From Oscillospiraceae bacterium (GTDB lineage Bacteria > Bacillota > Clostridia > Oscillospirales > JAAYXM01), in NCBI GenBank assembly GCA_017439555.1, contig JAFSIZ010000090.1:1-44698 (forward strand): a stretch of DNA of 44,698 nt. The letters are read 5' to 3'. Both the position numbers and the translations under genes were made by a program. The first letter of the stretch is position 1. The number at the start of each line of letters is the position of its first letter. The notes beneath the pieces are model-generated. The model saw nothing but the letters and a program-made list of their open reading frames with translations. It did no database searches and was not told the origin of the DNA. Shown piece after piece: positions 1-44,698 of this stretch.

Positions 1-10
1 TTCAACTGAA

Positions 11-27
11 AGCAACAACGAGTTGCT
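11..27. repeat. Short inverted repeat upstream of the XRE gene
   Basis: AGCAAC (11-16) and GTTGCT (22-27) form a perfect 6-bp inverted repeat with a 5-nt gap, overlapping the -35 region of the proposed promoter at 27-55. It could be an autoregulatory operator for the HTH protein at 76, or the stem of a terminator for a gene left of the window. No long T-tract follows, so the operator reading is slightly favoured. Confidence 0.3.
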
Positions 28-55
28 TGTTTACTTTGTATTCTCACAGTATAAT
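27..55 (+). promoter_or_regulatory. Candidate vegetative promoter of the XRE regulator gene
   Basis: TTGTTT (27-32) is separated by 17 nt from a consensus TATAAT (50-55). The start codon is at 76, preceded by a GTGAGGTG Shine-Dalgarno sequence. The leader is therefore very short. Confidence 0.5.
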
Positions 56-75
56 AATAGTGAGGTGATAATTTT

Positions 76-840
76 ATGGAAACAAAAGATATTATAGTGG
101 AGTTAAGAACTAAAAACGGGCTTTCGCAGGAAGCACTTGCAGAAAAAATATTCGTAACAAGGCAGGCGGTTTCCCGATGGGAAACCGGAGAGACTGTACC
201 GAATACCGAAGCACTCAAATTGCTCTCAAAACTATTTGATGTATCTATCAATACACTTCTCGGCTCTCCGAGACAGCTTATCTGCCAATGCTGCGGTATG
301 CCTTTGAATGATTCTGATATCAGTAAGGAACAAGATGGTTTCTTTAATGAAGAATACTGCAGATGGTGTTATGCAGACGGTGAATATATGTATCATAATT
401 TAGATGATCTGATTGATGTTTGTGTAAAACATATGTCCAGTAAAGAACACCCTGAGGAAGAGGTGCGTTCATATCTGCAAGAAGCTCTGCCAAAGCTTGA
501 TTATTGGAAACGGTATGAAGAGCTTGGCGGCAATGGCGCTTTTGAAGAATTCAAAAAGCTTCTTATTTCTGAAATCAATGAACTGAATATCGAAGGAATG
601 CCAAAGCTTGAAAAGCTCAACGCCCTTGTTGGCGGATATGTCAATCTTGAGTACAGACTTCCAAACGGAAAAAGCGTGAAGTTTTTAGATGACGGAGTAA
701 CCTACTTGGGTAACCAGTTGGAATGTGAGTTTGGCGGAGGCAAGTGTTTCGGTATTGTATGTAATATGGATTTTATTCTTGTGTGTACCTATGAAGAAAA
801 TGGTGAAAACCCGGAACTTTTAGTCTATAAAAAGAGATAA
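76..840 (+). CDS. XRE-family regulator with zinc-ribbon domain
   Basis: A 254-residue protein. Residues about 5-60 are a helix-turn-helix of the XRE/Cro type (LSQEALAEKIFVTRQAVSRWETGE is the typical helix 2-3 region), so it should bind DNA. From about residue 69 there is a cysteine-rich zinc ribbon (CQCCGMP, then EYCRWCYADGEY) of the kind annotated as putative zinc ribbon in Clostridia. The following helical stretch up to about 135 usually accompanies this ribbon. The last roughly 90 residues (GMPKLEKLNALVGGYVNLEYRLPNG onward) look like a small beta-rich domain I cannot name. The start is supported by GAGGTG 9-14 nt upstream. The regulon is unknown; the inverted repeat at 11-27 may be its own operator. 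Confidence 0.8.
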   Translation: METKDIIVELRTKNGLSQEALAEKIFVTRQAVSRWETGETVPNTEALKLLSKLFDVSINTLLGSPRQLICQCCGMPLNDSDISKEQDGFFNEEYCRWCYADGEYMYHNLDDLIDVCVKHMSSKEHPEEEVRSYLQEALPKLDYWKRYEELGGNGAFEEFKKLLISEINELNIEGMPKLEKLNALVGGYVNLEYRLPNGKSVKFLDDGVTYLGNQLECEFGGGKCFGIVCNMDFILVCTYEENGENPELLVYKKR

Positions 841-978
841 TTCCGAGATATTCAAACAGAATTACGGGAGAATATACACTGTCCGAGATCTACCTTTTTT
901 CACGAGGAGGAAGCCGAAGAGTTTGACAAAGCTTTTCCGCCAAAGGAAAAGCTAAAACTTCCCGGACAGATTTTCTAA
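841..978 (+). pseudogene. Possible in-frame gene remnant after the XRE gene
   Basis: Directly after the stop at 838-840, the same frame stays open for 45 codons and ends at TAA 976-978. The translated text has a protein-like acidic tail (HEEEAEEFDKAFPPKEKL, then PGQIF) and no start codon of its own with a ribosome site. It may be the C-terminal stub of a gene lost by deletion, or chance reading. There is no evidence that it is expressed. Confidence 0.25.
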
Positions 979-1007
979 AATGAATTTCATAAAGGAGAAA
1001 ATTACAA

Positions 1008-1775
1008 ATGGCAAATTATAATATTACTTTCAGCCCGACGGGCGGAACGAAGAAGGTTTCAAATATTCTGAAGTGTGGAATTGGCGGAGAGTGGACGGAT
1101 GTTAATCTCTGCATTTCCGAAAAATTTCTTGAGCTCCCGAATCTTTCGGCGGATGACGTATGCATAATTGCAGTTCCCTCGTTTGGCGGCAGAGTTCCCG
1201 ATATTGCAACAGACCGAATTCGCAGGATATCCGCAAACGGAGCAAAGGCTATCCTTGTTTGTGTATACGGAAACAGAGAATATGAGGATACATTGACAGA
1301 GCTTTTCGATGAAGCCGGAAAATGCGGATTCAAGCCGGTTGCGGCAGTCAGCGCCATCGCAGAGCACTCCATCGCACGTCAGTTTGCAGCAGGACGACCC
1401 GATGCGGATGATGAGACGGTTTTAGAAGCATTTGCCGAAAAAATCCGCGAGAAGCTTGGGCGAGGCGACGATGAAATACATAGTACTGTTCCCGGAGAAC
1501 ATAATATATACAAGGAGCGCGGAAAATCCGCCGCAAAGCCCGAGACGGCAACATGGTGCATCGAATGCGGAATTTGTGCAAAAGGATGTCCTGCAGGTGC
1601 AATTTCATTTGATAACCCAAGAATTACGGATAATGAAAAATGCATTTCTTGCATGAAATGTATTTCGGTATGTCCCAAAAACGCAAGAGCGCTCAATCCC
1701 GCTGTTCTTAATGCGGTGTCTGAAAGACTTTCCAAGGTTTGCAGCGAAAGAAGAGCAAACGAATTATTTTTATAA
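1008..1775 (+). CDS. EFR1-type flavodoxin-ferredoxin fusion protein
   Basis: A 255-residue electron-transfer protein. Residues 1-145 are flavodoxin-like: the phosphate-binding loop FSPTGGTKK near residue 8 and the later VPSFGGRVP segment match FMN-binding folds. Residues about 183-225 carry two four-cysteine clusters, CIECGICAKGCP and CISCMKCISVCP, each able to hold a [4Fe-4S] cluster as in bacterial 2[4Fe-4S] ferredoxins. This two-domain plan is the EFR1 family common in anaerobic Firmicutes. The redox partner is unknown. AAAGGAG lies 11 nt upstream of the start. The protein is cytoplasmic, with no signal peptide. The MGMT-like gene starts 41 nt downstream and may be co-transcribed. Confidence 0.88.
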   Translation: MANYNITFSPTGGTKKVSNILKCGIGGEWTDVNLCISEKFLELPNLSADDVCIIAVPSFGGRVPDIATDRIRRISANGAKAILVCVYGNREYEDTLTELFDEAGKCGFKPVAAVSAIAEHSIARQFAAGRPDADDETVLEAFAEKIREKLGRGDDEIHSTVPGEHNIYKERGKSAAKPETATWCIECGICAKGCPAGAISFDNPRITDNEKCISCMKCISVCPKNARALNPAVLNAVSERLSKVCSERRANELFL

Positions 1776-1816
1776 GCAAAGGCCATAAACGAGAAAATAA
1801 TTTTCAAGGTGAATTT

Positions 1817-2116
1817 ATGAGCACATTCGAAAAGATTTACGAGGTCGTAAGAAACATACCCAAAGGTAAGGTTGCAACCTATGGTCAGGTAGCGGCTCTT
1901 GCCGGCAATCCACGTTGGGCAAGAGTTGTCGGCTATGCTCTCCACGTAAACCCCGAGCCCGGCGTTATCCCCTGTCACAGAGTTGTGAACCGCGAAGGCA
2001 GGGTTGCTCCGGCTTTCGCCTTCGGAGGCGCAGGAGTTCAGAGAGGATTGCTTGAATCCGAGGGCATTGTTTTCGAGCCCGACGGCACAATCGATTTAGA
2101 AAAGTATGGTATGTAA
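1817..2116 (+). CDS. MGMT-family methyltransferase-like protein
   Basis: A 99-residue protein equal to the C-terminal DNA-binding domain of O6-alkylguanine-DNA alkyltransferase. It has the helix-turn-helix segment KGKVATYGQVAALAG and the active-site motif PCHRVV near residue 55, with the acceptor cysteine present. Alkyltransferase-like proteins usually carry tryptophan at that position. It is much shorter than full MGMT/Ogt (about 160-180 residues) because the N-terminal domain is missing. An upstream in-frame ATG at 1739 exists, but it lies inside the preceding gene. ATG 1817 follows AAGGTGA and gives the conserved N-terminus, so it is preferred. The likely role is repair or sensing of O6-alkylguanine lesions. 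Confidence 0.82.
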   Translation: MSTFEKIYEVVRNIPKGKVATYGQVAALAGNPRWARVVGYALHVNPEPGVIPCHRVVNREGRVAPAFAFGGAGVQRGLLESEGIVFEPDGTIDLEKYGM

Positions 2117-2155
2117 ATCCGCCAGCATAAGCCGGCGCCAGTATGAGGTGATAAA

Positions 2156-2500
2156 ATGAACAACAAAAACAAAGTAATATTATCCTTTATCGGAGTATTC
2201 GCAAGCGTTGCATTGCTTGTTATAAGCACAATTCTCGCAGAAAATGAGGTTATAAGCGCCGCTCTCGCCGTTGTGCTTACAATAATTTCTATAATCTCAG
2301 TCTTTGTTGCAATTTTCTATGCAGCAAAGGTTGACTATGAAACAGGCGTTTATGAGTGCAGAAACTGCGGACACACCTTTAAGCCGACATTCAAGGCATA
2401 TATACTCGCTGTACACACTTTGACAACACGATGTCTCAAATGCCCCGAATGCGGCAAATCAACCCGGTGTAAAAGAAGAAACGCAGAAAAAGGAGAATAA
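2156..2500 (+). CDS. Small membrane protein with C-terminal zinc ribbon
   Basis: A 114-residue protein of unknown function. Two hydrophobic segments (about 7-25 and 34-60) should form a membrane hairpin. The C-terminal part has paired cysteines, CRNCGHTF near residue 78 and CPECGKSTRC near residue 101, typical of a zinc ribbon exposed to the cytoplasm. The start follows ATGAGGTGATAAA. Only 2 nt separate its stop from the Spx/ArsC-like gene, so the two are probably translated from one mRNA. No family name can be given with confidence. Confidence 0.75.
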   Translation: MNNKNKVILSFIGVFASVALLVISTILAENEVISAALAVVLTIISIISVFVAIFYAAKVDYETGVYECRNCGHTFKPTFKAYILAVHTLTTRCLKCPECGKSTRCKRRNAEKGE

Positions 2501-2502
2501 TT

Positions 2503-2877
2503 ATGATTGAATTCATTTGCTATCCAAAATGCACAACTTGTGCGAAAGCCAAAAAGTGGCTTGACGACAACAATATCGAATATACTATACGCGATATAAA
2601 AGAAGATAACCCAAATCTTGACGAGTTGACCGCCTGGTATCCTCTGAGCGGCCTTCCGCTCAGGAAATTTTTCAACACATCCGGGCTTTTATATAAATCA
2701 ATGCAGCTTAAAGACAAGCTTTCCGCTATGACTGAGGAAGAACAGTTAAAGCTCCTCACAACAGACGGAATGCTCGTCAAACGCCCACTTGTAATTGGTG
2801 AAGACTTTGTTTTGGTTGGATTCAATGAAAGCGAATGGAGCGAAGTATTCTCATCTACACAAAAGAATTCAAATTGA
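2503..2877 (+). CDS. Spx/ArsC-family thioredoxin-fold protein
   Basis: A 124-residue protein of the arsenate reductase/Spx superfamily. The N-terminal CTTC motif puts cysteines at residues 10 and 13, as in Spx, followed by AKKWLDDNNIEYTIRDI. The KRPLVI segment near residue 92 is the conserved Arg-Pro of the fold. Members either reduce substrates with glutaredoxin or thioredoxin, or bind RNA polymerase alpha under thiol stress. The sequence does not decide between these, and no ars genes are nearby. The gene is tightly linked to the preceding zinc-ribbon membrane protein and is followed 15 nt later by another small membrane protein. Confidence 0.85.
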   Translation: MIEFICYPKCTTCAKAKKWLDDNNIEYTIRDIKEDNPNLDELTAWYPLSGLPLRKFFNTSGLLYKSMQLKDKLSAMTEEEQLKLLTTDGMLVKRPLVIGEDFVLVGFNESEWSEVFSSTQKNSN

Positions 2878-2892
2878 TAGGAGTGTTTAACA

Positions 2893-3234
2893 ATGAGCGA
2901 AAAGAAACACGCATTCTTGTATGTAGGAATTCCATTAATCGTTGGAGTTGCTACTGGAATTGCTTTTATCATTTGCTTTTTTTTAGAATTCCCGACTAAT
3001 CAAAGGGGGATATATTCACTTCTTTTATTTTCCGCATTAATAAGCTCCATATTTGCACCTATACCTTGTTGCATATTATCAATATTAGGAATCAAAAAAT
3101 TGGTCAAGCTAAAAAAACAAGGAGAAAAGCACTTAGAACTACCAATCCTCATCGGCATAATAAATATTGTTGCTTGGGTTGCAGTTGGTGCACTTTGGTG
3201 GTATGTTATTTTTATCGGCGGCAGGGGTGTTTAA
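2893..3234 (+). CDS. Small integral membrane protein, unknown
   Basis: A 113-residue hydrophobic protein. Predicted membrane segments lie at about 9-33, 40-62 and 83-108, with a lysine-rich loop (KKLVKLKKQGEKH) between the second and third. TAGGAGTG precedes the start by about 8 nt. Codon use is more AT-rich than in the flanking genes, for example in KKHAFLYVGIPLIVG. It shows no recognisable motif and is assigned only as a membrane protein, probably in the same transcription unit as the Spx/ArsC-like gene. Confidence 0.65.
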   Translation: MSEKKHAFLYVGIPLIVGVATGIAFIICFFLEFPTNQRGIYSLLLFSALISSIFAPIPCCILSILGIKKLVKLKKQGEKHLELPILIGIINIVAWVAVGALWWYVIFIGGRGV

Positions 3235-3286
3235 ATCCCCCCTTTGTCTTAGCGCAATTAAAGTAAAGTGAATGGAGTGAGAAAAT

Positions 3287-3847
3287 ATGAGAAAGAATTT
3301 TGGAGCGAAGGCGATTTTATATCCAATGCCGGTGCTTATTATCGGTACATATGACGAAAACGGAAAAGCAAATGCAATGAATGCTACTTGGGGCGGTATC
3401 AGCGAGGAAAAAGAAATTTCAATCTGCATAGACAACGGACACAAAACCGCCAAAAACGTTGTAAAGTCAGGGGCGTTTACAGTCAGTATTGCAGATGCAG
3501 ACAACGCTGTTGCTTGCGACTATGTTGGAATCGTTTCCGGCAATAAAGAGCCTGACAAAATAGAGAAAGCAGGTTGGCACGCCGTAATGAGCGAGTTTGT
3601 CGATGCTCCGCTTTTTGATGAATTGCCAATGGCGCTTGAGTGTAAACTCATAAGCTACGACGAAGAAACCTGCCGTCTCGTCGGTGAAATCGTAAACGTT
3701 TCTGCTGATGAAAGAATCCTTGACAGTGACGGCAAAATCGACTTGAACAAATTCAGTCCCATCACCTACGCCCCGGTTCATCACACTTATCGAAAGCTGG
3801 GCGAGGTTGTCGGGCAAGCGTTCAGTGATGGAGCAAAGCTTAAATAA
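3287..3847 (+). CDS. Flavin reductase-like FMN-binding protein
   Basis: A 186-residue protein of the flavin reductase/split-barrel FMN-binding family. The N-terminal PMPVLIIGTYDENGKANAMN and the ATWGGI segment are characteristic of the FMN-binding barrel, and the NGHKTAKNVVKSGAFTVSIAD region follows in the expected place. Such proteins reduce flavin with NAD(P)H or act as flavoprotein redox enzymes of unknown substrate in anaerobes. GGAGTGAG precedes the start. A 52-nt gap separates it from the previous gene, with a weak GGGG/CCCC hairpin at about 3224-3245, so it may have its own transcript. Confidence 0.85.
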   Translation: MRKNFGAKAILYPMPVLIIGTYDENGKANAMNATWGGISEEKEISICIDNGHKTAKNVVKSGAFTVSIADADNAVACDYVGIVSGNKEPDKIEKAGWHAVMSEFVDAPLFDELPMALECKLISYDEETCRLVGEIVNVSADERILDSDGKIDLNKFSPITYAPVHHTYRKLGEVVGQAFSDGAKLK

Positions 3848-3882
3848 TGCTTTAAATCTTTTTTTGTTCAGATTGTCTTTTT

Positions 3883-3933
3883 GTTTGCAAACGCTCAAAT
3901 TGAGTTGACAAAACGTTTTCACCATGATACAAT
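3883..3933 (+). promoter_or_regulatory. Promoter and palindromes of the D-aminopeptidase gene
   Basis: TTGACA (3905-3910), a 17-nt spacer and TACAAT (3928-3933) make a near-consensus sigma-A promoter. Three palindromes crowd it: GTTTGCAAAC (3883-3892), CTCAAATTGAG (3894-3904) and AAAACGTTTT (3910-3919). The stretch 3908-3921 also matches most of the CcpA cre consensus (perfect core and right half, imperfect left half). Nutrient control is therefore plausible but unproven. Confidence 0.7.
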
Positions 3934-3966
3934 CCATAAAAACATCTCTTTCGGAGGTATTGCGAT

Positions 3967-4761
3967 ATGAAAATTCTTATTATGACGGATATAGAGGGAA
4001 TAAGCGGTGTCGATGACTGGGAGCAGGTGCATCGCCACGGATGGGAAGGCGAGGAAAAAGCGCGTGAACGTCTGATGGCAGACACCAATGCAGCGGTTGA
4101 GGGTGCAATACGTGCCGGAGCCGACACAGTCTATGTCGTTGACGGCCACGGCAGCGGCAAGAACTTCATTCCCGGGCGTCTCGATCCACGCGCAACGCAG
4201 ATATCTGTTGCGGAATATCTCGATATATTCGCAAGAGAAAAAATCGATGCTTGCCTCGAAATCGGCATTCACGCAAAGCCGGGCACAACACACGCATTTC
4301 TTGAGCACGTTCAATCTTCAAAGAACTGGTTTGCATATCGGGTAAACGGCGTTGACTATGGCGAGATTGCACAGGGAGCACTTTATGCAGGAGCATATGA
4401 CGTTCCTTTCGTTATGTTATCCGGCGATGATGCAGTCTGCCGCGAAGGCCGTGAGCTTTTCGGAAGCAACCTCGCCTGCGCAGAGGTAAAACGCGGCATA
4501 TCCTGGAAAAAGGCAGAGAGCATCGACTTTGAGGAAGCGGAGACGCGCATACGCGACGCTGTCGAGGACGGGATACGCCGCCGTGCCGAATTCAAACCTT
4601 TCAAACTCCCTCTCCCCCTCACAATCGAGGTAACCTTCCTTCGTGCGGACATATGCGAGGAATATATGGAAATGTATCCGCAGCTTGAAAGAATAGATTC
4701 ACGCACACTGAGAAGAATTTCACCGGAAGTAAAGACCTACAAAGACGTCCTATTGTATTAA
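3967..4761 (+). CDS. dppA: M55-family D-aminopeptidase (DppA-like)
   Basis: A 264-residue zinc peptidase of family M55. The ligand pattern known from Bacillus DppA is visible: D8 and E10 in TDIEG, H61 in DGHG, H102 in GIHAKPG and E133 in YGEIAQ, with H114 a likely counterpart of the catalytic histidine. DppA removes N-terminal D-amino acids from short peptides, probably salvaging cell-wall peptides. In Bacillus it sits with a dipeptide ABC transporter, but here it is alone. GGAGG lies 9 nt before the start. A strong promoter precedes it and a strong terminator follows, so it is monocistronic. The symbol reflects family similarity, not demonstrated function. Confidence 0.88.
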   Translation: MKILIMTDIEGISGVDDWEQVHRHGWEGEEKARERLMADTNAAVEGAIRAGADTVYVVDGHGSGKNFIPGRLDPRATQISVAEYLDIFAREKIDACLEIGIHAKPGTTHAFLEHVQSSKNWFAYRVNGVDYGEIAQGALYAGAYDVPFVMLSGDDAVCREGRELFGSNLACAEVKRGISWKKAESIDFEEAETRIRDAVEDGIRRRAEFKPFKLPLPLTIEVTFLRADICEEYMEMYPQLERIDSRTLRRISPEVKTYKDVLLY

Positions 4762-4770
4762 AATACATAA

Positions 4771-4803
4771 AAAACGGATAGCTGCAAGCTATCCGTTTTT
4801 TGT
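4771..4803. terminator. Bidirectional terminator between dppA and enolase-like gene
   Basis: A 13-bp perfect stem, AAAACGGATAGCT/AGCTATCCGTTTT, with a GCA loop, has A-tracts on one side and T-tracts on the other. It can stop both the plus-strand M55 gene and the minus-strand enolase-superfamily gene, whose stop codon lies at its edge. Confidence 0.9.
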
Positions 4804-6083
4804 TATATTGCATTTATATAGTATTCAGAATCTCTGTATATTCCGCCTGCTGTTTCAAAGAATTTATCATTCAGCTCATACACACCGTTTTTCGGCGCCG
4901 CAAATCTTTCGCTTCCCATCGGATGATAGGAATAGAGCTTTTCCCAGTTTGTATAATTCTGCGCGCCGTTTGATTCAACAGCACCGATTTTAATCCCTGG
5001 AATCGGAGCAATACGTGCCGCAACATTTTTATTGATCTCAACCATAAGCGGATTGACTGTGAGGTCAGCACAGAAGCATACAACGTTTTTCTTTGCAGCT
5101 TCGTTTAAGATGCGCAGGCTTTCAGACATCGTTTTCGCAATAGGCTTCAATGCAATTGCTGTATAGCCGAGAGCGATGCGCTCTTCAACATCCTTCACCG
5201 AATGAGCGGATTCATCAGCCGCTATGCGGCACGGAAGGCTCGAAACATCAATTTTGTTCTGCTCTGCAAACGGCTCCTCAAGGAGAACGATCTGCTCAAG
5301 TGCGCCGATTTCCTTGGCATAGTCAAGGAATGACTGCATACGTTCAATTGTATCATATCTTCCGTTTGCATCAATGTAATAAGCAATTCTGCCGCTGTCT
5401 GTAAATTCGGTTGTATACCCGGATGCGATTTTATGAATCTGTGCAAGCCTTGCCTTATCCCAAGCGAGCATCTTATCGAGATCTTTATCTCCGTCAGGGT
5501 CGGAACCAATTTTGATTTTCAGAAGGAAGAAACCATCCTTGAGAAGCTCGTGGATTTTTTCATCAGAAAGCCCGTATGTGATAAGCGGAATATTACAGAG
5601 CTTGTTATGACGGTGTGAGAGCGCACTTCGATATGTTTCCGGAACAAGCATTGTAAAATCCTCGCACTTGCGTTGCTTTGCATAGAGCTGCCACATAGCA
5701 TTGTCAAGCGCAACCAGAGCATTCATAACAAAGGTTTCACGCAGGTCTTCCCTTCCCGTTATCTTCTTTGCATATGCAATTGCATCCTTTCTGACATAAT
5801 CGAGCACATCAAACGGCGTTTCAAAGCTCTTTCCGTTTATTTTTGTAAGCGCATATTCCGTTATGAGAAACATAAGTGTGTTGCCGCCACACTGGCTGTG
5901 AGATGCAAATATCTCTGCATCCGACCAAAGAACGCTCTGAACTCCCACACCTATACCAAAATCGTTTCCATCCTCAACCCTGACAAGTATCTGCCAAAGC
6001 TCATCAAGATGTCCGCCCTTGAAGCCAAACGGAGCAAGAAGCGGCTCACGTATGAAATTTATTGCTGTTTTTGTTATATTCAT
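4803..6083 (-). CDS. Enolase-superfamily dehydratase/epimerase-like protein
   Basis: A 426-residue enzyme of the enolase superfamily (mandelate racemase/muconate lactonizing branch). The visible catalytic set is KIK at about 189-191 on strand 2, metal ligands near D238 (YIDANGR), E269/E270 (LLEEPF) and D290 (AADES), and K313 (ALKP) on strand 6. These enzymes abstract an alpha-proton from a carboxylate for epimerisation, dehydration or lactone formation; the substrate is not evident. ATG 6083 is chosen because GGAGG stands 4-8 nt upstream; the TTG 12 nt earlier overlaps that site. It is co-transcribed with the AraC gene 17 nt upstream, and the neighbouring dehydrogenases suggest carboxylate or acid-sugar catabolism. 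Confidence 0.85.
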   Translation of the reverse strand: MNITKTAINFIREPLLAPFGFKGGHLDELWQILVRVEDGNDFGIGVGVQSVLWSDAEIFASHSQCGGNTLMFLITEYALTKINGKSFETPFDVLDYVRKDAIAYAKKITGREDLRETFVMNALVALDNAMWQLYAKQRKCEDFTMLVPETYRSALSHRHNKLCNIPLITYGLSDEKIHELLKDGFFLLKIKIGSDPDGDKDLDKMLAWDKARLAQIHKIASGYTTEFTDSGRIAYYIDANGRYDTIERMQSFLDYAKEIGALEQIVLLEEPFAEQNKIDVSSLPCRIAADESAHSVKDVEERIALGYTAIALKPIAKTMSESLRILNEAAKKNVVCFCADLTVNPLMVEINKNVAARIAPIPGIKIGAVESNGAQNYTNWEKLYSYHPMGSERFAAPKNGVYELNDKFFETAGGIYRDSEYYINAI

Positions 6084-6100
6084 ATTTTCCTCCAAAATAA

Positions 6101-6985
6101 CTATCCTAATTCTCTTCCGCTTTCATAATATGAAGCAGGAGCTGCATCAAGCATAACGGCATGGCGGCTTTTGAAACGCCGCCGGAACTCTGTCGGCGAA
6201 ATGTTCTCTTCCGCCTTGAACACGCGAGTCATATAGTGAATTGTTCCAAAGCCGCATTTTTCTGCTATTGTCGTCATATTCATATCCGTATTTACGATAA
6301 GCTCTTTTGTCAGCTCAATTCGTTTTCTTCTGATATATTGCTTCAGGCGCATTCCGTATCTGAGAGCAAAATGATGGCTGAAATATTTGTATTCAACACA
6401 TACAAACGCTGAAACATCTTTAACCGTTATGTTTTTACCGATGTTTTCATCAATGTAGTTTCTGATTTTGTCCAACAACTCATCTGTAATCTCATCAACG
6501 TCACTGACGGATTTTATATCTGCAATTTCCTTGCGGCGGCTTTGCTCTCTCTGCATAAGCAGCAAAATCTTGCACATCTCAACCGAAACAACATCACGGC
6601 TGAATTCATCAACTGTATCCGACTCGCGCTCCATCTGCCGAAGAGCGTGATTTATTCCGCGCGCAGTATCATGGCAGAAATATCTTACTGAGGTTTTGAG
6701 AAAATCCTGTTCTTCATCTATAAGGATAAACTTGATCTCATAGGTCTCCATCCTGCCTGAATATACACAAAAGGTATGCGGCTCGTTGCGCTTTATAATG
6801 ACGGCATCGTTTTCCGAAATAGGTATTGTTTCCTCTCCGATTATAACCGCGCCTCTTCCCTTTCGGACATATACAAACTGATAATAATCGTGCCAATGAA
6901 ATTCATTGGTCTCTTCATCGTTTTTCTCATAATATTCCGTGCGGATAAGAGTATAGATTTTTATATTGCGAAGTATATCAAACAT
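6101..6985 (-). CDS. AraC-family transcriptional regulator
   Basis: A 294-residue regulator. The N-terminal part (residues 1-130) has the cupin-like sensor pattern (FHWHDYYQFVYVRKGRGAVIIGEE, then NEPHTF). The C-terminal 100 residues form the double helix-turn-helix of AraC proteins, including ITVKDVSAFVCVEYKYFSHHF and a second half ending IAEKCGFGTIHYMTRVFK. It probably binds a small carboxylate or sugar and controls this locus. ATG 6985 is favoured over the upstream ATG because GGGAGGA lies 6-12 nt before it. A strong promoter precedes it and the enolase-like gene follows 17 nt later. Confidence 0.9.
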   Translation of the reverse strand: MFDILRNIKIYTLIRTEYYEKNDEETNEFHWHDYYQFVYVRKGRGAVIIGEETIPISENDAVIIKRNEPHTFCVYSGRMETYEIKFILIDEEQDFLKTSVRYFCHDTARGINHALRQMERESDTVDEFSRDVVSVEMCKILLLMQREQSRRKEIADIKSVSDVDEITDELLDKIRNYIDENIGKNITVKDVSAFVCVEYKYFSHHFALRYGMRLKQYIRRKRIELTKELIVNTDMNMTTIAEKCGFGTIHYMTRVFKAEENISPTEFRRRFKSRHAVMLDAAPASYYESGRELG

Positions 6986-7008
6986 GGTATTTCCTCCCAA
7001 CAACAGAA

Positions 7009-7037
7009 AGTATACCATACAAAAACCATTTTTTCAA
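7009..7037 (-). promoter_or_regulatory. Promoter of the araC-type/enolase-like unit
   Basis: On the minus strand, TTGAAA (7037-7032) is followed after exactly 17 nt by TATACT (7014-7009). The start codon at 6985 is 24 nt further on. It directly follows the terminator of the upstream dehydrogenase gene, so the regulator and enolase-like gene form an independent unit. Confidence 0.75.
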
Positions 7038-7038
7038 C

Positions 7039-7068
7039 AAAAGACTATGCCGAAGAGCATAGCCTTTT
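7039..7068 (-). terminator. Terminator after the 2-hydroxyacid dehydrogenase gene
   Basis: On the minus strand, AAAAGGCTATGC and GCATAGTCTTTT form a 12-bp stem with one G-U pair and a 6-nt loop, followed by TTTTGTTG and more Ts. It separates the gene ending at 7099 from the AraC gene and overlaps nothing coding. Confidence 0.8.
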
Positions 7069-7098
7069 GTCTTTGAATAAACAATTTTCGTTCGCAGA

Positions 7099-8097
7099 TT
7101 ATGCCATTTTTGAAAGCATTGCGCGATCAATTTCCGTGCGCATTCTCTCACCTGCCATAAAGCGCTCAAGCTCTTCACAGACATGGAGCGCGATACGGCG
7201 ACGTCCGTTTGAAGCTGTACCTGCAAGGTGGGGCGTAAGATTTACATTTTCAAGGAAGCGGAGCTCATTGTCTTCTGCCGGCGGCTCAACCTCAGTGATG
7301 TCAATGCAGGCAAACATACCCTTCTTTTCTTTGAGACGCTCGATGAGATACGGCTCATCAAAGATTGTGCCGCGTGCTGTGTTGACAATAACAACGCGAT
7401 CCTTGAGAAGGCCGATGTTGTCTTTGTTGATCATATGTCTTGTTGCCGGAAGATCCGGAGAATGAATTGAGATGACATCACTCTCTGCCAGAAGCTCATT
7501 AAGCTCTCTCTTTTCTGCACCGAGCTCTGCAATCTGCTCTGCAGACAAGGTCGGGTCATACACAAGAATATCAACATGGAAATTCTTCAGGAGCTTTATC
7601 ATATGGCGGCCGACAAAACCGGCACTTACGATGCCTATCTTGATGTCATAAAAATCGATAACTTCATCAGCGTTATGAGCATTCCACTCGCCGGCTTTTG
7701 TGTAACGCGGCATTGTAAACGCACCCTTGCAAGCCGAGATTGCAAATGCAAGTGCTGTTTCTGCAACACCCTCGCCAATAGCTGCAGCCGATGCTGTGAG
7801 GCGAATGTCTTCTCTTGCCATCAGGGCATCAGACATAACAGGCTTGATTGTTCCTGCCGCATGGAAAACACCCTTGAGATTCGGGCATACATCGATGATG
7901 TCTTTTTCAATCGCCGGAGTTCCCCACGATGTAATGATGAAATCCGAGCCCTTTATAAACTCAAGAACCTTTGCGCGATCCTCAAAATCATCGCTGTCCC
8001 AAAGGGCGACATCGCCGTACTTTCCGAGACGGTCAAAATATTTTTGTGCAAAAATACCGTCCTGAAGTCTTTTTGTTACGAGAAGTGATATTTTCAT
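7099..8097 (-). CDS. D-2-hydroxyacid dehydrogenase family protein
   Basis: A 332-residue NAD-dependent oxidoreductase. The central Rossmann segment KIGIVSAGFVGRHM is at about 152-165. The catalytic arginine lies in IVNTARG, the glutamate in ITEVEPPAE and the acid-base histidine in LTPHLAG, the standard triad of the D-isomer-specific 2-hydroxyacid dehydrogenase family. The substrate is unknown; pairing with a Gfo/Idh protein suggests a sugar-acid or 2-keto acid step. AGGAGG precedes the start by 8 nt, and the Gfo/Idh gene ends 18 nt upstream, so the two form an operon ended by the hairpin at 7039-7068. Confidence 0.88.
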   Translation of the reverse strand: MKISLLVTKRLQDGIFAQKYFDRLGKYGDVALWDSDDFEDRAKVLEFIKGSDFIITSWGTPAIEKDIIDVCPNLKGVFHAAGTIKPVMSDALMAREDIRLTASAAAIGEGVAETALAFAISACKGAFTMPRYTKAGEWNAHNADEVIDFYDIKIGIVSAGFVGRHMIKLLKNFHVDILVYDPTLSAEQIAELGAEKRELNELLAESDVISIHSPDLPATRHMINKDNIGLLKDRVVIVNTARGTIFDEPYLIERLKEKKGMFACIDITEVEPPAEDNELRFLENVNLTPHLAGTASNGRRRIALHVCEELERFMAGERMRTEIDRAMLSKMA

Positions 8098-8115
8098 TTT
8101 ATTTACCTCCTAAAA

Positions 8116-9063
8116 TCAATCTTTATACATAACGCTTGCCGCAGCGCCATATGCCTTTTCAAATGCATAACCATCAAATGCATCATCGTCCTGAAGCTCT
8201 TCTATCCTTACTTCCCTGCCGTTTTCAAAGTCACGGCTGCGCTTTCCGCAAAGCATAAATTCGGATACGTTGAGAATTCTTTCAATATCGGCAGTCTTTT
8301 GTTCACCCGTCTTCAGCATTTCTGAAACTCGAGTGAGAAGTGCCATATAAATTTTAGATGAATCAATCTTGAAGCAAAGGGATGATTTTGTTGTCATAAT
8401 CGAGACATTGAACGGACGCCATCCCGAAAGATATGTGCAGTATGTACCTATAACGCCGTTTGCAAAACGCACTGTATAGAGCTCACATTTTCCTCCTGCG
8501 CGCTCAGTTGTGCCCGTAAAGCGGCACGAAACAGCCGGAGCGCCTGCGATCTCCGAAAGGATCTCGCCTATGTGAACCCCATAGTTGAACTCATCAACAC
8601 CGCTTTCACCGTATACAGTGACAACCTCTCCGCGCTCTTCAACCGGCTGAGCGAGAAACTCCTGAATTTCAGCAGCATATCGCGCAGAGGATGAACCGAT
8701 AATATTCGCACCGTTTGCAATCAGCTCGCGGATTCTCTTTATGTCCTTGACGCTGCCGACGAGCGGTTTATCAAGAAGCACGGGCTTACCGCGATTGATA
8801 AACGGAAGAGCCTGCTCCACGTGCTTGTCCCAGTTACAGGACTGAACAAAACCGATATCAGTCTTTTCTGCAAGCTCATCTATGCTCTCCGCTCTGCCTT
8901 CCATATTATATTTGTTTATAAACCAATTGACCTCATCATCTCCGCGGAAGCCATCAGAAAAGAGCATAGAGTACTGCATATCAAGCCCCGGCGTATCCGC
9001 CATCTTCTGGGCCCACGAAAACGGATGGGATGTATCAATATTTACAAGACCTATCTTTTTCAT
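8116..9063 (-). CDS. Gfo/Idh/MocA-family oxidoreductase
   Basis: A 315-residue protein of the glucose-fructose oxidoreductase/inositol dehydrogenase family. The usual N-terminal GxGxxG is replaced by VNIDTSHPFSWAQKM, a variant found in a distinct group whose early strand reads xDTSHP. The conserved Lys-Pro of the family is present in LLDKPLVGS near residue 105. The C-terminal half is the alpha/beta substrate domain. It probably oxidises a sugar or cyclitol derivative with NAD(P), although the altered dinucleotide loop leaves this open. ATG 9063 is chosen because AAAGGAGGA directly abuts the earlier ATG at 9069, leaving proper spacing only for the second. Confidence 0.83.
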   Translation of the reverse strand: MKKIGLVNIDTSHPFSWAQKMADTPGLDMQYSMLFSDGFRGDDEVNWFINKYNMEGRAESIDELAEKTDIGFVQSCNWDKHVEQALPFINRGKPVLLDKPLVGSVKDIKRIRELIANGANIIGSSSARYAAEIQEFLAQPVEERGEVVTVYGESGVDEFNYGVHIGEILSEIAGAPAVSCRFTGTTERAGGKCELYTVRFANGVIGTYCTYLSGWRPFNVSIMTTKSSLCFKIDSSKIYMALLTRVSEMLKTGEQKTADIERILNVSEFMLCGKRSRDFENGREVRIEELQDDDAFDGYAFEKAYGAAASVMYKD

Positions 9064-9336
9064 AAACATTCCTCCTTTTATACTGTTAGTATATATCTTT
9101 TTCATTCGGGTGTATTTACATTTTTTCTTGTTTTATTTATACTATTTCTCATATTTATATATATTGTATTTACCTCTGCAGAATTATATGGACATACTCC
9201 CGGCAAGGTGATATAATCTCAAAAGCGTCCTACTTTCCAAAAAATCTGAAAAGCGAGTCCTAAACGCTGCTTTTTTTGAAACATTCACCGATGTTATTTC
9301 GTATAGTAAAGTAAATACGAAAAACGGAGGTTTGTT
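9064..9336. other. AT-rich divergent intergenic region
   Basis: This 273-nt region lies between divergent genes. On the minus side a TATACT about 30 nt before the Gfo/Idh start could be a -10 element, but no good -35 is visible, as in activator-dependent promoters. On the plus side an inverted repeat TTTCGTAT (9297-9304)/ATACGAAA (9315-9322) lies just before the amidase ribosome site and contains TATAGT. A weak GC-stem followed by seven Ts sits at about 9252-9277. No open frame of note. Confidence 0.45.
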
Positions 9337-9909
9337 ATGGCTATCAAAATATTCATCGATCAGGGACACAATCCACAAGGAATAAATGCAGGCGCCGAAG
9401 GCTTTGGTTTAAGAGAGCAGGATATAACCTATAATGTAGGTATATATCTTCGTGACATACTTGAGCAGGACCCTCGTTTTGAAGCACGCGTATCAAGGCC
9501 GACCGATTCTACGGTTCTCGGCACAAGCAATGCCACAAGTCTTGCCGCACGGGTCAACGCCGCAAATGCCTGGCCTGCCGATTATTTTCTCAGCATCCAC
9601 ACCAATGCAAACACCAACCCGGGCGTAAACGGAACGGAAATGTATATATACAGCGCAGGCGGCCAGGCTCAATGGCTTGCAGAAGCACTTTTGTCTTCCG
9701 TAACAACTCGCCTCGGCACAAAAAACAACGGCGTATTTGTGCGCCCGTCGCTGTTTGTATTGCGGCGTACAGCTATGCCTGCGGTTCTTTTGGAGCTTGC
9801 ATACATAACAAATGAAGAGGATGCGGAAAAGCTTGAGACTGAGCAATATGCATTTGCATATGCAATATATCAGGGGCTTCTTTCCTATTTTGGCTTCAAC
9901 AATATATAA
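9337..9909 (+). CDS. N-acetylmuramoyl-L-alanine amidase (Amidase_3), no signal peptide
   Basis: A 190-residue single-domain zinc amidase that cleaves the MurNAc-L-Ala bond of peptidoglycan. The Amidase_3 ligands are visible: H11 (DQGHN), E27 (LREQD) and H88 (SIHTN), with catalytic E153 (LLELAY). There is no signal peptide, transmembrane segment or cell-wall-binding repeat, so the enzyme stays cytoplasmic until lysis or is exported in an unusual way. Sporulation mother-cell amidases such as CwlC have this plan, which fits a spore former. CGGAGG lies about 7 nt before the start. The hairpin before the ribosome site may affect translation. Confidence 0.9.
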   Translation: MAIKIFIDQGHNPQGINAGAEGFGLREQDITYNVGIYLRDILEQDPRFEARVSRPTDSTVLGTSNATSLAARVNAANAWPADYFLSIHTNANTNPGVNGTEMYIYSAGGQAQWLAEALLSSVTTRLGTKNNGVFVRPSLFVLRRTAMPAVLLELAYITNEEDAEKLETEQYAFAYAIYQGLLSYFGFNNI

Positions 9910-9919
9910 AAGCACTGGA

Positions 9920-9951
9920 AATTTTATCTTATATATGATAAAATATTTTTT
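9920..9951 (+). terminator. AT-rich hairpin after the amidase gene
   Basis: ATTTTATC (9921-9928) and GATAAAAT (9937-9944) are perfect inverted copies with an 8-nt loop, followed by ATTTTTTAT. It may be a weak terminator, or its TATATATGATAAAAT may provide promoter elements for the next gene. Confidence 0.4.
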
Positions 9952-9978
9952 ATGAATAATATCCGGAGGACGTTTATT

Positions 9979-10779
9979 ATGGCAACGGTATTTGAAAATA
10001 TAGGTTTTAACATACAGGACGAGGACGGCGCATATCGCCTCGCTGATTTTGTATTGAATTCCGGCAGCATTCTCCCTGTCGAAAACGGGGCTTACGCCGT
10101 CTGGAGCGACAAAAGCGGTGCTGAAGTCTGGGAAAGACTCGCTCTCGACCACGAAACCAAAAGCGTTTCTTTGCTCAACCTCGACCCCCATTTCAACGGA
10201 AGATGCGTGTGGCATCTTGAGTTTGCACGCGAATTTACGGCAGAGCGCGATGATATGCTCGATTGCAAGGCACTTCTTAAGCTTCCCGATTCAGAGCAAA
10301 GCTTTTGCGGCAGAATTATGGGTTCCTTTGCAATACCCGATTTTTCTCCTGCCGGCGAATATGATTTTCAGGTATCGATGATTCCTCATTCTATAACATT
10401 TTTTAAAGATGAGCTCGAAATGCGAAAGGCGCTTTCAGACGAGACAACAGCGCTCGGGGTTCTCGCTCCCGTCGGTATGTATATGCGTATGCTCAACAGC
10501 GAGGACGAACAGTTTCAGACAGATATTCTGATGACGCGACTTGCCGCAGAGATTGTGACGGGCGACGTCAGATTTATGATTGCCGACAAGACACCTGTTG
10601 GTGAATTTTTGCATCTTGTGCTCAACACACACTTTGGCGAGCTTGATATAGCAGTCAGCCAGAATCAATATGAGACTAAAGAACTTACATCGCTTTGCGG
10701 AGGAGGTATGATTGCTGTTGTCAACGGCATCATTTCCGCAAAACTTGTAAAAATAGAAAAGGCAGATTACAATGATTGA
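9979..10779 (+). CDS. Unknown protein translationally coupled to ABC-F ATPase
   Basis: A 266-residue acidic, soluble protein that I do not recognise. It has no signal peptide, membrane segment or cysteine motif. The sequence alternates short strands and loops (for example GAYAVWSDKSGAEVWERL and LDPHFNGRCVWHLEF), compatible with a mostly beta protein. ATG 9979 follows CGGAGGACGTTTATT; an ATG 27 nt earlier lacks a ribosome site. Its last 8 nt overlap the start of the ABC-F gene (ATGATTGA), implying translational coupling and perhaps a shared role. A search against Clostridia genomes would show whether this pair is conserved. Confidence 0.72.
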   Translation: MATVFENIGFNIQDEDGAYRLADFVLNSGSILPVENGAYAVWSDKSGAEVWERLALDHETKSVSLLNLDPHFNGRCVWHLEFAREFTAERDDMLDCKALLKLPDSEQSFCGRIMGSFAIPDFSPAGEYDFQVSMIPHSITFFKDELEMRKALSDETTALGVLAPVGMYMRMLNSEDEQFQTDILMTRLAAEIVTGDVRFMIADKTPVGEFLHLVLNTHFGELDIAVSQNQYETKELTSLCGGGMIAVVNGIISAKLVKIEKADYND

Positions 10780-12646
10780 TATTTCAGTTTCAAAACTGAA
10801 TAAATTCTATGGAGAACACCACGTCCTGCGCGATGTTACTTTTAACATCGAACAGGGAGAGCGCGTCGGCCTTCTCGGAGACAACGGAAGCGGAAAAACA
10901 ACACTTTTTAAAATTCTTTCCGGCGAGCTTGATTATGACTCAGGTGAAGTCGTTATTCCTCAGGGCCGCAGAATAGCCGTTGTATCCCAGATTCCTGACT
11001 ATCCTGCCGGAGCTTCGGTAAACGATGTTCTTGCAAGCGCCTTTGCGCATCTCGATGAAATGTCGGCAGAGCTGCGCCGTCTTGAAAAAATGATGGAAGT
11101 ATATTCGGACGCCGATCTGCTCTCCCGCTATGACAGGTTAAGCTCAAGATTTGAACACATGGGCGGTTATGACACTGAAACCGAGATCAGCAAAACCTGC
11201 AACGGTCTCGGAATCCCTCAGGAAATGCGCGAGCGCATATTTGACACACTTTCCGGAGGCGAAAAGACCAGAATCGTCATTGCCTGCGCATTATTGCAGG
11301 ATCCGGACATACTTCTCCTCGATGAGCCTACGAACCATCTTGACATTGATGCTGTCGAATGGCTCGAAGACTACCTTCCGAAATTCCGCGGAACAGTATT
11401 TATAATCTCCCACGACCGTTATTTCATAGATAAGTGTATAACTCGTGTTATAGAGCTTTCCGACGGCGTTGCAGAGTTTTATCCCGGCAACTACAGCTTC
11501 TATGTCGAAGAACGCGAAGCGCGATATGAGGAACAGCTCAGGCGCTATAAAGCGGAACAGGCGGAAATCAAGAGGCTCGAATTTACAGCTGAGCGTATGC
11601 ACGGCTGGGGTATGGGAAACAAACGGCTTCAGGTTCGCGCATTTGCTATCGAAAAGCGAATAGAACGTATGCGAAAGACAGAGAAGCCAAAAGAGATCCG
11701 TTCTTCACTTCATGCGCAATTCAGCTCTACAGGATTCTGGGGCGATAACGTGGCAAAGCTTGCCAATATTGACAAGGCGTATGGAGAAAAGATTTTGTTT
11801 CAGGATTTATCGCTCACTATCGAAAACGGCGACAGAATCGCCCTTATAGGCGATAACGGCTGCGGAAAAACGACCTTACTCGATATCATTGCTCGCATCT
11901 CTCAGCCGGACCGCGGAAGCGTTACCTATAATCCATCAGTAAAATCGGCACTTCTTCCTCAGGTTATTCGCTTTGCAGACGAAAACCGAACCATTCTCGA
12001 TACAGTATTATACGATCTCAACGTCTCAACGCAGACAGCGCGAAACAGGCTCGCCTCCTTTCTCTTTTTCGGAGACGATGTATTCGACAGAGTAAGCACT
12101 CTGTCCGGCGGTGAACGAAGCCGCCTGAAGCTTTGTGAGCTTATGGCTGCAAATATAAATTTCCTGATGCTAGACGAACCTACAAACCATCTTGATATTA
12201 CTTCACGCGAATGGATTGAAGAGGCTGTTGCAGAGTTTGACGGAGCGTTGCTGTTCGTGTCACACGACAGATTTTTCATAAGCAGATTCGCAAACAGGAT
12301 ATGGGAACTGCGCGACGGCGTAATCTATGATTTCAAAGGAACTTTTGACGCATACCGTCGCGAAAAGCAGCTTGCACGTGAAAGAATAAGCGCCGCTGCT
12401 CCCCAGCCAAAGAGAGAAGAAAAATCCAAACCACAGGCAAAACCCAACAAAAAGCAGAACGACAAGAAGATACGTGAAATAGAGCGCGAAATATCAAAGC
12501 TTGAAGAGCGTATATCCGAAATTGATGCTGAGATTCAGATTTCGGCGAGCGACTTTGAAGCTCTCTCTCGCCTGTATGAAGAAAGAGAGACTCTTAACAC
12601 TGAGCTTGAAGAGAAAATGACAATCTGGGAAAGTCTGTTTGATTAG
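10772..12646 (+). CDS. ABC-F family ATPase
   Basis: A 624-residue protein with two ABC ATPase domains in one chain and no membrane segment. Domain 1 has Walker A GDNGSGKTT (about 36-44), signature LSGGEKTR and LLLDEPTNHLD. Domain 2 has GDNGCGKTT, LSGGERSR and MLDEPTNHLD. The charged helical linker between them, rich in Arg and Glu (EEQLRRYKAEQAEIKRLE), is the P-site tRNA interaction motif region. The C-terminal about 75 residues are a lysine/glutamate-rich coiled coil as in Uup/YdiF. ABC-F proteins act on stalled or antibiotic-bound ribosomes. The sequence does not show whether this one gives resistance. Its start overlaps the preceding gene. Confidence 0.92.
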   Translation: MIDISVSKLNKFYGEHHVLRDVTFNIEQGERVGLLGDNGSGKTTLFKILSGELDYDSGEVVIPQGRRIAVVSQIPDYPAGASVNDVLASAFAHLDEMSAELRRLEKMMEVYSDADLLSRYDRLSSRFEHMGGYDTETEISKTCNGLGIPQEMRERIFDTLSGGEKTRIVIACALLQDPDILLLDEPTNHLDIDAVEWLEDYLPKFRGTVFIISHDRYFIDKCITRVIELSDGVAEFYPGNYSFYVEEREARYEEQLRRYKAEQAEIKRLEFTAERMHGWGMGNKRLQVRAFAIEKRIERMRKTEKPKEIRSSLHAQFSSTGFWGDNVAKLANIDKAYGEKILFQDLSLTIENGDRIALIGDNGCGKTTLLDIIARISQPDRGSVTYNPSVKSALLPQVIRFADENRTILDTVLYDLNVSTQTARNRLASFLFFGDDVFDRVSTLSGGERSRLKLCELMAANINFLMLDEPTNHLDITSREWIEEAVAEFDGALLFVSHDRFFISRFANRIWELRDGVIYDFKGTFDAYRREKQLARERISAAAPQPKREEKSKPQAKPNKKQNDKKIREIEREISKLEERISEIDAEIQISASDFEALSRLYEERETLNTELEEKMTIWESLFD

Positions 12647-12715
12647 CTTAGTCTGAAAATTTATATATGTAAAAAACTTATGATGTATCGTATAAAAGAA
12701 AGGACAGAATATACT

Positions 12716-13789
12716 ATGTTAGAAAAGCTTGCATTTCTTGAAGAAAAATACAAGGAAATCGAAGAAAAACTCGCAGATCCAAATCTCTATAATGACCCTG
12801 CTGCAGCTGCGAAAATTTCGAAAGAGCAAAAAGAACTCACTCCAATTATAGAATGCTACAGAACATATTGTGCAACAGAACAGGAGCTTCGCGATCTCCG
12901 CGAGATGCTTGACGGAAAACTTGATCCTGATTTCCGTGAAATGGCACAGGAGGAATTCACTGCAGCCAAAGAAAAGCTCACCGAGCTTGAGCACGAGCTT
13001 AAAATCCTCCTTCTTCCCACCGACCCGAACGATGACAAAAACGTTATCGTTGAAATCCGCGGCGGTGCAGGCGGCGAAGAGGCCGCACTTTTCGCCCATT
13101 CACTCTACCGCATGTATTCGATGTATGCCGAATCCCGCCGCTGGAGCATCGATGTTGTTTCAATAAACGAGACAGAGCTTGGCGGCATAAAGGAAATAAG
13201 CTTTGTCATCGAAGGCGCAGGAGCATATTCCCGTCTCAAATTCGAGAGCGGAGTTCACCGTGTTCAGCGCGTTCCCGACACAGAATCATCAGGCCGCATC
13301 CATACCTCGACGGTCACCGTTGCTGTTCTTCCTGAAGCTGAAGAGGTCGAGGTTGATCTCAATATGGCCGATGTTGATGTCGATACCTTCCGTGCATCCG
13401 GTGCAGGCGGCCAGCACGTCAACAAAACCGAATCTGCCATCCGTCTTACCCACCGTCCGACAGGCATCGTCGTTGAATGTCAGGACGAGCGCAGCCAGCA
13501 CAAAAACAAGGATCGCGCAATCAAGATTCTCCGTTCAAAGCTCTATGACATTCAGATGCAGGAGCAGGCATCGCAAATTGCCGCAGAGCGAAAGAGTCAG
13601 GTCGGCACAGGCGACCGCAGTGAGCGCATACGCACATATAACTATCCGCAGGGACGTGTTACCGATCACCGCATTTCCCTTACACTTTATAAGCTTGAGC
13701 AATTCCTGAACGGCGATCTCGACGAAATGATAGATGCAATAATCACAGCCGATCAGGCAGAGAAGCTCAAGGCTTCAGAAAACGCATAA
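12716..13789 (+). CDS. prfA: Peptide chain release factor 1
   Basis: A 357-residue class I release factor that recognises UAA and UAG and hydrolyses peptidyl-tRNA on the ribosome. The GGQ motif ([12 protein letters not shown], about residue 230) and the RF1-type P-x-T codon-recognition motif ([12 protein letters not shown]) are both present. RF2 would carry S-P-F instead. Length fits the family (about 355-360). ATG 12716 follows GAAAGGA and gives the normal N-terminus; an earlier in-frame ATG would add 12 unusual residues. Sua5 follows 24 nt later. The methyltransferase gene prmC, often next to prfA, is not in this window. Confidence 0.96.
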
Positions 13790-13813
13790 CACAGTGAGAG
13801 AAGGTTAGGTTCA

Positions 13814-14860
13814 ATGACCACAGAACTGATAAAAATACGCGGATTGATGCAAAACTCCGATGACTTTATGCGCGCAGGCAATCTTCTGAAAAACGGAGAA
13901 GTTGTGGCTATTCCGACAGAAACCGTTTATGGGCTCGCTGCAAATGCTTTCGATGAAGACGCTGTAAAAAAGATTTTTATCGCAAAAGGCAGACCTCAGG
14001 ACAATCCGCTTATTGTTCATATTTCCGAGTTCGATGATCTGGCGGAGATAACCTCTGAAATCCCCGAAAGCGCTCTCATTCTTGCAGAAAAATTCTGGCC
14101 GGGGCCTCTCACTATGATTCTGAAAAAAAACGATAAAATCCCTATGGCTGTTACCGCCGGGCTTTCTACCGTGGCAGTGAGATTCCCTTCACACATATAT
14201 GCACGGGCAATAATCGAAGCTGCAGGTGTTCCGCTTGCTGCCCCGTCAGCAAACCGCTCAGGTAAACCGAGCCCGACCACTGCCCAACACGTTATGCGCG
14301 ATCTTTCAGGACTTATTCCGATGATATTGGATGGCGGCGAATGCGACGTCGGCCTTGAGTCCACAGTTATAGATCTTACAGGCGATGTTCCCACACTCCT
14401 CCGCCCCGGTGGCATCACGCTCCGCGAGCTGCGCGAGGCGCTCGGAAATGTCGCTGTGAATCCGAAGATTCTCGAAGAGGTTTCAGACAATGAACAGGTT
14501 GCTTCTCCCGGCATGAAATATAAGCATTACGCGCCATCCGCTCCTGTTGTTATAGTTGACGGAGAGGCTCTCGCATTCCGTGATTATGTCTGCCGGAACG
14601 CTGCCGATAAGAGCATTGCTGTTCTTTGCTTTGCAGAGGAACAGCACCTGTTTGACGGATTTGATTTCCGTGTTATTCCATATGGAAATCGCACAAATCC
14701 GGCTGAGCTTGCTCACGGGCTTTTCGCAGCACTGCGAAGCCTTGATGATATTTCCGCAGACATAATTTATGCACGTGAACCCGAAGTCGGCGACGGGATG
14801 GAACTGGCTGTTGTAAACAGACTCAGCCGCGCAGCCGGATTTACCCGTATTTCTGTATAA
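13814..14860 (+). CDS. L-threonylcarbamoyladenylate synthase (Sua5 type)
   Basis: A 348-residue enzyme making threonylcarbamoyl-AMP from threonine, bicarbonate and ATP, the first step of t6A modification at tRNA position 37. Residues about 15-205 are the YrdC domain: the nucleotide-binding segment AIPTETVYGLAANA, the KGRPQDNPLIVH motif and SANRSGKPSPTT are all visible. After PGMKYKHYAP the roughly 100-residue Sua5 C-terminal domain follows, so this is the long Sua5/YwlC form rather than short TsaC. GAGAGAAGG precedes the start. It lies in a tight prfA-sua5-coaE run. Confidence 0.94.
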   Translation: MTTELIKIRGLMQNSDDFMRAGNLLKNGEVVAIPTETVYGLAANAFDEDAVKKIFIAKGRPQDNPLIVHISEFDDLAEITSEIPESALILAEKFWPGPLTMILKKNDKIPMAVTAGLSTVAVRFPSHIYARAIIEAAGVPLAAPSANRSGKPSPTTAQHVMRDLSGLIPMILDGGECDVGLESTVIDLTGDVPTLLRPGGITLRELREALGNVAVNPKILEEVSDNEQVASPGMKYKHYAPSAPVVIVDGEALAFRDYVCRNAADKSIAVLCFAEEQHLFDGFDFRVIPYGNRTNPAELAHGLFAALRSLDDISADIIYAREPEVGDGMELAVVNRLSRAAGFTRISV

Positions 14861-14873
14861 GGCGGTGTCAGAT

Positions 14874-15485
14874 ATGTTAATAATAGGTATAACAGGCGGA
14901 AGCGGTTGCGGAAAAAGCACTGTATCAAAGCTCTACTGTGACATATACGGAGCAGCAACCATTGATGCAGACGAAGTGTATCATGATCTTTTAAACAATT
15001 CCGCACCTATGATGAAAGAGCTCAAGCGCAGATTTCCGGAAGCTGTTACAGGCGACAAGCTGAACAGAAAAACACTTGCCGGCATTGTTTTTTCCGATAA
15101 AGCCGCGCTTTCTGACCTCAATGATATTGCACACAAATTTGTAATTGAAGAAACAGAACGAAGAATGTCTGTCTTCTACCAGCGCAATGCAGAATATCTT
15201 TGCATCGATGCAATTGCGCTCTTCGAGAGCGGCCTTGATTCTATTTGCGATGTCACTATAGGCGTAACTGCTCCTCGGGCACAGCGCATTGCGAGAATAA
15301 TCAACCGCGACGGCATCGACTCAATGTCTGCCTCTGCGCGCATAAATGCACAGCCTGACGATAATTTTTATATTGAGCGCTGTGATTATATGATAGCAAA
15401 TAACGGCAATATGGATGAAATACGCCTTGAAGCCGAACGCATTTTCAATATTATTACGAAAGGAACTGACGACACAGATGAGTAG
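14874..15485 (+). CDS. coaE: Dephospho-CoA kinase
   Basis: A 203-residue P-loop kinase catalysing the last step of coenzyme A synthesis, ATP-dependent phosphorylation of dephospho-CoA. The Walker A GSGCGKST is at about residues 10-17, followed by IDADEVYHDLL, the CoA-binding DxD-like segment. The APRAQRIARIINRDG region is the LID-like arginine motif. ATG 14874 is favoured: AAGGCGGTG serves as ribosome site 6 nt upstream. GTG 14865 lies inside that site. The next gene starts before this one ends (8-nt overlap), showing translational coupling to the M18 aminopeptidase. Confidence 0.92.
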   Translation: MLIIGITGGSGCGKSTVSKLYCDIYGAATIDADEVYHDLLNNSAPMMKELKRRFPEAVTGDKLNRKTLAGIVFSDKAALSDLNDIAHKFVIEETERRMSVFYQRNAEYLCIDAIALFESGLDSICDVTIGVTAPRAQRIARIINRDGIDSMSASARINAQPDDNFYIERCDYMIANNGNMDEIRLEAERIFNIITKGTDDTDE

Positions 15486-16884
15486 TGAAAAAAGCAAGCT
15501 TGACGAAATGCGCGAAAAGCTTTTTATGACGCCCAAAAACGCATTTTCCGATGAATTCTCAACAGAAGGATGCTTTGAATTTTGTGAGGATTACAAAGCT
15601 TATCTTGATATCGGAAAAACCGAGCGTCTTTGTGTTAAGGAAACAATCAGACTCGCTGAAGCAAAAGGATTCGTGCCATATGTACGCGGTATGAACCTTC
15701 AGCCGGGTGACAAAATTTATAAAAACAACCGCGGCAAATCAATAACACTTGCCGTTATAGGCGAAAAATCGCTTTCCTGCGGTGTAAACATCGCAGCAGC
15801 ACATATTGACTCGCCAAGAATAGACCTCAAGCAATCCCCGCTCTACGAGAGCGAAGGGCTTTGCCTATTCAAAACCCATTACTATGGCGGAATCAAAAAA
15901 TATCAGTGGCCCGCAATTCCGCTCGAGCTTCACGGTATCGTTGCCCTGAAGAGCGGCGACATTGTCGAGGTTTCCGTCGGAAACGATCCATCCGATCCGA
16001 TATTTGTTATAACGGATCTACTCCCCCACCTCGGCAAGGATCAGATGGCAAAAACCGCCGCAAACGTAATCCCGGGCGAGAGCCTCAATATTCTTTGCGG
16101 AAGCCGCCCGATTGAAGGCGCATCCGAAAAGGATAAAGATGCTGTTAAACTCAACATAATGAACATTCTCAATGAAAAATACGGAATATGCGAGGAAGAT
16201 TTTCTCTCTGCTGAGCTGTGTGTTGTTCCTGCATTCAACGCACGTGACCTCGGATTCGACCGCTCAATGATTGGTGCATACGGTCACGATGACCGCGTTT
16301 GCGCTTATCCCTCGCTTCGCGCACTCCTTGATGCCGACAGGGCAGAAAAAACAGCAATCTGTGTGCTTGCCGACAAGGAAGAAATCGGCTCCGAAGGCGT
16401 CAGCGGTATGAAATCCGCATTTTTCGACACTTTCATTGAGGATATATGCGAAGCCTCCGGAACAACATTGCGTGAATGCTTTGAGAATTCCACATGTCTT
16501 TCAACCGATGTTACAGTTGCGCTCGACCCGAATTATCCCGATGTTTGCGAAAAGAAAAATTCCGCATTCATCAACTCCGGAGTTGCTTTATGCAAATATA
16601 CCGGCTCACGCGGAAAATCAGGCGCAAGTGATGCATCAGCAGAGCTTATCGCACGCCTGCGCGCTTTGTTCGATGAAAACGGTGTTCTCTGGCAAATGGC
16701 AGCGCTCGGCAAGGTTGATCAGGGAGGCGGCGGCACTGTCGCAATGTATATTGCTGAACGCAACATCGATACTATTGACGCAGGTGTTCCTGTTCTCAGC
16801 ATGCATTCTCCCTTCGAAACTGTCGCCAAAGCCGATGTATTTATGACATATAAAGCTATAAAGGCATTTTTTGAAAAATTTTAG
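15478..16884 (+). CDS. M18-family aminopeptidase
   Basis: A 468-residue cytosolic metallopeptidase of family M18 (aspartyl aminopeptidase/ApeA type) that removes N-terminal amino acids. Typical ligand segments are AAAHIDSPR (His), GAYGHDDRVCAYPS (Asp), DKEEIGSEG (catalytic Glu pair) and the C-terminal SMHSPFE (His). Length matches the family. The start ATG 15478 overlaps the coaE stop by 8 nt, and GGAAC is a modest ribosome site, so coupling probably matters. trxB follows 21 nt later. Likely roles are peptide turnover and amino-acid recycling. Confidence 0.92.
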   Translation: MSSEKSKLDEMREKLFMTPKNAFSDEFSTEGCFEFCEDYKAYLDIGKTERLCVKETIRLAEAKGFVPYVRGMNLQPGDKIYKNNRGKSITLAVIGEKSLSCGVNIAAAHIDSPRIDLKQSPLYESEGLCLFKTHYYGGIKKYQWPAIPLELHGIVALKSGDIVEVSVGNDPSDPIFVITDLLPHLGKDQMAKTAANVIPGESLNILCGSRPIEGASEKDKDAVKLNIMNILNEKYGICEEDFLSAELCVVPAFNARDLGFDRSMIGAYGHDDRVCAYPSLRALLDADRAEKTAICVLADKEEIGSEGVSGMKSAFFDTFIEDICEASGTTLRECFENSTCLSTDVTVALDPNYPDVCEKKNSAFINSGVALCKYTGSRGKSGASDASAELIARLRALFDENGVLWQMAALGKVDQGGGGTVAMYIAERNIDTIDAGVPVLSMHSPFETVAKADVFMTYKAIKAFFEKF

Positions 16885-16905
16885 ATATTTGAACAAAGGT
16901 GAGTT

Positions 16906-17826
16906 ATGGATAAGAAATATGATGTTGCAATAATAGGCGAAGGCCCTGCCGGCATGACGGCGGCGATATATGCCACACGGGCAGGACTTTCAACACTCGT
17001 TGTAGAAAAAATGTTTCCCGGCGGCCAGATGGGCGAAACCCCTGAAATCGACAACTATCCGGGATTTGAAAACATTTCCGGTTTCGAGCTCGCTGCAAAA
17101 ATGTCTGCTCAGGCGAAAAAGCTCGGCGCGGACTCCATGCGCGCAGATGTTCTCGACTTTGAGTTTGAAGAAGACAACAACACTGTCAAAACCTCTGCAG
17201 GTGATATCAACGCCAGAACGGTTATCCTTGCTCTCGGTGCTTCTCATCGACATCTCGGAGTGGTCGGTGAAGAAAAATACAGAGGGCTCGGAGTATCCTA
17301 TTGCGCAACCTGCGACGGCAATTTCTTCCGTGGGCGCGATGTGTGTGTTGTCGGCGGTGGAAACACAGCACTTGAAGATGCATTGTATCTTGCAAACATC
17401 TGCAATAAAGTTTATCTCATTCATCGCCGCGATGCTTTCCGCGGCTTTGAAACACTTGCACAAAAAGTTTCAGCCACAGAAAATATAACCCTTGTTTTAA
17501 ATTCAACTGTCGAAGAAATAAGCGGAAATGAGAAGGTTGACACGGTTTCCGTAAAGAACAAATTGACGGGCGAAATCACTCACCTTTCTGTTTCCGGTTG
17601 CTTTATCGCCATAGGAACATCACCGAACACAGAATTGCTTCATGACAAAATTAATCTCACAGAATCAGGCCATATCGACGCCGGAGAGAACACGCTTACC
17701 TCCCTTCCCGGAGTCTTTGCTGCAGGAGATATCAGAAGCAAAATTTCATATCAGATAGTAACCGCCTGCGCCGATGGAGCTGTGGCCGCTCATATGGCAG
17801 GTGTGTTTATATCGGAAAGAGGATAA
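16906..17826 (+). CDS. trxB: Thioredoxin-disulfide reductase
   Basis: A 306-residue FAD/NADPH enzyme that keeps thioredoxin reduced. The FAD loop is GEGPAGMTAA (11-20), where the first Gly-x-Gly carries Glu in place of the common Ser or Ala. The redox disulfide is C133-A-T-C136, the second nucleotide loop is GGGNTALEDA (about 150-159), and the C-terminal FAD motif GVFAAGDIR is present. GGTGAG precedes the start. Only 3 nt separate it from the fumarase alpha gene, so they share a transcript. No thioredoxin gene is nearby. Confidence 0.92.
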   Translation: MDKKYDVAIIGEGPAGMTAAIYATRAGLSTLVVEKMFPGGQMGETPEIDNYPGFENISGFELAAKMSAQAKKLGADSMRADVLDFEFEEDNNTVKTSAGDINARTVILALGASHRHLGVVGEEKYRGLGVSYCATCDGNFFRGRDVCVVGGGNTALEDALYLANICNKVYLIHRRDAFRGFETLAQKVSATENITLVLNSTVEEISGNEKVDTVSVKNKLTGEITHLSVSGCFIAIGTSPNTELLHDKINLTESGHIDAGENTLTSLPGVFAAGDIRSKISYQIVTACADGAVAAHMAGVFISERG

Positions 17827-17829
17827 CAA

Positions 17830-18672
17830 ATGAGAGAAGTTTCTGTAAAAGACATCACAAACGAGATCGCGCGCCTTTGCGAAGAGGCTTGCTGTCATCT
17901 CCCACGCGACGTTGTCGCTTCATTTGAAAAAGGAATGACCGAGGAAAAATCCCCCGTTGGACGCGATATTTTCAAAGTTATGTGTGATAACGCAAAATAT
18001 GCTGCAGAATCCGGAATACCTGCCTGCCAGGATACCGGAATGGCTGTTGTTTTCATTGATATCGGCCAGGAGGTTCACCTTATCGGCGGCGATTTTTATG
18101 AAGCCGTCAATGAAGGTGTGCGCCGCGGATACGTCGATGGAAAGCTTCGTCTTTCAGTTGTCGGCGACCCTATACGCCGAGTCAACACGAACGACAACAC
18201 TCCTGCAATTTTGCACACCCGTATCGTTTCAGGTGATAAGGTTTCAATTACCGTAGCCCCCAAAGGGTTCGGAAGCGAAAATATGAGTGCAATGAAAATG
18301 TTCAAACCCTCTGCAACGACAGATGACATCATTGATTTCATTGTTGAAACGGTATCCAAAGCCGGTTCCAATCCTTGCCCTCCGGTAATTGTCGGTGTCG
18401 GTCTTGGCGGAACCGTCGATATGGCCGCGCTCTGTGCAAAGCGCGCTTTGCTCCGCGATGTCGGAAGCTCACACGAGGATGAGCTCTATGCTTCACTGGA
18501 AGCACAGGCTCTTGAAAAAGTAAACAAGCTCGGCATAGGTCCTCAAGGGCTCGGAGGCTCAGTTACAGCCCTTGCCGTTTTTATCGAAAAACACGCAACT
18601 CACATTGCAGGACTTCCCTGTGTAGTCAATATGGGATGCCATATTTCCCGTCACGCATCGGCAATAATTTAG
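17830..18672 (+). CDS. Fumarate hydratase class I alpha subunit (orphan)
   Basis: A 280-residue iron-sulfur hydro-lyase subunit matching the N-terminal half of class I fumarases and tartrate dehydratase alpha. Candidate [4Fe-4S] ligands are cysteines in PACQDTGM (about residue 63), NPCPPVIVGVGLGG (about 183) and VNMGCHISRHA near the C-terminus. It interconverts fumarate and malate, or a related hydroxy acid, but normally needs the beta subunit, usually encoded next door. Here the next gene is hpf and no beta subunit is in the window. It sits 3 nt after trxB. Either the partner lies elsewhere or the protein has another role. Confidence 0.87.
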   Translation: MREVSVKDITNEIARLCEEACCHLPRDVVASFEKGMTEEKSPVGRDIFKVMCDNAKYAAESGIPACQDTGMAVVFIDIGQEVHLIGGDFYEAVNEGVRRGYVDGKLRLSVVGDPIRRVNTNDNTPAILHTRIVSGDKVSITVAPKGFGSENMSAMKMFKPSATTDDIIDFIVETVSKAGSNPCPPVIVGVGLGGTVDMAALCAKRALLRDVGSSHEDELYASLEAQALEKVNKLGIGPQGLGGSVTALAVFIEKHATHIAGLPCVVNMGCHISRHASAII

Positions 18673-18733
18673 TATTTTCACCAATTTTGCACCTTGAATT
18701 GTAAAAAAATTGTGTACTTTTTCTAAATACATA

Positions 18734-18762
18734 TTGTGTTTTTCTCATTTGTGTGTTATACT
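18734..18762 (+). promoter_or_regulatory. Promoter of hpf
   Basis: TTGTGT (18734-18739), a 17-nt spacer and TATACT (18757-18762) lie 47 nt before the hpf start codon. Stress or stationary-phase control, common for this gene, cannot be read from the site. Confidence 0.7.
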
Positions 18763-18809
18763 TTTAACATAAGGTACAGATGGTACCAAAACGAAAGGAG
18801 CGGACACAT

Positions 18810-19340
18810 ATGAAGTTTATCTACACGGAACGCAATTTCAATTTCACAGACGATCTGAAGACCTATGCTGAGAAAAAGCTCTCAAAGCTTGACAAGTATT
18901 TCCGTTCTGATGCAGAAGCAAGCATCACCGCAAGAACGGAACGCGCATATTGTTGTCTTGAAGTCACTGTGAGAAGCGGCAGCATGCTCCTTCGCGCCGC
19001 ATGCCGTGATACCGATGTTTACCGCGCCATCGATGATGCCGAGGCAACCATCGACAGACAGATAAGGAAAAACAAAACCAGGCTCGAACGCAGGCTTCGC
19101 GACGGTGCTTTCGACGCGCTTCCGGAGGTTGATGATGCAGATTTTGAAGAAGAGTATGAATTTGAGATAGTACGCACAAAGCGCTTCTCTGTCAAACCAA
19201 TGACAGTTGAAGAAGCTATTTTGCAGATGAACTTATTGAATCACGAGTTCTTTGTTTTCAAAAACGCAGCTGATGATGAGCGATTTTCCGTGGTCTACAA
19301 ACGTCGCGACGGCGGTTATGGTCTCATCGAAGATGCATAA
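18810..19340 (+). CDS. hpf: Long-form ribosome hibernation promotion factor
   Basis: A 176-residue protein of the long HPF type. Residues 1-100 are the RaiA/YfiA ribosome-binding domain (FTDDLKTYAEKKLSKLDKYF, then DVYRAIDDAEATIDRQIRK). An acidic linker follows, and residues about 118-176 are the dimerisation domain (KRFSVKPMTVEEAILQMNLLNHEFFVF). Long HPF pairs 70S ribosomes into inactive 100S dimers in starved Gram-positive cells. ATG 18810 follows AAAGGAG; an ATG 30 nt earlier is rejected because it precedes that site. It has its own promoter and terminator. Confidence 0.95.
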   Translation: MKFIYTERNFNFTDDLKTYAEKKLSKLDKYFRSDAEASITARTERAYCCLEVTVRSGSMLLRAACRDTDVYRAIDDAEATIDRQIRKNKTRLERRLRDGAFDALPEVDDADFEEEYEFEIVRTKRFSVKPMTVEEAILQMNLLNHEFFVFKNAADDERFSVVYKRRDGGYGLIEDA

Positions 19341-19353
19341 ACTTAACAAAATC

Positions 19354-19386
19354 AAGGCGTCTGCATTTGCAGACGCCTTTTCTTTT
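19354..19386 (+). terminator. Terminator of hpf
   Basis: AAGGCGTCTGC/GCAGACGCCTT forms an 11-bp perfect stem with an ATTT loop, followed by TTCTTTT. It lies 14 nt after the hpf stop. Confidence 0.9.
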
Positions 19387-19403
19387 AACAAAGGAGAATG
19401 TTT

Positions 19404-19946
19404 ATGTTTCGTAATATACTAACGCTTTTTGCGACCTTTTTCAAGATCGGGGCGTTTACATTCGGCGGTGGATATGCCATGATTCCTGTCCTTGAACGTG
19501 AATTTGTAACCGATCGCGGTTGGCTGACAAGCGAGGAAATGCTCAACTTTGTTGCTATAAGCCAATCCACCCCCGGCGTTATTGCCGTCAATATGGCAAC
19601 CTTTATCGGCTATCGCCGCGCAGGCTTCTTAGGGGCTCTTTTCGCCACCTTGGGCGTAATAACACCATCTGTAATCGTCATAACAATCATAGCAGCCTTT
19701 CTTTCCAACTTCAGTGAATATGTATATGTTCAGAAGGCACTTGCCGGAATAAATATCGCGGTTGCTGTCATTCTTGTATCCGCAGTATGGAATCTTGGCA
19801 AAAAATCCGTCAAGGATATGATCGGGCTTGCACTCGCTGTTATCGCTTTTGTTTGCGTTGTATTTTTCAAGCTAAACAGCATATGGGTTATCCTGTTCTC
19901 ACTCATTGTCGGAATTGCCGTTAAAGGAGGTAATTTAAAGAAATGA
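19404..19946 (+). CDS. Chromate transporter domain protein, first half
   Basis: A 180-residue membrane protein made of one CHR domain. The hallmark FKIGAFTFGGGYAMIPVLERE (about 13-33) and the SQSTPGVIAVNMATFIGYR segment are clear. The remainder is hydrophobic with about five or six membrane spans. In many Firmicutes the two halves of ChrA are separate genes that work as a pair, exporting chromate or, more likely in gut anaerobes, another oxyanion. AAGGAG leaves 7 nt to ATG 19404, while ATG 19398 is too close. The stop overlaps the second half by 4 nt. Confidence 0.9.
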   Translation: MFRNILTLFATFFKIGAFTFGGGYAMIPVLEREFVTDRGWLTSEEMLNFVAISQSTPGVIAVNMATFIGYRRAGFLGALFATLGVITPSVIVITIIAAFLSNFSEYVYVQKALAGINIAVAVILVSAVWNLGKKSVKDMIGLALAVIAFVCVVFFKLNSIWVILFSLIVGIAVKGGNLKK

Positions 19947-20503
19947 ATCTTTTGCTTCTTTGTACCTATTTTTTTCTGACCGGGCTTTTTGCCATCGGCG
20001 GCGGCCTTGCCGCTATTCCGATTATGCAACAGTTTTTTGTTGACCGCGGCTGGTGTGATCCTGAGCTTTTTTATAATATGATCGCAATAAGTGAATCCAC
20101 CCCCGGCCCGATTGGCGTCAATATGGCTACGTATATAGGATTTGACAGCTTTGGCGTTATCGGCGGTATTCTTGCAACCCTTTCGCTTGTTCTTCCGTCA
20201 TTCATCATTATCCTGATCATCGCACGCTCCTATGCACGTTTTCAGGATAACAAACTCGTAAAAAACGGGCTCTATGGCATACGTGCGGCAGTTGCCGGCC
20301 TTATCGCTTCTGCTGCATACAGTGTCTTGTCTGTCACTATTTTCACATTTGACAAATTTATGGCAGCTCCGTCTTTTTTCACATTTTTCGATCTGCCGCA
20401 GCTCGCTATATTCGCTGTAATCTTCGCGCTGTATGTAATTTTCAAAAAGCATCCGATACTCTATATCCTTTTCGGAGCAGTATGCGGCATAGTTTTTCTT
20501 TAA
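19943..20503 (+). CDS. Chromate transporter domain protein, second half
   Basis: A 186-residue membrane protein, the partner CHR-domain half. FLTGLFAIGGGLAAIPIMQQ and SESTPGPIGVNMATYIGFD mirror the corresponding segments of the upstream gene, showing an ancient duplication with presumed opposite membrane topology. ATGA overlap (19943-19946) gives translational coupling, and AAAGGAGGT lies within the end of the first gene. A strong terminator follows the stop, so this is a two-gene operon. Substrate is unproven. Confidence 0.9.
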   Translation: MNLLLLCTYFFLTGLFAIGGGLAAIPIMQQFFVDRGWCDPELFYNMIAISESTPGPIGVNMATYIGFDSFGVIGGILATLSLVLPSFIIILIIARSYARFQDNKLVKNGLYGIRAAVAGLIASAAYSVLSVTIFTFDKFMAAPSFFTFFDLPQLAIFAVIFALYVIFKKHPILYILFGAVCGIVFL

Positions 20504-20509
20504 TGAACA

Positions 20510-20547
20510 AATCCACTTGCAAACAAAATTGCAAGTGGATTATTTTT
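20510..20547 (+). terminator. Terminator of the chromate-transporter pair
   Basis: AATCCACTTGCAA (20510-20522) and TTGCAAGTGGATT (20529-20541) form a perfect 13-bp stem with a 6-nt loop, followed by ATTTTT. Confidence 0.9.
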
Positions 20548-20551
20548 AAAG

Positions 20552-20585
20552 AAAAAACCGCCCTTCTCTATCGAGAAAGACGGTT
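20552..20585 (-). terminator. Terminator of the tRNA-Arg gene
   Basis: On the minus strand, AACCGTCTTTCTC and GAGAAGGGCGGTT pair over 13 bp with two G-U pairs and a GATA loop, followed by TTTTC. It begins at the end of the tRNA CCA. Confidence 0.85.
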
Positions 20586-20661
20586 GGCGCGCTGTGGAGA
20601 ATTCGAATCCCCGACCTTGTGGTCCGTAGCCACACGCTCTATCCAGCTGAGCTAACAGCGC
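20585..20661 (-). tRNA. tRNA-Arg (anticodon ACG)
   Basis: The minus-strand 77-nt sequence folds as a cloverleaf. Acceptor GCGCTGT pairs with ACAGCGC; D-arm GCTC/GAGC; anticodon stem TGTGG/CCACA encloses loop CTACGGA, giving anticodon ACG (plus-strand 20625-20627); T-arm GGGGA/TCTCC encloses TTCGAAT. CCA is encoded (20587-20585). The first anticodon base would be deaminated to inosine to read CGU, CGC and CGA codons. It has its own promoter and terminator. Confidence 0.97.
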
Positions 20662-20684
20662 ATATCGCTTCAAACAGCTTAAAT

Positions 20685-20713
20685 ATAATAACATACTCTT
20701 TTTAAAAAATCAA
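20685..20713 (-). promoter_or_regulatory. Promoter of tRNA-Arg
   Basis: On the minus strand, TTGATT (20713-20708), a 17-nt spacer and TATTAT (20690-20685) lie 24 nt before the mature tRNA 5' end. Confidence 0.65.
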
Positions 20714-20826
20714 GTCTTTTTTTCAGAATTTTACAAAAATTTTTTTCTCGCTATTTTACTGCGATATATGGTATAATATTATATATATTAGAATATGTAT
20801 CGGACGGAGAATTCTCCGCCCTGTGT
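20714..20826. other. AT-rich intergenic region with palindromic hairpin
   Basis: The stretch is very AT-rich. It holds an extended -10 element on the plus strand (TGGTATAAT, 20769-20777) without a good -35. The palindrome GGACGGAGAATTCTCCGCCC (20803-20822) could form a 10-bp stem at the 3' end of the small minus-strand gene. It lacks a T-tract on that strand, so it is an imperfect terminator candidate or a protein site. Confidence 0.4.
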
Positions 20827-21006
20827 TTACAGGATTGATTGAATGCTGTCAATAACATTGCCTGCACCCTTCAGAATCTTTCCGGTGCTGTGTTTGATAC
20901 ATTTGCATGGCTTTTGTTTTTTAGGCATAAATGCAATAGTAAGCGTCGTGCCGACTATCAATCCTGCCGTCATACCTTTGTAAAACGGTTTCATCTCCAT
21001 AACCAT
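20827..21006 (-). CDS. Small single-span membrane protein
   Basis: A 59-residue protein. One hydrophobic segment (GMTAGLIVGTTLTIAFM, about residues 11-27) is followed by a basic, cysteine-containing stretch (PKKQKPCKCIKH) and an amphipathic tail (GNVIDSIQSIL). The layout resembles short YtxH-like membrane-anchored proteins, but the match is only general. GAGGGTG is the ribosome site; ATG 21006 is preferred, with GTG 21009 and ATG 21000 as alternatives. It is divergent from the lipoprotein gene. Confidence 0.6.
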   Translation of the reverse strand: MVMEMKPFYKGMTAGLIVGTTLTIAFMPKKQKPCKCIKHSTGKILKGAGNVIDSIQSIL

Positions 21007-21099
21007 CACACCCTCTTCATTAGATAGTATTATCCGAATCGCCGTGTTATTTCGCGGTAGTTTTTGGAAATAAAAAATTTTTTCATAGGAGAATTTAAA

Positions 21100-21678
21100 A
21101 TGAAAAAGCTCATTTCCTTATTACTTGCACTCACCATCGCACTCACTCTTACAGCCTGTCTGCCCAACGATTATGCATCTGTAGATGACGTACCTGATGA
21201 AAATCTCCCTGCCCCGCAAACGAAGGAGGAGCTTTATTCGCTCTATTCCAAGCTGGATCGCGATATGACCAAACCGGATATTGAAGCGATGTTCGGCGAA
21301 GGTGAACCTCAGGTTGACGAATACGGCGACGTCAAATATATAAACTATTATAATGAGGCAAAATCTGCCGGCGTATCTGTTATCTACGACGATGAGGTTA
21401 TCAAATCCAAGATGCTTATTTTTAACAAGAAGGCAAACCTTATCCCCTTTTCCGGACGATATATCGATGAGAATGTGCCTTCTGTGAAATCTGATGTAAC
21501 TGTTGAGGATGCGCTTGAAATAATGGGCTCTGCACCGCTTGAGCTTTCGTGCACCTATGGAAACGACGGCCCTCTCGATATGGCAAAAATCTATTGTTGG
21601 TATAATGAAGACGGTTCTAACTTTATGATTCACACAGATAACGGAGTTATCAGCAACGTCGCTCTTTACAGGAGCTGA
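21100..21678 (+). CDS. Predicted lipoprotein of unknown function
   Basis: A 192-residue secreted lipoprotein. MKKLISLLLALTIALTLTAC is a classic type II signal with the lipidated cysteine at residue 20. The mature part has a DMTKPDIEAMFGEGEPQVDEYG segment and a second related-looking DVTVEDALEIMGSAPLEL segment, so it may contain two copies of a SmpA/OmlA-like or BLIP-like fold that senses or binds partners at the membrane. ATG 21100 follows AGGAGA; the upstream ATG 21064 would bury the signal peptide. It is probably transcribed alone, since the next gene has its own promoter. Confidence 0.8.
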   Translation: MKKLISLLLALTIALTLTACLPNDYASVDDVPDENLPAPQTKEELYSLYSKLDRDMTKPDIEAMFGEGEPQVDEYGDVKYINYYNEAKSAGVSVIYDDEVIKSKMLIFNKKANLIPFSGRYIDENVPSVKSDVTVEDALEIMGSAPLELSCTYGNDGPLDMAKIYCWYNEDGSNFMIHTDNGVISNVALYRS

Positions 21679-21685
21679 TTTTTAC

Positions 21686-21714
21686 TTGACTGTAGTGCAA
21701 AACTCAGCTATACT
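21686..21714 (+). promoter_or_regulatory. Promoter of nfeD-SPFH-mscL operon
   Basis: TTGACT (21686-21691), a 17-nt spacer and TATACT (21709-21714) lie 22 nt before the NfeD start, with AAAGGAGG in between. It is close to the sigma-A consensus. Confidence 0.8.
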
Positions 21715-21735
21715 TTATTTAAAAGGAGGAATTCT

Positions 21736-22167
21736 ATGACTGCAGTTTATTTATGGCTTGGCGCAATAATTCTTTTCGCTTTGTTTGAAGCACTTACCGT
21801 CGGTATTGTATCCATATGGTTTGCCATAGGCTCTCTTGGCGCGCTCATTGCGGCTGCACTGCACGCTCCCATATGGCTTCAGGTCGTTGTCTTTCTTGCC
21901 GTTTCCATTGCAACTCTTCTTATCACCCGCCCTCTTATCAAAAACAAAATTCTGCTTAAAACAACGCCGACAAATGCCGATATGCTCATCGGATCAAACG
22001 GTATTGTTGAGGACGAAATCGACAATTTATCAGAAAAAGGCTCTGTTAAGATTATGGGCAAGCTTTGGAGTGCACGCAGCGAAGACGGCAATATCATTCC
22101 TTCCGGAAGCGTTGTCACAATCTTAAAAATCGAAGGTGTTAAGCTTATTGTAAAGCTTTGCCAATAG
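21736..22167 (+). CDS. NfeD-like short membrane protein
   Basis: A 143-residue protein of the short NfeD type. Residues about 4-70 hold two or three membrane spans (LWLGAIILFALFEALTVG, then APIWLQVVVFLAVSIATLL). Residues about 85-143 form the OB-fold domain (LIGSNGIVEDEIDNLSEKGSVKIMGKLWSAR). NfeD proteins are nearly always encoded beside SPFH/stomatin proteins and help organise membrane microdomains, as here, where the SPFH gene follows after 21 nt. AAAGGAGG is an excellent ribosome site. Confidence 0.9.
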   Translation: MTAVYLWLGAIILFALFEALTVGIVSIWFAIGSLGALIAAALHAPIWLQVVVFLAVSIATLLITRPLIKNKILLKTTPTNADMLIGSNGIVEDEIDNLSEKGSVKIMGKLWSARSEDGNIIPSGSVVTILKIEGVKLIVKLCQ

Positions 22168-22188
22168 TAAAGAAAGGAAAAGGAAAAT

Positions 22189-23109
22189 ATGGAGTATTTA
22201 TACATTTTAGCACTGATTATTTTTGCGCTTGTCGTTGTTGTATCCAACATTGTTATCGTTCAACAGGCAACCGCCAGAGTTGTTGAACGCCTCGGTGCTT
22301 ACCGCACAACCTGGGATGTCGGCCTTCATTTCAAGCTCCCGTTTATCGAGCGTGTACGCCGCCCGATATCGCTCAAGGAGCAGGTGGCTGACTTTCCTCC
22401 CCAGCCAGTTATCACAAAGGATAATGTTACGATGCAGATCGACACGGTTGTCTATTTTCAGATAACTGATCCAAAACTCTATACCTATGGCGTTGAACGC
22501 CCGATTTCGGCCATTGAAAACCTCACAGCAACAACGCTGCGAAACATCATTGGTGATCTCGAGCTTGACCAGACGCTGACCTCGCGCGACACGATCAATG
22601 CGCAGATGCGCACTATCCTCGATGAGGCAACTGATCCCTGGGGCATCAAAGTCAACCGAGTTGAGCTGAAAAACATCATACCACCGCGTGAAATCCAAGA
22701 CGCGATGGAAAAGCAGATGAAGGCTGAACGCGAGCGCCGACAGGCAATACTCAAAGCAGAAGGCGTTAAGCAATCTCAGATTCTTGAGGCTGAAGGTGAA
22801 AAACAAGCTCTCATTCTCCGCGCCGATGCGGCAAAACAAGCAAAAATACTCGATGCTGAAGGCGAAAAGGAAAAGCAGATCCTCGAGGCTGAAGGCCAGG
22901 CTGCGGCTATCCTGAAGACACAGGAGGCTCTCGCAGCTGCTATCAGACTTATCAACGAAGCTGACCCAAGTGACTCGGTCATAAAGCTCAAGGCTCTTGA
23001 GGCATTCCAGGCCGCTGCTGACGGCAAGGCAACAAAGCTTATCATCCCCTCTGAAATTCAGGGGCTCGCAGGTCTTATAGGCGCCTTGAAGGAAACAGCA
23101 TCAGAATAA
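22189..23109 (+). CDS. SPFH/stomatin-like membrane protein
   Basis: A 306-residue protein of the stomatin/QmcA group. Residues 2-24 are an N-terminal membrane anchor; about 25-190 form the SPFH (band 7) domain, with the typical RPISLKEQVADFPPQPVITKDN and LRNIIGDLELDQTLTSRD segments. Residues about 190-250 are an alanine- and glutamate-rich heptad region with repeated AEGxK units. The C-terminus contains a hydrophobic IPSEIQGLAGLIGALKE. Such proteins form ring-like oligomers in lipid microdomains and modulate proteases and channels. The partner NfeD gene is upstream and mscL downstream in the same operon. Confidence 0.93.
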   Translation: MEYLYILALIIFALVVVVSNIVIVQQATARVVERLGAYRTTWDVGLHFKLPFIERVRRPISLKEQVADFPPQPVITKDNVTMQIDTVVYFQITDPKLYTYGVERPISAIENLTATTLRNIIGDLELDQTLTSRDTINAQMRTILDEATDPWGIKVNRVELKNIIPPREIQDAMEKQMKAERERRQAILKAEGVKQSQILEAEGEKQALILRADAAKQAKILDAEGEKEKQILEAEGQAAAILKTQEALAAAIRLINEADPSDSVIKLKALEAFQAAADGKATKLIIPSEIQGLAGLIGALKETASE

Positions 23110-23144
23110 ACAGAAAAATAAAATAATTCAGGTGGGTTGTCAAA

Positions 23145-23573
23145 ATGAAAAAATTTTTTGCGGAATTCAAAGAGTTCGTTTCAAAAGGTAATGTAATTGA
23201 TATGGCAGTCGGCGTTGTAATCGGTGCCGCATTCAAGTCGATTGTTGACTCTCTTGTCAACGACATTATAATGCCCGTTGTCGGATGGCTTCTCGGTGGG
23301 CTTGACTTTTCAAGCTATGCAATAAAGCTCTCAGAAAAAATCGCAGAAGACGGCTCTGTAGCAGTAAACGCTATTCTCTACGGAAAATTTATCAACACAA
23401 TAATAAGCTTTATAATCATCTCTTTCTGCCTGTTCTGTGTTGTAAAGATCGTTAACGGTCTCCGTAAAAAGAAGGAAGAGGAGCCCGCTCCCGAGCCTGA
23501 GGAGCCGAAACCCAGCAACGAAGAGGTTCTTCTCACTGAGATACGCGATCTCCTCAAGGAAAAAGCAAACTGA
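23145..23573 (+). CDS. mscL: Large-conductance mechanosensitive channel
   Basis: A 142-residue channel protein that opens under membrane tension to release solutes in hypo-osmotic shock. The first span with SKGNVIDMAVGVVIGAAF and IMPVVGWLLGG is the gate region conserved in MscL. A second span (FINTIISFIIISFCLFCVV) follows, then a charged C-terminal helix (EEEPAPEPEEPKPSNEEVLLTEIRDLL) of the pentameric bundle. AGGTGGG precedes the start. It is the last gene of the nfeD-SPFH operon, ended by a strong terminator. Confidence 0.95.
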   Translation: MKKFFAEFKEFVSKGNVIDMAVGVVIGAAFKSIVDSLVNDIIMPVVGWLLGGLDFSSYAIKLSEKIAEDGSVAVNAILYGKFINTIISFIIISFCLFCVVKIVNGLRKKKEEEPAPEPEEPKPSNEEVLLTEIRDLLKEKAN

Positions 23574-23577
23574 TTTT

Positions 23578-23607
23578 AAAAACGCTGTTCATTTGAACAG
23601 CGTTTTT
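23578..23607 (+). terminator. Terminator after mscL
   Basis: AAAAACGCTGTTC (23578-23590) and GAACAGCGTTTTT (23595-23607) form a perfect 13-bp stem with an ATTT loop and terminal T-run, 4 nt after the mscL stop. Confidence 0.92.
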
Positions 23608-23610
23608 ATA

Positions 23611-23639
23611 TTGCCTTAATCTCTATATTGTGGTATACT
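23611..23639 (+). promoter_or_regulatory. Promoter of the riboswitch-folT transcript
   Basis: TTGCCT (23611-23616), a 17-nt spacer and TATACT (23634-23639) place transcription start near 23646, just before the THF aptamer. Confidence 0.75.
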
Positions 23640-23655
23640 GTATCTATCACAAAAA

Positions 23656-23758
23656 GGCAGAGTAGGAAATATCGGGTCAAGTGCTGTGTGAACGGGGAGT
23701 TGTCACACGGACGAAAGTGTGTATGACACACTGCCGTGATGTTTCCGCATCCCGCTGC
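23656..23758 (+). ncRNA. Tetrahydrofolate (THF) riboswitch aptamer
   Basis: The roughly 103-nt leader segment matches the THF riboswitch in order and content: AGAGTAG near the 5' end, GGTCAAGTG, the GTGTGAACGGG segment, GTCACACGGACGAA, and a 3' GCATCCCGCTGC closing with the 5' GCAG (P1). This class binds reduced folates in Firmicutes and controls folT and folate-synthesis genes. The gene downstream encodes a folate-type ECF S component, which agrees. Confidence 0.92.
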
Positions 23759-23768
23759 GAACGACTGT

Positions 23769-23812
23769 CCTCTTTGTGTTGGTTTTGTTGTTCAAAAATT
23801 TCACAAAGGAGG
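23769..23812 (+). promoter_or_regulatory. Anti-Shine-Dalgarno expression platform of the THF riboswitch
   Basis: CCTCTTTGTG (23769-23778) is complementary to CACAAAGGAGG (23802-23812) with one bulged G. The second strand contains the folT ribosome site, 10 nt before ATG 23822. The hairpin would hide the ribosome site, so control is probably at translation rather than by a terminator, since no T-tract follows. Confidence 0.7.
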
Positions 23813-23821
23813 ACTAATTTT

Positions 23822-24361
23822 ATGCAAAACCGTCTTAACTCTTCAATTCAGGAACTCAAAAACATTCATTCGCTTGCAATGTGTGCAGTGCTTGTTGCTC
23901 TGTATGTCGCAATCGACACAGCCTCAGTTTACGTCACCCCCACCCTGCAACTGACATTTTCTTTTCTCGTATTGGGGCTTCTCGGTTATCGTTTCGGCGC
24001 TTTTACCGGAACGCTTGCAGGTCTTGCCTGCGACCTTATAGCATATATTATAAGGCCGGCAGGTCCGCTTCACCTCGGCTTCACATTGTCAACAATGCTC
24101 ACAGTTCTTGTGTTTGCGCTATTTTTATACGAGCGCGAGCTTAAGCTCTGGCGCATCATTTTATCCAAGACAATAATAAACCTCGGAATAAATATTGCGC
24201 TCAACACATACTGGCTATCAAACCTCTATGGCAAAGCTTATATAGTGCTCCTCTCTGAGCGCGTTATTAAAAACATTGCTCTGCTCCCCATTGAGATTGC
24301 GCTTTTGTGGTTCATCTTCAAATCCTTCGAACAAATAATCAAGCGTATCGGTAATAGATAG
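23822..24361 (+). CDS. folT: Folate-type ECF transporter S component
   Basis: A 179-residue integral membrane protein with about five or six spans, the substrate-binding subunit of an energy-coupling-factor transporter. The N-terminal LAMCAVLVALYVAIDTASVYV and the SFLVLGLLGYRFGAFTGTLAGLACDLIAY segments are typical of the FolT/ThiT/QueT superfamily. The THF riboswitch upstream points to folate. The ATPase (EcfA1/A2) and EcfT subunits are not in the window, so it must share a general module. AAAGGAGG precedes the start; the longer reading from 23681 would start inside the riboswitch and is rejected. Confidence 0.9.
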   Translation: MQNRLNSSIQELKNIHSLAMCAVLVALYVAIDTASVYVTPTLQLTFSFLVLGLLGYRFGAFTGTLAGLACDLIAYIIRPAGPLHLGFTLSTMLTVLVFALFLYERELKLWRIILSKTIINLGINIALNTYWLSNLYGKAYIVLLSERVIKNIALLPIEIALLWFIFKSFEQIIKRIGNR

Positions 24362-24398
24362 CACCCCAAAATAATATATTTAACAGGAGTTGATTTTT

Positions 24399-25238
24399 TT
24401 GAATCTTTTTTTAGAAATATTAAAAACAATTATTCTCGGCATTGTCGAAGGCATTACAGAATGGTTGCCGATAAGCTCTACAGGTCACCTCATTCTCTTC
24501 AAAGAATTTTTCAGAGGCGGCAACAGCTTTATTCACAATGCAGAGTTTTTCGACTTATATCTCTATGTAATTCAGCTTGGAGCAATTCTGGCCGTTGTAA
24601 CCCTCTATTTCAAAAAGCTCAATCCGTTCGCTCCCTCCAAGACTACCGAAGAGAAGCGCGATACATGGACAATGTGGTTCAAGGTCATTGTTGCTTGCTT
24701 ACCTGCCGCCGTTATCGGCCTTGCTCTCGACTCGTATATGGAGATGATTGAAAACTGGCAGGTTGTTTCCGCGATGCTTATTGTCTATGGTATCGTTTTC
24801 ATCGTTATCGAGATGTTCAACAAGCGTGCAGTTGTTTCCGACATAGGCGAAATGAGCTATAAGACGGCCTTTTTCATCGGGCTTTTTCAGGTTCTGTCAA
24901 TAATCCCGGGAACCTCACGTTCCGGAGCAACGATACTCGGTGCGATGCTCGTCGGTTGCAAGCGTGAGGTTGCTGCAGAATTTTCATTTTTCCTTGCGAT
25001 TCCCGTTATGTTCGGTGTAAGCCTTTTGAAAATCGCAAAATTCGTCTTCGAAGGTCTTTCTATGTCGTCTTTGGAAATCGCAGTACTCATTATCGGAATG
25101 ATAGTAGCATATATCATATCGATGATCTGCATAAAGTTTCTTGTAAGCTTTGTCAAGAAGCACAACTTCAAGCCCTTCGGTATTTATCGAATAATCCTCG
25201 GCGTTCTTGTTATCGGCTATTTCTTAATTTTCGGATAA
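24399..25238 (+). CDS. uppP: Undecaprenyl-diphosphatase UppP
   Basis: A 279-residue membrane enzyme that dephosphorylates undecaprenyl diphosphate to recycle the lipid carrier for peptidoglycan synthesis. The two active-site motifs are clear: EGITEWLPISSTGHL near residue 20 and PGTSRSGATI near residue 172. About eight spans are expected. The start codon is TTG at 24399, 9 nt after CAGGAG; an earlier in-frame TTG (24390) touches that site. Loss or gain of UppP affects bacitracin sensitivity. A terminator follows, and folT ends 37 nt upstream, so co-transcription with folT is possible. Confidence 0.94.
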   Translation: MNLFLEILKTIILGIVEGITEWLPISSTGHLILFKEFFRGGNSFIHNAEFFDLYLYVIQLGAILAVVTLYFKKLNPFAPSKTTEEKRDTWTMWFKVIVACLPAAVIGLALDSYMEMIENWQVVSAMLIVYGIVFIVIEMFNKRAVVSDIGEMSYKTAFFIGLFQVLSIIPGTSRSGATILGAMLVGCKREVAAEFSFFLAIPVMFGVSLLKIAKFVFEGLSMSSLEIAVLIIGMIVAYIISMICIKFLVSFVKKHNFKPFGIYRIILGVLVIGYFLIFG

Positions 25239-25271
25239 TAAAAAGCTCGCATAATACAATAATATTATAAC

Positions 25272-25306
25272 AAAAAGTTGGACGCAAAAAATGTGTCCAA
25301 CTTTTT
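25272..25306. terminator. Bidirectional terminator between uppP and AraC gene
   Basis: AAAAAGTTGGAC (25272-25283) and GTCCAACTTTTT (25295-25306) form a perfect 12-bp stem with an 11-nt loop. A- and T-runs on both sides let it act for uppP and for the converging minus-strand gene. Confidence 0.88.
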
Positions 25307-25335
25307 CACTTCTCAGACCTTTCGCGTATCTTGAT

Positions 25336-26127
25336 TTATATGAGTCTCGCGTTCTTGCGATATACGCCCGGAGTTATACCTGTTATCCTTTTGAAAAGTA
25401 TTTTAAAATGTGACTCTGAGCCAAAGCCGCAGGCAGAAGCTATCTCCTCTATATTCTTGTCTCCGTCGGAAAGAAGCTCCTTCGCACGGTTGACCCGTAT
25501 TTCTGTGAGCCACTCGTGAGGCGTTCTTCCTGTATCGTGTTTAAAAAGGCGCATTGTGTGCAAATCAGAATATCCTGAAATCTCTCCCAGCCTTTCAAGA
25601 GTTACTTTATCTGCATAATTTTTTTCAATATATGCAATACATCGCCTCACAGCATCGCAATATTTCTTCTTCGAATAAAATGTATCAAAAACCGCATAGA
25701 TGATATGCATAAGCGCTGCATTTGCCCGAAGCTTCGAATGGACTTCATTTGATGTAAAGCACTTTATCACAGTTTCAAACTGCTTTGCAAGCTCCCCTGT
25801 TGTGTTGAAGTATTCGGGGATATTATCAAGAATCTGGTTTCTGTATATGGTGCTGTTTTCCCCGAAATCAAAATTTATTGTGTAGCACTTATAGCTCGGT
25901 GTGCTGTCAAGGTGCGTTCCCGGTCGAGTAAAACGGACATCACCATAGTTTATTGCATATTCTTTTCCATTCACGCAAAGCTTACCGCTTCCGCCGAGAT
26001 AGAAGCCTATTTCATATGAATACGAAACTCTTCCCTTTGTTTTTTCGGTGGTAGCACAAAGCTCAAATTCTCTTGCCAAAAGGATTCTCGGAAGCATTGC
26101 CTCAACCAGCAATTCAATCGACTTCAT
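25336..26127 (-). CDS. AraC-family regulator of the uronate operon
   Basis: A 263-residue regulator. Residues 1-100 form a cupin-like sensor domain (YSYEIGFYLGGSGKLCVNGKEYAINYGDVRFTRPGTHLDS). The C-terminal 100 residues have two helix-turn-helix units (VTLERLGEISGYSDLHTMRLFKHDTGRTPHEWL and IEEIASACGFGSESHFKILFKRITGITPGVYR, here only partly quoted as key landmarks). ATG 26127 follows GAGGTG by 6 nt. It is divergent from the isomerase gene and very likely controls that operon in response to a sugar acid or glycoside. Confidence 0.92.
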   Translation of the reverse strand: MKSIELLVEAMLPRILLAREFELCATTEKTKGRVSYSYEIGFYLGGSGKLCVNGKEYAINYGDVRFTRPGTHLDSTPSYKCYTINFDFGENSTIYRNQILDNIPEYFNTTGELAKQFETVIKCFTSNEVHSKLRANAALMHIIYAVFDTFYSKKKYCDAVRRCIAYIEKNYADKVTLERLGEISGYSDLHTMRLFKHDTGRTPHEWLTEIRVNRAKELLSDGDKNIEEIASACGFGSESHFKILFKRITGITPGVYRKNARLI

Positions 26128-26166
26128 AACAAGCACCTCACAAATGTAAAAAAAACGAACTTTTTT

Positions 26167-26209
26167 GTAAATATCACGCATTTACTATGTTGGAATTATA
26201 CAATATAAT
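26167..26209 (+). promoter_or_regulatory. Promoter and palindromic operator of the uronate operon
   Basis: TTTACT (26181-26186), a 17-nt spacer and TATAAT (26204-26209) form a promoter for the isomerase gene, 53 nt before its start. The inverted repeat GTAAAT (26167-26172), 7-nt gap, ATTTAC (26180-26185) overlaps the -35 element. It is a good candidate for AraC binding, as activators of this family often bind next to or over a weak -35. Confidence 0.6.
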
Positions 26210-26261
26210 AAGACTAAAGTCAAACTTGTTGTAATATAAATTTTCAGAACGGAGGCAGGCT

Positions 26262-27602
26262 ATGAACCCCGATTTTCTTCTTACCGCAGAGCTTTCTAAA
26301 AAGCTTTATCACGAATGCGCAAGCTCTCTTCCTATAATCGATTATCACAACCATCTGGTCGTGGCGGATATTGCAAGCAACCGCAAATTTGAGAACATCG
26401 CGCGTCTTTGGGTTACATCCGACCCATATAAACACCGCGCAATGCGTATTCTCGGAATTTGCGAAAAATACATAACCGGTGATGCAAGTGATTTTGAGAA
26501 ATTCGAGGTATGGTACAAATCGCTTCCGAGACTTATCGGAAATCCCCTTTTCGATTGGTCGATGATGGAAATGAGCACCGTATTCAATTTCGACCTTCTC
26601 CCCTTCACCGATGCAAAGTCAGTCTGGGATGAGCTTAATTCAAGGCTCTCTGAAATGACAGCAAAGGATATTCTCGCAAAGTTCAATATTGAATACAGCG
26701 CACCCTGCGCTTCACTTGTTGATGACCTTTCTGCATTTGACAAGAACGGCGGTCTTTCACCGTCTCTTCGCGGAGACGATCTTCTCTCCCCGACAGATGA
26801 ACTTAAAGCAAAGCTCAAATCTCTTACAGGAATAAAGATCGAAAGCGTTTCGGATTATTTCAATGCTGTTGATGCGCGGCTTTCGGAATTCGAAAATATC
26901 GGATGTGTTTTTGCCGACCATGCACTTGATAACGGTTTTGAGTATATTGATGATGACGACAAAAACATTGAGCGTTTTATCGGAAATCGAAGTGCTGATG
27001 ACGGGCTTGCGCTCCGTTCCTTCATTCTTAAAGAGCTTATGTCGCTTTACGCCAAGCACGGTTTCACAGTTCAGCTTCATATAGGCGCGCAGAGATATAC
27101 AAGCGCAAGGCTTCGCACGCTTGCAGGACCTGCTGGCGGATATGCCGCAATCGGAAACACGGTTGACGTAAAATCCGTAATCGCACTTCTCGATGCTGTT
27201 GAAAAAGAAACCTCGGGGCTCCCGAGCATTCTTCTCTTTACTTTGAATCCGGCAGACAATGCTGTTTTTGCAACACTGTCAGGTTCATATTCAAAGGACG
27301 GCCGCGAGGCGCTCGTATCCCAGGGACCTGCCTGGTGGTGGTGCGACCACTATCAGGGCATAAAGGATATGCTCGACAACTTCACGGTTCACAGCGTTCT
27401 TTCAACCTTTGTCGGAATGACAACCGACTCGAGAAGTCTTCTCTCGTTTGTCCGCCACGATTATTTCAGACGTGTTGTGTGCGAATGGGTATCTGAAATG
27501 GTAAGCAAAAACAGGCTGCCGGATGACTTTACACTTCTGGCAGACACGGTTTCAAGAATATGCTATAAAAACGCAAAAAGAATTTTGGGAGGTAAAAACT
27601 AA
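26262..27602 (+). CDS. uxaC: Uronate (glucuronate) isomerase family protein
   Basis: A 446-residue enzyme of the amidohydrolase fold matching glucuronate isomerase, which converts D-glucuronate to D-fructuronate. The metal-binding DYHNHL is at residues 27-32, and the PAGGYAAIGNTVDV, QGPAWWWCDHYQG and C-terminal LADTVSRICYKNAKRILG segments are typical of UxaC. It is slightly shorter than usual (about 465-470). CGGAGG lies 9 nt before the start. Its stop shares one base with the next start, so the first two genes are coupled. Context with mannonate dehydratase supports a uronate role. Confidence 0.88.
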   Translation: MNPDFLLTAELSKKLYHECASSLPIIDYHNHLVVADIASNRKFENIARLWVTSDPYKHRAMRILGICEKYITGDASDFEKFEVWYKSLPRLIGNPLFDWSMMEMSTVFNFDLLPFTDAKSVWDELNSRLSEMTAKDILAKFNIEYSAPCASLVDDLSAFDKNGGLSPSLRGDDLLSPTDELKAKLKSLTGIKIESVSDYFNAVDARLSEFENIGCVFADHALDNGFEYIDDDDKNIERFIGNRSADDGLALRSFILKELMSLYAKHGFTVQLHIGAQRYTSARLRTLAGPAGGYAAIGNTVDVKSVIALLDAVEKETSGLPSILLFTLNPADNAVFATLSGSYSKDGREALVSQGPAWWWCDHYQGIKDMLDNFTVHSVLSTFVGMTTDSRSLLSFVRHDYFRRVVCEWVSEMVSKNRLPDDFTLLADTVSRICYKNAKRILGGKN

Positions 27603-28516
27603 TGCATTTTAACGACAGAGACGAAATCATTGAATTGACCCCACTTTGGAAAGGCGAAAGATTCCCGGACGGACGTCCGAAGGTTCCGGACAAGCACCTT
27701 GATGCGCTTTACAAGATGACACTTGAAGAGGTATGGAAGCCGATTTACGTTCTCGGATATGAAAATCAGTTCGTTGGCGGCGGTGAAAATCCTCTCAAGG
27801 TTCTCCACGATGACGGCAGAAAGCTCATCGGACGCGCAGTCACCTGCAGCTATTGCCCGACAAGACCCGACCTTCACGAGGTTATGTTTGCGCGCGGTGC
27901 AAGCGAGGGCAGAAACGGTAACTACAACCAATGGGTTGTTGATACTCTCGTTGAGCGCGATGTTGTTGTAGTCGATATGTATGACAAGATATACAAAGGT
28001 ACATTCCTCGGTGGAAACCTCACAACAGCTATCCGCACGCGCACAAAGAACGGCGGTGCAGTTGTATGGGGCGGTATCCGCGATGTTGAACAGATGAAGC
28101 AGGTTCCCGATGTACAGGTATATTACCGTGGAATCGACCCGACGCCGATTCGTGAGTTTGTTATGAAGAGCTTTAACTCTGTCACAAACTTCGGCGGTGC
28201 AGTATGTCTCCCCGGTGACGTTGTCTTCGGTGCAGGCGGCGGTGTTCTCTTTATCCCGAGCCACCTTGTTGCAGATGTTGTTGAAGGCGCTGCAAAGACA
28301 CACGTCAAGGACGATTTCGGTTTTGAGATGATTTCACAGAACAAGTTCACAACTGCACAGATTGACAGAAACACCTGGACAGTTGAAATGCTTGACATGC
28401 TGATGGATTGGATCAAGACCGACCCCCGTGGCGAGCAGTACCGCGACCTTGACTGGTCAAAGGAATATGACCTTGCAATAAACGGCGACCCGAACGACAC
28501 ACAGACTGCACTGTAA
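27602..28516 (+). CDS. RraA-family protein
   Basis: A 304-residue protein of the RraA/HMG-aldolase-like family. The hallmark is GGNLTTAIRTRTKNGGAVVWGGIRDVEQM near residue 140 (only landmarks cited: G-N-L, the R of RTKNGG and the R-D pair). Family members are divalent-metal aldolases or decarboxylases acting on short oxo acids, or regulators of RNase E in enterobacteria. Since this organism is Gram-positive and the gene is in a sugar-acid operon, an aldolase or carboxylate role is more likely. It is longer than the usual 160-230 residues, with extra N- and C-terminal segments. GGGAGG precedes the start. Confidence 0.82.
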   Translation: MHFNDRDEIIELTPLWKGERFPDGRPKVPDKHLDALYKMTLEEVWKPIYVLGYENQFVGGGENPLKVLHDDGRKLIGRAVTCSYCPTRPDLHEVMFARGASEGRNGNYNQWVVDTLVERDVVVVDMYDKIYKGTFLGGNLTTAIRTRTKNGGAVVWGGIRDVEQMKQVPDVQVYYRGIDPTPIREFVMKSFNSVTNFGGAVCLPGDVVFGAGGGVLFIPSHLVADVVEGAAKTHVKDDFGFEMISQNKFTTAQIDRNTWTVEMLDMLMDWIKTDPRGEQYRDLDWSKEYDLAINGDPNDTQTAL

Positions 28517-28534
28517 TTTGGAGGAAATGATATT

Positions 28535-29383
28535 ATGAATGCAAATCTTAACGGAAAAGTAGCAGTAATAACAGGCGCAGGTGGCACAATATGCTCCGAG
28601 GTTGCAATCGACCTTGCAAAGAACGGAGTCAAGCTTGCTCTTGTCGGACGTACTGCAGAAAAGCTTGAAAAGACCGCTGACGCAATCAAGGCTGCAGGCG
28701 GCGAATGCTTCATCTTTGCCTGCGACGTCTGCGATTCTGAAAAGATTGAAGAGCTTGCAGACAAGGTATATGAAGTTTACGGAAAATGCGATTTTCTCAT
28801 CAACGGTGCAGGCGGAAACCAGAATGCAGCCATGCCCTCAATCATCCAGTTTGACGAACGCGAGATCGACGGAACGCTTCCCGAAGGAACTCGCGGCTTC
28901 TACGATATTGATATGGATTGCTTCGAAAGCGTTATCAAAATCAACACAATGGGTTCTGTTCTTCCCATCCGCGCGTTCGCAAAGCGCATGGCAAAGGATG
29001 GCGGCGGAAGCATTATCAACTTCGCTTCGATGAACAGCTACTGCCCTCTCACACGTTGCTTTGCATACGCAATGAGCAAGGCTGCAGTTGTCAATATGAC
29101 TCAGTCATTTGCGGCATACTTTGCTCCGGCAAACATCCGCATAAATGCAATTGCTCCCGGATTCATCGCAAACGAGAGAAGCAAGACCTTCCTCGGCACT
29201 GTGGAAACCGGCCTTACTGCACGCGGACAGCAGGTTATCAACCACACACCGACAAAGCGTTTCGGTCAGGCTCACGATATCTGCGGATGTGTGCGTTGGC
29301 TTCTTGATGAAGAGGCATCCTCCTTCGTTACGGGTGTAACTGTTCCTGTTGATGGCGGCTTCCTCACGCTCAGCGGGGTGTAA
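28535..29383 (+). CDS. SDR oxidoreductase, fructuronate reductase-like
   Basis: A 282-residue short-chain dehydrogenase. The cofactor loop is TGAGGTICSE (about 14-23), the NAG-type motif is INGAGGNQN, the catalytic serine lies in FASMNS, and YAMSK supplies Tyr and Lys. The extended GNQNAAMPSI and FYDIDMDCFESVIKINTMG segments resemble the SDR enzymes annotated as D-mannonate oxidoreductase in Firmicutes. These reduce D-fructuronate to D-mannonate with NADH, replacing the unrelated UxuB. GGAGGA precedes the start. Position between isomerase and mannonate dehydratase fits exactly. Confidence 0.87.
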   Translation: MNANLNGKVAVITGAGGTICSEVAIDLAKNGVKLALVGRTAEKLEKTADAIKAAGGECFIFACDVCDSEKIEELADKVYEVYGKCDFLINGAGGNQNAAMPSIIQFDEREIDGTLPEGTRGFYDIDMDCFESVIKINTMGSVLPIRAFAKRMAKDGGGSIINFASMNSYCPLTRCFAYAMSKAAVVNMTQSFAAYFAPANIRINAIAPGFIANERSKTFLGTVETGLTARGQQVINHTPTKRFGQAHDICGCVRWLLDEEASSFVTGVTVPVDGGFLTLSGV

Positions 29384-29388
29384 AGCCT

Positions 29389-30330
29389 ATGTTACTTACA
29401 GATTATTTCAGATATCCCAAGGATGCTACCTGGGATATTGCAAAACAGAGCGGGGTTGAACACGGTGTTATCCGTCTTCCCGAGACCGGTGATTTTGATC
29501 TTACCGACAAATCGCATTGGCAGACTGTTTATGATGATTTTATGGACTACGGTTTAAAGCCCATTATTATCGAGCCGATGCCGAACGAGCTTCATGATCA
29601 CATCAAAGCAGGTGATGAAAAGCGCGACGAATGCATTGAGAAAGCTATCAAGATGTTCCCCATTATGGATGCTCTTGATATCCGTTGCATATGCTTTAAC
29701 TTCATGGCGCACATCGGTTGGTTCCGCACGAAGAACGATTATATCGAGCGCGGCGGCGCACGTGTTACCGGCTTTGATATCAATGATTTCACTCCTGTCG
29801 AGGCGAAGATAACAAAGGATGAGCTTTGGGCAAACTACGAATATTTTATCAAAGCAGTTCTCCCCTATGCAGAAAAGCACAACATCAATCTTGCGCTTCA
29901 TCCCGACGATCCGCCAAGAGATCTTGGCGGCGTTGAAAGAATTATGACAAGTGCTGACAATATTGACCGTGCAATCAACGGAATTGTCAAGAGCCCGAAT
30001 CTCGGAATCACAATGTGCCAGGCAACCTATCACATTATGGGTGAAAAGCTTGAAGAAGTTATTCCGCGCTTTAAGGACAAGATTATGTTTGTTCACTTCC
30101 GCAATACACGCGGCAATATCAACGCTTACCGCGAAACATATCACGATAACGGTGAGATTGATATGGCTGAGGTTATGAAGATATACAGAAAATGCGGTGT
30201 TGATGTTCCAATCCGTGTTGACCACGTTCCCACAATGGTCGGCGAGGATATGAAAAATCAGGGATACGACGCGATCGGTAGATATTTTGCAATCGGTTAC
30301 CTCAAAGGAATCCTTGACGCCACAAAATAA
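29389..30330 (+). CDS. uxuA: Mannonate dehydratase
   Basis: A 313-residue TIM-barrel enzyme that dehydrates D-mannonate to 2-keto-3-deoxy-D-gluconate. Diagnostic segments are ALHPDDPPRD (about 165-174), VHFRNTRGN, and the C-terminal RVDHVPTMVGE followed by GYDAIGRYFAIGYLKGI. It is clearly shorter than the Escherichia enzyme (394 residues), as in some Gram-positive UxuA proteins. It starts 5 nt after the SDR gene, so they are translated together. The later enzymes (KDG kinase, KDPG aldolase) are not in the window. Confidence 0.9.
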   Translation: MLLTDYFRYPKDATWDIAKQSGVEHGVIRLPETGDFDLTDKSHWQTVYDDFMDYGLKPIIIEPMPNELHDHIKAGDEKRDECIEKAIKMFPIMDALDIRCICFNFMAHIGWFRTKNDYIERGGARVTGFDINDFTPVEAKITKDELWANYEYFIKAVLPYAEKHNINLALHPDDPPRDLGGVERIMTSADNIDRAINGIVKSPNLGITMCQATYHIMGEKLEEVIPRFKDKIMFVHFRNTRGNINAYRETYHDNGEIDMAEVMKIYRKCGVDVPIRVDHVPTMVGEDMKNQGYDAIGRYFAIGYLKGILDATK

Positions 30331-30346
30331 TGAGGAGCGCTTTCAA

Positions 30347-31837
30347 ATGATAAGAATTTTCTGTGACAAAAAAGCAAAGGATTTGAATAACTTCTGGGGT
30401 CACATAGTTTTCCATCCGACAAATGCAATTGAGGATGACTGGGGAAAACTTTATCTTGACAAAATGGCAGATGACGGCGCGGCAAAAACCGTACGCATTT
30501 ACTCTATGTTTGAAGAATGTGTTACGCTTGATGAGAATGCTGAGATGGTCTTCGACTTTTCGCTTACCGACAAGCGAATTGATTATCTCGTATCAAAAGG
30601 CTTTGACATATTCCTCGTCTATGCTTTTATTCCACCGTGGCTTTCGGCAGAAAAAGATAATACGCTTATAAAGCCACGCTATAAAGGAGCTTTTTTCTAT
30701 CGATCATATCCGTCAGATTATGAGAAATGGGAAGAGATTTGCCGTGTTTATACCGAGCATCTTGTTAGGCGGTACGGCGAAGAAACTGTTGCAAAATGGA
30801 AAATCCACTGCTACAATGAGCCGGATAAAATCCACTTTTTCTATACAAATGCTCCAAGCTATAAAGCTCGTGCAGAAGAGTTTTTCAAGCTCTATCGCGG
30901 ATTCGTAAACGCAATTACGTCTGTCAGCGATAAAATCGAACTCGGTGCTTGCGGATTTGCGGATGCCTATGAATTTCTTGAGCATTTTCTGAAGCTCGTT
31001 AAGCACTCAGGGCTGAAATTCGACTTTATAAGTTGCCATCCGTATGGCACGACTTATTCTCTTATCAATGACGAAACACGACCGCTCAATGCGTATGATC
31101 CGTACAAATATATACATACAGTAAAGAACATTGCAGAGCTTTGCGGATTTGAAAATATTCCGATAGTATGCGATGAATGGGGCGCTCTGGAAGAAGGCTA
31201 TTACGGCATGGACAAGTGTCCTGCTTATGAAATGCGTGAAAACGAGCTTTATGCCGCGTATTATGCAAAACTTCTTATGTGTATCGAAGAATCTCCCATT
31301 TGTATAGACAAATTTATGATATGTTTATCCGGACAACATGAGCTGGAAGAGGATTTTGGCGGACACAGAAACTTCTTCTCAAAGAGTTTCTACCCCAAAC
31401 CCATATATAATGCACACGTGCTTGCAAATAAATTAGGAAATGAAAAACTATATCATTACGCTGATTTTTCAGAAGAAAGAATATCGGTACTTCCGTCAAG
31501 ATGCTCAGAAGATGGGCGCATTTCTGTTTTAATTTGCTACGCAGATCCGTATTTTGTATCCTCGCTTCCCGATATAGACACGGGAATAGCTTTTGAAGGG
31601 CCTGATGGGATTTATTGCGTAAAGAAGCAGGTTATTGATAGAACCCATGCAAATGCATATACAAAATTCAAAGAGCTTGGAAGACCTCAGAATCCATCTG
31701 AGGAAATCAAGGCAATTATCCGTGAAGCAGGAGAGCTGAAAACAGAGGAATGCGGCAAAGTATCACCGAAAAACAATATCATCAATCTTTCGATGGAAAA
31801 CAATTCTGTCGTATTACTCGAACTTTATCCTGATTAA
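30347..31837 (+). CDS. GH39-like glycoside hydrolase, copy 1
   Basis: A 496-residue (beta/alpha)8-barrel protein resembling family GH39 (beta-xylosidases, alpha-L-iduronidases). The likely acid/base is E158 in CYNEPD and the nucleophile E277 in VCDEWGA. The FIPPWLS, DYEKWEEICRVYTEHLVRRYGEE and SKSFYPKPIYNAHVLANKLG segments match the family. There is no signal peptide, so it is intracellular. The first 50 residues are about 80% identical to copy 3, but the GGPA motif after the acid/base is degraded to ACGFADA here, and HSYG is HPYG. ATG 30347 follows GAGGAG; the ATG 60 nt earlier lies inside uxuA. Confidence 0.82.
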   Translation: MIRIFCDKKAKDLNNFWGHIVFHPTNAIEDDWGKLYLDKMADDGAAKTVRIYSMFEECVTLDENAEMVFDFSLTDKRIDYLVSKGFDIFLVYAFIPPWLSAEKDNTLIKPRYKGAFFYRSYPSDYEKWEEICRVYTEHLVRRYGEETVAKWKIHCYNEPDKIHFFYTNAPSYKARAEEFFKLYRGFVNAITSVSDKIELGACGFADAYEFLEHFLKLVKHSGLKFDFISCHPYGTTYSLINDETRPLNAYDPYKYIHTVKNIAELCGFENIPIVCDEWGALEEGYYGMDKCPAYEMRENELYAAYYAKLLMCIEESPICIDKFMICLSGQHELEEDFGGHRNFFSKSFYPKPIYNAHVLANKLGNEKLYHYADFSEERISVLPSRCSEDGRISVLICYADPYFVSSLPDIDTGIAFEGPDGIYCVKKQVIDRTHANAYTKFKELGRPQNPSEEIKAIIREAGELKTEECGKVSPKNNIINLSMENNSVVLLELYPD

Positions 31838-31855
31838 GAATAGGAGATAGTTACA

Positions 31856-33367
31856 ATGATTAGAATTTTTACCAACAGCAAGGAAAAAGAATTAAAAAAT
31901 TTCTGGAATCATATCGTTTTTCATCCGACGGATGCGATTGAAGATGACTGGGGCAAGCGCATTCTTGACAAATGTGCAGAAGACGGCGCTGTTAAAACCG
32001 TCCGCATTTACACAATGTTTGAAGATATTTTTACCCTTGATGAAAGCGGCAACATCAAATGTGATTTTGAGCTCAATGATTATAGAATTGACTATCTCAC
32101 ATCAAAGGGCTTCAATCTTCTTATCGCCTTTACTTTTCTTCCTGAATGGCTTTGTGCAAACCTAAATTCCGAAAACAAGTATTCAAGAACAGGAAAGCGC
32201 TATAAAGGAAAAACACTTTACAACACATTCCCGAACGATTATTCAAAATGGCAGGAGCTTTGCCGCCTTTATACCGAGCATCTTGTTAAGCGTTACGGCG
32301 AAGATACCGTTGCAGGCTGGAGATTTTCCTGCTATAACGAGCCGGATCACCCCGGTTTCTTCTACAATGATGCTCCGAGCAATGAAGCGAGACTTGCCGA
32401 GTATTTGAAGCTTTATGACGGATTTGAAGCGGGCATTACATCCATAAGCCGCAAGATTCCGATAGGCGGCCCTGCGCTTGCCGAATCGACTGAAAACTTC
32501 GAGTTCTTCCGCCTTTTCCTTGAGCACGTAAAGAAAAACAACAGAAAGCTTGATTTTCTGTCAATTCACTCCTACGGTACCGGACCGCAAGGCATCAACA
32601 CAGGTCTTAAGCCACTCGATGTCAACGGTGCTGTGCATAACACAATGACGCTTGTAAGAATTGCAAAAATGTGCGGTTTTGAGAACATTCCGATTGTCTG
32701 CGACGAATGGGGTGCAGCTACCTGCGGATTCTATAACATTCAGGAATGCCCGGGGCTTATGTTCCGCGAGAACGAGATATATTCCGCATATTTCGCCAAG
32801 ATGATTTCATCGTTTGATGAGATGAATATTCCCTATGACGAGATGATGATATGTCTTTCCGGTCAGCACGAAATGACAACAGACTTCTCGGGATACAGAA
32901 ATTTCTTCACGCTCAATTTCTATCCGAAGCCGATTTACAATGCTTTTGTTCTTGCGGCAAAGCTCGGAAACGAAAAATTGAATTTCGTTGTCAACAACAG
33001 CCACGATCACATTTCCGTCATGCCGACACGTCATCCCGACGGTCATATATCCGCACTTCTTGCATATGCAGATAACAGATTTATAATTGATCTTCCGGAA
33101 ATCGAAGTCCCTATAAAGTTTATGGGTATTGATAAGAAGTATAATGTTAAAAAATACGTTATCGATAAAGACCACGCCAATGCTATAACGAAATACAACG
33201 AGCTCGGTTGCCCCGATAATCCTACGGACGAGCAAAAAGAAATTATCCGTGATTTCGGCACGCTCAAATGCGAGGATGCAGAAACCGTTTCTCCCGACAA
33301 TGACACACTTACACTTATGATGATAAATAACGCAGTTGTTCTTCTTGAACTTTTCCCTGCGGAGTAA
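31856..33367 (+). CDS. GH39-like glycoside hydrolase, copy 2
   Basis: A 503-residue paralogue. Acid/base E162 (CYNEPDHPGFF) and nucleophile E284 (VCDEWGAATCG) are intact, as are GGPALAES and HSYGTG. An insertion of about four residues near 105-114 (NSENKYSRTGKRYKG) distinguishes it from the other copies, and the first 50 residues are about 74% identical to copy 3. Divergence at the loop by FYNDAPSNEA suggests another linkage or aglycone preference. TAGGAGATAG precedes the start, 18 nt after copy 1. It is cytoplasmic. Confidence 0.82.
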   Translation: MIRIFTNSKEKELKNFWNHIVFHPTDAIEDDWGKRILDKCAEDGAVKTVRIYTMFEDIFTLDESGNIKCDFELNDYRIDYLTSKGFNLLIAFTFLPEWLCANLNSENKYSRTGKRYKGKTLYNTFPNDYSKWQELCRLYTEHLVKRYGEDTVAGWRFSCYNEPDHPGFFYNDAPSNEARLAEYLKLYDGFEAGITSISRKIPIGGPALAESTENFEFFRLFLEHVKKNNRKLDFLSIHSYGTGPQGINTGLKPLDVNGAVHNTMTLVRIAKMCGFENIPIVCDEWGAATCGFYNIQECPGLMFRENEIYSAYFAKMISSFDEMNIPYDEMMICLSGQHEMTTDFSGYRNFFTLNFYPKPIYNAFVLAAKLGNEKLNFVVNNSHDHISVMPTRHPDGHISALLAYADNRFIIDLPEIEVPIKFMGIDKKYNVKKYVIDKDHANAITKYNELGCPDNPTDEQKEIIRDFGTLKCEDAETVSPDNDTLTLMMINNAVVLLELFPAE

Positions 33368-33382
33368 TGGAGTGAATAAATT

Positions 33383-34882
33383 ATGATAAGAATTTGCTGT
33401 GATAAAATCGAAAAAGAATTAAAAAATTTCTGGGGACACATTGTTTTTCACCCGACAAATGCAATTGAGGATGACTGGGGAAAGCAGTATCTCGATAAAA
33501 TCGCTGAAGACGGCGCTGCAAAGACAATAAGAATCTATTCAATGTTTGAAGAAAGCGTAACTCTCGGCGAAGACGGAGAAATCAAATATGACTTCTCACT
33601 CAACGACAAGAGAATTGATTACCTTGTTTCAAAGGGTTTTGATCTCTTTATTGCATACGGCTTTATTCCGACCTGGCTTGCCGCAGACAAAGATCCCGAG
33701 CTTATCAAGCCGCGATATAAAGGAGCAACTTTCGCACGTTCATATCCCTACGACTATGCAAAATGGGAAGAAATTTGCTACGTTTACACAAAGCACCTAA
33801 TCGACCGTTACGGCGAAGATGTTGTTTCAAAATGGCGTATTCACTGCTATAATGAGCCGGATTGGTATCATTTCTTCCACGATAAAGCAGCAGACAATCA
33901 TGCACGTGCAGCGGAATACTGCAAGCTTTATGATGCATTCGCAAGAGGTGTTACTGCCGCAAGCGAAAAGCTTTGCTTCGGCGGCCCTGCACTTGCCGAA
34001 TCTCCGAAGAATTTTGAATTCCTCGAGGATTTTCTCAATCACATCAAGAAGACAGGAACAAGGCTTGACTTTATCTCTTTCCACTCCTACGGAACTTTCC
34101 CGGAGCTTATCGAGGATAAGAGAAAACCGATTGACTCACGCGGCGCGATGTTTGACACTATGACAGTTGCAAAGGTTGCGAAGATGTGCGGTTTCGACCA
34201 TCTCCCTCTCGTTTGCGACGAATGGGGTGCAATCACTGAAGGGTATCTCGACAAGAGCAGAATTCCCGAAATGGCATTCCGCGAAAACGAGCAGTATGCG
34301 GCATACTTTGTCAGAATGCTCACGCTCTTTGATGAACTCAATCTCCCCTATGAGCAGATGATGATCTGCCTCTCGGGTCAACACAACCTCAAAGGCGACC
34401 TTCTCGGCAACCGCAATTTCTTCTCAAAGAGCTTCTACCCGAAGCCGATTTTCAATGCATATGTCCTCGCAAACAAGCTTGGAGATGAAAAGCTCTATTA
34501 CTATCCCGAACTTGAGGATGAATACGTTTCCGTTATGCCGTCACGCCACAAGGCTGACGGACATATGTCAATCCTTATGTGCTACGGTGATGACGGTTTT
34601 GCTCTCCCCCGCCCGACAAAAGAATTTGAGATCGATATGAGCGGAATTGACAGAGAATACAGAATCGTCAAATATGTTATTGATAAAACTCACGCTAACT
34701 GCTACACAAAATTTCTTGAACTCGGTGAGCCGCAGGATGCACCCGAGGATATTCAGGCAATAATCCGTGAGGCAGGTACGCTGAAGGCAGAAGAATGCGG
34801 AGTAGTGTCGCCCGACAACACAATTGTCAATGTAGAAATGGAAAACAACGCAGTTGTTCTTCTCGAGCTCTTCCCTGCATAA
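33383..34882 (+). CDS. GH39-like glycoside hydrolase, copy 3
   Basis: A 499-residue paralogue and the last gene of the operon. Acid/base E158 (CYNEPDWYHFF) and nucleophile E280 (VCDEWGAITEG) are present, together with GGPALAES, HSYGTF and the C-terminal beta domain ending NNAVVLLELFPA, which all three copies share. No signal peptide. Retention of both catalytic glutamates in all three copies argues that each is active. In GH39 the uronide-cleaving activity is alpha-L-iduronidase, but beta-xylosidase-type members are more common. The uronate genes upstream make a glucuronide or aldobiuronic acid substrate plausible. Confidence 0.82.
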   Translation: MIRICCDKIEKELKNFWGHIVFHPTNAIEDDWGKQYLDKIAEDGAAKTIRIYSMFEESVTLGEDGEIKYDFSLNDKRIDYLVSKGFDLFIAYGFIPTWLAADKDPELIKPRYKGATFARSYPYDYAKWEEICYVYTKHLIDRYGEDVVSKWRIHCYNEPDWYHFFHDKAADNHARAAEYCKLYDAFARGVTAASEKLCFGGPALAESPKNFEFLEDFLNHIKKTGTRLDFISFHSYGTFPELIEDKRKPIDSRGAMFDTMTVAKVAKMCGFDHLPLVCDEWGAITEGYLDKSRIPEMAFRENEQYAAYFVRMLTLFDELNLPYEQMMICLSGQHNLKGDLLGNRNFFSKSFYPKPIFNAYVLANKLGDEKLYYYPELEDEYVSVMPSRHKADGHMSILMCYGDDGFALPRPTKEFEIDMSGIDREYRIVKYVIDKTHANCYTKFLELGEPQDAPEDIQAIIREAGTLKAEECGVVSPDNTIVNVEMENNAVVLLELFPA

Positions 34883-34896
34883 TTGAAAAATCCCCT

Positions 34897-34930
34897 AAAG
34901 GCGATGTGGAAATTTTCCGCATCGCCTTTT
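34897..34930 (+). terminator. Terminator of the uronate-GH39 operon
   Basis: AAAGGCGATG pairs with CATCGCCTTT, continued by a U-G pair and GGAA/TTCC, with a 3-nt loop and TTTT end. It lies 14 nt after the copy-3 stop and closes an operon of about 8.6 kb. Confidence 0.88.
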
Positions 34931-34931
34931 A

Positions 34932-34958
34932 ACATAAACTTTCCCCTTGAATATACTA
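34932..34958 (+). promoter_or_regulatory. Possible sigma-K-type promoter of dpaA
   Basis: AC (34932-34933) and, 16 nt later, AATATACTA (34950-34958) match the sigma-K pattern AC-16/17-CATAnnnTA with one mismatch. In Bacillus the homologous spoVF operon is sigma-K dependent. The motif is short and could occur by chance. Confidence 0.35.
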
Positions 34959-34998
34959 TAGTGAGAAGAGAACATCGCAGAGAGGATGAATTCAAATT

Positions 34999-35871
34999 AT
35001 GGCAAACACTCTGAGTTTTGCTGTTGCAGGTGGAGACGCACGTCAGGTGCAGCTCGCCTCACTTCTTGCAAAAGACGGACACAAGGTTTTTGCATTTGCA
35101 CTTGATCTTGCCGAATTAGGCGAAAATGTTATTTGCGGTGATATATCAAATCTTTCAGAAAAGTTTGACTGTGTTGTTTTGCCTATTCCGGTCAGATCGG
35201 ATGCCGAGCACCTCAACGCCCCACTATCATCACATCAATATTGCATAGATGATTTGTTTTCTGCTTTTCAAACCGGACAGACCGTCATTGCAGGCAAGGT
35301 TGACAATACACTCTTTGCAAAGGCCGGCAGAAGCGGAATCAGGCTTTATGACTACTTAGAGCGCGAGGACTTTACTGTTATGAACTCCATTCCGACCGCC
35401 GAAGGAGCTATAGAGGTTGCAATGCGCGAGCTTGATACAACTCTGAATCTGAAAAAATGTCTCGTCATCGGCTTCGGGCACATCGGCAAGCTATTGTCTC
35501 ATTACCTTCGCGGACTCGGTGCGCGAGTGTGTGCATCTGCACGAAAATTCGGTGATCTTGCCTGGATTTCCGCTTATGGCTATGATGCTGTTGAAACCGA
35601 CAAAATAAAGGCTGTTCTTTCGGAATATGATATAGTTTTCAACACAGTGCCGTCTCTCATCCTTGATGAAGAAGCGCTCGCTCTTCTCCACCCGGGTGCG
35701 TTCGTATGCGATCTTGCATCAAAGCCCGGAGGCGTTGATTTCAATGCCGCAAAGCAGCTCGGTGTGCACACGGTTCAGGCATTGTCGCTCCCCGGAAAGT
35801 GTGCTCCACTCTCTGCCGCTGCCGCAATGCGCGATACTATTTATAACATCCTTGACGAATGGGGGAATTAA
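34999..35871 (+). CDS. dpaA: Dipicolinate synthase subunit A
   Basis: A 290-residue protein, the NAD(P)-binding subunit of dipicolinate synthase. This enzyme makes pyridine-2,6-dicarboxylate from a lysine-pathway intermediate in the mother cell during sporulation. The N-terminal FAVAGGDARQVQLASLLAKDGHKVF and the central Rossmann loop VIGFGHIGKLLSHYL are characteristic of DpaA (SpoVFA), as is ASKPGGVDFNAAKQLG. GAGAGG is 13 nt before the start, a rather long spacing. dpaB follows with a 3-nt gap. Its presence is strong evidence that the organism forms heat-resistant spores. Confidence 0.95.
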   Translation: MANTLSFAVAGGDARQVQLASLLAKDGHKVFAFALDLAELGENVICGDISNLSEKFDCVVLPIPVRSDAEHLNAPLSSHQYCIDDLFSAFQTGQTVIAGKVDNTLFAKAGRSGIRLYDYLEREDFTVMNSIPTAEGAIEVAMRELDTTLNLKKCLVIGFGHIGKLLSHYLRGLGARVCASARKFGDLAWISAYGYDAVETDKIKAVLSEYDIVFNTVPSLILDEEALALLHPGAFVCDLASKPGGVDFNAAKQLGVHTVQALSLPGKCAPLSAAAAMRDTIYNILDEWGN

Positions 35872-35874
35872 GCT

Positions 35875-36447
35875 TTGGCGAAACTTACAGTAGGCTTTGC
35901 ATTGTGTGGCTCATTCTGCACATTTGCAAGAGTTCTTCCCGAAATTGAAAAGCTTGTAAAAAGCGGATACGAGGTTTTTCCGATAATGTCACACGTGGCC
36001 TACAACACAGATACACGTTTTGGAAAGGCCGAGGAGTTTATAGAAAAAATCGAGACCATATGTGACCGTAAGATAATAAAAACAATATCGGAAGCAGAAC
36101 CCATCGGACCAAAGAAGCTGCTGGACGCGCTGATTATAGCACCGTGTACAGGAAACACCATCGCAAAGCTTGCGTGTGGTATTACAGACACTTCGGTAAC
36201 CATGGCAGCTAAAGCGCATATGAGAAACGCACGCCCACTCATTATAGCTGTTTCAACAAACGACGGGCTTGGTATAAACTTGAAGAATATCGGCACACTT
36301 TCTGTCACAAAGAACGTATTTTTCGTTCCGTATGGGCAGGATGACAGCAACGGTAAACCGAACTCCCTTGTAGCTGATATGACAAGAATTCCGGAAACAC
36401 TTTACTTTGCGCTTGAAAAAAAACAACTGCAGCCTGTGCTTATATAG
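35875..36447 (+). CDS. dpaB: Dipicolinate synthase subunit B
   Basis: A 190-residue flavoprotein-like subunit (SpoVFB) that works with DpaA. The fold is that of the flavin-decarboxylase family: VGFALCGSFCTFARVLPEIEKL at the N-terminus, IAPCTGNTIAKLACGITDTSVTMAAKAHMRN in the middle (only landmarks cited), and FVPYGQDDSNGKPNSLVADM near the C-terminus. The start codon is TTG 35875; GGGGG lies 9-13 nt upstream within the end of dpaA. A strong terminator follows. The two-gene dpaAB unit is standard in spore formers. Confidence 0.95.
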   Translation: MAKLTVGFALCGSFCTFARVLPEIEKLVKSGYEVFPIMSHVAYNTDTRFGKAEEFIEKIETICDRKIIKTISEAEPIGPKKLLDALIIAPCTGNTIAKLACGITDTSVTMAAKAHMRNARPLIIAVSTNDGLGINLKNIGTLSVTKNVFFVPYGQDDSNGKPNSLVADMTRIPETLYFALEKKQLQPVLI

Positions 36448-36480
36448 AAAAATCCTGCGGAATATCCGCAGGATTTTTCT
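36446..36480. terminator. Bidirectional terminator between dpaB and mgtE
   Basis: AGAAAAATCCTGCGG (36446-36460) and CCGCAGGATTTTTCT (36466-36480) form a perfect 15-bp stem with a 5-nt loop. It overlaps both the dpaB stop and the mgtE stop and serves both converging genes. Confidence 0.92.
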
Positions 36481-37828
36481 ATAACAATATTGATGCAAAA
36501 TAAAAATAGATAAGAAGCGAAATTGAGTCTACTATCGTCGTTATGAATGGGCTCGCCATTACAGCCGGGTCAAAGCCGATTTTTTTCGACAATATCGGAA
36601 GTGAGCATCCGACAAACTTTGCCGTTACAACAGTCACGGCAAGCGCAAGGCTTACAACAAAGGCGACCGACGTTCCGACACGATCAAGAAGCAGGAGCTT
36701 CACGAAATTTGCCGCAGCAAGCGTTATTCCACACATAACCGAAACACGGATCTCTTTCCACTGAACGCGGAACATATCGCAAAATTCAATTTCATCAAGC
36801 GACAAACCTCGGATTACAGCAACAGATGCCTGAGAACCGGAGTTGCCGCCCGTACCCATAAGCATCGGTATATATGCCGCGAGCACCCCGGTTGCGGCAA
36901 GCGCAGATTCAAACTGCGTTATGATTATTCCTGTAAATGTGGAAGAAAGCATCAAAAGCAGCAACCACGGTATCCTGGCTTTCCAAAGCTCAAAGGCACT
37001 CGTTTTCAGATAGGGCTTATCCGTCGGGGTTATAGCCGCCATCTTTTCGATATCCTCTGTAGCCTCTTCCCTGATAACATCAATAGCATCGTCAATGGTT
37101 ACAATACCGACAAGGCGGTTTTCGCTATCGACGACAGGAAATGCCAAAAGACCGTATTTTGCAAATTTGTTTGCTACATCCTCCCTGTCATCTTCTGTAT
37201 TAACGGAAAGAACATTCTCCTCCATTATATCGCGGATGCAATCATCGTCATCAGCCATAAGCAAGCGGCGAACAGTTACAATTCCTATGAGCTTTCTGTC
37301 TTTTTCCGTTACATAACAGGAATAGATGGTTTCTTTATCAACCCCTGAACGACGAAGGTTTTTAATCGCTTCGCTGACCGTGAGATCAGGTTTGAAGCTT
37401 ACATATTCCGTCGTCATTATGCTGCCGGCACTGTCATCGGGGTATTTCAATATTTCGTTTATCATTTTGCGCATCTCAGGGTCAGTCTGCTTCAAGATAC
37501 GCTTTACAACATTAGCCGGCATCTCCTCGATGATGTCAACTGCATCATCGACATATAACTCATTCACAACCTCGCGAAGCTCACTGTCCGAAAAACCACG
37601 AATCAGAATCTCCTGCACATCCGCGTCCATCTCGACAAAAACTTCCGCTGCAAGCTCTTTTGAAAGAAGCCTGAAAAGCAATGATATCCGCTCTCCCGGA
37701 ATCTCTTCAAGAAGCGCCGCAACATCCGGTGGAGCCATAGTGTTCATTACATCACGCAAAGTTGCAAACTTACGCTCTTCGATGAGAGTAAGTATCATTT
37801 TTTCAATTGTTGCAGTTATCTCTCCCAT
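36479..37828 (-). CDS. mgtE: Magnesium transporter MgtE
   Basis: A 449-residue Mg2+ channel/transporter, normal length for the family. Residues about 1-130 are the N-domain (the LLEEIPGERISLLFRLL repeat region), about 135-255 hold two CBS domains (SIMTTEYVSFKPDLTVSEAI, then DEDRE-type second unit) that sense Mg2+, and about 280-449 form five membrane spans. The pore motif PMLMGTGGNSGSQASVAVIRG is present. ATG 37828 follows AAAGGAG; the longer reading adds 15 unlikely residues. It has its own promoter and a long structured leader (37829-38006), suggesting RNA-level control. Confidence 0.94.
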   Translation of the reverse strand: MGEITATIEKMILTLIEERKFATLRDVMNTMAPPDVAALLEEIPGERISLLFRLLSKELAAEVFVEMDADVQEILIRGFSDSELREVVNELYVDDAVDIIEEMPANVVKRILKQTDPEMRKMINEILKYPDDSAGSIMTTEYVSFKPDLTVSEAIKNLRRSGVDKETIYSCYVTEKDRKLIGIVTVRRLLMADDDDCIRDIMEENVLSVNTEDDREDVANKFAKYGLLAFPVVDSENRLVGIVTIDDAIDVIREEATEDIEKMAAITPTDKPYLKTSAFELWKARIPWLLLLMLSSTFTGIIITQFESALAATGVLAAYIPMLMGTGGNSGSQASVAVIRGLSLDEIEFCDMFRVQWKEIRVSVMCGITLAAANFVKLLLLDRVGTSVAFVVSLALAVTVVTAKFVGCSLPILSKKIGFDPAVMASPFITTIVDSISLLIYFYFASILL

Positions 37829-38006
37829 AATATCCTTTTCTCCTTTCAATAATTTTAGGAAACAAAGGCACAATTACATAAGGGAGAAGTATTAAAGCTC
37901 AAATAACGGACACGTGACAGTCCGCCTCATACTTCGCCCTTTTGATGTGCTTCGCCCGCCACCTGCGTCCATTATTTTCACCTACCTCATATTATTGGAT
38001 TTCATA
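37829..38006 (-). ncRNA. Structured 5' leader of mgtE, unassigned
   Basis: The minus-strand leader is about 178 nt. AAGGGCGAAGTAT (37942-37930) can pair with ATACTTCTCCCTT (37892-37880) over 13 bp with one mismatch. It encloses a CGGAC/GTCCG hairpin. Upstream, GTGGC GGGCGAA GCAC forms a short hairpin whose loop repeats the GGGCGAAG of the long stem, so alternative pairing with CTTCTCCC is possible. I see neither the M-box landmarks expected before mgtE nor a terminator T-run. It may be a metal-responsive element of another kind. Confidence 0.55.
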
Positions 38007-38012
38007 CATTAA

Positions 38013-38042
38013 AGCATACACCTGAAACACCGGTTTTGTCAA
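38013..38042 (-). promoter_or_regulatory. Promoter of mgtE
   Basis: On the minus strand, consensus TTGACA (38042-38037), an 18-nt spacer and TATGCT (38018-38013) lie just after the nagA stop (38046). The start of transcription is expected near 38006, about 180 nt before the mgtE start codon. Confidence 0.7.
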
Positions 38043-38045
38043 TAG

Positions 38046-39179
38046 TTAAGCCTCGTAAACTATCCTTCCGTCAACAATTGTCATAACTACATTGAAGTCA
38101 TCATCAACAACTGTCAGATGTGCACGCTTTCCCGGAGCTATCGACCCGATTTTATCATACATTCCAAGCGCTTCTGCCGGATTTTTTGTCACCCCAAGCA
38201 TTGCATCCTCAAGCGACATACCAAGCTTTGTTACGACATTTCTGAGCGCGACATTTGTTCTGAGCGATGAGCCCGCAAGGTTTCCTTCCGCAATTCTTGC
38301 AATTCCGTCTTTCACAATAATCGGCAACGGCCCGAATTGATACTCACCGTCAGCCAGGCCGGCTGCTCCGATAGAATCTGTTATGAATACAATTTTATCC
38401 TTTCCCTTGCATCGAAGCGCAACCTTCACCGCTTCCGGAGCAACATGGATAAAATCGCATATTATCTCATTATAGACATCATCTCTCACAAGGCTTGCTC
38501 CAACAACGCCGGGTTCCCGATGATGCAGTGGCGACATACAGTTATATGTATGGATTGCAACTGACGCACCTGCATCAAACGCTGCATTTGCCTCAGCACA
38601 CGTCGCTGCCGAATGGCCGCACGCAACCTTTATTCCTTTTGAAGCAGCATATTCCATCGCGGAATATGCTCCTTCCGTCTCCGGCGCTATTGCGATTACA
38701 CGCAGGTTTCCATTCCCGGCTTCTATAAGCCTGTCAATATCTTTGATAGCCGGATTGGCAAGAAGGTTTTCGTTATGCGCACCGCGAAGCTTATGCGAGA
38801 GAAACGGTCCCTCGAGATATATACCGGCAATACGCGCACCGCTTGTACCCTCTCTTATCCGTTTTGCCACAAGCTTTTCAATCTCAACAAGATTGTCAAT
38901 TGTATCAGTTACCGTTGTCACGCAAAATTCAGCAACTCCGTTTGAAGCATAAAACTCAGACAATTTGTCAAACTCTTCAAATGAAGCTGTATTTGCCTCA
39001 AAGCCTATCGCTCCGTGTGTGTGCATATCGATAAAGCCCGGCAGAGCTATATACCCGGAAAAATCGAGCTCGGCATCACCGCCATTCGAAACTGATTTGA
39101 AAACTCCGTTTTCAATCTCAATTGTATCCGCATCCAGAATATGCCCGTCGCTGTATGCGCGCCCTACTTTAATTTTCAT
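38046..39179 (-). CDS. nagA: N-acetylglucosamine-6-phosphate deacetylase
   Basis: A 377-residue amidohydrolase that deacetylates GlcNAc-6-phosphate to glucosamine-6-phosphate in amino-sugar use and cell-wall recycling. Metal and catalytic positions are visible: HTH in DMHTHGAIGFE (about 52-54), the Glu of LEGPFLSHKLRGAHN, CGHSAAT, IHTYNCM and the catalytic Asp in FITDSIGAAG. ATG 39179 follows GAGGTG. The usual partner nagB is not adjacent. An inverted repeat lies in the divergent region shared with the YitT gene. Confidence 0.94.
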   Translation of the reverse strand: MKIKVGRAYSDGHILDADTIEIENGVFKSVSNGGDAELDFSGYIALPGFIDMHTHGAIGFEANTASFEEFDKLSEFYASNGVAEFCVTTVTDTIDNLVEIEKLVAKRIREGTSGARIAGIYLEGPFLSHKLRGAHNENLLANPAIKDIDRLIEAGNGNLRVIAIAPETEGAYSAMEYAASKGIKVACGHSAATCAEANAAFDAGASVAIHTYNCMSPLHHREPGVVGASLVRDDVYNEIICDFIHVAPEAVKVALRCKGKDKIVFITDSIGAAGLADGEYQFGPLPIIVKDGIARIAEGNLAGSSLRTNVALRNVVTKLGMSLEDAMLGVTKNPAEALGMYDKIGSIAPGKRAHLTVVDDDFNVVMTIVDGRIVYEA

Positions 39180-39221
39180 AAAAACACCTCGTTTTTTAAC
39201 CACATTTTACAACTTTTATGC

Positions 39222-39250
39222 TTGATAATAGACACGATTCGTGTTATTAT
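39222..39250 (+). promoter_or_regulatory. Promoter with palindromic operator upstream of YitT gene
   Basis: TTGATA (39222-39227), a 17-nt spacer and TATTAT (39245-39250) form a plus-strand promoter. The palindrome ACACGA-T-TCGTGT (39232-39244) sits wholly in the spacer. A bound repressor there would block RNA polymerase. The site also lies 53 nt upstream of the divergent nagA start, so it may control both genes. Confidence 0.6.
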
Positions 39251-39301
39251 TAAGGCATAAAAACAGTATACCACAAATCCAACGGAAGTGACAATATAAA
39301 A

Positions 39302-40174
39302 ATGAAATCAAACCTAAAAAAAACTGTTATCGATTACATTATTATATGCATCGGCGCTTCTCTTTTCGCGCTTTCCTTCAATATTTTTATTGCAAGCTCC
39401 GAAATCCCGATAGCAATGGGTGGCATAACCGGCATATCAATGGTAATAAACTATTTTTTCCCGAATCTCTCAATGGGCGTGTTGACATTTGCCGTCAATC
39501 TCCCCTTTCTCGCTTTGGGACTGTGGAAAATAGGCGGTCGTTTTATGGCAAAAACTGTTTTTGCTTCAATAGTGCTCTCTATTGCCATGGATCTGACAGC
39601 AATAATCCCTCCGCTTACATCTGACCCGATGCTTTGCGCCATCTATGGCGGTATCGGCACAGGAGCCGGACTCGGCCTCGTATTCATCCGCAACGGCAGC
39701 ACTGCAGGAACCGATATTGTCGGGCTTGTTCTCAAACAAAAATACACCGGGATTCCACTCGGAAAGCTTGTCCTCGCAGCGGATACGGTCATCGTCCTGT
39801 GTGCGGCGTTTGCTTTCAAGGACCCCAACAGTGTTCTGTTTGCAATCATCAAGATGTATGCTGCATCCATTGCAACCGACGGTGTCATCTATGGCTTCAC
39901 CACAGATAAGCTTGCGTATATTATATCTGAAAAGGCTGAAACTATCAGTAAGCTTGTTATCTCAGAGCTGCATCACGGTGCAACCATCCTTTCCGGCGAA
40001 GGTGCATATACAAACACGCCGCGAAAAATGATTATGTGTGCAATAAACCCGAACCAGATCGGTCAGCTCAAAGAAATAGTGCGTGAAAACGACGAATCAG
40101 CTTTTATGATAGTTACAAACACTCACGAAGTTCTCGGATTTGGTTTTAAACCAAACATAAAAACAAATCTCTGA
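39302..40174 (+). CDS. YitT-family membrane protein (DUF161/DUF2179)
   Basis: A 290-residue protein with five or six membrane spans in residues about 10-190 (for example IDYIIICIGASLFALSFNIFIA and the MGGITGISMVINYFF segment). A cytoplasmic C-terminal DUF2179 domain of about 80 residues follows (AYIISEKAETISKLVISELHHGATILSGEGAYT, landmarks only). The FIRNGSTAGTDIVGLVL motif is typical. The function of YitT proteins is not established. GGAAGTG is 13 nt before the ATG, a weak arrangement. The ABC ATPase gene follows after 39 nt. Confidence 0.9.
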   Translation: MKSNLKKTVIDYIIICIGASLFALSFNIFIASSEIPIAMGGITGISMVINYFFPNLSMGVLTFAVNLPFLALGLWKIGGRFMAKTVFASIVLSIAMDLTAIIPPLTSDPMLCAIYGGIGTGAGLGLVFIRNGSTAGTDIVGLVLKQKYTGIPLGKLVLAADTVIVLCAAFAFKDPNSVLFAIIKMYAASIATDGVIYGFTTDKLAYIISEKAETISKLVISELHHGATILSGEGAYTNTPRKMIMCAINPNQIGQLKEIVRENDESAFMIVTNTHEVLGFGFKPNIKTNL

Positions 40175-40213
40175 TGCGGATAACAGGCAATACTCATCGA
40201 GGAGAATTGTCGT

Positions 40214-40879
40214 TTGATCAGAATCTCAAATCTTTCAAAGATATACAAAACGAAGACAGGTATCGTCACAGCCCTGTCAGATGTCGATCTTCACGTTACC
40301 AAACAGGAGTTTCTCGCTGTAATCGGAAAATCGGGCTCAGGGAAAAGCACTTTGATGAACATCCTCGGATGCCTCACCTTTCCGACGGCAGGCTCATATT
40401 TTCTCAACGGAAACAACGTTTTAGCGATTAAAAAGGCTGAACTCTCACGCATACGCAACCGCGAAATCGGCTTTATTTTTCAGAAATTCAATCTTATAGA
40501 AAAAATGACGGCACTCGAGAATGTCGAGCTTCCGCTGATTTACGCAAAAGTTCCGCATTCAGAACGCCGTGCAATTGCAAAAAGCACGTTATGCAAGTTG
40601 GGTTTATCAGAAAGATTGAACCACCACCCGAGTGAGCTTTCCGGCGGTCAGCAACAAAGAGTTGCAATAGCGCGTGCAATCGCACATAATCCTTCTGTAA
40701 TTCTCGCTGATGAACCCACAGGCAATCTTGACCCAAACTCAACATCAGACACTCTTGAGATTTTATCCGAACTCAACCGCAACGGCGCGACTGTGGTATT
40801 GATAACTCACGACAAGAACATTGCCGCCAGAGCGCACCGTGTGATAGAAATTTCAAACGGAAAAATAATTTTGCAGTAA
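40214..40879 (+). CDS. ABC transporter ATP-binding protein (LolD/MacB type), orphan
   Basis: A 221-residue ATPase. Walker [10 protein letters not shown] (about 37-45), the Q-loop [20 protein letters not shown], signature [15 protein letters not shown] and Walker [13 protein letters not shown] are complete. The sequence is that of ATPases paired with FtsX/MacB-like permeases for lipoprotein or peptide export. No permease gene is adjacent in the window; the neighbours are a YitT protein and a dCMP deaminase. The start codon is TTG 40214, about 9 nt after GAGGAGA. Confidence 0.9.
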
Positions 40880-40901
40880 AATATAAAAAGAGGTGTTTTC
40901 A

Positions 40902-41393
40902 ATGGAGCGCAGAGACAAATTCAATTATTATCTTGACATCGCAGAAACTGTACTTGAACGAGGGACATGCCTACGACGAAATTACGGTGCAATAATCGTC
41001 AGAAACGACTCAATTATTTCAACCGGTTATGTCGGTGCTCCCAGAGGCCGTGCAAATTGCTGTGACCTTGGTTATTGCAGGCGCGAGCAGCTTCACATTC
41101 CGAGAGGTGAACGCTATGAGCTTTGCCGCAGTGTTCACGCTGAGGCAAATGCCATAATTGCGGCATCACGCTCTGAAATGCTCGGCTCAACACTCTATCT
41201 CGTCGGAAGAGATATGAAGACAGGAGAGCTTATCCCCGATGCAAGCTCGTGTGCTATGTGTAAACGCATGATCATAAACGCAGGAATAGAGCGTGTCGTT
41301 ATCCGCAACACCCCGGAAAAATATACAATAATTCTTGTTTCCGATTGGGTTAAAAACGATGACTCTCTCGACGATTCAGCTTTAGGTTATTAA
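40902..41393 (+). CDS. dCMP/cytidine deaminase-family protein
   Basis: A 163-residue zinc deaminase similar to ComEB/dCMP deaminase, which converts dCMP to dUMP for thymidylate synthesis. The zinc-binding VHAEANAI (His plus catalytic Glu) near residue 78 and the second half-site SSCAMCKRMI are present, where the usual PCxxC has Ser before the first Cys. The N-terminal KFNYYLDIAETVLERGTC and the YVGAPRG motif fit the dCMP group. ATG 40902 follows AGAGGTG; GTG 40893 is inside that site. Confidence 0.88.
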   Translation: MERRDKFNYYLDIAETVLERGTCLRRNYGAIIVRNDSIISTGYVGAPRGRANCCDLGYCRREQLHIPRGERYELCRSVHAEANAIIAASRSEMLGSTLYLVGRDMKTGELIPDASSCAMCKRMIINAGIERVVIRNTPEKYTIILVSDWVKNDDSLDDSALGY

Positions 41394-41413
41394 TAATTTA
41401 TGAGGTGAATAAA

Positions 41414-41575
41414 ATGAAAAAGACTTTTACAACAATCGGTATTATCCTTTCAATCCTTGCCGCTGTATGCGCAATTCTCGGTGCGGTATATTATTTCTTT
41501 GCAACAAAAGAAAAGCGCATTGGTGAACGCTTTATAAAAACCGAAGATGAAGCAGTTGTTATTGAAGAGGAATAA
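41414..41575 (+). CDS. 53-residue single-span membrane protein
   Basis: A short gene between the deaminase and nth. ATG 41414 is preceded by TGAGGTG, and the frame ends at TAA 41573-41575. The protein has basic residues at the N-terminus (MKKTF), a hydrophobic segment of about 23 residues (TIGIILSILAAVCAILGAVY), then a charged tail that ends in an acidic run (EAVVIEEE). It resembles small membrane proteins often left unannotated in Firmicutes. Function is unknown. Spacing of 20 and 9 nt to its neighbours suggests co-transcription. Confidence 0.7.
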   Translation: MKKTFTTIGIILSILAAVCAILGAVYYFFATKEKRIGERFIKTEDEAVVIEEE

Positions 41576-41584
41576 TTTTTACAT

Positions 41585-42241
41585 ATGAATTTAAAAGAAC
41601 GGGTTTATGGCATCGTCGAAGGTTTGAAAAGAGATTATCCGCAAGCTGAATGCTCACTCAACTATGATGAGCCTTATCAGCTTCTTTTCGCAACACGTCT
41701 TTCAGCGCAATGCACGGACGCACGTGTGAATATCGTCACAAAAGAGCTTTATTCCAGATTCAGATCTCTCTCAGAAATCGCAGAATGTGATATCGCAGAG
41801 CTTGAGCGCATCGTTCGCCCCTGCGGTGTTTTTCGTATGAAAGCACGTGATATACGCGCCTGCGCAAACGTGCTGCTGGAGAAATATGACGGACGTGTTC
41901 CCGACACTATGGAAGAGCTTATCTCGCTGCCCGGTGTCGGAAGAAAAACGGCCAATCTTATCCTCGGAGATATCTATGGTAAACCGGCTGTCGTTGCTGA
42001 TACACACTGTATAAGAATTTCAAACAAGCTTGGACTTTGCGATTCAAAAGACCCCAAAAAAGTGGAGATGCGCCTGCGCAAAATCATCCCACCCGAAGAG
42101 CAGAATATGCTTTGCCACCGTTTTGTGTGGCACGGCAGAGCCGTGTGCAGCGCAAGAAATCCTCAATGTGAAAACTGCAGCATCAGTAAATACTGCAAAA
42201 CATACGAAAAAGACAGCAAAAAACAAGGAGCACCATTATGA
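41585..42241 (+). CDS. nth: Endonuclease III
   Basis: A 218-residue base-excision repair glycosylase/AP lyase for oxidised pyrimidines. The helix-hairpin-helix LPGVGRKTANLIL (near residue 118) contains the catalytic lysine, and the following VVADTHCIRI supplies the aspartate. The C-terminal [4Fe-4S] ligand set C-x6-C-x2-C-x5-C (CSARNPQCENCSISKYC) is complete. The preceding ribosome site is weak (GAGGAA in the previous gene). Its stop overlaps the first amidohydrolase start by 4 nt, so that gene is translationally coupled to a repair gene, an odd pairing. Confidence 0.95.
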   Translation: MNLKERVYGIVEGLKRDYPQAECSLNYDEPYQLLFATRLSAQCTDARVNIVTKELYSRFRSLSEIAECDIAELERIVRPCGVFRMKARDIRACANVLLEKYDGRVPDTMEELISLPGVGRKTANLILGDIYGKPAVVADTHCIRISNKLGLCDSKDPKKVEMRLRKIIPPEEQNMLCHRFVWHGRAVCSARNPQCENCSISKYCKTYEKDSKKQGAPL

Positions 42242-43053
42242 ATATGAATGAGCAAATGAAACTTTTTTACGAAAATCCGGTCATAGCCTGGCACGAGCAT
42301 ATATCTCTGTATAAGGGTTATGAAACCTTTGATATGGAAAATGCATTGGGCACACTTGAGGTTATGGACAAATTAGGTGTTGATAAAATTGTCACCTCTA
42401 TTCCTGTTGTTGACTATCGTCGCGGCGACCCCAAATATGCAACTGCAGCAAATAACCTTACATATGAAGCAGTTAAGCTCAACCCTGAGCGTATATTCGG
42501 AATGTGCTATGTCCACGGCGGACACCGCGACTTTGCGCTCCGCGAGATTGACCGCTGCATCAATGAACTCGGCTTTGTCGGCGTCAAACTCTATTACGAC
42601 TATTTTATGGATGATCCGATTCAATATCCTATAATCGAAAAATGCATCGAACTCGACATTCCCATTCTGATGCATTCAATGAAGCATATGGATCCGCGAA
42701 ATGCAAGCTATCAGCCTATCACCTCAAACGGTGTGCATATGGCAAATGCTGCAAAGAAATATCCCGAAGCAACTTTCGTTATGGGACATTTCACAATTTG
42801 CGAATGGAAATATTCTCTCAAAGCGATTGCAGACTGCCCCAATGTTTATGCCGATATCAGCGGAAGCTATTACGAGCGTCCGCAGATGGAAGAGGCCGTC
42901 GCCCTGCTCGGTGCAGACAGACTTCTCTGGGGCACGGATATGTCTTGGTCTACAGCTGTCGCCAAAATACTCGGCGCAGAAATCTCGCTTGAAGACAAAA
43001 AAACAATTCTTGCAGGAAAAGCCTTTTCAAGGTTTCTTGATAAATCAAAATAA
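42238..43053 (+). CDS. Amidohydrolase-2 family TIM-barrel hydrolase, copy 1
   Basis: A 271-residue cytoplasmic enzyme of the Amidohydro_2 family (ACMSD/OMPDC-like metal hydrolases or decarboxylases). Candidate ligands are HEH in AWHEHISLY (about 19-21), a histidine in ILMHSMKH, the histidine of VMGHF and the aspartate of WGTDMSW. The substrate is unknown; carboxylates or lactones are typical. AAGGAG precedes ATG 42238 by 8 nt; ATG 42244 is an alternative. It is clearly homologous along its length to the next gene, 26 nt downstream. Confidence 0.85.
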   Translation: MNMNEQMKLFYENPVIAWHEHISLYKGYETFDMENALGTLEVMDKLGVDKIVTSIPVVDYRRGDPKYATAANNLTYEAVKLNPERIFGMCYVHGGHRDFALREIDRCINELGFVGVKLYYDYFMDDPIQYPIIEKCIELDIPILMHSMKHMDPRNASYQPITSNGVHMANAAKKYPEATFVMGHFTICEWKYSLKAIADCPNVYADISGSYYERPQMEEAVALLGADRLLWGTDMSWSTAVAKILGAEISLEDKKTILAGKAFSRFLDKSK

Positions 43054-43079
43054 TTTGTCCAAAACAAGGAGGACCCAAT

Positions 43080-43901
43080 ATGGATATCAAAGAACAAATG
43101 AAACTTCTGCACGACAATCCGGTTGTTTCGTGGCATGAGCATATCAACTATGAATCGCATGTCGGAAACCCCAATTATGCATTTGCAGAAAGTTTTATTA
43201 AGACTCTCGATGTGCTCGGTGTAGATAAAGTCGTCTCTTCTGTTCCTGTTGCTGCAGAGCGCCATTGTACCCCAGAACAGTTCAGGGCAGCAAATGACCT
43301 TATGTATGAAATGACTCAGCTCTATCCCGGCAGAGTTTACGGACAGGCATTTGTAAACCCCGGCTATTGTGAGGAAATGAAGGCAGAGCTTGAGCGTTGC
43401 GTCAAAGAGCTCGGTTTTGTCGGAGTTAAGCTCTACCATCAATACAGGATGGATGATCCGGCAATGTTTGCGCTTGTTGAAAAGTGTATTGAGCTCGATA
43501 TTCCGATTCTTATGCACTGCGGAAAAACAATGGATCCCGAAACAAGCAAGCGTCAGCCGCGTATTTCAGACGGCGTACATATGGCAAACATAGCGCGGCG
43601 TTATCCCGAAGCGACCTTCATTATGGGACACATCGGCGGAGGCGGCGACTGGCAATGGGAAATCAAAGCAATTGCAGATTGTCCGAATGTTTATGCAGAT
43701 GTTGGCGGCAGCGTTTATGACCGTCCGCTCATAGAGGAATCCGTCAGATATCTCGGCGCAGACAGACTTCTTTTTGCAACAGACGGCGGATGGAGCTCCA
43801 GTGTTGCCAAGGTTCTCGGCGCGGATATCTCTGTAGAAGATAAGAAAACCATTTTTTCAAGCAAAGCATTCAATAGATTCTTAGAAAAGGCAGGTAAATA
43901 A
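43080..43901 (+). CDS. Amidohydrolase-2 family TIM-barrel hydrolase, copy 2
   Basis: A 273-residue paralogue of the preceding protein; the N-termini align as KEQMKLLHDNPVVSWHEHI against NEQMKLFYENPVIAWHEHI. Ligand positions are conserved: HEH, ILMHCGKT, IMGHIGGGG and LFATDGGW, where ATD replaces GTD. The GGGGDW loop after the third ligand is longer than in copy 1, so the substrates may differ. AAGGAGGA is the ribosome site. The third family member begins 2 nt after the stop. Confidence 0.85.
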   Translation: MDIKEQMKLLHDNPVVSWHEHINYESHVGNPNYAFAESFIKTLDVLGVDKVVSSVPVAAERHCTPEQFRAANDLMYEMTQLYPGRVYGQAFVNPGYCEEMKAELERCVKELGFVGVKLYHQYRMDDPAMFALVEKCIELDIPILMHCGKTMDPETSKRQPRISDGVHMANIARRYPEATFIMGHIGGGGDWQWEIKAIADCPNVYADVGGSVYDRPLIEESVRYLGADRLLFATDGGWSSSVAKVLGADISVEDKKTIFSSKAFNRFLEKAGK

Positions 43902-43903
43902 TT

Positions 43904-44698
43904 ATGTTTATAGATATCAGTACATATGTCGGCCACTGGCCGTTCCGCAATCTGAAATACAACACACTCGAAGGGCTTGATGCACTTGCACAGAAATATG
44001 GAATAACCCATATGGTTGTTGCCAATGTAAACGGCTTCTTCTATAAGGACGCAAACACAGCAAACCTCGAGCTTCTGGATGAGCTTAAGGCATATAGCGG
44101 AAAGACTGTATTTCTCCCGATGGCAGTTGTCAACCCGACATATCCTGCCTGGGAAAAGGATGCACGTGATATGATAGCAGCAGGCTTTGCAGGCTTTGAA
44201 CTTGCTCCGATTTACCATAGCTATTCGCTTGCACCTGAAATGCTTTATGACCAGTATCTCCCGAAGCACCGCGCAAAATGGGTGATTGATCTTGCCGAAG
44301 AGCTTGATGTTCCTGTCAGAATCTGCTCAAGCTTTGAGAATTTCCGCGGAAGATCAAAGCTTGACAACTACAACAACGTAACCGGCGAGGACTACTTTGC
44401 ACTCCTCTCGAAGAATGACAAGGTTCACGTTTTCGCAACAAGCTTCTCTCCGTTTGCGGCAGGTGAGCATTTCGGAGCTCTTATCCGCGAGCGCAAGAAC
44501 ACATATTTCGACACAACGCAGTTTGAGACCTTCAACACAAACGCAGGCGCAAATATGTGGAATGCCATTTCAAAAGAGCAGCTCTGCTTCGGCTCGCTTT
44601 CTCCCTTCAACTATATGGAGGCAAATCTTCTCCGTATGGAATATACTCCCGAGTTTGATGCAGATGCTATGAAGACAAACGCCGCCCGTGCTTTTAAA
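43904..44698 (+). CDS. Amidohydrolase-like protein, metal ligands degenerate (partial)
   Basis: The frame is open for 265 codons to the end of the window, so the C-terminus is missing. It resembles the two preceding proteins in length and in the start MFIDISTYVGHWPF, a pattern seen in a subgroup of Amidohydro_2 proteins. The HxH of strand 1 is absent, the LMH histidine is replaced by VRICSS, MGH by FATSF and the GTD aspartate by FGSLS. It may be inactive, non-metal, or a partner subunit of one of the active copies. It starts 2 nt after copy 2. Confidence 0.75.
   Translation, partial: MFIDISTYVGHWPFRNLKYNTLEGLDALAQKYGITHMVVANVNGFFYKDANTANLELLDELKAYSGKTVFLPMAVVNPTYPAWEKDARDMIAAGFAGFELAPIYHSYSLAPEMLYDQYLPKHRAKWVIDLAEELDVPVRICSSFENFRGRSKLDNYNNVTGEDYFALLSKNDKVHVFATSFSPFAAGEHFGALIRERKNTYFDTTQFETFNTNAGANMWNAISKEQLCFGSLSPFNYMEANLLRMEYTPEFDADAMKTNAARAFK

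Follow-up and report, generated by a model that had tools for sequence, protein, structure and literature searches.

The window, by which we mean the whole 44,698-nucleotide stretch of DNA analysed here, carries on its minus strand a gene for an Mg2+ transporter, mgtE, whose ATG start codon lies at 37831; all features of the mgtE leader are likewise on this strand. The upstream neighbour, a nagA-like amidohydrolase gene, ends at 38046. As claimed in an earlier note made from the letters of this DNA, mgtE has its own near-consensus promoter, with a 10/12 match to the sigma-70 consensus and an 18-nt spacer, and this promoter is kept in the alignment with four other leader-bearing genomes of the genus. 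Transcription is predicted from its position to start near 38005, which would make the leader about 175 nt long. The central part of this leader, overlooked in the earlier note, is a short upstream open reading frame (uORF) with a Shine-Dalgarno sequence of its own. The features, including three predicted long-range helices (P1, P2 and P3), are as follows.

38013-38042, minus strand: mgtE promoter, TTGACA (38042-38037) and TATGCT (38018-38013), sigma-70 type.
37979-37987, minus strand: uORF Shine-Dalgarno sequence, AGGTAGGTG.
37892-37972, minus strand: uORF of 26 codons, MDAGGGRSTSKGRSMRRTVTCPLFEL, stop codon TAA at 37894-37892; from conserved start and coding statistics.
37965-37977, minus strand: 5' strand of P1 (A), AAATAATGGACGC, including the uORF start codon; from covariation in 41 sequences and the native-versus-swapped test (see below).
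37901-37913, minus strand: 3' strand of P1 (A'), GTGTCCGTTATTT; from covariation, minimum free energy (MFE) fold and native-versus-swapped test; P1 energy -17.7 kcal/mol.
37929-37963, minus strand: 5' strand of P2 (B), GGTGGCGGGCGAAGCACATCAAAAGGGCGAAGTAT, uORF codons 4-15; from the native-versus-swapped test.
37858-37892, minus strand: 3' strand of P2 (C), ATACTTCTCCCTTATGTAATTGTGCCTTTGTTTCC, including the genus-conserved TTGTGCCTTTGNTTCC.
37834-37873, minus strand: P3, the core of C, TTGTGCCTTTGTTTCCT (37873-37857), with the mgtE Shine-Dalgarno sequence, AAGGAGAAAAGG (37845-37834); from MFE fold and native-versus-swapped test; -11.0 kcal/mol.
37907-37924, minus strand: local hairpin CGGAC...GTCCG, a competitor of P1 for A', kept in most of the genus.
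36482-37831, minus strand: mgtE, Mg2+ transporter with MgtE_N, CBS and MgtE domains (TIGR00400, 466.7 bits; Pfam).

Comparison with relatives gives good support to the notion that the uORF is coding. Its start is conserved as MDAG..GRS, with variants MDAG, MDAD, MDAA, MDSG and similar; where the start codon is not AUG it is GUG, an acidic residue occupies position 2 in 105 of 106 leaders, and an AGGTGA-like Shine-Dalgarno sequence precedes the frame in nearly all relatives. In 83 of 88 sequences, the ATG is separated from a conserved GGNCGA by 27, 30, 33 or 36 nt, indicating that length changes involve whole codons. Up to strand A', the uORF frame has 4 stops in 1414 codons, whereas the two other frames have 29 in 1400 and 130 in 1372. 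It is these whole-codon indels, together with the frame-specific lack of stops, that lead us to take the uORF as coding. Conservation of the peptide ends after about 14 codons; the tail is variable and overall length ranges from 20 to 44 aa, so the full-length product is not a conserved protein. The uORF contains no run of one amino acid. The peptide predicted for the window carries a single early acidic residue, the one at position 2, and a single proline, at position 22.

The distribution of the leader was determined by scanning the GTDB bacterial and archaeal genome collection for mgtE and examining the 80 closest loci. A homologous uORF leader precedes mgtE in 71 of these, and the uORF is found before mgtE in all four of the other genus genomes. 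Among the nine loci lacking a homologous uORF, an M-box takes its place in four (L075, L076, L091 and L093), and in two (L023 and L090) there is a short ORF that is more divergent but likewise preceded by a Shine-Dalgarno sequence. A covariance model of the uORF plus P1, run against 391 genomes from the class, returned 41 matches, at most one site per genome. Of the best 30 of these, 28 are followed by mgtE and the remaining pair, L109 (E 3.7e-9) and L117, by an mgtA-type gene encoding an Mg2+-translocating P-type ATPase. With E values above about 5e-4, the matches L125-L127, L129, L130 and L132-L134 fall within other genes and are apparently false, while L128 and L131, in the same E-value range, are true leaders. 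Further mgtA leaders (L136/L137 and L138) are built alike although their sequences differ; the P1 core of L138, for instance, has gone from GACGC/GCGUC to GACUC/GAGUC. Four mgtA leaders carry all three helices. One leader type, as defined by these predicted features, is common to the unrelated Mg2+ importer genes mgtE and mgtA; before mgtA it often stands in tandem with an M-box.

The leader of the window folds only mildly better than chance when taken as a single sequence (MFE -48.3 kcal/mol, z -2.05; 11 of 200 shuffles equally good). The MFE structure contains P1, in which the uORF start pairs with 37913-37901, and P3. The earlier note had singled out a 13-bp stem between AAGGGCGAAGTAT (37941-37929) and ATACTTCTCCCTT (37892-37880). 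This stem is present, with one mismatch and an energy of -16.3 kcal/mol, but it is not part of the MFE structure, and its two arms turned out to be the inner part of a longer conserved helix, P2 (-28.0 kcal/mol in the window), which would join uORF codons 4-14 to strand C just before mgtE. The letters of the hairpin formed by CGGAC (37924-37920) and GTCCG (37911-37907) were read correctly; across relatives, this competitor of P1 has weaker statistical support than the helices. A second copy of GGGCGAAG, also pointed out in the note, does exist at 37957-37950, but it is peculiar to the genome of the window, relatives having GGTAGTAG, and the proposed rivalry between the two copies is not conserved. 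What is conserved is a rivalry of the uORF codons and the mgtE Shine-Dalgarno sequence for strand C. The broader expectation of mutually exclusive pairings upstream of an Mg2+ transporter gene is thereby borne out, in the form of P2 versus P3, as is that of conservation and covariation among relatives, seen in the leader homologues and in P1.

In P1, the uORF start pairs with a strand about 60 nt downstream. In an alignment of 41 sequences, 84% of cells pair and eight base pairs have both partners substituted; P1 scores 0.293 for covariation, as compared to 0.190 for shuffled alignments (reached in 0 of 500) and at most 0.11 for slid registers. For strand C, anchoring by a position weight matrix misplaced the strand in many sequences, and the column signal obtained in this way was weak (z 3.6 and 4.2 for two flanking pairs; shifted registers gave nothing of this strength). 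For this reason a native-versus-swapped test was adopted, in which the native strands of 72-75 leaders, close relatives having been removed, are compared with GC-matched strands of other leaders. Kolmogorov-Smirnov p values were 1.1e-23 for P1, 1.2e-13 for P2 and 5.2e-11 for P3, and 0.15 to 1.0 for six controls; since the leaders are related, and this pruning takes away only part of their phylogenetic dependence, the p values overstate independence. An early control pairing the uORF start region with C was not neutral, apparently because it included the uORF Shine-Dalgarno sequence, which resembles that of mgtE; the GC-matched controls were flat. Median energies are -19.6, -23.2 and -14.4 kcal/mol for P1, P2 and P3, respectively. 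P2 has been replaced along its full length in L117 (GGCACAAAAUCUGA/UCAGAUUUUGUGUC), L115 (ACCAAUUAUGUC/GGCAUAGUUGGU) and L128 (GACAUAAAAC/GUUUUAUGUC), and has been rebuilt by complementary changes in a further distant relative, L109. In 58 of 72 leaders, P2 and P3 overlap by 4 nt or more within C, so that the two would be mutually exclusive, and in 59 the pairs of P3 involve the Shine-Dalgarno core. P1 and P2 could form a pseudoknot together or be formed in turn. Taken as a whole, the comparative data make a well supported case for a predicted RNA switch with a coding uORF.

In agreement with the note's view that the leader is not an M-box, the M-box model (RF00380) is unmatched in the window at the gathering score, in the leader at E<=10 and in the whole genome. 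The wider search that the note had proposed, with all models of Rfam 15, returned nothing for the leader at the gathering score and matches of chance level only at E<=10. When the window and 40 homologous loci were searched, the only matches bearing on the leader region were M-boxes located upstream of the uORF or replacing it, and no family covered the leader itself. Elsewhere in the window or in these loci, matches to a tetrahydrofolate (THF) riboswitch, tRNA, 5S and T-box were obtained; the THF riboswitch aptamer is in the window at 23656-23759 on the plus strand (85.9 bits). Neither an M-box nor CorA was found in the genome of the window (assembly about 84% complete). By all the sequence evidence, the mgtE leader is a conserved, functional-looking cis-regulatory leader other than an M-box.

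The M-box and the uORF leader do occur together in other genomes. In L014, L109, L117, G025, G060 and G073/G101, the uORF leader is immediately preceded by an M-box of the same strand, which places the two in tandem on a single mRNA; in L014, the M-box (1604-1764) and the uORF leader (at about 1826) stand in tandem before mgtE. M-boxes in tandem with a uORF leader (L109, L117, L153, L154 and L136) score about 95-108 bits, compared with about 150 elsewhere, as if they had diverged. The regions downstream of 30 M-boxes were surveyed in one sample of 245 genomes. In 15 of the 28 cases with a recognisable main gene, a short ORF preceded by a Shine-Dalgarno sequence and starting with AUG/GUG-GAY was found between M-box and main gene, where shuffling predicts 0.51 such cases; the survey mixed high- and low-scoring M-boxes. 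These kin uORFs start with MD-x-[D/G]-P (MDADPG, MDTDPD, MDCDPD, MDFDPLP, MDPGPLP, MDAGPS, MDVGPY, MDTGPVP and similar), and the genes that follow are mgtE, mgtA and, as judged by eye from their N-termini, corA and a PRC-barrel-like gene. Loci with an M-box and, frequently, an MD-x-[D/G]-P ORF are L145, L148, L150, L152, L156-L158 and L165-L174. At L169, L171 and L172, M-box and MD.. uORF precede a putative PRC-barrel gene (MKKLTSFFLSKVLYRK..) and no standard Mg2+ importer.

We consider it probable that the leader is an MgtL-like leader-peptide attenuator of mgtE acting by Shine-Dalgarno sequestration. RNA initiated at about 38005 would carry the uORF with its start codon in P1 and codons 4-15 (strand B) in P2 with C. 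As long as the uORF is untranslated, or its translation is aborted early, B would hold C, leaving the mgtE ribosome site free and allowing MgtE to be made. Ribosomes on the uORF would cover B and release C, and P3 would then shut the mgtE Shine-Dalgarno sequence and prevent MgtE synthesis. The likely signal is cytoplasmic Mg2+ read via the ribosome, as in MgtL: with sufficient Mg2+ the uORF would be translated and the importer turned off, whereas in low Mg2+ translation would fail and the importer be turned on. The direction of control, Mg2+ as the signal and the ribosome as the sensor are all inferred. No terminator-like site is present in the window's leader, which rules out transcription attenuation there, and the architecture points to Shine-Dalgarno sequestration, rather than Rho-dependent termination, as the output.

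The earlier note had taken the alternative pairings as what a riboswitch would show, and in an orphan riboswitch P1 and P2 might indeed make up a pseudoknot aptamer for Mg2+ or a different metal, controlling mgtE via C, with the ORF incidental or a by-product. The strong conserved pairing, the pseudoknot topology and the restriction of the best matches to Mg2+ transporter genes would all suit such an element. A plain ligand-binding riboswitch is nonetheless hard to reconcile with a core that is a short ORF, where a good Shine-Dalgarno sequence stands before the ATG, length changes by whole codons and in-frame stops are depleted within the conserved block; moreover, the unpaired part has no large invariant core such as M-boxes have. 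The sign of the response also speaks against it: a P1/P2 structure stabilised by metal would open, not close, the importer gene. Failure of translation in low Mg2+ should have the right sign for the switch, and direct stabilisation of P1/P2 by Mg2+ is expected to push it the wrong way unless translation dominates. An orphan riboswitch thus appears unlikely.

Attenuation through the uORF might also respond to a cue other than Mg2+, such as translation capacity, tRNA, the state of EF-P or ABC-F proteins or another cation, and serve Mg2+ transporters indirectly. EttA and bL31 also affect translation of the MgtL type (PMC11282234, PMC11552253), and the lack of a single-amino-acid run in the uORF is compatible with this idea. 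We regard it as quite unlikely, and favour Mg2+ as the signal, because the controlled genes are unrelated Mg2+ importers (mgtE, mgtA, corA) and because the leader stands beside, or replaces, the Mg2+-sensing M-box. How the window's leader would sense Mg2+ may differ from the enteric case. The acidic/proline destabilisation known for MgtL should be weak here since the peptide has no early proline, and P1 opening or the rate of initiation may be involved instead. The amino acids themselves may not matter, as conservation of MDA and GT largely coincides with the strands of P1 and P2.

It is very improbable that the uORF makes a working small protein, for example a peptide regulating MgtE, with the RNA structure merely controlling uORF translation. 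Such a role would fit the start codon inside P1, the Shine-Dalgarno sequence and the conserved N-terminus, and there is a parallel in the M-box-linked conserved uORFs of Mycobacterium, whose peptide function is unknown (PMC12810186); however, only about 14 codons are conserved here, with tail and length (20-44 aa) free, no hydrophobic segment is shared, and C pairs both with the uORF codons and with the downstream Shine-Dalgarno sequence. Chance secondary structure devoid of function, which the single-sequence z of -2.05 might have suggested, is already refuted by the conservation and covariation seen in many Clostridia families.

A wider proposal, to which we give about an even chance, is that of a class-wide, undescribed family of Clostridia leaders that sense Mg2+ through the ribosome engaged on an MD-x-[D/G] mini-ORF. 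Such leaders would serve mgtE, mgtA and corA, on their own in some lineages and, in others, downstream of an M-box as a second stage operating at translation, with the uORF codons keeping the transporter Shine-Dalgarno sequence open. To our knowledge, no Mg2+ control is known for Clostridia Mg2+ transporter genes that lack an M-box, and those with an M-box have been taken to be controlled by it alone. The finding of related mini-genes before MgtE, MgtA and CorA genes across Clostridia suggests that uORF-based control of magnesium uptake is widespread, and the likeness of the kin peptides to MgtL suggests that ribosome-based reading of Mg2+ extends widely beyond Enterobacteria. No published description of the Clostridia uORF leader was found in the open-access literature. 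We file the leader, absent from Rfam 15 and undescribed as far as found, with leader-peptide control of Mg2+ importers.

Among known systems, the M-box (RF00380) is found in leaders of the same genes (mgtE, mgtA and corA), where it replaces or accompanies the uORF leader. The latter differs in being unmatched by RF00380, in having no intrinsic terminator after the structure and in containing a putatively translated uORF. In erm-type translational attenuators, the presence of a ribosome on the leader ORF settles which of two pairings forms, and in one of them the downstream Shine-Dalgarno sequence is masked. Occupancy of the leader ORF would likewise decide access to the downstream Shine-Dalgarno sequence in the Clostridia leader, whose sequence and genes are unrelated; here, however, C would be held by the uORF codons themselves, and translation should repress rather than induce. 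The Thioalkalivibrio "mgtE motif" (SRC-65-1, PMC11109978) is a structured mgtE leader with Shine-Dalgarno sequence and start codon in its last stem. It is set apart, going by its description, in being reported only in Thioalkalivibrio (Gammaproteobacteria) and with no uORF described. In Mycobacterium, a conserved uORF (uORF2) lies downstream of an M-box and Shine-Dalgarno masking is involved; the peptide is mycobacteria-specific, with a proline at position 7, the M-box controls the uORF and the downstream gene is pe20 (PMC12810186). The uORF and the masking are shared with the Clostridia leader, while peptide and arrangement are different.

The closest parallels are MgtL/mgtA and CorL/corA of Escherichia and Salmonella. 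In enterics, low Mg2+ impairs translation of the acidic/proline leader peptide and raises mgtA expression, and high Mg2+ restores translation and represses (PMC11552253, PMC11282234). The Clostridia leader resembles these systems in having a uORF, equipped with a Shine-Dalgarno sequence and probably translated, between the promoter and an Mg2+ importer gene, and in having two exclusive RNA folds, one of them involving the uORF; in both, translation of the uORF is expected to repress. E. coli MgtL, as read from MG1655, starts with MEPDP, an acidic/proline start resembling those of the kin uORFs before M-box genes in Clostridia, and sequence similarity is limited to this start motif. The start-codon helix P1 is absent from the E. 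coli mgtA leader, which was checked for the same helices. The outputs differ as well, being Rho-dependent termination in enterics (PMC11552253) and, in the Clostridia leader, presumed sequestration of the Shine-Dalgarno sequence by a strand otherwise held by the uORF codons. If the class-wide reading is true, the leader family would be a Gram-positive counterpart of MgtL, either independently arisen or very old.
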